Shown here piece after piece: positions 1 to 64,000 of a stretch of 64,000 nt of DNA. The DNA is taken from contig CM049309.1 of NCBI GenBank assembly GCA_026874595.1, positions 94,136,723 through 94,200,722 of the forward strand, given 5' to 3'. Under the pieces are notes generated by a model, which searched no databases, was not told where the DNA came from, and saw only the letters and a list, made by a program, of their open reading frames with translations. Every line of letters starts with the position of its first letter. Position 1 is the stretch's first letter. The DNA comes from Sipunculus nudus (Eukaryota > Annelida > Sipuncula > Golfingiida > Sipunculidae). The translations under genes were made by a program, and so were the position numbers.

Positions 1-686
1 ATTCCATGCTCAGCTGGGTTTTTTTTGTCAGACAGAAAGAGTATTGCTAATGTTTAGTTTAGCAATCCATTCGATTGGATTGAATCAAAGATTCAAATTA
101 GTGTGCTCCATTTAAATTTATCACTTTCATTAAAAAAATCATAAAAGAGAATTTATCCCTGCATCAAATTCTCAAATAATCTTTCTAATAGTTGTGAAAT
201 CTAGAAAATTAAGGGGTAACACTGGAGAGAAAAATGCATGTGCTTAAACTTTTTTATTAAAACATAATGAATGTGATAGTAAATCACCAAACTATTGATG
301 ATGTATGTATTGCAATATGAATATCTTTACCCTGAGGAATCATTTATATATAAATATATATTTCCACACATTTAAATAATGGCATTTGGCCATGAGGCTC
401 AGCTGTATCTGACATTCAGGCATGTTATATGTACCAGAACTACAGGTGGTATTATATTTTTAAAAAATAGAAAGGACTTTTGTTGTATGTCAGTCAATAC
501 CAGCAAATACTTTATTTTTAATTCGATCACATGATGATTACAGTTGTGAGTATGGCAATTAATCAATAGTCTCTTAAGTGATAAGAATGGTGAATAAAAG
601 TAATAAATAGAAATCCCCCTTCTGATGAATTCAAGCCTCCTCCATTCACTTATTCGGCCCATATCTCCAGGTTCATTTGTGAAAAG

Positions 687-745
687 GTGACTCTACTTTT
701 GTGAATATTCCTTATAGGTGACTCTACTTTTGTGAATATTCCTTG
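687..745 (+). repeat. Direct tandem duplication, 31-bp period
   Basis: GTGACTCTACTTTTGTGAAT occurs twice in tandem with a four-base spacer (ATAG). Two copies only; looks like a recent slippage or duplication event. Confidence 0.8.
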
Positions 746-2659
746 ATGATCATTGTGGATCCGGAACATGCTCCGGATAGACACCAAAAATCAATTGATT
801 CTTCATTTTGCCATTCTTGGAAGACCCTGAGAGTTTCATGAAATTCCATTCATGATTGCCTGAGTTATGTTACGAACAAACACACAAACACACAGACTGA
901 AATGAATGCATACCTCCTGGTGGAGGCAAAAAAACAAACCATAATTCATAATACAGTGCAGTCAAGTTTTTGGACTGTTTACTTTTACCTACTGATTCAA
1001 AGAAAATCTTCAAAAATCCAGTCACTAGTGCCAATACAGACTGTCAGCCATGTTACTGCTAGTGTTAGCCTTGACCTTCACTTCAGGCTTAGTATATTTT
1101 CTGGCTTTTTACCTTGGCTTCCATGTTTGTTAAGCCATACAGGTTCTGCCAGTAACATAAATGGAATAGGCCCTCCCCAGACAGCCACCTGATCAGTCTG
1201 ACTGTCCTCATAACAGCAGGACAGATAAAGAATTGATGATATTACACAGAGGGAGGGTGTCTGTAAGCCAACAGGTGTCAAGAGCTTCAGTTTATATGAA
1301 TTAAATTGGTTATTAAAATTAAAATTTATTTACCTAAAATTGTGAATCTTTTTTCATTCTTAAATTTTAAGTTATGAATTTTAAAATATTTATTATTCTT
1401 CATTTAGATTTTAATAGTTACAAATCTGATTCTATTACAGTTTAAATATATTTTTGACTTGCTACTCTTTATTTGATTATATTTTAGGAACTGCAATAAC
1501 TTTATTATTTATTCATTATATTTATTCCTATCTCAAACATTATTTTAGTTTACAAGTAGTCCATTTCCATTGACATTACATGACTGACATTTCATGCTTC
1601 TTAAGACAAAGATAGCTAATTAAAGTTTGTCATTTCACACATAAGAGACTATATTTAATGTTCTTAATATGAAATTACAATGTCACTTCAACTAATCTTT
1701 TTCACCTTTCCTGTGAGTCAGGATAATTTACTGTTAACATCACCAGTAATAAGATATAATTACACACCCCTAACAAGAACTTTAACCACAGAGACAACCC
1801 TTTCACATACATGTACCTTTAAAAATGTCTTTAATGTAGAATTGCACAATATGGTGAATAGGGGTGACAAAACAAGTAATGAAACCATTACAACAGTGTC
1901 AGCAAAACACAGGGCTCACTAGTGAAATAAATAGCCCTTGATATAGAAGGTTAATGACTTGCACTCATTTAACACAGTTGCCATGGTAACCATTCAGTCC
2001 CCTGTGGTATCTTGGCAGAGAGAAATATGTGGCTACAAGATAATGCTGGCTCTCTCAATATCAGGACAATAATGTATTGTAACAGAGTTTTTTGTCTCAT
2101 GAAAACCAGCATGAGGTTTGGCAGTAAGTTGTTTTGTGACCAAAGTAATGACATTGATACTCTCTATATTTTTACCACAATAAACCATTTTTAGCTCATT
2201 TAGAAGTCAGCTGAGATCCTGAGAAATCAGCCACTGCTTGCTGTCTGGCTGGCCAGCAACAGATTTGCCATATTTAAATCTGTTCAGACTGGACCTACTG
2301 ATTAAGTATGAAGACATCTATATTCAAAACCACTTGTAAAATTTTAGATTATGCCACTTTGATTTGTCTTATTTGATTAACAGAATTGTTAGCACTTAAA
2401 CACAAACTCAAGGAAATTTAAATGATTCAGCCAGAGAAGTCGGAGGTAACATAGTGACATATCCACACAAATTAACAGTTCTTGCATGATAGCTGTGAGT
2501 CTACAAACAATAAAATTAATGAAAATTAAATAATTTGTGAGAATCTTAAAAGGAAGGAATACCCTTTGGAACAAGGTATTTTTTTCTCTTGTCTTCTTGG
2601 TGAACAGAAGTCTTTTAGTATCATGATATCAAGACTGAAAATTTGGGTCAAAGTGGTTA

Positions 2660-2795
2660 AAAAATTTAATTTAGTTAATAAAACTGTCAACAACTGTCAC
2701 ATTCATTAGTCAATTTAGTAAATAAATCTTCCAACAACTGTCACATTAATCAGTCAGTTTAGTTAATAAATCTTTCTACAGAAGTCACATTCATG
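2660..2795 (+). repeat. Degenerate tandem repeat, about 3 copies of roughly 47-50 bp
   Basis: The motif TTAGT(T)AATAAA..CT..CAACAACTGTCACATT is repeated with substitutions. Copies are diverged, so the array is old. Confidence 0.6.
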
Positions 2796-3030
2796 ATATA
2801 AGACCCTGATTCCATTCAGACATCATCTGTTCCTTCTTGTCACAATTTAAGCTGGATTAACACTACAATGTTTTGACTGACGTTTTCCGACGTTTGGGCA
2901 AATGTCTAGCCCTGCTGGTAAAAGTTTAAGTAAGTTAATGTTAGTTGGCTAAAGGTAGAGAACACCGTAGTCATTGAAAGTTTTCGAGTTTCTGAAAATT
3001 TGCTGACATTTGGAAATAAACATAGCTGGA

Positions 3031-3687
3031 AGTTGTGCTCCGTCTGTAAACGATCCTGAGCGCTAAGTGGGTTAAGTTTTACAGATCCTGCCCCAGTTGA
3101 GCTCCGTCTGTAAACGATCCTGAGCTCTAAGTTGGTTAAGTTTTACAGATCCTGCCCCAGTTGAGCTCCGTTTGTAAACGATCCTGAGCGCTAAGTGGGT
3201 TAAGTTTTACAGATCCTGCCCCAGTTGTGCTCCGTCTGTAAACGATCCTGAGCTCTAAGTTGGTTAAGTTTTACAGATCCTGCCCCAGTTGAGCTCCGTT
3301 TGTAAACGATCCTGAGCGCTAAGTGGGTTAAGTTTTACAGATCCTGCCCCAGTTGTGCTCCGTCTGTAAACTATCCTGAGCTCTAAGTTGGTTAAGTTTT
3401 ACAGATCCTGCCCCAGTTGAGCTCCGTCTGTAAACTATCCTGAGCGCTAAGTGGGTTAAGTTTTACAGATCCTGCCCCAGTTGTGCTCCGTCTGTAAACT
3501 ATCCTGAGCTCTAAGTTGGTTAAGTTTTACAGATCCTGCCCCAGTTGAGCTCCGTTTGTAAACGATCCTGAGCGCTAAGTGGGTTAAGTTTTACAGATCC
3601 TGCCCCAGTTGAGCTCCGTTTGTAAACGATCCTGAGCGCTAAGTGGGTTAAGTTTTACAGATCCTGCCCCAGTTGAGCTCCGTTGGT
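3031..3687 (+). repeat. Minisatellite, 64-bp unit, about 10 copies
   Basis: The unit runs from GAGCTCCGTCTGTAAACGAT through TTAAGTTTTACAGATCCTGC to CCCAGTT. Copies are nearly identical. Two variants largely alternate: GAGCGCTAAGTGGG and GAGCTCTAAGTTGG. This indicates amplification of a 128-bp dimer. The last two copies are both of the first type. No coding role is supported. Confidence 0.95.
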
Positions 3688-4407
3688 GAACATCGGCATT
3701 AATGTTAGGCAAAACAACAACAAACAAAAACTGACAAAATGTACACCCAGAAGGGATATGTGTACACTTCAAAACCTCAAGAATGTCAGGAAGACAGTCC
3801 ACAAACAGTCAGCTTTTTATATGAGTATCGCCTGACGCTGACCTCAGCTGACCTCAGGCTGTGCTGAGTGTTCCTTTGCCTGAGTTTCCAGGTCAGCAAC
3901 CTCTGCACATACACCAGGTCTAAGATGGGAAAATTTTGCCTTGTTAATAAGAATTAATGCAACGCTAGCAAACAATGCCGAAACAAGACGCTAGGAAATG
4001 TTTTTAAAAGTGGATATGCCTTGGGCCCAAAACGTTCATAGCGCAAAAATGTAATTTCCCCATTGTTTGGGCTCATTTCTCTGACTTTTCATAGGCAGGT
4101 ACACACATTTGTAGTGTGAAAACACCTTTATTATAACATCAGTTTGTCAAGGGAAATTAGACCTTTTATAACTACTTAAGAAAGATATCTCAACACTTTC
4201 TGCAATAATTGTATAATTAGACATACATTTGACATGGCACTTTAATTAAAACACAGGAATATCATGAGGCCCCTCCTGTCCTACCAGTAAATTGTATGAC
4301 ATTACCAGACAAGGTTGAAGAGATAATTGACTTCAGAGTAGGCTAATATAGATAATTGATAGATAATTTTGAAACAATAAGACTTTCTTCTCTCATAATT
4401 TTTTCAC

Positions 4408-4468
<61 letters not shown>

Positions 4469-4590
4469 CATTCAGTAAGGTTGATGAGGTAAATTAATGT
4501 GACTTTCTCTTGTCATAAAAATGTTAAATATATGATGGTTAGACAAGGTTGATGAGATAGATTAATGTGATGTTCTCCTCTCCTTGGCAG
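3688..4590. other. Unique non-coding DNA ending in a 3' splice site
   Basis: Contains no recognisable gene. The last 20 bases form a pyrimidine-rich tract ending TCCTTGGCAG, the acceptor of the exon at 4591. A (TA)n microsatellite lies at 4411-4462. Confidence 0.6.
4411..4462. repeat. (TA)n microsatellite
   Basis: About 25 uninterrupted TA dinucleotides. Simple-sequence tract, likely length-polymorphic. Confidence 0.95.
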
Positions 4591-4815
4591 TGGTGAGAGC
4601 ATCTCCTCGCAAGGGGTTGAGATGCCGACTAACAAGGCAGGGAAGCCCGCCATTCATGTGACATTCTCAGATAATAACATAGAACACACTCTGGCTTCTT
4701 CAACGGAGCCCCTTGCTCACTCTCCTCCTTCTCAAAGTCCTGCCATATCACCCAGTCCATCCAGCTCCTCCTGCGACAGACATCCCATCATAAAGACCAG
4801 GCCAAGGTCACAAAG
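4591..4815 (+). CDS. Internal coding exon of an unidentified Ser/Pro-rich protein (partial gene)
   Basis: The segment is bounded by a good acceptor (TTCTCCTCTCCTTGGCAG, ending at 4590) and a consensus donor (CAAAG then GTGAGT, from 4816). One frame is open throughout: one base, 74 codons, two bases, so both flanking introns are phase 2 and the exon is a multiple of three. The peptide starts GESISSQGVEMPTNKAGK and continues PAIHVTFSDNN. It then becomes a low-complexity Ser/Pro stretch (SPPSQSPAISPSPSSSSC) and ends in a basic tail (IIKTRPRSQ). This composition suggests a disordered linker with SP phosphorylation sites rather than a folded domain. I do not recognise the family. GC content is clearly higher than in the flanks, as expected for an exon. 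Upstream exons are not visible here and probably lie outside the window. Candidate downstream partners in the same phase are at 57650-57739. The in-frame ATG at 4622 need not be a start. Confidence 0.75.
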
Positions 4816-5965
4816 GTGAGTCAGTGCATTTACTGCGGGACTGCTGGTAACGTTGCCTGATTACCCTGACCTGTGCTATGCATGTGTTGAGGAGATCCCG
4901 GTTCTGTTCACCCTTGGATGGTTTTATTTTCCACACTCCAAAGTTTGATGTTATTTGTCTCTAGTTTATAATATTGTGCATTACAGCATGGAGTTTGGGA
5001 TTTTACTAGTATTGTAGTGTCCTCTTCATAGTCTTTGATTGTGTATTTGTTTGTCCTTGTTATCCACCATTTAAAATAACCATCTTGTTTTTCTTTTTTT
5101 TTATAAATCTTTGAGAAACAGTGGAAGAAGTCAAGTGTACCATACATGTATCATGTGATTATAGGGGTCTTGTCAGATATTCTGATGGCATCTTTAACTT
5201 CCAGGCAGTCTTTGGAAAAGATCAGATTCATAACTGGGTTATCTCTATAAGGTGATTTGTATATTGTACCTTGGGGATTATACACAGTGTGGTAAATAAA
5301 CTACCTCTGTATCATCTGGTCTTAATGGTTACCGATATTAATTTCACATTTAAAATGGCTGTAAGGAAAGTAATAACATAGAAATGGGCAAACTTCAAGG
5401 TATGAAGGTAATTCTCCACGTGTATCAAGATTGGCAGTTGAGCATCATGACCGACAGGTCACTTGTGTCATGTGTGACTAACTTATCACCCGCAGTATGT
5501 GTTTAGATACCCTGCTCTTTTTAAACGAAAGTTCCTACTGTGTCAGCTAGTTTCCTTGATGTGTGGTTCCACTGTGATATTAGCTGAATGAAGAGTCCAT
5601 GTTTGTGGGATCTTGTTGCTACCATCTGAGATCACAGTCAAAATTAACATTCAGTGTTTTTGATCAAATGTTCATTAATGTCCAATCCATTTGGTCATGT
5701 GAAACCAGATATATTTTTATGTTTTAGACTTATTGAACAATTGTATGGTTATTTCTGATATGAAGTGAATGTTATCAGGTATCAGATGAATAAAAATCAC
5801 TAAAGAAAAAGTGTCATAACAACAGACTTGATTCACAGAAATCCAATTTTACAGGCCTTTCAGGGTGGAGTACACTATATTATAAATAGCCATGTAAATA
5901 CACCTTATTGATATTATATTATACATAGCCATGTAAATACATCTTGTTGATATTATATCATACAG
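4816..5965. other. Probable intron, unique AT-rich DNA
   Basis: Starts with the GTGAGT donor of the preceding exon. Contains no further splice-flanked open segment that I can support. A two-copy repeat lies at its end. Confidence 0.5.
5869..5965 (+). repeat. Two-copy direct repeat, about 44-bp period
   Basis: AGCCATGTAAATACA followed by CTTRTTGATATTATAT occurs twice next to the LTR-like segment. It may be a local duplication unrelated to that element. Confidence 0.65.
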
Positions 5966-6660
5966 TGTTACAGGTGTTCTTTTTATTGTGTGGCACGGGT
6001 GTAACTCATGTTGTTGCACTCTTGCCTGGCCGCTTGATATATTCTATGTTTAATCCGTACCGGTTGAACTCTTGTTGTCCTGCTGGCTTGGTCGTGAGTC
6101 ACATGTACACCATGGTGTGTGGAGACACGCAGCACTGTTTTTCTAGATAATTCCTGAAATGCGTGTTTACTGTGCGAGATCTTATAGACTGTTTGAGAAG
6201 TGGAAAATTCCTGGCTTGAGGTGTGAAGGTATATAAGGGGCTGTGTTTAAGCAAGAGGGCAGAGAGCAGCAGAGCAGATTCCAGCGGACGCAGAAGCGTG
6301 TGTCAGATTCTAAGACCTTATCCGACAAATGCGGCAATTATACATTTTCAAAGACTTTCTCCTGGATTTTATGCATTTGGACTTCAGTTTACTTTCTGGG
6401 TTGTTGCAAGAACTTTCCACTGGACTGTCATTCTCAGAGAGTTTACATACAAAGGACTTATCATTGTGATGGTGTTTGCATCCAGGTACTGTACCATTAT
6501 CTTTCTGTGTGATTGTATTGACTTGTTGCTATACCGCTGTTTTATTGTATGATTGTATTGATTTGGTGTATTGTATTGTTTGGGTTGTTTTAAGAATAAA
6601 TTATAGTTAATTGTTAACAAAAAACCACTGACTTCTTTATTCATTCCCCTTGACATTTCA
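5966..6660 (+). mobile_element. Putative solo LTR of an LTR retrotransposon (boundaries approximate)
   Basis: The segment is laid out like an LTR. It begins TGTTACAGGTGTTC. A TATA box (TATATAAGG) lies at about 6229-6237, followed by a purine-rich leader with repeated GAGCAGCAGAGCAG-like sequence. A polyadenylation signal AATAAA is at about 6595, with a short downstream tail ending near TTGACATTTCA. It is more GC-rich and less repetitive than its surroundings. No primer-binding site, gag or pol follows, so it would be a solo LTR. I could not define a convincing 4-5 bp target duplication, so the ends are uncertain. It could instead be a TATA promoter of a short cellular transcript. The 89-109 codon frames inside show no recognised domain. 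Confidence 0.45.
6229..6237 (+). promoter_or_regulatory. TATA box within the LTR-like segment
   Basis: TATATAAGG followed by a GC-richer leader about 30 bases downstream. This is the expected geometry for RNA polymerase II initiation near 6260-6270. Confidence 0.45.
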
Positions 6661-8015
6661 CGCTGCCTAGTGTTCAGAATCTGATTTTTTTTATCTCTGG
6701 TACAGAGTTTTGACAGAACTGAAGATTTGTTATAAATCCAGGTATTATGACTTCTGTGCATGTACATACTGTCAGCATAATAATTTGTGAACATGTGAAA
6801 ATGTAACTACTTAAATTGTTAATTAATTTTAAAACATTGAGCAATCTCTGGTATAATGATTTAAACCAATCTCTGGTATAATGAATTTATCAGCACAACG
6901 CTTGCATCTGGTAGCCATTAGTTAGTGTGGGTAGTGTACTGTTTGGTAGTGACCTAAGACTGGTCACAGGTGCTGGCCAGTCATCCTATATGTACAGAGG
7001 TCTGATAAACAGATGGTGTGGCAGATTAATTAGCAGGTATCTCAGGTGAGTCAGCTGTGTATTCTACCTGGTACCACACTTATTGTTCAGGTTTACTTGT
7101 GTACAGCTGTCCTGCCTCACAGGGGTCACCACCCACTGTGGATGGTTAAAGCAACTAGTGACTAGAACAGCATGGGGCCAGGCGGGGAACATAAACATGG
7201 TATTAGCAGAAGCTAAGTGAACTCCACACTGTTTAGTAACTGGTAGATGGCTTGATACCAGATCACTAAACACAATCATCTTAGTCACCATAACAGTAAA
7301 GTATGTATCGTCTCCTACCACCATGACCACTCTTACTAATAAAAATATTATTTTTGATGGAAGACTGAAGTTCTCTAGGCCATCACATCAAAATCTAGTA
7401 CCTCTGTGTTATTGAAAGCTCACTAACACAGTCACTTAATACTTTTCTATACATGTATTTTCCTTTAAAAGATCTCTGGATCTGGATTTTGTTACCTTAA
7501 TTAATATCAAAATGTAAAGAAATTCAATACATTTGTCAGTTCTGATTATGATCGAATTCTGATATTTGAATGTTTAAGGCTGAGGAAATACTGAGGGCCT
7601 GTATTTTTCTTTGCTGGCCTGTGAAATCCTTTTTCTACAGGCCCAGGTGGCCTGAAAAATTTTAAACTAATTTCTACCCCTGAATAATATGACATGTACA
7701 TTTCTGGTGGATGTAAATCTGATTATTCATTGATTCCTCACAGAACTTGTTCACATTCCATGATAGGTTATTCCTCATCATGCAGCAAGGTATCATGTTT
7801 TTCACTTGGTTTATTACTTAGTTGGTTTGTTTGTCCGTTAGCAACTCAAATCCATAAGTTATGTACACATTTTGATGAAATTTTGCAGAGGGGTTGGCTT
7901 CCATTAAATATTGGAACTAATCAGGATCAATTTTATATGTTTTAATTTTAAATGTTATTTCCATTGTTAGGGGTTATTTAATTACCGATAGCCCAGATAA
8001 GAACCAGAGCTATTC
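6661..8015. other. Unique AT-rich non-coding DNA
   Basis: No supported exon. A 27-bp period duplication (CAATCTCTGGTATAATGA) is present at about 6841-6886. A donor-like CAGGTGAGTC occurs near 7042 but no open exon with an acceptor precedes it. Confidence 0.5.
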
Positions 8016-8877
8016 ATTGTATCAGCCAAAACAGAGTTTGCGGATACTATGTTTTCAGCCCCCTGCCGCCGCGTAGGTGTCCGGAGAACTCCTCCGTAAC
8101 CTCTGGGCGGAATTTTACGAAACCTAGGATTATGTTCGGGTCACATGTGAACTGCTGCGCACCGATTTTGTTTTGACCTCTGAACTCTGACCTTTCCTCT
8201 GCGCTCTGCGTCCGTTTGTGCGTCTGTTTCCACACATAAACCCACATATCTCGGATACCGTTTGACGGATCAGGAAATTTTTTTTGCACAAATATAGCCC
8301 TTGGAGAGCTTTATAACATACACAAAAAAATGGTGGCGCCACCTGCAAAATCACTCATATCTCTGCAGTGATTTGACTAATTCACCTGAAATTTGGCATG
8401 CGTATACATCCTGGATAGCTTTCCTGATTTTATGACAGGTGGCGCCACCTACATTTACGTTTACGCTGCAGACATCCAAGCTCATATCTCGGGAACTGTT
8501 TGACTGATTGGGCCAAAATTTTACATGTGTATAGATCTCACATAGCTCTTTATCATACCCAAAAATGATGGCACCACCTGCAGCCACTTTTCCACAGCTC
8601 CTGTCTGTTTGTCTGCCATGTGATAAAATCACTCATAAACATGTAGTGGTTTGACTTATCTGCCTCAAATTTTGCATATGTATACAACTTGGATGGTTTT
8701 CTGGATTTTGTGGTAGGTGGCGCAACCTACATACACCATTTTGCTGCAGACATCCATGCTAATATGCAACACTTCACTCTATTTCCCCTTGCCACTCAAT
8801 CCATGCCTCACTTCACCCGTTCCACTCTGATTTAGGCGGATACACATAGTCGCTTGTCGACTACCCGTATTCTAGTT
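8016..8877 (+). mobile_element. Hairpin-ended non-autonomous element (Helentron-like family A), copy 1
   Basis: The element opens with a short hairpin (TATCAGCCAAAACAG paired with GTTTGCGGATA). It continues with a GCCGCCGCGTAGGTGTCCGG segment, the shared GGTCACATGTGAACTGCTGC block, and roughly two internal units centred on GGTGGCGCCACCT. It ends in a second hairpin (GATACACATAGTCG with CGACTACCCGTATTC) followed by CTAG. The same order recurs at 51254-52154. Hairpin-ended elements with internal tandem cores resemble the molluscan pearl/Helitron-related non-autonomous elements. That classification is inference, because no transposase or helicase gene is present. Confidence 0.75.
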
Positions 8878-9450
8878 GATATATGAGACTGCTATGTTCA
8901 GGAGCTGACCAGCTGGTATCATCAGTTCTTTGTTCTATTAGTTTGATGTCTTTCTGTTGTATAAAGTACAGGCAATTTAATGAGGTGTTTGATTGAAAAG
9001 GAAAAAAATACCTCATACAAAGTTGTTAGATATTAATTAGTTGTCTAGGGAAAAGTTTGAATGATAAAGTACATGACTGATACCACATATTTTATCTTTA
9101 AAAATAACCAGTTGATAGATGATTTAATACTGAATAACTGAGTAAATCGATTGATAGATCATATTATCTTGAATAATTAAATACATTTCTTGATAGCTCA
9201 TATTATAGATTACAGATAAAAAAACTCTGATCTAAGCAGGGCATATTAATTGGATAATCTAATTAGGCCCATTAGTCATGTTGCCTGTGTTATTATTAGC
9301 TTCAAATCACACAGTTGTCTCTATGTGCAATGAATTGTTGGTAGTAAGGTTCGGATGAAAAATGCATTTTGAATACAATATATTAAATGAAACAGTTTAT
9401 ATTTTTGTCAAACAGTTTAGTCCATGTGGATGTGCATATATAATTCTTTT
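8878..9450. other. Unique AT-rich DNA
   Basis: No gene or recognised element seen. It leads into the 42-bp array. Confidence 0.5.
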
Positions 9451-9955
9451 AGTAGATTATATTTGTGATACTATACGTAATCTTTGTTTTCTGTAGATTA
9501 TATTTGTGGAAACTATACTTGATCTTGGTTTTCTGTAGATTATATTTGTGGAAACTATACTTGATCTTGGTTTTCTGTAGATTATATTTGTGGAAACTAT
9601 ACTTGATCTTTGTTTTCTGTAGATTATTTTTGTGGAATCTATACTTGATCTTGGTTTTCTGTAGATTATATTTGTGGAAACTATACTTAATCTTTGTTTT
9701 CTGTAGATTATTTTTGTGGAATCTATACTTGATCTTGGTTTTCTGTAGATTATATTTGTGGAATCTATACTTAATCTTTGTTTTCTAGATTATATTTGTG
9801 ATACTATACTTAATCTTGGTTTTCTGTAGATTATATTTGTGATACTATACTTGATCTTGGTTTTCTGTAGATTATATTTGTGATACTATACTTAATCTTG
9901 GTTTTCTGTAGATTATATTTGTGGAAACTATACTTTTATCTTGGTTTTCCAAAAG
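9451..9955 (+). repeat. Minisatellite, 42-bp unit, about 12 copies
   Basis: The unit is TAGATTATATTTGTGGAAAC followed by TATACTTGATCTTGGTTTTC and TG. A 42-base period equals 14 codons, which explains a 107-codon open frame with a 14-residue repeat. The residues are aromatic-, leucine- and tryptophan-rich, without other coding evidence. Variants GGAAAC, GGAATC and GATAC mark copy subtypes. Confidence 0.95.
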
Positions 9956-11034
9956 ATATGTTGAACCATTTTATTAGGGTAGGTACATTTGTATACTTGT
10001 CTATTTAAAAAAAAATTAAACACTGTTAAGATTACATCATAATTTGTTAATTATTTAACAATTTTAGTTTTACATGGGGGGTGGGATAAGGACAGATAGG
10101 GTTAATTATAAAATTTAAAAGTAAAAGACCAATATATCTCGCAAATAAAGATATAAATGAGAAAGGTGTGTCATAAAAGAAAAAAAAGTGTCTTAAAAAC
10201 AAAGTAATATAAAAACAATATATAAAAAAAATGAGTTATCCTGAGAGTAGTACATGTTACAGCAAGTTATTCTGTCAGACAGACCAGGGCTGTTATTGGT
10301 GAATGAGAATGCATGGTTAAGTGTTGACTGTAGTGTCGGGAACAGGAGGATAACATCAAAGATGAGAGAAGTGATGTAGCAATGTTTAATTTACTTGTAA
10401 AGTATCAGACCGGCATGGACCTGAATGCCAAAGTCTATTTACCCAGCTCCTTCCATGTGAGTGCCACTGTTTGACGACTGCCAGGAGCTGTACTGAAATA
10501 TTCTACGCTATATTGTGGTAACATTTCCTCTGGCCTTTAACCCAGGAGTGTTTGCTGAGACTTTATTAAAGTTGCTACACCAGATGGGCGTCATGTCGCT
10601 GTAATGAGATTCGCTTCGTGAGAGACGTCCACATCAGTGGCAGTCTTCCTGGGTATTGATTTTTACTCGTCTTTTTAAGTGCCGGAATCCCCAGCACTAT
10701 GAGCTTAGATGATCTGAGTGAAAAATACAGGCATTTGATGTGTAGGCCCCCTTCATTAGACCCTCCCTTGTTGAAATAGAATCCTATTTGTCAATGACAA
10801 ACTGCCTATCAATAACCATTCCTAAAATTGATGTCCTTTTTATTATAAACCCAACCAGGTTATTTTAAGAGCATGCGTCAATTATTCTTAGCTCAGCAAA
10901 ATTGTATTTTTTATCTTCGATAGTTACTGATTTCAAAGTTCTCAATAAATGCATTATGTAACAGCTAGGAATTATTAAGACATAGTAGGTAAAGTCTCTT
11001 TCATATTAGAAATCAGGTTAGTGTGACCTACTTT
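9956..11034. other. Unique DNA, including a possible conserved non-coding block at 10400-10740
   Basis: AT-rich at first. The stretch around 10400-10740 has higher GC content, several CpGs and no repetition, and no reading frame is open through it. It stands out from the low-complexity surroundings. Confidence 0.45.
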
Positions 11035-11860
11035 TTAGCTCAGCTGACTGAAAGTCAACTGTGGTATAGGAATGGCGCTTTGTCCGTCGTCCGTCCATCT
11101 GGCCCTCTGTCAGCAGGGCACAAAACATAAATGCTCACCCTAGAAACTTGTTACTGAATATCCTAATAGGATAATAAAAAATCTCCCTTGGAAACCTGAA
11201 ATTAAAGCACTGCGATCTATATCCTCTGAGCTATGGGGCTCACAATTACCCTTCCAAATAATTCAAAATTTTATACAAAACCTCCAATATCTTGATAATT
11301 AATGCATGGATTGCCATAGATCTTGCCTTGAATACTGACCATGACTAGTTTTGTCAGTTCCTGAAAACTGGTGCCGCTACCTGTAATTTTTCTAATTCTA
11401 CAATTTTTTTTCTGTTTTTGAGACTGTCAAATGACAGCAGTTATGTCAGTTTCTCAGCTGTGGTTTCATCCAGTGTCCTGAAAACCTGGTTTGTTTATTG
11501 ATTATAACTGGTTTCTTCAGTTCCTGAAGAATGTATTTTATCTATGTTAGATGCATTTTTTCCTTTATTTTGAGACAGCCAAATTATATTGATAGTATTA
11601 GATTTGCAGCTGTGGTTTCATCTAGTGTCCTGAAACTTTGTGTGTTTATTAGTGCTTGGTATGAATAAGGGGTTGCCCTATAGTAATCACCCTGTCTGTC
11701 TGTCCATCTTTTCAATTTTTTGTATGTCTGTCAATTTTTTTTCTGGATGATGGTTCCAGTTTGGATTGACATATGGATTTCAAACTTGATATGTATGGTC
11801 CACCTCTTAAACAAGCACTGTATTGATTTTGGGCTCATCAGGTACCTGTTTTCCTCTGAA
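11035..11860 (+). mobile_element. Dispersed element family B (TTAGCTCAGCTGACT... GTCCGTCGTCCGTCC), partial copy
   Basis: Starts TTAGCTCAGCTGACTGAAAG and carries the GTCCGTCGTCCGTCC run. It shares further blocks with 48658-49260 (CAAAACCTCCAATATCTTGA, CCTATAGTAATCACCCTGTC and the GGTTTCATCTAGTGTCC region). It ends around the block 'gacatatggatttcaaacttgat'. Relative to the copy at 48658 it lacks the later GGTCAAAGGTCA-rich part, so it is 3'-truncated or a shorter subfamily. No coding sequence recognised. Confidence 0.75.
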
Positions 11861-12175
11861 TACTTCTTGAGGACATCAAGACCCATTGGCTAGAGTTCAT
11901 ATCACAGTTTGGTTAAGCATTTATGAATTATATGGCTTTATTGGACAAATTATAAACATGTTAGTGCCCCTGTCTGGTGAATGATCATAAGCTCATGACG
12001 TTGTCCTGATTGCTGCTTGCCCTGTGGCAGTCTAACCTAGCTTTGTTGTAATTCAGCCTGGTCAGTCTGTGGTGGGCCTTGTCATTATTGAAGCTGTCTG
12101 AGGGAAAATCAATGTCCCACAAGATTACTACAGCAGGAAAGGAGACCTTGCTGAACACATACTCTGTAATCAAAC
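11861..12175. other. Unique spacer between element B and the 37-bp array
   Basis: No supported gene. Short frames on the minus strand have no recognisable content. Confidence 0.5.
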
Positions 12176-13362
12176 AAATCATGTCTGAGCACAGTCAAGT
12201 CTGTTATCTAACTGATCATGTCAGAGCACAGTTTACTCTGTAATAAAACTGATCATGTCTGAGCACAGTTTACTCTGTTATAAAGCCAATCATGTCTGAG
12301 CTGAGATTACTCTGTGATCAAACTGATCATTTCAGAGCACATTTTATTCTGTAATCAAACTGATCATGTCTGAGCACAGTTTATTCTGTAATCAAACTGA
12401 ACATATTTGAGCACAGTTTACTCTGAAATCAAACAGATCATGTCTGAGCACAGTTTACTCTGTAATCAAACTGATCATGTCTGAGCACAGTTTATTCAGT
12501 AATCAAACTGATCATGTCTGAGCACAGTTTACTCTTGTTATCAAACCAATTATGTCTGAGCACAGTTTACTCTGTAGTCAAACTGGTTGTGTCTGAGCAC
12601 AGTTTACTCTGTAATCAAACTGATCATGTCTGAGCACAGTTTACTCTGTAATCAAACTGGTTATGTCTGAGCACAGTTTACTCTGTAATCAAACTGATCA
12701 TATCTGAGCACAGTTTACTCTGTAATCAAACTGGTTATGTCTGAGCGCAGCTTACTCTGTAATCAAACATCATGTCTGAGCACAGTTTACTCTGTAAAAC
12801 TGAACAAATTTGAGCACAGTTTACTCTCTAATCAAACAGATCATGTCTGAGCACAGTTTACTCTGTTATCAAACTGATTATGTTTGAGCACACTTTACCC
12901 TGTAAAACTGAACATATTTGAGCATGGTTTACTCTGTAATCAAACAGATCATGTCTGAGCACAGTTTACTCTGTTATCAAACCAATTATGTCTGAGCACA
13001 GTTAACTCTGTAATCAAACAGATCATGTCTGAGCACAGTTTACTCTGAAATCAAACCAATTATGTCTGAGCACACTTTACTCTGTAATCAAGCTGAACAT
13101 GTCTGAGCACAGTTTACTCTGAAATTAAACCTGTTATGTCTGAGCACAGTTTATTCTGTAATTAAACAGATCAACTGTCTGAGCACAGTTTACTTTGTAA
13201 AACTGAACATGTTTGAGCACAGTTAACTCTATAATCAAACCTATCATGTCTGAGAACTGTTTACTCTGTAATCAAACTGATAATATCAGAGCACAGTTTA
13301 CTCTTTAATCAAACTGAACATGTCTGAACACAGTTTATTCTGTAATCAAACTGAACATTTAC
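12176..13362 (+). repeat. Minisatellite, about 37-38-bp unit, about 31 copies
   Basis: The unit is ATCATGTCTGAGCACAGTTT followed by ACTCTGTAATCAAACTG. Copies differ by several substitutions and small deletions, so the array is older than the 64-bp and 43-bp arrays. The AGCACAGTTTACTCTGTAA core is best preserved. Confidence 0.95.
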
Positions 13363-13532
13363 TCTCCCGAGTAGAAGAAATACCTTTGAAGAAAACACGA
13401 AAAGGTTCATGGATGTGAATGATTTAATTCTGTTTTGGCAATGTTGGTCAATTGAAGAACAATCCAGGGTACACTGACTTGAAAAAGAAAATTTTCTAAT
13501 AAATGGTATCTCCTATACCCAATTTAAATTCG
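13363..13532. other. Short unique spacer
   Basis: No gene or element recognised between the 37-bp array and the next family A element. Confidence 0.5.
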
Positions 13533-14712
13533 GGATTATGAACCGGTCACATGTGAACTGCTGCACCCTCATTTTTGGTTAACCTCTGACCTTTCCTCTC
13601 TGCCCAGTGTCCATTTGTGCGTCTATTTCCCTACATAAACCCACATATCTTGGGAACCGAAATGTAGCCTTGGATAGATTTATAACATACACTAAAATTG
13701 GTGGCGCATCCTGCAACCATTTTTGCACAGCGTTCATCTGTTCATCTGCCTTAGGATAAAATTACTCATATCTCTGCATAGGTTGGACTTATCCACCTGA
13801 AATTTTGCATGTGTATACATCCTTGATAGCTTCCTTTATTTTATGACAGGTGGCGCCACGTGCAATCAATTTTGCACAGTGTCCGTCTGTTTGTCTGCAG
13901 TGGGATAAAATCACTCATTTCTCGGCAGTGGTTTGACATATCTGCCTAAAATTTTGCAGGTTTATACATCTTGGATAGCTTTCTGGATTTTGTGGCAGCT
14001 GGCATCACCTACATTTATGTTTTCGCTGCAGACATCCAGGTTTATATCTCAGGACTGGTTTGCTGTATCCTCTTGAAATTTTGCATGTGTATAGATCTTG
14101 CATAGCTCTTGATCATACACAAAACTGGTGGCGCCACCTGCAACCATTTTTGCACAGCTTCCATCTGTTTATCTGCCGTGGGCTAAAATCACTCATATCT
14201 CAGTAGTGGTTTGACTTATCTGCCTTAAATTTTGCATGTTTATACATCTTTGATAGCTTTCTCGATTTTGTGGCAGGTGGCGCCACCTACATTTATGTAT
14301 ATGCTGCAGACATTCAGGCTTATATTTCAGGACTGGTTTGACATATCCCCATGAAATTTTGCTTGTGTATGGATCTCACATAGCTCTTAATCATACACAA
14401 AAGTGGTGGTGCCACCTGCCACCATTTCGCACAGCGTTCGTCTGTTTGTCTTCTGTGTGCTAAAATCACTCATATCTCAGTAGTGGTTTGACTTGTCTGC
14501 CTAATATTTTGCATGTTTATACATCTTGGACTGCTTTCTGAATCATGTGGTAGGTGGCGCAACCTATATACACATTTCAGCTGCAGACATCCAGGCTATT
14601 ATGCAACACACCTCACTCTATTTCCCCTTGCCACTCAATCCATACCTCACTTCACCGTCCCACTCTGATTTTGGCAGATACAAGTAGTCGCTTGTTGACT
14701 ACCAGATTCTAG
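13533..14712 (+). mobile_element. Hairpin-ended element family A, copy 2 (5'-truncated)
   Basis: Begins at the internal CGGGATTATG/GGTCACATGTGAACTGCTG block and lacks the 5' hairpin and GCC-rich segment. It carries about four internal units with GGTGGCGCCACCT palindromes, then the 3' block with CACTCTATTTCCCCTTGCCA. The 3' hairpin is AGTCGCTTGTTGACTAC, followed by CTAG. Subfamily bases (CTGCACCCTCATTTTTGG) are shared with the copy at 38937 but not with those at 8016 and 51254. Confidence 0.8.
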
Positions 14713-14915
14713 TTTTTGTGTTGTTTGCAACCATGCTAGAATTTCAGCAGTGATATTTGTTTAATTGTTTCTGGTTCTAAGTGTTTAGTACTTGCATTGT
14801 TCATATACATGTGACACATGTTCATGAAAAGTAATGGTCCAGCATTGAAGCATTATACCTGGTGTAATCTCATTGCACACGTTCACATTAGGCCTGTAGG
14901 CCTTGTTTATTGGAT
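14713..14915 (+). repeat. Paralogous flank shared with 40816-41019
   Basis: About 200 bp directly after the element 3' end is highly similar to the sequence after the copy at 38937. Shared blocks include TAATGGTCCAGCATTGAAGC, GTTCACATTAGGCCTGTAGG and TTTAGTACTTGCATTGTTCA. The homology stops near 14915. It is either a segmental duplication or an unrecognised 3' extension of the element. Confidence 0.85.
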
Positions 14916-15012
14916 ATTATATGTTTATTTATGTTAACAAAATGTAGAAATTACCTCTGTTGATGCATTGTTTGTTCCATTCATTTTATCTACAGTTGGT
15001 CGGCTACTTTAA
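14916..15012. other. Short unique spacer
   Basis: Nothing recognised; leads into the 56-bp array. Confidence 0.5.
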
Positions 15013-17550
15013 CATACCACTGGTCCCTCTGCCAGGGAGATGACAGCACTTTCCCAGTATCTCTAAGACATACCACTGGTCCCTCCGCCAGGAAGAGGAC
15101 TGCACTCTCCCAGTATCTCTCAGACATACCACTGGTCCCTCTCCCTGGAAGAGGACATCATTCTCCCAGTATCACTCAGACATACCACTGGTCCCACTGT
15201 CAGGGAGAGGACAGCACTCTCTAAGGGACAGGACTCTCCCAGTATCTCTCATACATACCACTGGTCCCTCTGCCAGGGAGATTACAGCAATCTTCCTGTA
15301 TCTCTCAGACATACCACTGGTCCCTCTGCCAGGGAGAGGACACCACTCTCCCAGTATCTCTCAGACATACCACTGGTCCCTCTGCCTGGAAGAGGACAGC
15401 ACTCTCCCTGTATCTCTCAGAAATACCACTGGTCCCTCTGCCAGGGAGAGGACAGCACCCTCTCTGTATCTCTCAGACATTACACTGGTCCCTCTGCCAG
15501 GAAGAGGACAGCACCCTCCCAGTATCTCTCAAACATACCACTGGTCCCTCTGCCAGGAAGAGGACAGCACTCTCCCAGTATCTCTCAGACATACCACTGG
15601 TCCCTCTGCCAGGGAGACGACAGCACTCTCCCTGTATCTCTCAGACATACCACTGGTCCCTCTCCCTGGAAGAGGACACCCTTCTCCCAGTATCTCTCAG
15701 ACATACCACTGGTCCCACTTTCAGGGAGAGGACAGCACTCTCCCAGGGACAGGACTCTCCCAGTATCTCTCAGACATACCACTGGTCCCTCTGCCAGGAA
15801 GAGGAAAGCACTATCCCAGTATCTCTCAGACATACCACTGGTCCCTCTGCCAGGGAGATGACAGCACTTTCCCAGTATCTCTCAGACATACCCCGGGTCC
15901 TCTGCCGGGAAGAGGACAGCACTCTCCCAGTATCTCTCAGACATACCACTGGTCCCTCTGCCAGGGAGATGACAGCACTCTCCCAGTATCTCTCAGACAT
16001 ACCACTGGTCCCTCTGCCAGGAAGAGGACAGCACTCTCCCAGTATCTCTCAGACATACCACTGGTCCCTCTGCCAGGAAGAGGAAAGCACTTTCCCAGTA
16101 TCTCTCAGACATACCACTGGTCCCTCTGCCAGGGAGATGACAGCACTTTCCCAGTATCTCTCAGACATACCACTGGTCCCTCTGCCAGGAAGAGGACAGC
16201 ACTCTCCCAGTATCTCTCAGACATACCACTGGTCCCTCTGCCAGGGAGATGACAGCACTCTCCCAGTATCTCTCAGACATACCACTGGTCTCCCTGCCAG
16301 GAAGAGGACAGCACTCTCCCAGTATCTCTCAGACATACCACTGGTCCCTCTGCCAGGGAGAGGACAGCACTCTCCCAGTATCTCTCAGACATACCACTGG
16401 TCCCTCTGCCAGGAAGAGGACAGCACTCTCCCAGTATCTCTCAGATATACCACTGGTCCTTCTGCCAGGGAGATGACAGCACTCTCCAAGTATCTCTCAG
16501 ACATACCACTGGTCCCTCTGCCAGGAAGAGGACAGCACTCTCCCAGTATCTCTCAGACATACCACTGGTCCCTCTGTCAGGGTGATGACAGCACTCTCCC
16601 AGTATCTCTCAGACATACCACTGGTCCCTCTGCCAGGAAGAGGAGAGCACTCTCCTAGTATCTCTCAGACATACCACTGGTCCCTCTGCCTGGAAGAGGA
16701 CAGCACTCTCCAAGTATCTCTCAGACATACCACTGGTCCCTCTGCCAGGGAGATGACAGGACTCTCCCAGTATATCTCAGACATACCACTGGTCCCTCTC
16801 CCAGGAAGAGGACACCATTCTCCCAGTATCTCTTAGACATACCACTGGTCCCTCTGCCAGGGAGAGGACAGCACTCTCCCAGTATCTCTCAGACATACCA
16901 CTGGTATCATTTAGACATACCACTGGTCCCTCTGCCAGGAAGAGGTCAGCACAATCCCTGTATCTCTCAGACATACCACTGGTCCCTCTGCCAGGAAGAG
17001 GACAGCACTCTCCCTGTATCGCTCAGACATACCACTGGTCCCTCTGCCAGGAAGAGGACAGCACTCTCCCTGTATCTCTCTGACATACCACTGGTCCCTC
17101 TCCCTGGAAGAGGACATCATTCTCCCAGTATCACTCAGACATACCACTGGTCCCACTGTCAGGGAGAGGACAGCACTCTTGCAGGGACAGAACTCTCCCA
17201 GTATCTCTCATACATACTACTGGTCCCTCTGCCAGGGAGATTACAGCAATCTCCCTGTATCTCTCAGACATACCACTGGTCCCTCTGCCAGGGAGAGGAC
17301 ACCACTCTCCCAGTATCTCTCAGACATACCACTGGTCCCTCTGCCTGGAAGAGGACAGCACTCTCCCTGTATCTCTCAGACATACCACTGGTCCCTCTGC
17401 CAGGGAGAAGACAGCACCCTCTCTGTATCTCTCAGACATTACACTGGTCCCTCTGCCAGGAAGAGGACAGCACCCTCCAAGTATCTCTCAAACATACCAC
17501 TGGTCCCTCTGCCAGGAAGAGGACAGCACTCTCCCATTATCTCTCAGACA
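15013..17550 (+). repeat. Minisatellite, 56-bp unit, left array (about 45 copies)
   Basis: The unit is AGACATACCACTGGTCCCTC, TGCCAGGAAGAGGACAGCAC, TCTCCCAGTATCTCTC. Variants (GGGAGATGAC, GGAAGAGGAC, CCCTGGAAGAGGACAYC, insertion of GGGACAGGACTC) recur in the same order, showing higher-order structure. All three frames are mostly stop-free, so 266-codon frames arise without being genes. The array ends in CTCTCAGACA, where the TIR element begins. Confidence 0.97.
17543..17550 (+). repeat. Target site duplication, left copy (CTCAGACA)
   Basis: Last 8 bases of the 56-bp array before the element. Repeated at 21227-21234, where the array resumes. Confidence 0.8.
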
Positions 17551-18240
17551 GGTAATCGTGCAATATAACGGACCCATATTTCAAGGTCTCACAAAAAAGT
17601 GTGACCACATTTCAATGAAAAAACTGTTTCATGTAAAAGTTGACGATCCGGCGCATCTAATGATACATTATTTTTGTATGTTTGATATAAATATATTTTG
17701 CTACAAACTGTCGAAAAAGGGTAGTTTGCTGAAAATACCAAAAATGACGTAGTGTCAAAGACGTTCTCAGTCGACGTCATGAATCCACAGTACTGTATAC
17801 ATGCATACCATGTTAAACAAAAGGATGATGTCTAACAAAAATTACAGTCAATATATCTTTTTATGCATAGATAGAGAGACAATTTTACCTCTAAATATCC
17901 ATATTTCCCAAGATTTAATAAAAGTTGACGTCGTGCCGCCAAAAACATAAACATGCAACTGTCGTCTGTGAATGTATTCGACTTGTCACGTTAACTCTTG
18001 CTCTATTCAGCTTTGTCTCTATGTACGTTTTATATTTCAAATAAATATAAATTGTGTAATAAACAGTCATTTTTGTGGACAGAGTATAAAGACTACTTTT
18101 TAGACATGTCATTTATCTTATTTATTTTTTTTGTCCTGTTAGACTACTTCATGTAAGGACAATCAGATGGGAACATCCCCTCCCCATGAGTAACAGACCG
18201 GTAGCCCTTAAAATCGAGACGAACGCGGGAGAAACACGGG
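17551..18240 (+). repeat. Left terminal inverted repeat arm
   Basis: Matches 20760-21226 in inverse orientation. Matched blocks include TGCAATATAACGGACCCAT, GGCGCATCTAATGATA, TTTTGCTACAAACTGTC, AAAAAGGGTAGTTTGC, GTGTCAAAGACGTTCT and GTCATGAATCCACAGTA. It also shows weaker matches out to the CGGGAGAAACAC block. It has about 200 bp more than the right arm. Confidence 0.85.
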
Positions 18241-18257
18241 ACCATGTTGGGCATATC

Positions 18258-18406
18258 ATCCATATGTGACCACATTTTATAATATTGATGTATATAATAC
18301 AAACTTATATGGCTGGTCAAATAAAATGTGGTCACGCCTTATTTTTCTTAATATTTATTGGTAATAAATGTGGTCACGCCAAATGTGACCATATTTTATA
18401 ATATTT

Positions 18407-18482
<76 letters not shown>

Positions 18483-18729
18483 CAAACTTATATGGCCGGT
18501 CAAAATGTGGTCACACCTTATTTTTATTAATATTTACTGTAAAAAATGTGGTCACACCATGTGACCACATTTTATAATATATTAAATATAAATATATAAT
18601 ATATATATATAATATTGATGTATATAATACAACCTTATATGGCTAGTCAAATAAAATATGGTCACACCTTATTTTTGTTAATATTTATTGGTAATAAATG
18701 TGGTCACACTGTGTGACCACATTTTATAA

Positions 18730-18767
<38 letters not shown>

Positions 18768-19099
18768 CAAACTTATATGGCTGGTCAAAGTGTGGTCACA
18801 CCTTATTTTTGTTAATATTTATTGGTAATAAATGTGGTCACGCCATATGTGACCATATTTTATAATATTATATATATTATACAAACATATATGGCAGTTC
18901 TAATAAAATGTGGTCACACCTTATTTTTGTCAATATTTATTTTAAAAATGTGGTCACACCATATGTGACCACATTCTAAAAATTATCTATTTATTACAAA
19001 CTTATATGGCTTGTCAAATAAAATGTGGTCACACCTAATTTTTGTTAATATTTATTGTAAAAAATGTGGTCACACCATGTGACCACATTTAAATTATAT

Positions 19100-19148
<49 letters not shown>

Positions 19149-19166
19149 CAAACTTATATGGCTTAT

Positions 19167-19230
<64 letters not shown>

Positions 19231-19450
19231 AACTTATAAGGCTGGTCAAATAAAATGTGGTCACACCTTATTTTTGTCAATATTCTTTGGTGAAAAATGT
19301 GGTCACACCATATGTGACCACATTTTATAATATTCTATATATAATACAAACTTATATTTCTGGTAAAGTAAAATGTGGTCACAACTTATTTTTGGCAAAT
19401 TTTATTGTAAAAAATGTATTCACACCATGTGACCACATTTTATAATATAT

Positions 19451-19503
<53 letters not shown>

Positions 19504-20353
19504 CAAACTTATATGGCTTGTCAAATAAAATGTGGTCACACCTTATTTTTGTTAATATTTATTGTTAAAAAATGTGGTCACACTGATGTGACCACATTTT
19601 ATAATATTCTATTGATAATACAAATTTATATGGCTGGTCAAATAAAATGTGGTCATACCTTACTTTTGTTAATAATTATTGGTAAAAAATGTGGTCACAC
19701 CTTATTTTTGTCAATATTTATTGTGAAAAATGTGGTCACACCATATGTGACAACATTTTATAAAATTATATATATAATACAAACTGATTAGGCTGGTCAA
19801 ATAAAATGTGGTCACACCTTATTTTTGTCAATATTCTTTGGTGAAAAATGTGGTCACACCATATGTGACCACATTTTATAATATTCTATATATAATACAA
19901 ACTTATATGGCTGGTCAAATAAAATGTGGTCACAACTTATTTTTTTATTGGTAAAAATTAATGTCACACCTATGAGACCACATTTTATAATATTCTATTT
20001 ATAATACAAACTTATATGGCTGGTCAAATAAAATGTGGTCACACCTTATTTTTGTCAATATTTATTGTGAAAAATGTGGTCACTCCATATGTGACATTTT
20101 ATAATATTATATATATAATACAAACTTATTAGGCTGGTCAAATAAAATGTGGTCACACCTTATTTTTGTCAATATTCTTTGGAGAAAAATGTGGTCACAC
20201 CATATGTGATAAAATTTTATAATATTCTATATATAATACAAACTTATATGGCTGGTCAAGTAAAATGTAGTAACAACTTATTTTTGGCAAAATTTATTTT
20301 TAAAAAATGTGGTCACACCATATGTGACCACATTTTATAATATTCTATATATA

Positions 20354-20417
<64 letters not shown>

Positions 20418-20700
20418 ATAATACATAACTTATATGGCTGGTCAAATAAAATGTGTTCACAACTTATTTTTTATTGGTAAAAAATATGGTCTCTTGGTTT
20501 GAAGAAAAATTCAGAATAAAATTTAGAAAAAAATAAGGGATATGATGATGTAAGAATATATTTAAATGTGGTCACAACACCTTTTTTAACTATTTCTAAC
20601 TACTTTATGTGGTCACACAATTTATAAAAAAGAGATCACACCTTAATAATGTCATTCATTCTAACTAATAAATGTTGTCACACTCAATAATTATTTTATT
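18258..20700 (+). repeat. Internal hairpin-unit tandem array of the foldback-like element (about 17 units)
   Basis: Each unit of about 115-190 bp contains ATACAAACTTATATGGCTGG, TCAAATAAAATGTGGTCACA and TTATTTTTGTTAATATTTAT. It then has a hairpin of AAAATGTGGTCAC facing GTGACCACATTTT across 4-8 bases. Length variation comes from (AT)n tracts at about 18415-18482, 18730-18765, 19103-19145, 19175-19228, 19453-19500 and 20357-20420. Open frames of 60-125 codons are by-products. Confidence 0.92.
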
Positions 20701-20759
20701 AAAAATAAGGATATTATTATGTTAGTATAACAAAAAATGTTGTAACATAATGCGGACGA

Positions 20760-21226
20760 ATGTGTTTCTCCCGTGTCTCTCTTGATTTTAAGGGCATGAC
20801 TTGTCACGTGACACTCAACATTTGTTTACGTTCTGGCGGCAGGGCGTCGTCACCTTGAACGTACATCAAGTGAAATGTGGATAAAAAGAGGTAAAAAAGT
20901 ATAAACATACATGGGTAATATTATATATTGAATGTAAATTTTAAAAGACATCATCTTAATGTTTAACATGGTATATATGTATATTACTGTGGATTCATGA
21001 CGACGGCTCAGAACGTCTTTGACACGACGTCATTTTGGGTATTTTCGGCAAACTACCCTTTTTGGACAGTTTGTAGCAAAATAAATATATAAATAACATA
21101 CAAAAATATGATATCATTAGATGCGCCAGATCGTCAACTTTATCATGCAAAAAAAATTTTAGTGAAATGTGGTCACACTTATTTGTGAGAGAGAGTAACA
21201 TGGGTCCGTTATATTGCACAATTACC
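20760..21226 (-). repeat. Right terminal inverted repeat arm
   Basis: Inverse of the left arm. Ends ATGGGTCCGTTATATTGCAC followed by AATTACC at the element boundary. Preserves the CTACCCTTTTTGGACAGTTT and GCCAGATCGTCAACTTTA blocks with scattered differences from the left arm. Confidence 0.85.
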
Positions 21227-22974
21227 CTCAGACATACCACTGGTCCCTCTGCCCGGGAGATGACAGCACTCTCCCTGTATCTCTCAGACATACCACTGGT
21301 CCCTCTCCCTGGAAGAGGACACCTTTCTCCCAGTATCTCTCAGACATACCACTGGTCCCACTGTCAGGAAGAGGACAGCACTCTTCCAGGGACAGGACTC
21401 TTCCAGTATCTCTCAGACATACCACTGGTCCCTCTGCCAGGAAGAGGTCAGCACTCTCCCTGTATCTCTCAGACATACCACTGGTCCCTCTGCCAGGAAG
21501 AGGACAGCACTCTCCCTGTATCGCTCAGACATACCACTGGTCCCTCTGCCAGGAAGAGGACAGCACTCTCCCTGTATCTCTCTGACATACCACTGGTCCC
21601 ACTCTCGGAAGAGGACATCATTCTCCCAGTATCACTCAGACATACCACTGGTCCCACTGTCAGGGAGAGGACAGCACTCTCCCAGGGACAGGACTCTCCC
21701 AGTATCTCTCATACATACTACTGGTCCCTCTGCCAGGGAGATTACAGCAATATCCCTGTATCTCTCAGACATACCACTGGTCCCTCTGCCAGGGAGAGGA
21801 CACCACTCTCCCAGTATCTCTCAGACATACCACTGGTCCCTCTGCCTTGAAGAGGACAGCACTCTCCCTGTATCTCTCAGACATACCACTGGTCCCTCTG
21901 CCAGGAAGAGGAAAGCACTCTCCCAGTATCTCTCAGACATACCACTGGTCCCTCTGCCAGGGAGATGACAGCACTTTCCCAGTATCTCTAAGACATACCA
22001 CTGGTCCCTCCGCCAGGAAGAGGACTGCACTCTCCCAGTATCTCTCAGACATACCACTGGTCCCTCTCCCTGGAAGAGGACATCATTCTCCCAGTATCAC
22101 TCAGACATACCACTGGTCCCACTGTCAGGGAGAGGACAGCACTCTCGAAGGGACAGGACTCTCCCAGTATCTCTCATACATACCACTGGTCCCTCTGCCA
22201 GGGAGATTACAGCAATCTCCCTGTATCTCTCAGACATACCACTGGTCCCTCTGCCAGGGAGAGGACACCACTCTCCCAGTATCTCTCAGACATACCACTG
22301 GTTCCTCTGCCTTGAAGAGGACAGCACTCTCCCTGTATCTCTCAGACATACCACTGGTCCCTCTGCCAGGGAGAGGACAGCACCCTCTCTGTATCTCTCA
22401 GACATTACACTGGTCCCTCTGCCAGGAAGAGGACAGCACCCTCCCAGTATCTCTCAAACATACCACTGGTCCCTCTGCCAGGAAGAGGACAGCACTCTCC
22501 CAGTATCTCTCAGACATACCACTGGTCCCTCTGCCAGGGAGACAACAGCACTCTCCCTGTATCTCTCAGACATACCACTGGTCCCTCTCCCTGGAAGAGG
22601 ACACCCTTCTCCCAGTATCTCTCAGACATACCACTGGTCCCACTGTCAGGGAGAGGACAGCACTCTCCCAGGGACAGGACTCTTCCAGTATCTCTCAGAC
22701 ATACCACTGGTCCCTCTGCCAGGAAGAGGAAAGCACTATCCCAGTATCTCTCAGACATACCACTGGTCCCTCTGCCAGGGAGATGACAGCACTTTCCCAG
22801 TATCTCTCAGACATACCACTGGTCCCTCTGCCAGGAAGAGGACAGCACTCTCCCAGTATCTCTCAGACATACCACTGGTCCCTCTGCCAGGGAGATGACA
22901 GCACTCTCCCAGTATCTCTCAGACATACCACTGGTCCCTCTGCCAGGAAGAGGACAGCACTCTCCCAGTATCTC
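21227..22974 (+). repeat. Minisatellite, 56-bp unit, right array (about 31 copies)
   Basis: Same unit as 15013-17550. It resumes with the duplicated CTCAGACA at 21227-21234. The stretch about 21961-22800 reproduces the variant order of about 15036-15880 at a constant offset of 6,925 bp. The 431-codon open frame across it is repeat-derived. Confidence 0.97.
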
Positions 22975-23682
22975 TTCAAATATTTAAGAAACCAAAGAAA
23001 GTCAGGCATGTGTGTGTGTGTCAGAATGTGTAGGGGTGTTATTATTATAGTCATTGAATCTTTAAAAAAAATCTGTGTTTTTTTTCATATTGCAAGTATT
23101 TTACAAGTGATCATTTTAGTTTCCTTTTTGATGTTTGTATGAATGCTTGGTTCATTTTTCTTGTCAATGTTGAAATTCCCATTAGTTCAGCATTACAAGC
23201 AGTGGGGTTGATGACATTCATTCCCTCTGTGAACCCCCAGCTCTGTGTACCTTTGTAGTGACCGCCACCTGGTGGTTAATTTCATAAATAACTGAAGCAG
23301 ATAAAGGCATATGACAATATCAGTATGATAGGTCAGTTGAAGTGCTTAGAGCTTACAGCATACTTAAAGATCAGCTGAAATACTTAAACTATTTGTTTGT
23401 GTGATGATGTGCTCTACTGGTTGAGCATCAGTCAGATGATGCCAGCTATAATTCTCTCATGTAATGATATTACAGGGGCCTTATCATCCCGGATGTCTAT
23501 TAACTAATGATAATCCCTTGAATCTTTTATAAAATCGGCCAGAAAACGCTGCTCCCATGCTGTTGGGGGTCCATCAAAATAACCCAGATGCATTCAACAA
23601 GGACCTCTGCTGGCAAGTCAGACAAACCAATTTTGGAAAGCGTCTTTTAAGCTGGTGTCTGTTTAACTTTGCCCATATGGAA
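22975..23682. other. Unique non-coding DNA with a CTCF-like motif
   Basis: Contains a short TG run near 23010 and a T-rich stretch. A good CTCF-like site lies at 23262-23276. No exon supported. Confidence 0.5.
23262..23276 (-). promoter_or_regulatory. CTCF-like motif
   Basis: The minus strand reads CCACCAGGTGGCGGT, matching the core CCASYAGRKGGC of the bilaterian CTCF motif. A single short match is only suggestive. Confidence 0.35.
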
Positions 23683-24151
23683 CCCACCACTTGATGTCAC
23701 ACGGTTGTTCCACCACTTAATGTCACACGGTTGTTCCACCACTTGATGTCACACGGTTGTTCCACCACTTGATGTCACACGGTTGTTCCACCACTTGATG
23801 TCACATGGTTGTTCCACCACTTGATGTCACATGGTTGTTCCACCACTTGATGTCACACGGTTGTTCCATCACTTGATGTCACACGGTTGTTCCACACCTT
23901 GATGTCACACGGTTGTTGCACCACTTGATGTCACACGGTTGTTGCACCACTTGATGTCACACGGTTGTTCCACCACTTGATGTCACACGGTTGTTGCACC
24001 ACTTGATGTCACACGGTTGTTCCACCACTTGATGTCACACGGTTGTTCCACCACTTGATGTCACACGGTTGTTCCACCACTTTATGTCATACGGTTGTTC
24101 CACCACTTGATGTCACACGGTTGTTCCACCACTTGATGTCACACGGTTGTT
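23683..24151 (+). repeat. Minisatellite, 26-bp unit, about 18 copies
   Basis: The unit is TTGTTCCACCACTTGATGTC followed by ACACGG, with few variants (TTGCACC, ACATGG, ACTTTATG). High identity indicates recent expansion. Confidence 0.97.
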
Positions 24152-25227
24152 CGGTTTGTCAACATAAACAAGCTCATACATCCATTGGGAGGCGTTATAA
24201 CAACTTTTCTTTTCAGGAATTACCTACAGTTAATTATAACTTACGCAGAGTTATCCCGAGATATCATTAATTCTACAGAAAAGATTGGTGAACAGCTGGC
24301 TTCAAAGCCTCTTGTCTCCCCTATAATAAGTCTCAGCGTTTATTAAATGTCTGCTGATTTATCAAGAAAAAAAATCCCTTTGTAAATTATTAATGGGTGT
24401 ATAGTTTTATTGGCAGTAACACTTTTATCAGATAAATCTCTAAAAAATAAATTATATTTTAACTGCAAGTAAATATTATGGTATAACGGTGATACCATTG
24501 TTGCTTTTACTGATTAACTTACATTATATTTAAAGGTAGCTCACAACACATCAGGCAGACACCCACAAATAATCTGATACAAACAGTGATATATTTCTAT
24601 GTATTCGCTTGAGATCAAGAGATAAGATAGTGGGGAAAGCCAGACAGATCAGCCCTGTTAGTGCACAGTTGGAATGAATATGGCCTTTTTTTACATTCTT
24701 TTTTTCTCTCCTCCCAGACAACTGATAACCCTTCGGGCAACAACTTAAATCTTCCAGTAAGGTAAATTAGTTTCATTATACATCAACAGGGGGCAGCACA
24801 GTATATGATTTAAGTCTTGGTGTCCGGTCAAAGAAGAGGTACCATAACAGAAACCATTACAAGTTCACACAAGTGTTTTTTTTTTTTCTCACTTTAGATC
24901 ACAGCTGATTTAGGAAGTGAACCCTCTACATATGCCATGTCTGAGGCCCCAACAGAAAGCATTGATGTTATCTCCAGCAATGAAATATACTATCTCAGTT
25001 ACATTGATTTTTAGATCACATATAGACCTCTCCACCAGAGGTCTCCACTTTATGATTTTGCAAAATGGATATTTAAAGTCACAGTTTATAATGTACTGAT
25101 CTATGATTTGTTTTAAATGTAACTGGATAACAGATACAACATTTAGATGGTTTCTTCTTTTATTTCTACTTTGGATGAGGGATAAAAGGGAACCTGTACA
25201 TTAAAAGCTGCCTATTGTTTTCATCAG
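24152..25227. other. Unique AT-rich DNA
   Basis: No strong exon. A CTCF-like site is at 24783-24797 and a T-run near 24880. It ends in a pyrimidine-rich tract with TTTTCATCAG, a plausible acceptor at 25227. Confidence 0.5.
24783..24797 (+). promoter_or_regulatory. CTCF-like motif
   Basis: TCAACAGGGGGCAGC fits the AGGGGGCAGC half of the CTCF consensus. Based on motif similarity only. Confidence 0.3.
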
Positions 25228-25323
25228 GATTCTGTGTGAGCACGATGAAGAAGGATGAGTCAGAAACAGCTCAGTGTAACAAAAGTGAAAGTAGTGAAGT
25301 AGGAAGCAGTGGGGAAGTGGCTG
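25228..25323 (+). CDS. Low-confidence candidate exon running into the 43-bp array
   Basis: The segment follows a good acceptor (CCTATTGTTTTCATCAG). One frame reads GFCVSTMKKDESETAQ and then CNKSESSEVGSSGEVA, an acidic Ser-rich peptide that looks more like protein than most frames here. The only donor-like site is GTATAT inside the first unit of the adjacent tandem array, at 25324. Those limits give a 96-bp, phase 1 exon at both ends, which does not match the phase 2 chain of the other candidates. It could be a separate or alternative exon, or chance. The purine-rich sequence may itself bias the translation. Confidence 0.2.
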
Positions 25324-28300
25324 GTATATTACATAAACACAACATAGTAGAGCGGGGACATGGCTGGTATATTACATACACACTACATAGTAGGGCGGGG
25401 ACATGGCTGGTATATTACATACACACTACATAGTAGGGCGCGGACATGGCTGGTATATTACATACACACTACATAGTAGAGCGGGGACATGGCTGGTATA
25501 TTACATACACACTACATAGTAGGGCGGGGACATGGCTGGTATATTACATAAACACAACATAGTAGGACGGGGACATGGCTGGTATATTACATACACACTA
25601 CATAGTAGGGCGGGGACATGCTGGTATATTACATAAACACAACATAGTAGAGCGGGGACATGGCTGGTATATTACATACATACTACATAGTAGGGCGGGG
25701 ACATGGCTGGTATATTACATAAACACAACATAGTAGAGCAGGCATGGCTGGTATATTACATACACACTACATAGTAGAGCGGGGACATGGCTGGTATATT
25801 ACATACACACTACATAGTAGGGCGGGGACATGGCTGGTATATTACATACACACTACATAGTAGGGCGGGGACATGGCTGGTATATTACATACACACTACA
25901 TAGTAGGGCGGGGACATGGCTGGTATATTACATAAACACAACATAGTAGGACGGGGACATGGCTGGTATGTTACATAAACACAACATAGTAGGGCGGGGA
26001 CATGGCTGGTATATTACATAAACACTACATAGTAGGGCAGGGACATGGCTGGTATATTACATACACACTACATAGTAGGGCGGGGACATGGCTGGTATAT
26101 TACATAAACACAACATAGTAGGACGGGGACATGGCTGGTATTTTACATAAACACAACATAGTAGGGCGGGGACATGGCTGGTATGTTACATAAACACTAC
26201 ATAGTAGGGCGGGGACATGGCTGGTATATTACATAAACACAACATAGTAGGGCGGGGACATGGCTGGTATATTACATAAACACAACATAGTAGGACGGGG
26301 ACATGGCTGGTATATTACATAAACACAACATAGTAGGACGGGGACATGGCTGGTATATTACATAAACACAACATAGTAGGGCAGGGACATGGCTGGTATG
26401 TTACATAAACACAACATAGTAGGCTGGGGACATGGCTGATATATTACATATACACTACAAAGTAGGGCGGGGACATGGCTGGTATGTTACATACACACTA
26501 CATCGTAGGGCGGGGACATGGCTGGTATGTTACATACACACTACATAGTAGGGCGGGGACATGGCTGATATATTACATACACACTACATAGTAGGGCGGG
26601 GACATGGCTGGTATGTTACATACACACTACATAGTAGGGCAGGGACATGGCTGGTATGTTACATACACACTACATAGTAGGGCGGGGACATGGTTGGTAT
26701 GTTACATACACACTACATAGTAGGGCGGGGACATGGTTGGTATATTACATACACACTACATCGTAGGCCCGGGACATGGCTGGTATGTTACATACACACT
26801 ACATAGTAGGCCGGGGACTTGGCTGATATGTTACATACACACTACATATTAGGGCCGGGACATGGCTGGTATACTACATACACACTACATAGTAGGGCGG
26901 GACATGGCTGGTATGTTACATACACACTACATAATAGGGCGGGGACATGGCTAGTATATTACATACACACTTCATAATAGGGCGGGGACATGGCTGGTAT
27001 ATTACATACACACTACATAGTAGGGCAGGGACATGGCTTGTATATTACATACACACTACATAGTAGGGCGGGATATGGCTGGTATGTTACATACACCATA
27101 CATATTAGGGCAGGGACATGGCTGATATGTTACATACACACTACATATTAGGGCGGGGACATGGCTGATATGTTACATACACACTACATAGTAGGGCGGG
27201 GACATGGCTGGTATGTTACATACACACTACATAGTAGGGCGGGGACATGGCTGGTATGTTACATAAACACTACATAGTAGGGCGGGGACTTGGCTGGTAT
27301 GTTACATACACACTACATAGTAGGGCAGGGACATGGCTGGTATGTTACATACACACTACATAGTAGGGCGGGGACATGGCTGGTATGTTACATACACACT
27401 ACATAGTAGGGCGGGGACTTGGCTGGTATGTTACATACACACTACATAGTAGGGCGGGGACTTGGCTGGTATTTTACATACACACTACATAGTAGGGCGG
27501 GGACTTGGCTGGTATGTTACATACACACTACATAGTAGGGCGGGGACATGGCTGGTATGTTACATACACACTACATAGTAGGGCGGGGACATGGCTGGTA
27601 TGTTACATACACACTACATAGTAGGGCGGGGACATGGCTGGTATGTTACATACACACTACATAGTAGGGCGGGGACATGGCTGGTATGTTACATAAACAC
27701 TACATAGTTGGGCGGGGACATGGCTGGTATGTTACATACACACTACATAGTAGGGCGGGGACATGGCTGGTATGTTACATACACACTACATAGTAGGGCG
27801 GGGACATGGCTGGTATGTTACATACACACTACATAGTAGGGCGGGGACATGTCTGGTATGTTACATACACACTACATAGTAGGGCGGGGACATGGCTGGT
27901 ATGTTACATACACACTACATAGTAGGGCGGGGACATGGCTGGTATGTTACATACACACTACATAGTAGGGCGGGGACATGGCTGGTATGTTACATACACA
28001 CTACATAGTAGGGCGGGGACATGGCTGGTATATTACATAAACACAACATAGTAGGACGGGGACATGGCTGGTATATTACATAAACACAACATAGTAGGGC
28101 GGGGACATGGCTGGTATGTTACATACACACTACATAGTAGGTCGGGGACATGGCTGGTATGTTACATAAACACTACATAGTAGGGCGGGGACATGGCTGG
28201 TATGTTACATACACACTACATAGTAGGGCGGGGACATGGCTGGTATGTTACATACACACTACATAATAGGCCGGGGACATGGCTGGTATATTACATATAC

Positions 28301-28335
28301 ACTACATAGTAGGGCCGGGACATGGCTGTTATATG
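25317..28335 (+). repeat. Minisatellite, 43-bp unit, about 70 copies
   Basis: The unit is CATGGCTGGTATATTACATA, CACACTACATAGTAGGGCGG, GGA. Two homogenised sub-domains are visible. The left part is rich in TATATTACATAAACACAACA versions; about 26390-28000 is dominated by TATGTTACATACACACTACA. Most units carry a GC box (GGGCGGGG) and a short dyad (GTATGTTACATAC). The array decays after about 28300. Confidence 0.97.
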
Positions 28336-28613
28336 ACTTCTACACGTCAGAGTAGGGGTAGGCATTACACACACTTCACATATTGGTCATCATACAGTGA
28401 AATAACACACAAAGGAAATGAATTTTTACTTTTCAGAATACTAAAGCATGAACATGTGGGAAAGCAGACAGTTCAGATCAGTTTATTGTATGTATAATGA
28501 AGGTTTAATGGCCGCATGACTGCAGGTCAGATACAAACCTTGATCAACAACTTCAAATAAAGTGGTGTAATCACATCACTTAAAAGTACTATCAACAAAT
28601 TAAAGACATCTCT
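28336..28613. other. Unique spacer
   Basis: Degenerate array edge followed by unremarkable AT-rich sequence. Confidence 0.5.
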
Positions 28614-28968
28614 TATAATACAAATACCTCTTTGTACAGACACCTCTTTATCACAGACACCTCTTATTACAAATACCTCTTAATTACAGATACCTCTTAA
28701 TTACAAAAAAACTATTTATTACAGACACCTCATATATTACAAAAAACCTCTTTATAACAGATACAACTGAACTAAAATACATCTTTATTACAGACACCTC
28801 TTATATTACAAATACCTTTTTGTACGGACACCTCTTCATAAGACACCTCTTAATTACAAATACCTCTTTATTACAGACACCTCTTATATTACAATACCTC
28901 TTTGTACAGACACCTCTTTATTACAGACACCTCTTAATTACAAATACCTCTTTGTTATAGACACATAT
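28614..28968 (+). repeat. Degenerate short-period repeat, about 17/34 bp
   Basis: Repeats of CCTCTTTATTACAGACA and CCTCTTAATTACAAATA alternate, with many indels. An old minisatellite. Confidence 0.85.
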
Positions 28969-29042
28969 TTGAAATGGACCAGCTGTGTGTCTTCTGTCTG
29001 CCAGTTTATAAAGTAAGCCCATGAGCTGTAACATGCTCCATT
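28969..29042. other. Short unique spacer
   Basis: Nothing recognised. Confidence 0.4.
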
Positions 29043-29374
29043 TTTAGCTCAGCTGACTGTAAGTCATCTGAGCTATAGCGATCACTCTTTGTCCGTCGTC
29101 TGTCCGGCCATCCGACCGTCTGTCCGTTAACAAGGCACAAATCATAACCACTGGAATTGGAATCTTCTAATTTTACATCCAGAGAGGTCCATGAAAAATC
29201 TCCTTGGAAACCTGGAATTAGGTCTCTGCTACCCATATTCTACAAAGTATGGGGCTCCGAATTACCCCCCAGAATAATGAAAAATTTGATACAAAGGCTC
29301 AAATATCTAAACAACTAATGCATTGTTCACAATGATTCTGTGCATGGATATTGATCATAGAGTGTTTCATCAGA

Positions 29375-29386
29375 TTCTGCAGACTG
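29375..29386 (+). repeat. SINE target site duplication, left copy (TTCTGCAGACTG)
   Basis: Identical to 29810-29821 on the other side of the SINE. The joined sequence restores the family B unit found in the neighbouring copies. Confidence 0.9.
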
Positions 29387-29809
29387 ACTGGCTTCTGTGG
29401 CTCAGGGGTAGAGTGCAGGACTCAAAGCTGGGAGATCATGAGTTCGAATCTCAGCCGTGGCGGTGAGATTTTTCACGGTTGGCCCCCACCCAGGGTGAGC
29501 GCTCTGCAGGCTTAATGGGAAGGCCGTGCCCAACAGCCGTGTTTCACTCACAAACGAGTGCACCTTTTGGGGGCTCCTCGATGGTATGACCCAGCAATAG
29601 GGATGATTACACACCCAGGGCCCACAGGTGCAATAGTTACTGGGCCTGGTTAACGCCAGGATATAAATGAGAGGAAGCGTGTGATACTGCCCTGTCACGT
29701 AGTCAGAAACCAGAATGGAATTCTGCAGATGTACATATATGTAGTTAAGTAAGCATTAAAAAATGGCAGCAGTTACCTCCACCATAAAAAATTAAAAAAA
29801 AAAAAAAGT
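29387..29809 (+). mobile_element. tRNA-derived SINE, complete insertion (423 bp)
   Basis: The head looks like a tRNA: an A-box-like TGGCTCAGGGGTAGAGTGC and a B-box-like GAGTTCGAATCTC about 30 bases downstream, which are internal RNA polymerase III promoter elements. A GC-rich body follows (CACGGTTGGCCCCCACCCAG, CGAGTGCACCTTTTGGGGGC). The tail is A-rich, ending in an A-run at 29793-29807. A 12-bp target site duplication flanks it, consistent with LINE-mediated retrotransposition. Not a functional tRNA gene, since the acceptor stem does not pair and the body continues. Confidence 0.88.
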
Positions 29810-29821
29810 TTCTGCAGACTG
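29810..29821 (+). repeat. SINE target site duplication, right copy
   Basis: TTCTGCAGACTG directly follows the A-rich tail. Confidence 0.9.
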
Positions 29822-31198
29822 GTTGCGCCACCTGTATTTTTTCGATTTTTTACCATTTTTTTTCTCTTTTTTGGAGACCATAAAAGATGCCGTCATCTGT
29901 TAAGAGGGCACAAAACTTAACCGCTGGACCTGGAATCTTCTCACTTTACATCCAGAGAGGTATATGAAAAGTCTCCTTGTAAACATGGAATTAGGTCTCA
30001 GATACCCATATTCTTCAAGCTATGGGGCTCTGAAGTACCCCCCAGAATAATGAAAAATTTGATACAAAAGCTCAAATATCTGAACAACTACTGCATTGAT
30101 CACCATGATTATTTGCATGGATATTGATCATTGGGTGTTACATCAGTTTTTGCAGAATGGTGGCACCACCTATATTTTTTTATTTTTATGGTTTTTTTTC
30201 TTGTTTTTTTTTTAGACCTTAAAAGATGCCGTCGTCTGTTAACAGGGAATGCTGGACATGGAATCTTCAAACTTAAAATCCAGGGAGGTCCATGAAAAGT
30301 CTCCTTGGAAACCTGAAATTAGGTCTCTGTCACCCATATTGTCCGAGTTATAGGGCTCAGAAGTACCCCCCAGAATAACTAAAAATTTGATACAAAAGCT
30401 CTGTTATCTGTACAACTAGTGCATCGATGGGCATTATTCTTTGCATGCATATGCATCATGGAGTGTTTCATCAGTTCCTGCAGACTGGTGGTGCCACCTG
30501 GACTTCTTTGAATTTTTACGCATTTTTATCTTTATTTTTGAGACCTTCAAAGATGTGGTAGTCTGTTAACAGGGCACAAATCATAACTATTTGACCTGGA
30601 ATCTTCTTTCTTGACATCCTGGGAGGTCCATAAAAACTCCATGGAAACCTGAAATTAGGTCTCTGTTACCCATATCCTCTGAGCTATGGGGCTTAGAAGT
30701 ACCTCCCAGAATAACTAAAGATTTGATACAAAAGCTCTAGTATCTGAACAATTATTGCATTGATCACCCTGATTCTTTGCATGCATATTCATCATGGAGT
30801 GTTTCATCAGTTCTTGTGGACTTGTGGCACCACCTTAATTTTTTTTTTTAATTTTAACACCTTTTTTTTCTGTATTTTTTAGACCTTTAGAAGTGCAGTT
30901 GTCTGTTAACAGGGCACAAATTGTAACCATTGGTCCTAGAATCTTCTTCAAACTTTACACCCAGGGAGGTCTGTGAAAATATCCTTGGAGACTTCACATT
31001 AGGTCTCTGTTGCCCATATTCTCTGAGCTATTGGGCTTATTTATGTAAGCACCCCCCCCCCCCCCAAAAAAAAAATTGCCAGATTCCTCATGAAAGGCTG
31101 GTTGGATTGTCATCAAATTTGTTGTGCTTATGGGTTTTGATGAACTTAAGCTAATATGCATGAACAATGATGCCACCTACATTATCTTACTAGTAAAA

Positions 31199-34100
31199 AG
31201 TGGAGAACATCATTATATGTAACAGGAGAGAGAAGCAAACAAAAATAAATGTCCTACAGTGGAGAGCATGTTACAGAAGAGAGGAGTAAAATGTTTATTA
31301 ATGTCCTACAGTTGGGAACATGTAACAGAAGAGAGAAGCCAAACACTTATAAATGTCCTACAGTGGAGATCTTTTAACAGAAGAGAGGAGCAAAATGTTT
31401 ATAAATGTCCAACAGTGGAGATCTTTTAAAAGAAGAGAATAGCAAAATGTTTATAAATGTCAAACAGTGGAGAACATGTAACAGAAGAGAGAAGCAAAAT
31501 GTTTATAAATGTCCAACAGTGGAAAACACATAACAGAAGAGAAAAGCAAAATGTTAATAAATGTCCTACAGTGAAGAGCATGTTACAGAAGAGAGGAGCA
31601 AAATGTTTATAAATGTCCTACAATGGAGAACATGTAACAGAAGAGAATAGCAAAACATTTATAAATGTCCTATAGTGGAGAACATGTAACAGAAGAGAGG
31701 AGCAAAATGTTTACAAATGTCCTACAGTGGAGAACATGTAACAAAAGAGAAGAGCAAAATGTTTATAAATGTCAAACAGCGAAGAACATGTAACAGAAGA
31801 GAGAAGCAAAATGTTTATAAATGTCCTACAGTGGAGAACATGTAACAGAAGAGAATAGCAAAACATTTATAAATGTCCTACAGTGGAGAACATGTAACAG
31901 AAGAGAGAAGCAAAATGTTTATAAATGTCCTACAGTGGAGAACATGTAACAGAAGAGAGGAACAAAATGTTTATAAATGTCCTACATTGGAAAACATTTA
32001 ACAGAAGAGAATAGCAAAACACTTATTAATGTCATACAGTGGAGAACATGTAACAGAAGAGAGGAGCAAAATGTTTATAAATGTCCAACAGTGGAGAACA
32101 TGTAACAGAAGAGAATAGCAAAATGTTTATTAATGTTTTGTAAATGTCCTACAGTGGAAAACATGTAACAGAAGAGAATAGCAAAACACTTATAAATGTC
32201 CTACAGTGGAGAACATGTAACAGAAGAGAGGAGCAAAATGTTTATAAATGTCCTACAGTGAAGAGCATGTAACAGAAGAGGGGAGCAAAATGCTTATAAA
32301 TGTCCAACAGTGGAGAACATGTAACAGAAGAGAATAGCAAAATGTTTATAAATGTTTTGTAAATGTCCTACAGCGGAAAATATGTAACAGAAGAGAATAG
32401 CAAAACACTTATAAATGTCCTACAGTGGAGAACATGTAACAGAAGAGAGGAACAAAATGTTTATAAATGTCCTACATTGGAAAACATTTAACAGAAGAGA
32501 ATAGCAAAACACTTATTAATGTCATACAGTGGAGAACATGTAACAGAAGAGAGGAGCAAAATGTTTATAAATGTCCAACAGTGGAGAACATGTAACAGAA
32601 GAGAATAGCAAAATGTTTATTAATGTTTTGTAAATGTCCTACAGTGGAAAACATGTAACAGAAGAGAATAGCAAAACACTTATAAATGTCCTACAGTGGA
32701 GAACATGTAACAGAAGAGAGGAGCAAAATGTTTATAAATGTCCTACAGTGAAGAGCATGTAACAGAAGAGGGGAGCAAAATGCTTATTAATGTCCAACAG
32801 TGGAGAACATGTAACAGAAGAGAATAGCAAAATGTTTATAAATGTTTTGTAAATGTCCTACAGCGGAAAATATGTAACAGAAGAGAATAGCAAAACACTT
32901 ATAAATGTCCTACAGTGGAGAACATGTAACAGAAGAGAGGAGCAAAATGTTTATAAATGTCCTACAGTGGAGAGCATGTAACAGAAGAGAAGAGCAAAAT
33001 GTTTATAAATGTCTAACAGTGGAGAGCATGTAACAGAAGAGAGGAGAAAAATTTTTATAAATGTCTAACAGTGGAGAGCATGTTACAAAAGGGAGAGGAG
33101 CAAAATGTTTTGTAAATGTCCTACAGTGGAGAACATGTAACAAAAGGGAGAGGAGCAAAACACTTATAAATGTCCTACAGTGGAGAACATGTAACAGAAG
33201 AGAGGAGCAAAATGTTTATAAATGTCCAACAATGGAGAACATGTAACAGAAGAAAATAGCAAAACATTTATAAATGTCCTATAGTGGAGAACATGTAACA
33301 GAAGAGAGGAGCAAAATGTTTACAAATGTCCTACAGTGGAGAACATGTAACAAAAGAGAAGAGCAAAATGTTTATAAATGTCCTACAATAGAGAGCATGT
33401 AACAGAAGAGAGGAGCATAATGTTCAAAAATGTCCGACAGTGGAAAACACGTAACAGAAGAGAAAAGCAAAATGTTAATAAATGTCCTACAGTGAAGAGC
33501 ATGTAACAGAAGAGAGGAGCAAAATGTTTATAAATGTCCAACAGTGGAGAACATGTAACAGAAGAGAATAGCAAAATGTTTATAAATGTTTTGTAAATGT
33601 CCTACCTCGGAAAACATGTAACAGAAGAGAATAACAAAACACTTATAAATGTCCTACAGTGGAGAACATGTAACAGAAGAGAGGAGCAACATGTTTATAA
33701 ATGTCCTACAGTGGAGAACATGTAAGAGAAGAGAGGAGCAAAATGTTTATAAATGTCTTACAGTGGAGAGCATGTAACAGAAGAGAGGAGAAATTTTTTT
33801 ATAAATGTCCTACAGTGGAGAACATGTACAGAAGAGAGGAGCAAAATGTTTATAAATGTCCTACAATGGAGAACATGTAACAGAAGAGAATAGCAAAACA
33901 TTTATAAATGTCCTATAGTGGAGAACATGTAACAGAAGAGAGGAGCAAAATGTTTACAAATGTCCTACAGTAGAGTACATGTAACAAAAGAGAAGAGCAA
34001 AATGTTTATAAATGTCCTACAATGGAGAACATGTAACAAAAGAAAGAAGCAAATGTTTATATATGTCTTACAGTGGAGAACATGTAACAGAAGAGAGGAG

Positions 34101-36995
34101 CAAAATGTTTATAAATGTCTTACAGTGGAGAACATGTAACAAAAGAGAATAGCAAAATGTTTATAAATGTTTTGTAAATGTCCTACAGCGGAAAACATTT
34201 AACAGAAGAGAATAGCAAAACACTTATAAATGTTATACAGTGGAGAACATGTAACAGAAGAGAGAAGCAAAGTGTTTATAAATGTCCTACAGTGGAGAAC
34301 ATGTAACAGAAGGGAGGAGCAAAATGTTCAAAAATGTCCGACAGTGGAAAACATGTAACAGAAGAGAGGAGCAAAATGTTTATAAATGTCCTTCAGTGGG
34401 GAACATGTAACAGAAGTGAGAAGCAAAATACGTATAAATGTCCTACAGTGAAGAGCATGTAACAGAAGAGAGGAGCAAAATGTTTATAAATGTCCTACAG
34501 TGGAGATCTTTTAACAGAAGAGAGGAGCAAAATGTTTATAAATGTCCTACAGTGGAGAGCATGTAACAGAAGAGAAGAGCAAAATGTTTATAAATGTCTT
34601 ACAATGGAGAGCATGTAACAGAAGAGAGGAGAAAAATGTTTATAAATGTCTTACAGTGGAGAGCATGTAACAGAAGAGAGGAGCAAAATGTTTTGTAAAT
34701 GTCCTACAGCAGAGAACATGTAACAGAAGAGAATAGCAAAACACTTATAAATGTCCTACAGTTGAGAACATGTAACAGAAGAGAGGAGCAAAATGTTTAT
34801 AAATGTCCTACAGTGGAGAACATGTAACAGAAGAGAATAGCAAAACATTTATAAATGTCCTACAGTGGAGAACATGTAACAGAAGAGAGGAGCAAAATGT
34901 TTATAAATGTCCTACACTGGAGAACATGTAACAGAAGAGAGGAGTAAAATGTTTATAAATGTCCTACAGTGGAGAACATGTAACAGAAGAGAGGAGCAAA
35001 ATGTTTATAAATGTCCTACAGTGGAGAGCATGTAACAGAAGAGAATAGCAAAACATTTATAAATGTCCTACAGTGGAAAACATGTAACAGAAGAGAATAG
35101 CAAAATGTTTATAAATGTCCTACAGCGGAGAACATGTAACAGAAGAGAGGAGCAAAATGTTCAAAAATGTCCGACAGTGGAAAACATGTAACAGAAGAGA
35201 GGAGCAAAGTGTTTATAAATGTCCTACAGTGGAGAACATGTAACAGAAGAGAGGAGCAAAATGTTCAAAAATGTCCGACAGTGGAAAACATGTAACAGAA
35301 GAGAGAAGCAAAGTGTTTATAAATGTCCTTCAGTGGAGAACATGTAACAGAAGAGAGGAGCAAAATGTTCAAAAATGTCCTACAGTGGAAAACATGTAAC
35401 AGAAGAGAGAAGCAAAGTGTTTATAAATGTCCTACAGTGGAGAACATGTAACAGAAGAGAGGAGCAAAATGTTCAAAAATGTCCGACAGTGGAAAACATG
35501 TAACAGAAGAGAGGAGCAAAATGTTTATAAATGTCCTACAGTGGGGAACATGTAACAGAAGTGAGAAGCAAAATACGTATAAATGTCCTACAGTGAAGAG
35601 CATGTAACAGAAGAGAGGAGCAAAATGTTTATTAATGTCCTATAGTGGAGATCTTTTAACAGAAGAGAGGAGCAAAATGTTTATAAATGTCCTACAGTGG
35701 AGAGCATGTAACAGAAGAGAAGAGCAAAATGTTTATAAATGTCTTACAGTGGAGAACATGTAACAGAAGAGAGGAGAAAAATGTTTATAAATGTCTTACA
35801 GTGGAGAGCATGTAACAGAAGAGAGGAGCAAAATGTTTTGTAAATGTCCTACAGCAGAGAACATGTAACAGAAGAGAATAGCAAAACACTTATAAATGTC
35901 CTACAGTTGAGAACATGTAACAGAAGAGAGGAGCAAAATGTTTATAAATGTCCTACAGTGGAGAACATGTAACAGAAGAGAATAGCAAAACATTTATAAA
36001 TGTCCTACAGTGGAGAACATGTAACAGAAGAGAGGAGCAAAATGTTTATAAATGTCCTAGAGTGGAGAACATGTAACGAAAGAGAAGAGCATAAATTTTT
36101 ATATATGTCTTACAGTGGAGAACATGTAACAGAAGAGAGGAGCAAAATGTTTATAAATGTCCTACAGTGGAGAGCATGTAACAGAAGAGAATAGCAAAAC
36201 ATTTATAAATGTCCTACAGTGGAGAACATGTAACAGAAGAGAATAGCAAAATGTTTATAAATGTCCTACAGCGGAGAACATGTAACAGAAGAGAGGAGCA
36301 AAATGTTTATAAATGTCCTACACTGGAGAACATGTAACAGAAGAGAGGAGTAAAATGTTTATAAATGTCCTACAGTGGAGAACATGTAACAGAAGAGAGG
36401 AGCAAAATGTTTATAAATGTCCTACACTGGAGAACATGTAACAGAAGAGAGGAGTAAAATGTTTATAAATGTCCTACAGTGGAGAACATGTAACAGAAGA
36501 GAGGAGCAAAATGTTTATAAATGTCCTACAGCGGAGAACATGTAACAGAAGAGAGGAGCAAAATGTTTATAAATGTCCTAGAGTGGAGAACATGTTACAG
36601 AAGAGAGGAGCAAAATGTTTATAAATGTCCTACAGCGGAGAACATGTAACAGAAGAGAGGAGCAAAATGTTTATAAATGTTCTACAGTAGAGAACATGTA
36701 ACAAAAGAGAAGAGCAAAATGTTTATAAATGTCCTACAATGGAGAACATGTAACAGTAGAGAGAAGCAAAATGTTTATAAATGTCCTACACTGGAGAACA
36801 TGTAACAGAAGAGAGGAGTAAAATGTTTATAAATGTCCTACAGTGGAGAACATGTAACAGAAGAGAGGAGCAAAATGTTTATAAATGTCCTACAGTGGAG
36901 AACATGTAACAAAAGATAAGAGCAAAATGTTTATAAATGTCCTACAGTGGAAAACATGTAACAGAAGAGAGGAGCAAAACACTTATAAGTGTCCC
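31199..36995 (+). repeat. Minisatellite, 52-bp unit, about 110 copies (5.8 kb)
   Basis: The unit is ACAGTGGAGAACATGTAACA, GAAGAGAGGAGCAAAATGTT, TATAAATGTCCT. Some copies carry an extra TTTTGTAAATGTCC stretch. Higher-order duplications are visible. The block with CATTGGAAAACATTTAACAG recurs 490 bp apart (about 31981 and 32471). The block with CAGAAGTGAGAAGCAAAATA recurs 1,145 bp apart (about 34401 and 35546), with matching order to at least 34870/36010. Small open frames are artefacts. Confidence 0.98.
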
Positions 36996-37989
36996 ACAAG
37001 TTAATTGCTGTATTCTTCTGTTGATACTCAGATATCATTTCTTTAACCTTTGACAGTGAATTTATTCTACAAAATTAAGGCAATGCTTGTTGTGTCATGT
37101 TTCAAATTTAATATTACTACAGTATTTTTCACTGTACATGAACACTATCTGACTGGAGTCTGGAGCTATTAACATGGCAGAGGTGAGAGCTGAGCACACA
37201 GTGGCCTTCAATATCAGCCACAAAGGTCAAGGACAGTAATCACATGTAAATCAAATGCATTTAACAGACATTGGCCATTGTTCAAGTAAATGTACTCAGA
37301 CATCAACAACAAATGTGCTCAGTCAGTCAAGCTTGAAGCAATACACACGAGACACAGTTCAGTGAACAACAACAACAATGGATGGCTTAACCTTTAAACT
37401 GTTATCATGTATTATATCACATGTTAAGGGAGTGTTTCCACTGACATTTTCTTCACATTCACATGACAAAGTTAAGACTCTAAATTATCAGAAAAACAAG
37501 ACACTTAAAGATCATTTAGATACAGACATTGCATTGTAAATATTTTCATTTTCATTTTAATTATTTAATTGATGAACAAAACTGTGGTGAACATAACAGA
37601 CATTTGATATGAACATCTGGTGTCCAGCCTGGATGTCTCTTGACTTTGACAGATGTGATTAATGTCAGTGCCGTGCATGAAAATCAACTACCATAACCCT
37701 GTATTCAAAGCCATGTTATTTTGTGTAACTTTATGGTAGCCTTGGCAGAGACATCCTGAACAGAATGAGGCAAGCGTAAAATCAGTTTCTTGCTTGATTG
37801 GAGCATGCCAGACATCCTGGCATTTGCACACCTGTGTCTCGTTGGTCATGGTTCATGTTTACATACTCTTAAACTTAGGTGAAAGTACACAGGTGTAACA
37901 ATGTGAGAGTACCTTGGCTAAGAACATTTTTTGTGTCATCAAATGACAGATGACAGAATTTTGATCAAGTTAAAGTTCTTCTCCCTCCT
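36996..37989. other. Unique AT-rich DNA
   Basis: No exon supported on either strand; includes ordinary AT-rich intron-like sequence. Confidence 0.5.
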
Positions 37990-38936
37990 TGTTGTCTCTT
38001 TTTTTAGCAAACCTGTGAGCTTATGCGATGGCGCAGCAATGTCCGTCCGCTGTCCAGGGCTGGCTTTCCGCCGTCCAGGGCTGTAAGTCAGAAACCGTCG
38101 AAGCTAGCAGCTCCAAATTACATGTAAGAATTAGTCACATGTGAAACTTGGTGCCCTGGAGCTTATTATTGGGTATCTGCATTAATTTAGATTTTATAGA
38201 GAAAAAGCTTAAAATCCTTTAAAAATCTTCTTCTCTGAAACTGTCCAGCCAAATTGTCCAGTATTTCACAGAAATGATCCCTGGAACAATCTCTCTCAAG
38301 TTTGTTCGAATGGTTCCAGTTCGGAGATTTTTGGCCAAGTTGCAGGAGGTTGAACTTAGTCATCTGTCCAAAAAGCACACTAAAATTAAAATCTCAGAAA
38401 TGGCTAGAGCTATAATCACCAAATTTTATATCAATGTTTGTCACATATATCAGATTTCGAGATATTGGTGGCGCCACCTACATTGATGTGTTTTTTACAA
38501 AAGCAAAAATTTTAAACTCTTCTAGCTTATACACTGATTTATGATGAAACTGTTTAGCTGATTGGTTTAAACTTTGCAAGAATTATTCTATGGTAGGGTT
38601 CTGCCAGGTTTATCAGAATAGATTGGGTAAATACAGCTTTAAAAAGCATTGTAGCCAATTGAAAAAGGCTTTCTGTGTTTGAAAACAGATTTGACAACAT
38701 GCTGAGTTTCAGCAGCTAAGTCAAGAGGTCACTCAGTAGAACCAGGTGGGGTCCAGACATCACCATGGCAACTGACCTGGCTCTGGCGGGTGTCTAGACA
38801 ATGTGTCTAGACGTCTAGACACAGCGTCTAGACATCTAGACACAATGTTTAGATGCAGAATTCCCAGATTATTGGAATTATATCTTCAACTGTTTGAAAA
38901 AACTTGGATTGCATTTTATGCGAATCAGGTCATCAG
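37990..38936 (+). mobile_element. Dispersed element family C fragment with a GGTGGCGCCACCT palindrome
   Basis: Contains GTCCGTCCGCTGTCCAGGGC, AACTGTCCAGCCAAATTGTC, AGTTTGTTCGAATGGTTCC and one palindrome AGGTGG-type site near 38468 (GGTGGCGCCACCTACATT). Its composition and GTCCGTC motif mimic families A and B, suggesting a related element. A cluster of TCTAGA palindromes lies at 38791-38845. Boundaries are approximate. Confidence 0.5.
38791..38845. repeat. Cluster of TCTAGA palindromes
   Basis: Five to six TCTAGA sites in about 55 bp, including the perfect 18-base palindrome TGTCTAGACGTCTAGACA at 38804-38821 and the near-perfect GTCTAGACATCTAGAC at 38826-38841. Confidence 0.85.
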
Positions 38937-40815
38937 GTCACATGTGAACTGCTGCACCCTCATTTTTGGTTGACCTCTGACCTTTCCTCGCTGCCCAGCG
39001 TCCATTTGTGCGTCTGTTGCCACACATAAACCCGCATATCTCGGGAACCGCTTGACCGATCAGGCTAAAAATTTTGCACAAATGTAGCCCTTTGATAGCT
39101 TTATAACACACTAAAAATGGTGGCGCCACATGCAACCATTTTTGCACAGTGTCCATCTGTTCATCTACCTTCTGATAATATCACTCATATCTCAGCAGTG
39201 GTTTGACTTTTCCACCTGAAATTTTGCAGGTTTATACATCCTGGACAGCTTTCTCGATTTTATGACAGGTGGCGCCACCTACATTCAGGTTTACTCTGCA
39301 GACATCCAACCTCATATCTCAGGCACTGTTTGACCTATTGGGCCAAAAATTTACATGTGTATAGATCTCACATAGCTCTTCATCATAGGCAAAACTGGTG
39401 GCGCCACCTGCAACCATTTATGCACAGCGTCCATCTGTTCATCTGCCTTGGGATAAAATCACTCATATCTCAGCAGTGGTTTGACTTATCCACCTGAAAA
39501 TTTGCAGGTTTATACATCCTGTACAGCTTTCTTGATTTATGACAGGTGGCGCCACCTACATTCAGGTTTAGGCTGCAGACATCTGAGCACATATCTCGGG
39601 AACTGTTTGACTGATTGGGCCAAAATTTTGCATGTGTATAGATCTCACATAGCTCTTTATCATAGGCAAAACTGGTGGCGCCACCTGTTACCATTTAAGC
39701 ACAGTGTCCATCTGTTCATCTGCCTTGGGATAAAATCACTCATATCTCAGCAGTGGTTTGACTTATCCACCTGAAATTTTGCAGGTTTATACATCCTGGA
39801 CAGCTTTCTCAATTTTATGACAGGTGGCGCTACATACATTCAGGTTTACCCTGCAGACATCTACGCTCATATCTCAGGAACCGTTTGACCGATTGGGCCA
39901 AAATTTTGCATGTGTATAGATCTCCGTAGCATTTCGTCATAGGCAAAACTGGTGGCACCACCTGCTACCATTTTTGCACAGCGTCCATCTGTTCATCTGC
40001 CTTGGGATAAAATCACTCATATCTTGGCAATGGTTTGACTTATCCACCTGAAATTTTGTAGGTTTATACATCCTTGACAGCTTTCTCGATTTTATGACAG
40101 GTGGCGCCACCTATATTTTCATTTCTGCTGCAGACATCCAAGCTCATAAATATATCTCAGGAACCATTTGACAGATTGGGCAAAAATTTTGCATGTTTAT
40201 AGATCTCGCATAGCGCTTTATCATACGCAAAACTGGTGGTGCCACCTTCAACCATTTTTGCACAGCGTCTGTCTGTTTGTTTGCCGTAGGATAAAATCAC
40301 TTATATCTCGGCAGTTGTTTGACATACCTGCCTAAAATTTTGCAAGTTTATTCATCTTGGATAGCTTTCTGGATTTTGTTGCAGGTGGCGCCACCTACAT
40401 TTATGTATACGCTGCAGACATTCAGGCTTATATCTCAGGACTGGTTTGACATATCCCCCTGAAATTTTGCGTGTATAGATCTCACATAGCTCTTAATCAT
40501 ACACAAAATATGTGGCGCCACCTTCCACCAGTTTTGTGCAGCATCCTTCAGTTTGTCTGCTGTGGGATAAAATCACTCATTTACAAGTAGTGGTTTGTAC
40601 TATCTGCCTGAAATTTTGCATATGTATACATCTTGGACAGCTTTCTGGATTTTGTGGTAGGTGGCGCAACCTTAATACACATTTCAGCTGCAGACATCCA
40701 GGCTATAATGCAACACACCTCACTCTATTTTCCCTTGCCACTCAATCCATGCCTCACTTCACCCGTCCCACTCTGATTTTGGCGGATACACGTAGTCGCT
40801 TGTTGACTACTCGTA
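38937..40815 (+). mobile_element. Hairpin-ended element family A, copy 3 (expanded, about six internal units)
   Basis: Starts at the GGTCACATGTGAACTGCTGC block (5' hairpin absent, as in copy 2). It contains about six tandem units of 276-284 bp, marked by TCACTCATATCTC at 39181, 39459, 39736, 40013, 40297 and 40573. Each unit is two diverged half-units of about 140 bp, each ending in a GGTGGCGCCACC-type palindrome. The 3' end has the usual GATACACGTAGTCGCTTGTT hairpin with GACTACTCGTATTC and CTAG. Confidence 0.85.
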
Positions 40816-41019
40816 TTCTAGTTTTTGTGTTGTGTGCACCCATGCCAGAATTTCAGCAGTGATGTTTGTTTAATTGTTTCTCGTTCTAAGTGTTTAGTAC
40901 TTGCATTGTTCATATACATGTTACACATGTTCTTGAAAAGTAATGGTCCAGCATTGAAGCATTATACCTGGTGTAATCTCATTGCACAGGTTCACATTAG
41001 GCCTGTAGGCCTTGTTTAT
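40816..41019 (+). repeat. Paralogous flank shared with 14713-14915
   Basis: Highly similar to the sequence after copy 2, including TTAATTGTTTCTCGTTCTAA, CATTATACCTGGTGTAATCT and GCCTGTAGGCCTTGTTTAT. Homology stops at about 41019. Confidence 0.85.
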
Positions 41020-41659
41020 CATATTTTACTTTCTCTCATTCTCTGGCTCTCTCTCACTTTATCTCTCTCCTTAAAAAATAATGTTCAGGAATAAGCAGTG
41101 AAGCTAAAGCCTGCTGGCATTATATGAGGCTTTCCCCAGAGATAACAAGTTCACTGATAAGATGACACGTTGATATGGAAGGCTTGATACAGATGTAGTT
41201 TTGTCACCTGTGTTGTTATGTATATACGTTACATGGAGTCTCTCTCAGGTTTACTTGGTGTCAGGGTTTGCATTCTCTCCACATTCAATCTATTTATATG
41301 TGCATATCTTTGCTAATTCTGGTTAATATTTTATATGTGCATATCTTTGCTAATTATGGTAGATTTCCTCAGCCAAGTGCACTGGTCCATGGGCTACAAA
41401 GTAAATGTTAAATTAAGTAATAGTAAATAAGAATTGTGGGTAGAAGGCCCTGGTATCTAACACAACCTTATCTTATTATACACCACCCTAAAAACAAATA
41501 CTTATCTGCTGGTCAGTTTTATATAAAATTCACTGTATTAAAAGGTGAAAAGATGTATTTGTATTATTATTTTTTTTAAATTTCCTTCTTTTTATTACAT
41601 TTTATTTAATTTTTTTTTACATTTTGACTTTTTCTTTGAGTGACATGGGTTGCACCTTG
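41020..41659. other. Unique DNA with a two-copy repeat
   Basis: A 46-bp period duplication containing TTTATATGTGCATATCTTTG CTAATT lies at about 41292-41362. Otherwise AT-rich with T-runs; no gene seen. Confidence 0.5.
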
Positions 41660-42030
41660 GGAACTGGTGTAGGAGCATGGTGGTGTAATGGTTAAGGGCG
41701 CTGGACTTGTGACGGCAAGGCTGTGGGTTCGCAACGCGTTCTGACCGCCGCCTGTGCTAAGACTCTTAGGCAAAGTCTTTACCACAAGGGTGCGCCCTCT
41801 CAACCCAGGAGTGAATGGATACTGGTCATGGGAGGAAGGCAAATGTTGAACCAAAAACCTTCTAGCACCTGATATGGCAGCTTGGGTTGTGTGCTCCCCA
41901 GGGAGCTGAAAAAAGCTACAGAATGAATGAACCTGAAAGACCAGGAAGGCAAAGTGTAAAGTTGGATGTGACTGACATCGTCGGGGATATCAGACTATAA
42001 ACCCCCACCTTTACCTTTACGTCTGCTCCC
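41660..42030 (+). mobile_element. tRNA-derived SINE, second family
   Basis: The head has an A box (TGGTGTAATGG) and a B-box-like GGGTTCGCAACG about 34 bases later. The body includes TAAGACTCTTAGGCAAAGTC, CCAGGAGTGAATGGATACTG and GAGCTGAAAAAAGCTACAGA. It ends with a TTTACCTTTACG-type short-repeat tail. It differs from the SINE at 29387 in body and tail. I could not define a convincing target duplication, so the limits are approximate. Confidence 0.75.
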
Positions 42031-42236
42031 CAAACCATTCTTTGAATCGGTAAGATGAAACAGAATAAAAAAATGTTATCTCACCTGCGTATCAACACTG
42101 TTCAATAATGCATAAAAGTGCATAATTTTCAAATTGATCAATTCTAGAGGATAAAAGTCAGGATTTTATTGTTAAATGATAAACCCATCCTGATTGTCTG
42201 GTAAATGTAGAAGCTTTGTGCGAGCTTCAGAAAACT
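42031..42236. other. Short unique spacer
   Basis: Nothing recognised. Confidence 0.4.
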
Positions 42237-43728
42237 GAAACAGGTATGATACAGGGTACATGTAAGAATGAGGTTTTATCTGATCCAAGTTGATACAGGT
42301 ATGATAAAGGGTACATGTAAGAATGAGGTTTTATCTGATCCAAGTTGATACAGGTATGATAAAGGGTACATGTAAGAATGAGGTTATATCTGGTCCAAGA
42401 TGATACAGGTATGATACAGGGTACATGTAAGAATGAGGTTTTATCTGATCCAAGTTGATACAGGTATGATAAAGGGTACATGTAAGAATGAGGTTATATC
42501 TGATCCAAGTTGATACAGGTATGATACAGGGTACATGTAAGAATGAGGTTTTATCTGATCCAAGTTGATACAGGTATGATAAAGGGTACATGTAAGAATA
42601 AGGTTTTATCTGATCCAAGTTGATACAGGTATGATACAGGGTACATGTAAGAATGAGGTTTTATCTGATCCAAGTTGATACAGGTATGATAAAGGGTACA
42701 TGTAAGAATGAGGTTATATCTGGTCCAAGTTGATACAGGTATGATACAGGGTACATGTAAGAATGAGGTTTTATCTGATCCAAGTCGATACAGGTATGAT
42801 AAAGGGTACATGTAAGAATGAGGTTATATCTGATCCAAGTTGATACAGGTATGATACAGGGTACATGTAAGAATGAGGTTTTATCTGATCCAAGTTGATA
42901 CAGGTATGATACAGGGTACATGTAAGAACGAGGTTTTATCTGATCCAAGTTGATACAGGTATGACAAAGGTTACATGTAAGAATGAGGTTATATCTGGTC
43001 CAAGTTGATACAGGTATGATACAGGGTACATGTAAGAATGAGGTTTTATCTGATCCAAGTTGATACAGGTATGATAAAGGGTACATGTAAGAATGAGGTT
43101 ATATCTGATCCAAGTTGATACAGGTATGATAAAGGGTACATGTAAGAATGAGGTTATATCTGGTCCAAGTTGATACAGGTATGATACAGGGTACATGTAA
43201 GGATGAGGCTATATCTGATCCAAGTTGATACATGTATGGTACAGGGTACATGTAAGGGTGAGGTTATATCTGATCCAAGTTGATACATGTATGGTACAGG
43301 GTACATGTAAGGATGAGGTTATATCTGATCCAAGTTAATACAGGTATGATACAGGATATATGTAAGGATGAGGTTATATCTGGTCCAAGTTAATACAGGT
43401 ATGATACAGGATATATGTAAGGATGAGGTTATATCTGATCCAAGTTAATACAGGTATGATACAGGGTACATGTAAGGATGAGGTTATATCTGATCCAAGT
43501 TAATACAGGTATGATACAGGATATATGTAAGGATGAGGTTATATCTGGTCCAAGTTAATACAGGTATGATACAGGATATATGTAAGGATGAGGTTATATC
43601 TGATCCAAGTTAATACAGGTATGATACAGGGTACATGTAAGGATGAGGTTATATCTGGTCCAAGTTAATACAGGTATGATACAGGGTACATGTAAGGATG
43701 AGGTTATATCTGATCGAAGTCGTGCTGT
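42237..43728 (+). repeat. Minisatellite, 55-bp unit, about 27 copies
   Basis: The unit is GATACAGGTATGATACAGGG, TACATGTAAGAATGAGGTTT, TATCTGATCCAAGTT. Variants ATACAGGG/ATAAAGGG and TTTTATCTGATCC/TTATATCTGGTCC recur in phase over the first two thirds, and a GGATGAGG/TTAATACAGG subtype fills the last third. Minus-strand frames up to 141 codons are repeat artefacts. Confidence 0.97.
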
Positions 43729-44697
43729 CATGTTACACAGATGTAGATGGATTTGTAGAACTGTATCAGGATAAAGAGATAATCGTCTGTATCTCTGGTA
43801 ACCAAGAAAATTCTGTTTAACTCTGAGACTGTCATATATTTCTCCTAAGATAATTATATACAGAAGAGAATATTCAGTCATTTTTTGTAAGGTAATATAC
43901 TTAAAATCTAAAATAATTGATGTTCTAGAGCTGAGTTGGCAAGGCATCAACAGTATGCTTTGAGGTTACACTGATGCCAGTAGGAGGGTGCCATTGGTCA
44001 CTCAATGTAATTATGTTTACATCAGATTACCCCATATCTGCCCTATACCCCATGTGGTTTGGGGCCTGTGATGTAGTCACCTAGATAAATAAACCAGCTC
44101 CCCTGTTCTGAAGAATTAACACCCTTCCCAGGAGTGTATAGTGTGGGCCATGTGGTCAAGTGTTGACCGGGGTCATTATTCTGTAATCAATTCCAAGTAC
44201 AACAAGGCCAAAGTCCCCTGTAATGAGTGGAGGGAATCTGAGCAGTGTGAACGGAACTCAGAGGTGGCCATTGTATATGAAAGGTCTTTTGTTGTGTGCC
44301 TGGTATTGTGTAGAAGGAAATGCAAACTTAGCATTAGCCTGTACTGGTTGATGGTGTGTGTATGCGTGCACAGAGACACAGAGTTGTGGCGTGCATTAGT
44401 CACAGAATTGATTTGAAGGCAGCTGAGTGGTTGATGGTGGATATCTTGATGAGGAGACCGTCTGCCTTCATCACATGGTGTTGAGAGCACAACGTGCTGA
44501 TACACAGAGACCGTCCTCCACTGGCCCGCGTATTGAGGTCAGTGTCGTTTGTGTATAGCAGGGGGATCAGCTGTCTGCCTGGGCTGGCCGGGATACCGTT
44601 GAAGGCTGCTTATTGGATGTCCCACTGCTTTGAAGGGCCTGACTTTAAGAAATCAGCAGGTGAAGGTGAAGTCCTCCTCCTCCGTTTGTGATTACAG
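43729..44697 (+). promoter_or_regulatory. Probable alternative promoter / 5' leader region
   Basis: AT content falls and CpG and G content rise towards 44500-44780, just ahead of a first-exon candidate. No clear TATA box is positioned. The sequence ends in a pyrimidine-rich tract and GTGATTACAG at 44697, so the start codon may lie in a second exon after a non-coding first exon somewhere in this stretch. The location is inferred from the exon, not from promoter motifs. Confidence 0.35.
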
Positions 44698-44713
44698 GGA
44701 TTTTTAATACATC

Positions 44714-44775
44714 ATGTCCACCAGCTTGGAAGTGTCGCAGGCGGCTGCAGCGTCCACAGAGGATGAACAAAAACG
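44714..44775 (+). CDS. First coding exon of an alternative transcript (partial, unidentified protein)
   Basis: An ATG at 44714 opens a frame reading MSTSLEVSQAAAASTEDEQ, then K and a split arginine codon. It ends at a perfect donor (AAACG then GTGAGT) at 44776. The exon may start at 44698 after an acceptor (TTTGTGATTACAG), leaving a 16-base leader (44698-44713) before the ATG. The coding part is 62 bp and ends in phase 2, the same phase as the exon at 4591-4815 and the acceptor at 57650. It could therefore substitute for the upstream exons of the same gene through an internal promoter. The peptide is an Ala/Ser-rich, acidic N-terminus without a signal peptide or recognised motif. Codon composition is GC-richer than the flanks. 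No family recognised. Confidence 0.65.
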
Positions 44776-45525
44776 GTGAGTCCCTGCTCCATGATAACAG
44801 ACCAGGCAGGCTGCGGTCAACTGATTAACTGTGACCTGGTCACGGCTCTGACAGCCAGGCGGTAGCCAGCAGCCATCTTAACTGTTTTATCTCAGACAAA
44901 AAACAAGGCAGTGGTCTGTTGAGTCCAGTGATTTTGGTTGATACCAGAGCTTGTGACCTGGTACCTGGGTGTATTGAGCCATCATGATGTGGGTACAGCT
45001 GCTTGGTTATGACCACATGACTTGTCATGTCATCGTATTGACAGTCACAAGGATAACATGCTGTTGATGCTGCTTGCTGTGTTCTTTATGTATTACTTTA
45101 TGTCAGGCTCCTGAGACTTAACCTTGTCTTGAATGCCATATTTCTGGTTTATATGGAAACTTATTACATTCTTTGGTACTATCATTATAAAGGGCTCAAA
45201 AGTTCAGTGTCTAGGCCATCGTGATTAACTGGAGTCTGCTAGTTATATGAACAGTCAGAAAACATATAGTCAATGTTTAGATACATGGTGTGTATGGGAT
45301 TGGGAATGTTTGTGTGGCAGTGTACATGAATGTTTGATCACGCAGGGTAAAGAGGGTATGTAGGGGTAGGAGAGGATGTTTGTACCTGGTACACATTTGT
45401 TGTGTGGGAATGTTGAGGTTGAAAATGGGATGTTTGTATCGGTGCCCAATTATGTTTGTTGAGGTAGGATGTAGGGGTAGGACATTTTATAGGTGGAACA
45501 CATTTCTTGGGGTGGATGTAGGGAT
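44776..45525. other. Start of a probable intron
   Basis: Begins with GTGAGTCCCTGC. Becomes G/T-rich towards the next array; no exon seen. Confidence 0.5.
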
Positions 45526-45838
45526 AGAAATGGGATGTTTATGTGGGTAAGACAGGGATGTTTGTTGGGGTGGGATAGAAATGGATTGTTTATGTGGGTA
45601 GGACAGGGATGTTTGTTGGGGTGGATGTAGGGATGTAAATGGGATGTTTATGTGGGTAAGACAGGGATGTTTGTTGGGGTGGGATAGAAATGGGATGTTT
45701 ATGTGGGTAAGACAGGGATGTTTGTTGGGGTGGGATAGAAATGGGATGTTTATGTGGGTTAGACAGGGATGTTTGTTGGGGTGGGATGGAAATGGGATGT
45801 TTATGTGGGTAAGACAGGGATGTTTGTTGGGGTGGGAC
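45526..45838 (+). repeat. Minisatellite, about 51-bp unit, about 6 copies
   Basis: The unit is GGGATGTTTATGTGGGTAAG, ACAGGGATGTTTGTTGGGGT, GGGATAGAAAT. A 51-base period is 17 codons, so both strands stay open without coding function. Strong strand asymmetry, G-rich on the plus strand. Confidence 0.95.
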
Positions 45839-45884
45839 ATCAGATTTTTTTATGGGATAGGGATGTTTGAAGGGACAACAGTAG

Positions 45885-46192
45885 ATGTTTGTAGAGATAG
45901 ATACAAGGACTATTGTGGCTGTGAGATAGATACAAGGACTGTTGTGGCTGTGAGATAGATACAAGGACTATTGTGGCTATGAGATAGAACCAAGGACTGT
46001 TGTGGCTGTGAGATAGAGACAAGGACTATTGTGGCTATGAGATAGATACAAGGACTGTTGTGGCTGTGAGATAGATACAAGGACTGTTGTGGCTGTGAGT
46101 TAGATAAAAGGACTATTGTGGCTATGAGATAGATACAAGGACTGTTGTGGCTGTGAGATAGATACAAGGACTATTGTGGCTGTGAGACAGAT
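45885..46192 (+). repeat. Minisatellite, 29-bp unit, about 10 copies
   Basis: The unit is GAGATAGATACAAGGACTAT followed by TGTGGCTGT, with TATTG/TGTTG alternation. Confidence 0.95.
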
Positions 46193-48657
46193 TGCTGTTT
46201 GCTATGGAGGCTGATCTACAGGGGTGTAATGTTTGTAGGGGTGGGAATGTTTGGTTGATGGGATACAAGAATGTAGGGTTTTGGATTCAGGTGAGGAGGG
46301 GGAAGGGCTCAGGTCTGTGAGAAGGTTTGTAGGGGTTACATACAAATGTTTAGAGTTGGGATGTGTCGTTATTATTTGGGGTGGAAAACACAGGATATTT
46401 GTTTGAGATGGGGTATGTTATATTAGTGTGATTTTAAAAGTGGTATTTTTCAGGGTGGATTCGAGGGTCTTCCCCAGATTCTTAAAGTGTGATCTAAATA
46501 TTTGTCATGATAGCTGTGACTGTGTGGTTGCTGCTGTACCACGATGTGAGGGGGTGTGTAATGTAATATGAGGCTTTGGGTGGGGACACCCGGCAGGTCA
46601 GGATCACACGGTAACAGGACCACTCAGCATCTACATGACTAAGTACAAAACTATGTCTGATCACATACATCAAGGTAATATACAGGACCTAATGGAATTG
46701 TGTGATTACAGGTTATGCTGGGCCCATTATAATTGTACTTTTTGCTGAAACTGTCATCTTTTATTGATGGGGACGATGAATAGTAAAGATGTTACCAAGC
46801 CTGTGTAAATGGGTTTCTAATATGATATAAGAAAACGGACTGAGACTGAATGTGAGAGAGAGCACCGACCATTATCAAAACATCACATGTGATCATGTAA
46901 AGAATATTCTAAATACTTGTGGTGTTTCTCTGCATAAAATTCAGTTTAAGTGTTGTTATTTTTAAATAATCACAATATTGTGTGATGTGTACAATTGTTT
47001 TCATGTACATGCATATATCACTTTTGATACATTACAGGTATGTAATCTATTTTGATTAAATAATTAAATTAACAGTAATGTATAACACTTTTATTTGTGT
47101 CACTTGACTATGACATTGCATTTTTAAAGTGATAAGGAATTTGACTTGTGCACTTTGATCTTTGCGACATTTAGGTCACATTAGCTTTGTGCACTAATTA
47201 AAGTGCTGATCACTTGCAGGTTGTTGTACTTAAAGTGAATTTTGTAAAGTCCAGAGTTCATCATTTTGAACTTTATTGTAGTATGTGCATGGTATATTTA
47301 ACTGCAAAAAACAAAACCTTCACAGGGTACACCACTGCCTCCCCTCCTGACTGGGTCTAAGATTGATCAGATAAGTTTGTTTAAAGTAAAAGCTACAGAG
47401 CTTACAAAGCTTTATTATGTTTTGTAAAATGTGCGTGAAATACCAGGTGTGGCTATGAGAGTGGGCTGTAGTTGCCTGACTGAGATCAGTGATGTTTTCT
47501 GGGTTCTCTGGTCTCTTCCAATGTTACTCACTACGGAAACTCGGAAAGCCACTATCCCAGCCATGGAGAGCACCTCCCATTATTTCTTATAACTAGTTGT
47601 ACAATCCATGTAAAATAAATAAAGTTGATATCATGTGAACTAGCCTGGGATTGATAGGAAATCTGTTAAGTTAATGCCCCAGCCGAGTCATAAATAATTG
47701 AATAGTATTGGCTGAAAATGGCGGACAAGGGGGCTGGCTTTGCAATAAACGAGTCCAGGTCACATGGTGGAAATGCATGATACAGACATGACCAGAGCAG
47801 AGACAGCTAATACGATAGATTGCTGCCATGGGTCACTGCTAGGGTCGGGTGACAAGTAAAACAATGTTTTTAGTGTATTTACCTCATTATGATATAAGAT
47901 CATGTGAGGTTGCATTTCAGACATTTTAGTGTGTTCATCTCAGAGTTATGTGACCAAGCAGCCCTATTTTAGTGTGTTTTCCCTACAGACATTAAGATAT
48001 TTGGTAAATGTTAACAATGTGCATTATTATACTGAAAAGAATGAAGCCCAGTAAAAAATTATCACAATCAAATGGTTTATAAATAAGTTAGCTTGAGTAA
48101 GTTTATTTGCTGGGCCTAACAGTCCTCAGTTTGTACAATTATAATTGAATACATTTGTATAATGGCATATGAGCAAATACATTTAATACATTTAATGTAA
48201 TCCATTGTGACTAGATATGGTGAATCTTCCATCTGATTTAGAAAGGTATAAAATGATATATTTACACACTGAACAAGTTTGGGGAGGTTTATGAAATAGT
48301 AGTATATTATTATATATTATATATTATATATTATAATGTTAAATCTTTATTGAAAATTATGGACCAACTGTGACCACTGTTTTTTAACGCCAGGGTTAAG
48401 TGATACATTAAATTACAGGTCCACTTATTATTTGTGTACAAAGTAAAGGAAGAACCATTGGCAGACTAGATTTGAGGTCATTGGTTGGTAATTACGGTAA
48501 ACCATAACATACACTAAATATCAGATCGGGTTAACTTATCTGCCACAGATGTCAGACATATATGGTAGTCATGTATAATCTAAGTTATCCAGTCTGTGCA
48601 GTAAAAACCTTGTTTGGGTGTTTGGTGTGTAAATATAGGTGGCAACTTATAATTTTA
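46193..48657. other. Unique intron-like DNA
   Basis: About 2.5 kb without a repeat array. No acceptor/donor-bounded open segment stood out. ATTACAGGTATGT near 47034 resembles abutting splice sites but encloses nothing. An ATAT-rich tract lies at about 48300-48340. Confidence 0.45.
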
Positions 48658-50636
48658 TTAGCTCAGCTGACTGTAAGTCAACTGAGGTATAGGAATGGCG
48701 CTTTGTCCGTCGTCCGTCCGGCCGTCCATTAGCAGGGCACAAATCATAACTGCTGAACCTATAAACTTCTAAGTGAACATCTTGGGAGGTTAATAAAAAA
48801 TCTCCTTTGACACCTGAAATTAGGTCACTGCGATATATATTCTCCTAGCTATGGGGCCTGAAAGTACCCCCAGAATAATAAAAAATTTGATACAAAACCT
48901 CCAATATCTTGATAATTAATGCATGGATTTGCATGAATCTTGCCTTGAATAATGACCATGACTAGTTTTGTAAGTTCCAGAAAAGTGGTGGCGCCACCTG
49001 TATTTTTTTTATATTTTAATGAATATTTTTCTATTTTTTTACTATAAAATGACAACAATCATGTCAGTTTCTCAGCTGTGATTACATCTAGTGTCCCAAA
49101 ACCTGGTGTGTTTACTGATCACAAGTGAATGCCCTATAGTAATCACCCTGTCTGTATGTCTGTTTGTCTGTCTGTCTGTCTGTCCATTCGTCCATCCACA
49201 CAAATTTGTTTCCAGATGATAACTCGAGGTTTGATTGACATATGGATTTCAAACTTGACTTACAACATATGGCCCACCACTAAAGCAAGAACATATATGA
49301 TTTTGGGGTCACAACGTCAAAGGTCAAGGTCACAGGACTCACTTATTTAAAAAGATTATAGCTGCATTTTAAGCCAAGCTTTTCATCCCAAACTTTCCAT
49401 TTTGCACAGCTGACTTGCCAGTATGGGGAGAGCATAAATGAATTTGGGGTCACATGGTCAAAGGTCAAGGTCACAGTGGCCATCTGTTCACAAATTTGTT
49501 TCCAGATGATAACTCCAGTTTAGTTTGACGTATTGGTTTCAAACTTAACTTATATATGACTCAACACTGAAGTATGAACCATGTGGATTTTGGGGTCCAA
49601 CGGTCAAAGGTCAAGGTCACAGGACTCATTTGTTTAAAGAGAATGCATATGCATTTGAAGCCAAACTTTTCATCACAAACCTTCCATCTTCAAGATATTG
49701 CTCACCTGGCAATAGTGGAAGATTCTGTTCAATTTTGGGGTCATGAGGTCAAAGGTAAAGGTCACAGTTCCCACTTATTAGGAAGATTGTGGATGCATTT
49801 TAAGTCAAACTTTTCATCCCAAACCTTCCATCTTGCACATATAGCTGAGCTGCTAATAGGGAGGAACCTGATTGATTTGGGGGTCACAAGGGCAAAGGTC
49901 ATGGTCACAGGGGTTCTTCTGTTCTGTTTCTGGATGATAACTCCAGTTTTGATTGACATATTGGTTTCAATTTTGACTTATATATGACCCACCAATAATG
50001 TAAGAACCCTTTTGATTTTGGGGTCATAAGGCCAAAGTTCAAGGTCACAGGACCCACTTCTTTAAAAAGATTGTTGATGTATTTTTAGCCAAACTTTCTG
50101 TCCCAAACCTTCCTATCTTCCAGATGTTGATCACCTCCCAATAGTGGCAGTAACTTATGGATTTTGGGGTCACAAGGTCAAAGTTATTGGGGCCATCTGT
50201 CCACATATTAGTTTCCAAATGATATCACCAGATTGGTTTGAAATATTGGATTCAAACTTGACTTATTTATTGCCCACCACTAAAGTAAGAACTGTTGATT
50301 CTGGGGTCAAAGGTTAAAGGTCAAGGTCACAGGACCCACTACTTTAGAAAGATTGTGGATGCTTATTAAGCCAAACTTTTCATCTCAATCCTTCCATCAT
50401 CAGCATGTGGTGCGTCTGCCAATAGGGGAATTTCCTTTTGATTTTGGGGTCACAAGGTCAAAGGTTAAGGTCACAGGGCCCACCCATACACAAATTAGTT
50501 TATGGATGATAACTCCTGTTTGGTTAGACAGGTTAGCTTCAAACTGATCACAGGACCAATATTTTGGAAAACCTCATAAACATATATCCTTATAGACAAA
50601 TGCAGCTGAGCGGCGAGACCCATGGGTCCCTAGTTT
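48658..50636 (+). mobile_element. Dispersed element family B, long copy with GGTCAAAGGTCAAGGTCAC repeats
   Basis: Opens ATTAGCTCAGCTGACTGTAA with GTCCGTCGTCCGTCCGGCCG. It passes through the same blocks as 11035-11860, then a (TGTC)n run at 49150-49183. It continues into about nine diverged units carrying TTTGTTTCCAGATGATAACT, GACATATGGATTTCAAACTT, TGATTTTGGGGTCACA and GGTCAAAGGTCAAGGTCAC. It ends near GAGACCCATGGGTCCCTAGT. Short plus-strand frames (for example 49574-49987) run through unit sequence and are not genes. Confidence 0.82.
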
Positions 50637-51253
50637 ATTTATTTATTTGTCAGAGATTATTGATATAACAGATGGGAACATGTCTGTAATTGTCACAATA
50701 ATCAGTAGCGTATACAGAGACCCAGAGGGGCCATTTTAGGTTAAGTGATCACTTTAACATACCGGTCCATGCGACGAAAGTGTGTTCAGGTTTAGTTCTG
50801 TGAAGTGGATATTTTTATGTGATTTTGCCAAGTCAGTGATAGTTTATATATAAGAGAGAATTTTAAGATAACATGGACCTTTTAATTGTGTTATATTTAC
50901 AGTGTTTTTTGTAGTTATTCATCATTTCTGGTGTGACGTGTGTATTGTTAGTTTAATGTCCTGCCAGTGTAGTATTGTTATTTACACAGGGTGACACAGG
51001 TTCACCAATCATCAATCTATATCACAGGTTCACCAATCATCAATCTATATCCATATCGTACCATCATTCAGCTTGACATTAGGTATTTTAATATTTTTGT
51101 ACTATTACAACCTGTTTGATACATCATTTAAGATATCATATGCTTGTATTTAAAAAGTAATGGTCTCTGTGACTTTTTCTTGTTTAGTACTTCTGTGTTT
51201 CTCATCAGGATAACCTCTCTCATGGATTTGCCTTTTTATCAGTCTGTGTTATT
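50637..51253. other. Unique DNA with a two-copy 29-bp repeat
   Basis: CAGGTTCACCAATCATCAAT CTATATC occurs twice at about 50997-51052. No gene supported. Confidence 0.5.
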
Positions 51254-52154
51254 GTATCCGCCAAAACAGAGTTTTGCGGATACTATGTTTTCAGCTGCAC
51301 GCCGCCGCAGCCGCCGCGTAGGTGTCCGGAGAACTCCTCCGTAACCGCTGGGCGGAATTTTACGAAACCCGGGATTATGTTTGGGTCACATGTGAACTGC
51401 TGCGCCCTGATTTTGTTTTGACCTCTGACCTTTCCTCTGCGCTCTGCGTCCGTTTGTGTATCTGTTTCCACATATAAACCCACATATCTTGGGAACCGTT
51501 TGACGGATCAGGAAAATTTTTTTGCACAAATGTAGCCCTTGGAGAGCTTTATAACATACACAAAAATGGTGGCGCCACCTGTAACAATGTTTGCACAGTG
51601 TCCATCTGTTTGTCTGCCTTGGGTTAAAATCACTCATATCTCTGCAGTGATTTGACTAATTCACCTGAAATTTGGCATGCGTATACATCCTGGATAGCTT
51701 TTTTGATTTTATGACAGGTGGCGCCACCTACATTCACGTTTACGCTGCAGACATCCAAGCTCATATCTCGGGAACCGTTTGACCGGTTGGGCCAAAATTT
51801 TGCATGTGTATAGATCTCACATAGCTCTTTATCATACGCAAAACTGGTGGCGCCATCTGCAGCCATTTTTGCACAGCGTCCAACTGTTTGTCTGCCACGG
51901 GCTAAAATCACTCACTAACATATAGTGGTTTGACTTATCTGCCTCAAATTTTGCATATGTATACAACTTGGACGGCTTTCTGGATTTTGTGGTAGGTGGC
52001 GCAACCTACATACACCATTTGGCTGCAGACATCCATGCCAATATGCAACACTTCACTCTATTTCCCCTTGCCACTCAATCCATGCGTCACTTCACCCATT
52101 CCACTCTGATTTAGGCGGATACAAGTAGTCGCTTGTCCACTACCCGTATTCAAG
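51254..52154 (+). mobile_element. Hairpin-ended element family A, copy 4 (best preserved)
   Basis: Begins with the clearest 5' hairpin: GTATCCG C CAAAA, a short loop, then TTTTG CGGATAC (about 51256-51285). Then come the GCCGCCGCGTAGGTGTCCGG block, the GGTCACATGTGAACTGCTGC block and three to four half-units with GGTGGCGCCACCT. The 3' GCGGATACAAGTAGTCGC hairpin ends at GTATTCAAG. It is highly similar to copy 1 at 8016, which shares CTGCGC and GATTTTGTTTTGACCTCTGA. Both ends carrying GCGGATA-type motifs explains recognition as one unit. Confidence 0.85.
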
Positions 52155-53139
52155 TTCTTTTCTATAAAAGATGAACTTAATATGACATTTTGGTTTAACA
52201 TCCAGTGAACAGTAATAATAATAATGATTTTGGCTGACCACTTGATGTGCTAATGCTTCTGATTTGTCTATTCTGTTCCTTAACACTTGTTCAATGTTTG
52301 TAAAAGGGTTAACCCTAGTTGATGTCTAGTATAGGTTTTCAACTTATGTCAAGTCGTGTTTACTTTGGGTGATGCTTTCATTACGGTTTTCATTGTGGCT
52401 TTAAATAGGATTCTACACATTTTAGGTTATTTTCACATAAATTACTGTTCTTTATATGAGGAACCATCACAAAAAAGCTACCTTCTATGAGAAATCTCTA
52501 CATGATCAAAGAGCTTGAAACATGAACTCATGCTGGCATGAAAACTTCAACCTACAGCCATCAGCTGGGCCAAAGCCAGCACTGCCTTGCTTGACCACAT
52601 GCTGGGAAGCCCTTGTTGACCCGAGTCAGAGATCAAAGATCCAATACACTTGAAGCTCTTATCACTGTATATGAACTGGATGGTACTCACTGTTGGACCT
52701 GTGTGGCAACTTATACTTGAAACTATCATCATCTAATGGTGGAAGTCACCAAGAAAAACAATTTCCAGGATAAACCCTGATAAATATTTGTGCTCTTGGG
52801 CAGTCTTAATGGAACTGGCTAGCTGTCTGCAAAGGAATGTGCATTTTTTGTGCCCCTTTTAGACCACCATGACCTAATTTAGATAATATCACTGGGTATA
52901 CAAGAATCTGCCTAAATCCACCAGGTTAAGATTTTTGGCTCCTCCTGAAATCATCCATGAACAGTTAATACACTAGTTTAATCTGGGTGCGGTGCACCAC
53001 ATTTTTGCAATTTGAGCTGTTGCATATGCATTACACTGCAGCAGTTAACCTGATAAAAGTAGCTCTCTAGCTCAGGTATATGTTTCTGGCTAGGAGAATG
53101 AATGTGTAAATAACCATTATCCCAATATTCATATTCTTC
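52155..53139. other. Unique intron-like DNA
   Basis: No exon or element recognised. Short minus-strand frame at 52547-52732 has no recognisable content. Confidence 0.5.
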
Positions 53140-56100
53140 TGTTCTCTTCTTTCATGCAGTCTTTACACTGAGTTATACACTGTAGTCATTCATCATCCCT
53201 TCTTTCATGCAGTCTTTAAACTGAGTTATACACTGTAGTCATTCATCATCCCTTCTGTCATGCAGTCTTTACACTGAGTTATACACTAGTCATTCATCAT
53301 CCCTTCTTTCATGCAGTCTTTACACTGAGTAATACACTGTAGTCATTCATCATCCCTTCTTTCATGCAGTCTTTTCACTGAGTTATACACTGTAGTCATT
53401 CATCATCCCTTCTTTCATGCAGTCTTTACACTGAGTTATACACTGTAGTCATTCATCATCCCTTCTGTCATGCAGTCTTTACAGTGAGTTATACACTTTA
53501 ATCATTCACCATACCTTCTGTCATGCAGTCTTTACACTGAGTTATACACTGTAGTCATTCATCATCCCTTCTTTCATGCAGTCTTTACACTGCAGTCTTT
53601 ACACTTTAGTCATTCATCATCCCATCTTTCATGCAGTCTTTACACTGAGTTATACACTGTAGTCATTCATCATCCCTTCTGTCATGCAGTCTTTACAGTG
53701 AGTTATACACTTTAATCATTCATCATACCTTCTGTCATGCAGTCTTTACACTGCAGTCTTTACACTGTAGTCATTCATCATCCCTTCTTTCATGCAGTCT
53801 TTACACTTAGTTATACACTGTAGTCATTCATCATCCCTTCTTTCATGCAGTCTTTACACTGCAGTCTTTACACTTTAGTCATTCATCATCCCATCTTTCA
53901 TGCAGTCTTTACACTGAGTTATACACTGTAGTCATTCATCATCCCTTCTTTCATGCAGTCTTTACACTGAGTTATACACTGTAGTCATTCATCATACCTT
54001 CTGTCATGCAGTCTTTACACTGAGTTATACACTGTAGTCATTCATCATCCCTTCTTTCATGCAGTCTTTACACTTAGTTATACACTGTAGTCATTCATCA
54101 TCCCTTCTTTCATGCAGTCTTTACACTGCAGTCTTTACACTTTAGTCATTCATCATCCCATCTTTCATGCAGTCTTTACACTGAGTTATACACTGTAGTC
54201 ATTCATCATACCTTCTGTCATGCAGTCTTTACACTGAGTTATACACTGTAGTCATTCATCATCCCTTCTTTCATGCAGTCTTTACACTGCAGTCTTTACA
54301 CTTTAGTCATTCATCATCCCTTCTTTCATGCAGTCTTTACACTGCAGTCTTTACACTTTAGTTATTCATCATCCCTTCTTTCATGCAGTCTTTACACTGC
54401 AGTCTTTACACTTTAGTCATTCATCATCCCTTCTGTCATGCAGTCTTTACACTGAGTTATACACTTTAGTCATTCATCATCCCTTCTTTCATGCAGTCTT
54501 TACACTGCAGTCTTTACACTTTAGTCATTCATCATCCCTTCTTTCATGCAGTCTTAACACTGCAGTCTTTACACTTTAGTCATTCATCATCCCATCTTTC
54601 ATGCAGTCTTTACACTGAGTTATACACTGTAGTCATTCAGCATCCCTTCTTTCATGCAGTCTTTACACTGAGTTATACATTGTAGTCATTCATCATCCCT
54701 TCTTTCATGCAGTCTTTACACTGAGTTATACACTTTAGTCATTCATCATCCCTTCTGTCATGCAGTCTTTACACTGAGTTATACACTTTAGTCATTCATC
54801 ATCCCTTCTGTCATGCAGTCTTTACACTGAGTTATACACTGTAGTCATTCATCATCCCTTCTTTCGTGCAGTCTTTACACTGAGTTATACACTGTAGTCA
54901 TTCATCATCCCTTCTTTCATGCAGTCTTTACAGTGAGTTATACACTTTAATCATTCATCATACCTTCTGTCATGCAGTCTTTACACTGAGTTATACACTG
55001 TAGTCATTCATCATCCCATCTTTCATGCAGTCTTTACACTGCAGTCTTTACACTTTAGTCATTCATCATCCCATCTTTCATGCAGTCTTTACACTGAGTT
55101 ATACACTGTAGTCATTCATCATCCCTTCTTTCATGCAGTCTTTACACTGAGTTATACACTGTAGTCATTCATCATCCCTTCTTTCATGCAGTCTTAACAC
55201 TGCAGTCTTTACACTTTAGTCATTCATCATCCCATCTTTCATGCAGTCTTAACACTGCAGTCTTTACACTTTAGTCATTCATCATCCCTTCTTTCATGCA
55301 GTCTTAACACTGCAGTCTTTACACTTAAGTCATTCATCATCCCTTCTTTCATGCAGTCTTAACACTGCAGTTTTTACACTTAAGTCATTCATCATCCCTT
55401 CTTTCATGCAGTCTTTACACTGAGTTATACACTGTAGTCATTCATCATCCCTTCTTTCATGCAGTCTTTACACTGAGTTATACACTGTAGTCATTCATCA
55501 TCCCTTCTTTCATGCAGTCTTTACACTGAGTTATACACTGTAGTCATTCATCATCCCTTCTGTCATGCAGTCTTTACACTGAGTTATACACTGTAGTCAT
55601 TCATCATCCCTTCTTTCATGCAGTCTTAACACTGCAGTCTTTACACTTAAGTCATTCATCATCCAATCTTTCATGCAGTCTTAACACTGCAGTCTTTACA
55701 CTTTAGTCATTCATCATCCCTTCTTTCATGCAGTCTTAACACTGCAGTCTTTACACTTTAGTCATTCATCATCCCATCTTTCATGCAGTCTAAACACTGC
55801 AGTCTTTACACTTTAGTCATTCATCATCCCTTCTTTCATGCAGTCTTAACACTGCAGTCTTTACACTTAAGTCATTCATCATCCCATCTTTCATGCAGTC
55901 TTTACACTGCAGTCTTTACACTTTAGTCATTCATCATCCCTTCTTTCATGCAGTCTTTACACTGAGTTATACACTGTAGTCATTCATCATCCCTTCTGTC
56001 ATGCAGTCTTAACACTGCAGTCTTTACACTTTAGTCATTCATCATCCCATCTTTCATGCAGTCTTAACACTGCAGTCTTTACACTTTAGTCATTCATCAT

Positions 56101-56953
56101 CCCTTCTTTCATGCAGTCTTAACACTGCAATCTTTACACTTTAGTCATTCATCATCCCATCTTTCATGCAGTCTTAACACTGCAGTCTTTACACTTTAGT
56201 CATTCATCATCCCTTCTTTCATGCAGTCTTTACACTGAGTTATACACTGTAGTCATTCATCATCCCTTCTTTCATGCAGTCTTAACACTGCAGTCTTTAC
56301 ACTTTAGTCATTCATCATCCCTTCTTTCATGCAGTCTTTATACTGAGTTATACACTGTAGTCATTCATCATCCCATCTTTCATGCAGTCTTTACACTGCA
56401 GTCTTTACACTTTAGTCATTCATCATCCCTTCTTTCATGCAGTCTTTACACTGAGTTATACACTGTAGTCATTCATCATCCCTTCTTTCATGCAGTCTTA
56501 ACACTGCAGTCTTTACACTTTAGTCATTCATCATCCCTTCTTTCATGCAGTCTTTACACTGAGTTATACACTGTAGTCATTCATCATCCCTTCTGTCATG
56601 CAGTCTTTACACTGAGTTATACACTGTAGTCATTCATCATCCCTTCTTTCATGCAGTCTTTACACTGAGTTATACACTGTAGTCATTCATCATCCCTTCT
56701 GTCATGCAGTCTTTACACTGAGTTATACACTGTAGTCATTCATCATCCCTTCTTTCATGCAGTCTTAACACTGCAGTCTTTACACTTTAGTCATTCATCA
56801 TCCCATCTTTCATGCAGTCTTTACACTGAGTTATACACTGTAGTCATTCATCATCCCTTCTTTCATGCAGTCTTTACACTGAGTTATACACTGTAGTCAT
56901 TCATCATCCCTTCTTTCATGCAGTCTTTACACTGAGTTATACGCTTTAGTCAT
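53140..56953 (+). repeat. Minisatellite, 53/55-bp units, about 70 copies (3.8 kb)
   Basis: Two unit types share CATTCATCATCCCTTCTTTC ATGCAGTCTT. One continues TACACTGAGTTATACACTGT AGT (53 bp). The other continues with an internal duplication, (T/A)ACACTGCAGTCTTTACACTT TAGT (55 bp). The types are interspersed and variants (CCCATC, TGTCATG) mark higher-order blocks. No coding role. Confidence 0.98.
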
Positions 56954-57649
56954 TCCTGGTCTCCTTTGTTATAACTGCTGCTTTGTTTAGCAGGTTTATT
57001 TGGTCTAAACACCAGGGCAAGCACAGGGCCAAGAAACAGACCAGTGACAGCAGGAGGTGACAGACATTCATGGACCTATTTCAGCCCTAGTGGTAAAACC
57101 TGTAGAAACTTGCCATATAAAGCAGCAGTTAAAAGAAAGGTGATCTGGACCAACTGCAATGTATAACTACTACACTGGGCCCATGGGAGGTACTGCATTC
57201 ATGGATCCTGTTTTTGTCCCTTTCAACTCGCTACCTTATGACACAAATACATTTGAGCCTAAAGCCAGTAAAAGTCATGTTCATGTAAATAATATAGTAA
57301 ATATACCATGCATGCTGGATACTTGCTTTGGACAAGCGATGTTGACTTTAATGGTATTGGTTGTTAGATTGGATACATACTGAAATCTAATCATATTTTT
57401 CCGGATGTTGAGACATCACTTTCCTGCATGTATATATATATATAGGTTATGTTTGTGGCAGAGCCAGAGAGTACAGATGTAACTGCTTTATATGTTTTGT
57501 CTGGCGGGTGGATGTGACTCATACCTGGAGGTGTTTAAGGGCCACAAAATAAGATCTGTTTGTAAGTCCAGACATGATAAATATTCCTGGGTTTTGTGTC
57601 CTGTTGTGTATTTAATATTCAGTCAGTGTTGTAGTTCTTGTATTAGCAG
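56954..57649. other. Unique DNA leading to a candidate exon
   Basis: Mostly unremarkable; a (TA)n tract at about 57427-57446. It ends in a T-rich stretch with GTTCTTGTATTAGCAG, a moderate acceptor at 57649. Confidence 0.5.
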
Positions 57650-57739
57650 CCCGAGCCAGTCTGCCAGCCTCATGGAGTTAGGGTTAAATGAACATCTGTT
57701 AAGGTCATTTCCATGCAAACCACAAGCCTTTATGGATCA
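57650..57739 (+). CDS. Candidate internal exon (90 bp), same gene as 4591/44714 by phase
   Basis: Bounded by a moderate acceptor (TTGTATTAGCAG) and a strong donor (GATCA then GTAAGT). One frame is open: one base, 29 codons, two bases, again phase 2 on both sides. The peptide begins PSQSASLMELGLNEHLLR and continues with SFPCKPQAFMD. Joining from the exon at 44714 would complete an arginine codon (CG+C), and from 4591 a serine codon (AG+C); neither creates a stop. The polypyrimidine tract is weak and the peptide matches nothing I recognise. Phase agreement with the two stronger exons is the main support; by chance it would occur about one time in three. Confidence 0.4.
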
Positions 57740-59217
57740 GTAAGTCAACTGTAGGGATAACATGAATGCCTTGGTGCAGCTTTTTCAGATGTTGAGGGTC
57801 TGACTTTTCTAGGAATTCCAGGAATGTTTCTTGTGTGTTTGAATATCCTTTAATACTCAGGATTTTTTCCCCTGAAAATTAGTATTCAGTAATTCTGCAA
57901 GCAATTTTCTTTTTCTTTTTTAGTATGCATTATGTATTGATGATAACATATTCTTCTCTCTAACAAACAGTACTGATGACTCAGGATTCTCACCTAATCC
58001 CTACTCAGACAACTTTAAAGACCTTTGGGTGATCTGTTTCACTCTCTTCATTTCAGTACAGACATTATTACCTAAATCGATCATAAAACATGTACATTTT
58101 CATACACACTAACCTGATTTAGGAGAATCACTAAGTTACAGACAATTCAATTTGGTAAGATTTACAGTGTTTAAATACATGAATGTTGTTGTTGTAATCA
58201 GTGAACAACATTATCTAGCCCATAGTTTATGGGGCAAATAAAAAAAGGTTTATTAACAGACAAGAATGTAGTCTGAGCTCGTATAATTTTACTCCACAGC
58301 ATTCAAGATTCTTAATCACCAGATCTTGAATATTGCTAGAGTACTGAAAAAACTTTGATATGTGATATATAATCACATAAAATATATCAATCCAAGCTGA
58401 CAGAAATGTGGTTTTATTGCAGGTCAGCTCAGCCAACCGGAACAATTAAAAAATCTATTAAAAAAATTATATTGATCAAGATTACCTCCCAGATCTAATG
58501 GATTGTTCCATTGGGGACCCCTTACCCCCCACTACAATTAATGAAAATCTTTTTAACAAACTAACTAAGTGACCAAATAACAGCAATAAAAACATAATAC
58601 ATGCTGGTGAGGCATAATGTACAGATTTTTTGTTGAGTGAAGTATGAACATAGAAGGTTATGCTGTAAAATTGTAAGCAACTGAAGCCAAAAAATTGTCT
58701 TGTTTATAACTTGCCACTGTCCTTTGTCACAAATTTTGTGTCTGGTTTTAGGAATATTCATTTGACTATTTTGGTCCTGGAGTGGTAGATTATTTGATTC
58801 ATGGTTCTTTCTGTATAAGAATACTGGATAAATCTGTCTACCAATTTCTGAAGTGTTTGTTGTTATTTATATTTAGATGTTCACCATGGTGGGTCAGACA
58901 GCAGAATGCTGAATAAACAACATATTAACCTTTATGTTTGGCTAAACAAAGGAAACATATGCCTTTAACACATAGGAAGTTGGAACCTAGCCAATCGTAA
59001 CACCCTCGGCCAATTAAAACAATGGCTTTCAGCCAAATTGGATAGAAGAACAGGCAAAAATGAGCCAGCTGCTGCCTGAACAATCACATTAGCTGTAACT
59101 ACAAAGGACCACTTTACATGTCCTAACACACATCAGCTACCATGTATATTACACAGGTGTATAGCCTTTAACAATGTGCATATCATGCATGAACTACTTT
59201 CATTTTCACCCCGTCAG
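57740..59217. other. Probable intron, AT-rich unique DNA
   Basis: Starts GTAAGT. No element recognised. Minus-strand frames of 66-72 codons at 58227 and 58561 lack coding features. Confidence 0.45.
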
Positions 59218-59247
59218 GCACCTCAGGGAGACATGGATGGACAAAGG
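59218..59247 (+). CDS. Very tentative micro-exon candidate
   Basis: A strong acceptor (TTTCATTTTCACCCCGTCAG) precedes 30 bp ending AAAGG before GTACTT, a weak donor. In phase 0 it reads APQGDMDGQR, which looks protein-like. In phase 2, as the upstream candidates would require, it reads HLRETWMDK. The disagreement and weak donor keep confidence low. A longer exon with a later donor is possible, since the frame stays open beyond 59300. Confidence 0.2.
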
Positions 59248-59314
59248 GTACTTAACACATACAGATTTTATTTCTCTGTTAGTTTTGTTTTACTTGAAGG
59301 AGCCTCATACAACT

Positions 59315-60232
59315 GTCAAGGTATAGGCAGGGAGGGACAATTCCTCTTAGCCTGCTGTTACATCCTTGGCTGGGAGGGACAGTCCCTCTCAGGAGTTTAA
59401 CTTTAGGAAGGGAGGTCAGTTCCTCTCAGCTAGCCATTCTACCCCCTGGAGAGAGGGACAGTTCCTCTCACCCTGCTGTTCTACTGTTCTACCCTGGGAA
59501 GGGTAGTCAGTTCCTCTCACCCTACTGTTCACCTCCCTGGAGGAACAGTTCCTCTCAGCGTGCTGTTCAACCATGGGTAGGGAGGGACAGTTCCTCTCAG
59601 CCTGCTGTTCTACTGTTCTACCCTGGGAAGGGTAGTCACTTCCTCTCACCCTACTGTTCACCTCCCTGGAGGAACAGTTCCTCTCACCCTGCTGTTCTAC
59701 TGTTCTACCCTGGGAAGGGTAGTCAGTTCCTCTCACCCTACTGTTCACCTTCCTGGAGGAAAAGTTCCCCCTAGCCTGCAGTTCAACCATGGGTAGGGAG
59801 GGACAGTTCCTCTCAGCCTGCTGTTCACCTCCCTGGATGAACAGTTCCTCTCAGCCTGCTGTTCTACTGTTCTACCCTGGGAAGGGTAGTCAGTTCCTCT
59901 CACCCCAGTTTCTCTCAGCCTGCTGTTCAACCATGGGTAGGGAGGGACAGTTCCTCTCAGCCTGCTGTTCAACCATGGGTAGGGAGGGACAGTTTCTCTC
60001 AGCCTGCTGTTCAACCATGGGTAGGGAGGGACAGTTCCTCTCAGCCTGCTGTTCAACCATGGGTAGGGAGGGACAGTTTCTCTCAGCTTGCTGTTCAACC
60101 ATGGGTAGGGAGGGACAGTTCCTCTCAGCCTGCTGTTCAACCATGGGGAGGGAGGGACAGTTTTTTCTCAGCCTGCTGTTCAATCTTTGGGAGGGAGGGA
60201 CGGTTCCTCTCAGCCTGCATGCTGTTCCACTC
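59315..60232 (+). repeat. Minisatellite, 42-bp unit with higher-order structure, about 20 copies
   Basis: The basic unit is CAGCCTGCTGTTCAACCATG, GGTAGGGAGGGACAGTTCCT, CT. A longer module adds CTACTGTTCTACCCTGGGAA, GGGTAGTCAGTTCCTCTCAC and CCTACTGTTCACCTCCCTGG, recurring at about 59480, 59610, 59700 and 59860. The 42-base period keeps several frames open (121-150 codons on both strands); the QQAERNCPSLPMVE-type peptides are artefacts. Confidence 0.95.
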
Positions 60233-61556
60233 TGGATGTAAATGACAAAGATCAAAGTTTACATCAATTTTACCTCACTCTTTGATCTAGTACATTATTA
60301 CAGTATTTTTGTGTCAGTTAATTTTGTGTGGGTTATCTTTAAAATCCATGCTGTTCTAAATAAAGTGCATGATATAAAATGTTCATGATAAAACAATACA
60401 GAGGAGATCATGTTCTTAGACATACAGGACATAATGTGATCATACAGCCTGATTAAATATGTTTACCTGCCAGAATTTGATTCTACATATGGCTCCCTAT
60501 AAAGAAGCTTGGCTTTAAATAGATGAGTACATTGATAAATACAAAGGAGACTGTGTTAAAAACTGTTCTGTAAGCATATATATTTAGAACAGAACCATCT
60601 GGCATTAGGGAAGCTCATTTTGCTGCCACACACTTACAGCAGACGGTCAGGCCTAGCCTTACTTCCTGATTACAGTATAAGCATATTGGGCAGCCACATT
60701 GCAACAGTATCAGATTGAGTCAGTTTAATTACGGCACTGTTACTGTAACAGCTTGAAGCTGATTATAGGCCACTCTGGCAGCTGTTGTTGGGTGTGTGGT
60801 ACAGTCTGTCACACTCCCTGCATCAATGATGGCCCAAGCATCCCAGATTCCATTACACTTTGATGTCACAGACATACAGGCCTGAGGCCGTCATCATGGC
60901 AACTGTAAATATCATATAAATATATGAGCATGTTAAGTACACAGAGGGGACTAGAGTGTGGTATAGGGGTTGCCCTGTTTTGTTTAGAATAGGGACACAA
61001 TATCAGAGGTCAAGGTTACCTCTGGAAGGGACTTCTTATGAATCTCGGTGATATTTGTAAAACAAAGAGTATAATGTACAAATAGAAATAGGTAGCAGTG
61101 TCATGTGACTTATCAGTGTCATGTGACTTCATGTACCTTAATTTTCAGTCAGATTGACATGCAGTGATGCATCAGAACTTTATTGACATCTTATATTGTA
61201 ATAAAAATGTTCCACTGTATCATGCCCTGCAGATTGACACTAGGAACCTCCTCCACATCAGCTGTGTTTATCAGCTGTGGTCACTCTGGGGAAGGTCATT
61301 GTTTACATTATAAAAAGTGAGGCCATGAGAAAGGCTACAGCACAATTCTCTATGCTTCATTGTACTTGTGTTCCATATGTTATGGGATGTTTGTATTCAT
61401 GACTTGGTGGTTTATTAGTCACACAAGCAGAATTGTATTGGTGCAGGTTTTATGGGCATTTGATTAAGTAGTTGTATTTTACAAAGCCTTTGGTAACTTT
61501 ACTGATAAGCCATTATTATTATAATGCTTTAAGTTTCTGTTCTTGCTTCCATACAG
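60233..61556. other. Unique DNA
   Basis: No repeats of note beyond a doubled GTCATGTGACTT at 61098-61130. No exon supported until the acceptor at 61556. Confidence 0.45.
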
Positions 61557-61800
61557 GAAAAAAGAATCGGTCCTTTTCATCTACTTATGGTAATGAAACC
61601 TGCTGCACTCTCAGATTCAGACAACATTTGGCAAATAATGACACAAGAGGCTAACTTTCCTGTCCATTGACTGTAATGAATTAGTAATATGAGCAGTATT
61701 GTGAATTTTATTTTAATTTGAGATTTTTGTGTTGATTTGAAGAACTGGCTGTATTGAATATTTATATATGAAATAAAGTATTGGTGTTTATACCTTAAAG
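61557..61800 (+). CDS. Low-confidence candidate terminal exon with poly(A) signal
   Basis: An acceptor (TTCTTGCTTCCATACAG) precedes a frame reading KKNRSFSSTYGNETCCTL, then RFRQHLANNDTRG and a stop at about 61652-61654. AATAAA follows at 61772-61777, with a GT-rich stretch (TTGGTGTTTATA) just downstream, the expected cleavage geometry. This frame needs a phase 1 acceptor. The phase 2 frame would stop after about 11 residues. A GTAATG donor after TTATG at 61590 would instead make a 33-bp micro-exon. With no recognised family and phase conflict, this is a suggestion only. Confidence 0.25.
61772..61777 (+). terminator. Canonical polyadenylation signal AATAAA
   Basis: Followed within about 10-20 bases by TTGGTGTTTA, a GU-rich-like element. 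AATAAA is common in AT-rich DNA, so weight comes only from the candidate exon upstream. Confidence 0.3.
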
Positions 61801-63065
61801 TGCAACATGTTTGGATATAAAGATCTGCATGGTATTAAATTCAAGAGCAGTAAAAAGGTGAACATGAGAAAAGGAGAATCCTGGAATGAAAAATAACATG
61901 AAAATTATATGCCAAGTTCTGATAAACATTTAAATGGTATGGTCATTCATCCAGCACATACTTAACTCGCGTATTTCATTTGGGACTTCCATTTATTATA
62001 GTTTTGCATAATTGGAGTATCAGACATTCACATGAGACAATCATTCTAATGTATATAAAGACTGATAATAGAAAAGAACCTTGGAAGTGCTGGTAATGCT
62101 TGTATGTGATCTATTGGTGACTTAACATTGATTAGCACAGACTTTGCCCAGTTCTTCTTATTATCCAGGAGAAAGCCTTGACATTTATTTCTGCCAAATG
62201 AGCACTCCATCTCAGGACTAATTCACAGTGGTCATAAATCCAAGGTCGAGACCGTGATCCTCGTAAAGCCAGGTTTATTTCTGTGATGTCCTGAAAATGG
62301 GAGCTAGCTCCAGGTTTTACTGGTATTGAATGATGATGACTGCCTTCCATTTTTCCTGACGGGTCAATATTTGAATCTCGACAGTTTACAATTGATTTCC
62401 GATGATTTAGGGTTTGTCCTGTCTCCTGTTTTAGAAAGGCAGAGTGTTTTTGCAGACTGATCAAAAGTAACATCGAATTATGCATATCTCTGCTCTCACT
62501 TTAATCAGTGTAATAAATCTCTTTTTATTCTGGTGGGATGGCCTTTTCAAAGAAAACAGAATAAATTCATTAACGTTGATGTTGTGGTCTCTCAAGGGTT
62601 TATCATTTAACTAGGATATGTCAGGAACCACAGCATCAAAGAGTCTGGCTGGACATAGCATCACAATATACATGAGACAGGTGTTTTTACTTTTGTGTAG
62701 GATTAAAGTACAGAATCTGAAGTCCAGCTTGAGCTGTAATTTTATGTTAACTGCATTATCATTTCCTAGGTTACTTCCTTCTCCACACAGATCTGTTGTA
62801 ATGTTTTTAACCTGATCGAATTTCTGTGTGAAGTGAATCAAAACATGGGAACATGTTAATTCTGCGTGTCATATGAGTAGACAGTTAGGCGTTACCTGAA
62901 ATTCAGATATTGGTAGGTCTTGTATATGAATGTATGGAATATTTTGAAATTGTTTTGTCTTATTCATATTTTCTAAACATTTTCAAATTGATTTATGTGT
63001 GAAACAGGATGTGTCAGTCAGAATATTTACCACATATTGTATCAGCAAAGATTATGTAGAAACAT
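61801..63065. other. Unique DNA with a possible conserved block at 62120-62430
   Basis: The block is GC-richer and CpG-richer than its flanks and is open on the minus strand for 117 codons (62132-62485). I recognise no protein family in it. It could be a conserved non-coding element, an exon of an opposite-strand gene, or chance. The rest is AT-rich and featureless. Confidence 0.4.
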
Positions 63066-63252
63066 TAGAAGATTAATAATTAAACCTCAAAATACCTGAC
63101 AGGAAGATGCCAGTGTTGTAGTGGTTAAATATGCCATGCATGGTATAATGTTTACACTTAGAAGATTAATAATTAAACTTCAAAATACCTAACAGGAAGA
63201 TGCCAGTGTTATAGTGGTTAAATATGCCATGCATGGTATAATGTTTACACTT
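63066..63252 (+). repeat. Tandem duplication, 93-bp period, two copies
   Basis: TTAGAAGATTAATAATTAAA through GATGCCAGTGTTRTAGTGGT to GCATGGTATAATGTTTACAC occurs twice with about three differences. A recent local duplication. Confidence 0.92.
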
Positions 63253-64000
63253 CTGCAATTTGGAATTTGCCCAAAGCATTCACGTGCAAGTCTGTGTGTG
63301 GTGACCAAATTTCCTGTATTGAAGGACACCAAAAAGAATCTGAGATTGTTCAAACATTTTAAGTCACCAAGATACTGCAGCGTGCCGGGTCTGATAGAAA
63401 TACTGAGGTTTCTTATTCTGTTTCCTCTCAACATGGTACTTCACTTCATGGTCACCTGTTTTTCACAGTAGACCGTTTGTCATTTGTTTTTTAAAACCCT
63501 TTATCACCTTTATTGTGAGTCATGGTTATTATATTGACTCAGTCAGTCATTAGACAGCCAGGTACAATAATTAAATAAATCATGCAGTTCTAGACTTCAC
63601 AGTAAGTGATTGTACTAAGTTTTGATATTAATTCCAGTGGCTGGGGATTCCTTGAAATTCATGCCTAGTACAGTGAGTGTGCACCTTTCAGCTTCAGACA
63701 TGTATTTTAGTCTTTTGGGGTCCTTGGACAATGTTTTATACTTGTCTTTTATACATATTTACATATGTTTATATGTAATAAATCCTAATGTTAAGTGATG
63801 CATATGTATCTGTATCTTGCCTCTATATATATCATCAGAAAATTATTTGTATAAAACATATTCAGCATAGTATAACTTGTCCCTGTTTGTATTGTACACA
63901 CAGCTAAAACTAGTTTGTCATTTACATAAATTACATGCGGGCTCATTATCCATTATATTAATATAACTGAAGTAGTGTATACTGAATGACATACACCTGT
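63253..64000. other. Unique AT-rich DNA to the window end
   Basis: Short opposing frames at 63189-63471 overlap each other and lack coding features. Nothing else recognised. Confidence 0.5.

Follow-up and report, generated by a model that had tools for sequence, protein, structure and literature searches.

The closest described systems, taken here from excerpts of the papers concerned, are transposons with long inverted ends and mobile elements with satellite-like repeats. Merlin elements have terminal inverted repeats (TIRs) of 24-462 bp, terminal GG and target-site duplications of 8-9 bp, and one of them, Sy.k_F2, contains a few internal tandem repeats (163 bp x 3-4) (PMC8101967). In a study of molluscs, the mean length of the three curated Merlins was 1,635 bp (PMC10294476). 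For Galileo, which belongs to the P superfamily in Drosophila, a THAP domain was found to protect the positions +63 to +80 and to bind other sites within tandem repeats (PMC3688188). Tetris of Drosophila virilis, a Mutator element according to its authors, is non-autonomous with long TIRs and 8-10 bp duplications, and its 220-bp repeats, located inside the arms, have 37 bp in common with the outer TIR; the excerpted account gives three structurally complete copies and no transposase (PMC4079207). In bivalves a satellite-like core is carried by Helitron/Helentron elements (PMC8268682). A Merlin family with an array like the one described below was not found in the open-licence PMC literature, as represented mostly by titles and the openings of abstracts.

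We analysed a window of 64 kb, that is, the whole stretch of DNA under study, in which a host minisatellite is interrupted by a long insert. The segment is very probably a non-autonomous member of a young family of the Merlin superfamily (IS1595-like DDE), which would have moved in by cut-and-paste. It resembles Merlin in the GG termini, the TIRs of about 400 bp, the 8-bp duplications and an IS1595-type DDE transposase found beside the array and an end of the family, but differs in length and content, since copy length ranges from 2.0 to 9.8 kb among the 40 that were read (some of them with nested inserts) and all have a long internal satellite. As in Galileo, a proximal site lies within the TIR and is found again in tandem repeats, whereas the repeats of Galileo are within the arms and its transposase is of the THAP type. 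Tetris is similar in being non-autonomous, in its long TIRs and duplications, and in repeats that share a stretch with the outer TIR. The bivalve elements are matched by the satellite-like core, but they move as rolling circles, while the family of the window has long TIRs and 8-bp duplications. The features of the window copy are as follows.

15442-15741, plus strand: paralogous empty site in the host minisatellite; full-length alignment to the joined flanks (300/300 columns, 97.3%)
17543-17550, no strand: left target-site duplicate CTCAGACA; the duplicate has the same length in 35 of 40 copies
17551-18238, plus strand: left (L-type) arm, with the TIR at about 17551-17954, then a stretch found only in L arms, and an inner inverted block at 18203-18238
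17601-17609, plus strand: subterminal motif GTGACCACA in the left TIR
18239-20756, no strand: core, containing 17 monomers of the 117-bp array (18295-20494) as well as degenerate copies of the motif and TA microsatellites
20757-21226, minus strand: right (R-type) arm, with its inner block at 20757-20798
21168-21176, minus strand: subterminal motif in the right TIR (TGTGGTCAC on the plus strand)
21227-21234, no strand: right target-site duplicate CTCAGACA
22367-22666: second paralogous empty site in the host minisatellite; full-length alignment to the joined flanks (300/300 columns, 97.3%)

The sequence-only reading had reported that the 56-bp host array runs to 17550 and restarts at 21227, with a 3,676-bp insert and an 8-bp duplicate, and these coordinates proved exact when the sequence was read again: the complete insert is 17551-21226, with inverted GGTAAT ends. 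It starts with GGTAATCGTGCAATATAACG, and the far (right) end is the inverted copy with one C-to-T change. The arms pair as 17551-17802 with 20975-21226 (85%) and as 17796-17917 with 20862-20983 (74%), and among pairs spaced by no more than 8 kb the window has no longer inverted repeats. All frames wholly inside the window copy are shorter than 150 aa. When the insert and one duplicate are removed, the host minisatellite runs on in phase, and because the joined flanks align at full length to two other places of the array, the insertion is clean. The term "foldback-like" used in that reading applies only loosely: foldback elements as a structural class have long TIRs that themselves contain tandem repeats, and the 17 monomers of the window copy are located between its arms, not within them.

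The left arm (17543-18200) was used as query against the own genome, and 40 of 407 candidates were scored, which were the window copy and 39 others at 95-98% identity; the alignment started at the first base of the element in 30 of the 40, and in 8 more it began up to 4 bases before. The 19-bp end, with C or T allowed at one position, gave 107 genome matches and none with the reversed pattern as control. With up to 3 mismatches, the left-type 40-bp ends gave 93 matches, the right-type 40-bp ends 84, and the 48-bp core of the right arm at least 122 (controls, 0 each). Left and right ends formed 65 pairs within 12 kb, spaced 910 to 9,836 bp, orientation being disregarded in this count. The element is real mobile DNA, with no fewer than a hundred closely similar copies in the genome. 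The set of 40 copies that was read consists of the window copy, 19 of the first 20 copies, which were retrieved via the L arm, and a second 20; copy L023 stayed outside as there was no right end within the stretch retrieved. The second 20 are biased to intact copies because they were chosen for the presence of both 19-bp ends.

Across this set, the description of a non-autonomous DNA element with long inverted arms, an 8-bp duplication and an internal array was supported. A perfect 8-bp duplication was present in 35 of 40 copies, and in all 35 the longest match was 8 bp, never 9; two copies (L034, L047) had a duplication with one mismatch, and three (L009, L029, L037) had none. Of the 40 copies, 37 have GG at both termini and 36 have GGTAAT at both. 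The sequence-only reading had proposed to look for empty sites; when 35 flank joins were aligned to the DNA read, 7 copies gave an alignment running across the join, among them the window copy with the two sites given above. The duplicated sequences showed weak preferences, the first base being G in 12 of the 19 examined.

Every one of the 40 copies has one L and one R arm, and the opposite arms can be aligned over about 404 bp at 80-82%, plus a short inner block. Arm exchange was considered, and no L-L or R-R copies were seen among the 40, the first 20 of which had come through the L arm. On average, L arms diverge from their consensus by 1.5% and R arms by 1.6% (36 of 40 arms in each case); these means omit four left and four right arms with more than 8% (indels or rearrangement, and L036 for orientation). 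The low divergence, together with opposite arms that are 80-82% alike, points to one master with two unlike arms and to recent spread.

As for coding content, the longest stop-to-stop frame in the 39 non-window copies has 233 aa (L033), apart from a frame of 971 aa in a nested insert of L029. The latter was rejected as the transposase of the element, since it resembles retrotransposon gag-pol by eye. The long copies (L029, L030, L031, L032 and L046) were likewise rejected as autonomous, because the stretches unmatched in the window copy resemble nested inserts.

A tandem array with a monomer of about 117 bp was found in all 40 copies, with 4-45 monomers per copy (684 in 39 copies and 20 more in L036). 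The 9-mer GTGACCACA occurs 8-101 times per copy on either strand, and 200 base shuffles gave none. There are three motif copies per monomer in fixed order and spacing, most commonly minus, 41, minus, 16, plus, 60, which adds up to 117. About 50 bp from the tip, 36 of 40 L TIRs and 38 of 40 R TIRs carry this 9-mer as well, and of 41 exact matches in the window 40 are inside the element. Variation among the monomers is 3.9% in motif columns against 6.4% in the remaining columns, which we do not count as selection because shared monomer variants dominate.

The own genome was then searched for transposases. There were at least 150 matches for Merlin/IS1595 (150 of 209 candidates scored), 110 of them on C1-C17, at least 131 for MULE (150 of 252 scored), 34 for P (70 of 70) and 9 for KDZ, the Zisupton group (12 of 12). 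On C1-C17, 284 matches (110 Merlin, 131 MULE, 34 P, 9 KDZ) were compared with 177 end positions, and a single one was near and inward of a family end: a Merlin match at C17:3211576, which is separated by 4.07 kb from the end at 3215642. By our own estimate, the chance of such proximity is about 0.07 for the Merlin matches and 0.18 for all 284. None of the 9 KDZ matches was within 15 kb of an end. One other Merlin fragment, at C10:65466928, was 7.9 kb away from an element, on its outer side.

The C17 match belongs to an open frame (3211165-3212073) for a Merlin/IS1595 transposase of 303 aa, with a match to PF12762 (DDE_Tnp_IS1595) at E 7.7e-21 and with QIDET, WSDKFSTY and RIENVW at 140, 204 and 240, the DDE triad being read by eye. 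Zn_Tnp_IS1595 gave no Pfam match up to E 10, and two CxxC pairs are visible at 32-58. A PDB sequence search had 0 matches up to E 1, and the AlphaFold single-sequence model was unusable (pLDDT 39.8). The 117-bp array of the family, which begins on C17 near 3209955 (L053), stops 221 bp upstream of the frame (L050:1-344; also L053), and on the other side the family end, a right end with GTAGCTCC as its neighbouring 8 bp, is 3.6 kb away. Over 293 bp the C17 arm has 36 differences from L and 39 from R, L and R themselves differing at 38 of 294, and such near equal distance is as expected of an older sister lineage. The left end of this copy was not found with left-type or right-type 40-bp ends, nor among the right-arm-core matches listed, and a further end search at the locus gave just its own right arm; the transposase is so far placed beside a family end, with one side of the putative duplication read. 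None of the 40 copies has sequence matching the transposase region (L050:345-1701), and simple deletion from the C17 element therefore does not account for them. L052, the 300 bases read of the roughly 3 kb between frame and end, carries a frame of 84 aa on the opposite strand, open to the edge of the piece, with no Pfam match up to E 10. Among 130 scored of 213 protein-query candidates the C17 transposase was alone of its kind, followed by short and partly broken pieces at 62-78%, one at 47%, and paralogs at about 35% and below. We therefore regard the C17 element as the likely source lineage, having the only full-length open transposase of the subfamily among those 130.

The earlier opinion that no superfamily fits cleanly and that the family may be undescribed does not hold at the superfamily level, because a terminal GG and duplications of 8 bp are characteristic of Merlin; the TIRs fall within the Merlin range, and an IS1595 transposase adjoins family sequence. 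The family itself is probably unnamed, whereas its superfamily is already known. We give a small chance to another or unknown superfamily, hAT included, with the C17 gene as a chance neighbour or part of a nested element with a similar array. The missing left end at C17, the lack of any match of L052 in the 40 copies and the coverage of the transposase searches (Merlin, MULE, P and KDZ, without hAT) are in its favour, but the C17 gene is flanked on opposite sides by family array and family end, and GG with 8 bp is the Merlin signature. The termini of hAT elements usually start with CA.

A Mutator-like (MULE) foldback element, as proposed by its authors for Tetris and shown for Muta1, would have long TIRs, 8-10 bp duplications, subterminal repeats and a MULE transposase. 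Such TIRs and duplications are typical of MULEs, subterminal tandem repeats were reported in 10 of 12 long-TIR mosquito families in the excerpted source (PMC5225508), and MULE genes are plentiful in this genome. But none of the 131 MULE matches was within 15 kb of the 177 ends, and the duplication was 8 bp in 35 of 35 copies. An abundant MULE family with a 607-aa protein was considered as partner and rejected, since in 4.6 kb of one copy such ends were absent, as were inverted repeats and any significant similarity to the arms. We consider this origin quite improbable. An element of the P superfamily like Galileo, whose THAP transposase binds tandem sites, is very unlikely, as 0 of 34 P matches were within 15 kb of an end. 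An origin without transposition, in which minisatellite recombination or an assembly artefact mimicked the duplication, as had been cautioned in view of the repetitive target, deserves hardly any credence, because the same boundaries with perfect duplications recur in 35 copies spread over 12 contigs, and left and right flanks paired across different copies matched in none of 1,560 cases.

DDE transposases act in trans by cut-and-paste with staggered cleavage of the target. For the Merlin family, a transposase made elsewhere would bind the inverted ends of the element and excise it, and insertion through an 8-bp staggered cut would leave the 8-bp duplication. The C17 lineage may supply this transposase; that it serves the 40-copy family is suggested by the ends and array which they have in common. 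By analogy with Galileo and Tetris, we hypothesise that the array motifs act as additional candidate transposase-binding sites. Our tentative proposal is that the array may be an amplified field of candidate Merlin transposase-binding sites, in which the motif about 50 bp inside the ends was multiplied, and that it would draw a scarce transposase, the product of one intact source element, to the non-autonomous copies; by aiding transposition, the satellite itself would grow and spread; the C17 copy may also carry a gene on the opposite strand (the 84-aa frame).

With this work, a satellite-bearing, long-armed element of the type usually filed under "foldback" or Mutator is placed in Merlin, and a copy-rich non-autonomous family is linked to one intact transposase. 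Should the array serve as a field of binding sites, this would explain in a testable way why satellites are built by transposons, and it would provide a route by which a satellite may spread through the genome.

The following sequences were located within copies of the probable Merlin-type element family.

L032 (C12:69561226-69568146), element offset about 408-3208: second inverted-repeat insert, within the right arm of the copy
L029 (C14:39849930-39859929), element offset 2131-8784: nested insert of 6.65 kb, containing a 971-aa frame
L046, element offset 882-1609, and L031:3103-3742: one 640-bp sequence shared by two separate copies

The nested insert in L032 had inverted repeats with the terminal sequences CGGGAGGGTATAATTCGCTGATCAGCG..., and the 8-bp duplicate ACAAATGT belongs to this insert itself. 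The 971-aa frame in L029 looks, by eye, like a retrotransposon gag-pol. Relatives of the 640-bp sequence were also present in three further stretches (L028, L023, L014).

The window has, at three places, a dispersed repeat whose units are built around GGTGGCGCCACC, and its copies at window 29190-30818 were matched by the flanks of element copy L018.

13700-14597: dispersed repeat
29807-31037: dispersed repeat
39113-40704: dispersed repeat

Genome-wide searches also gave transposase loci. A MULE family was represented by one locus of dozens:

L049 (C10:17573200-17577800): MULE copy with a 607-aa frame

Dozens of other loci had a search score equal to that of L049 (among 150 of 252 candidates scored), and this family has seemingly spread recently. 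The 607-aa frame is adjoined by a 344-aa frame on the opposite strand, whose product has, on inspection by eye, the look of a lectin-type protein. The 4.6 kb of L049 showed no inverted repeat. For IS1595-type transposases (150 of 209 candidates scored), 40 of the 150 matches were on the small contigs C101-C138, with frames mostly of 317-355 aa; these are probably bacterial contaminant or symbiont contigs within the assembly.

The element's internal 117-bp tandem array contains a repeated motif, for example:

Window 20148-20159: array motif TGTGGTCACACC

This motif is similar to RUNX (TGTGGT) and T-box (TCACACC) half-sites, and a host factor may bind the array. In the genome-wide lists of left-type and right-type ends there were additional end subfamilies, such as GGTAATCGTGCAAAATAACGGACCCATCTTACATGG and ...CAATACAACGG..., with many identical loci, and these are perhaps separate bursts of the same element family.
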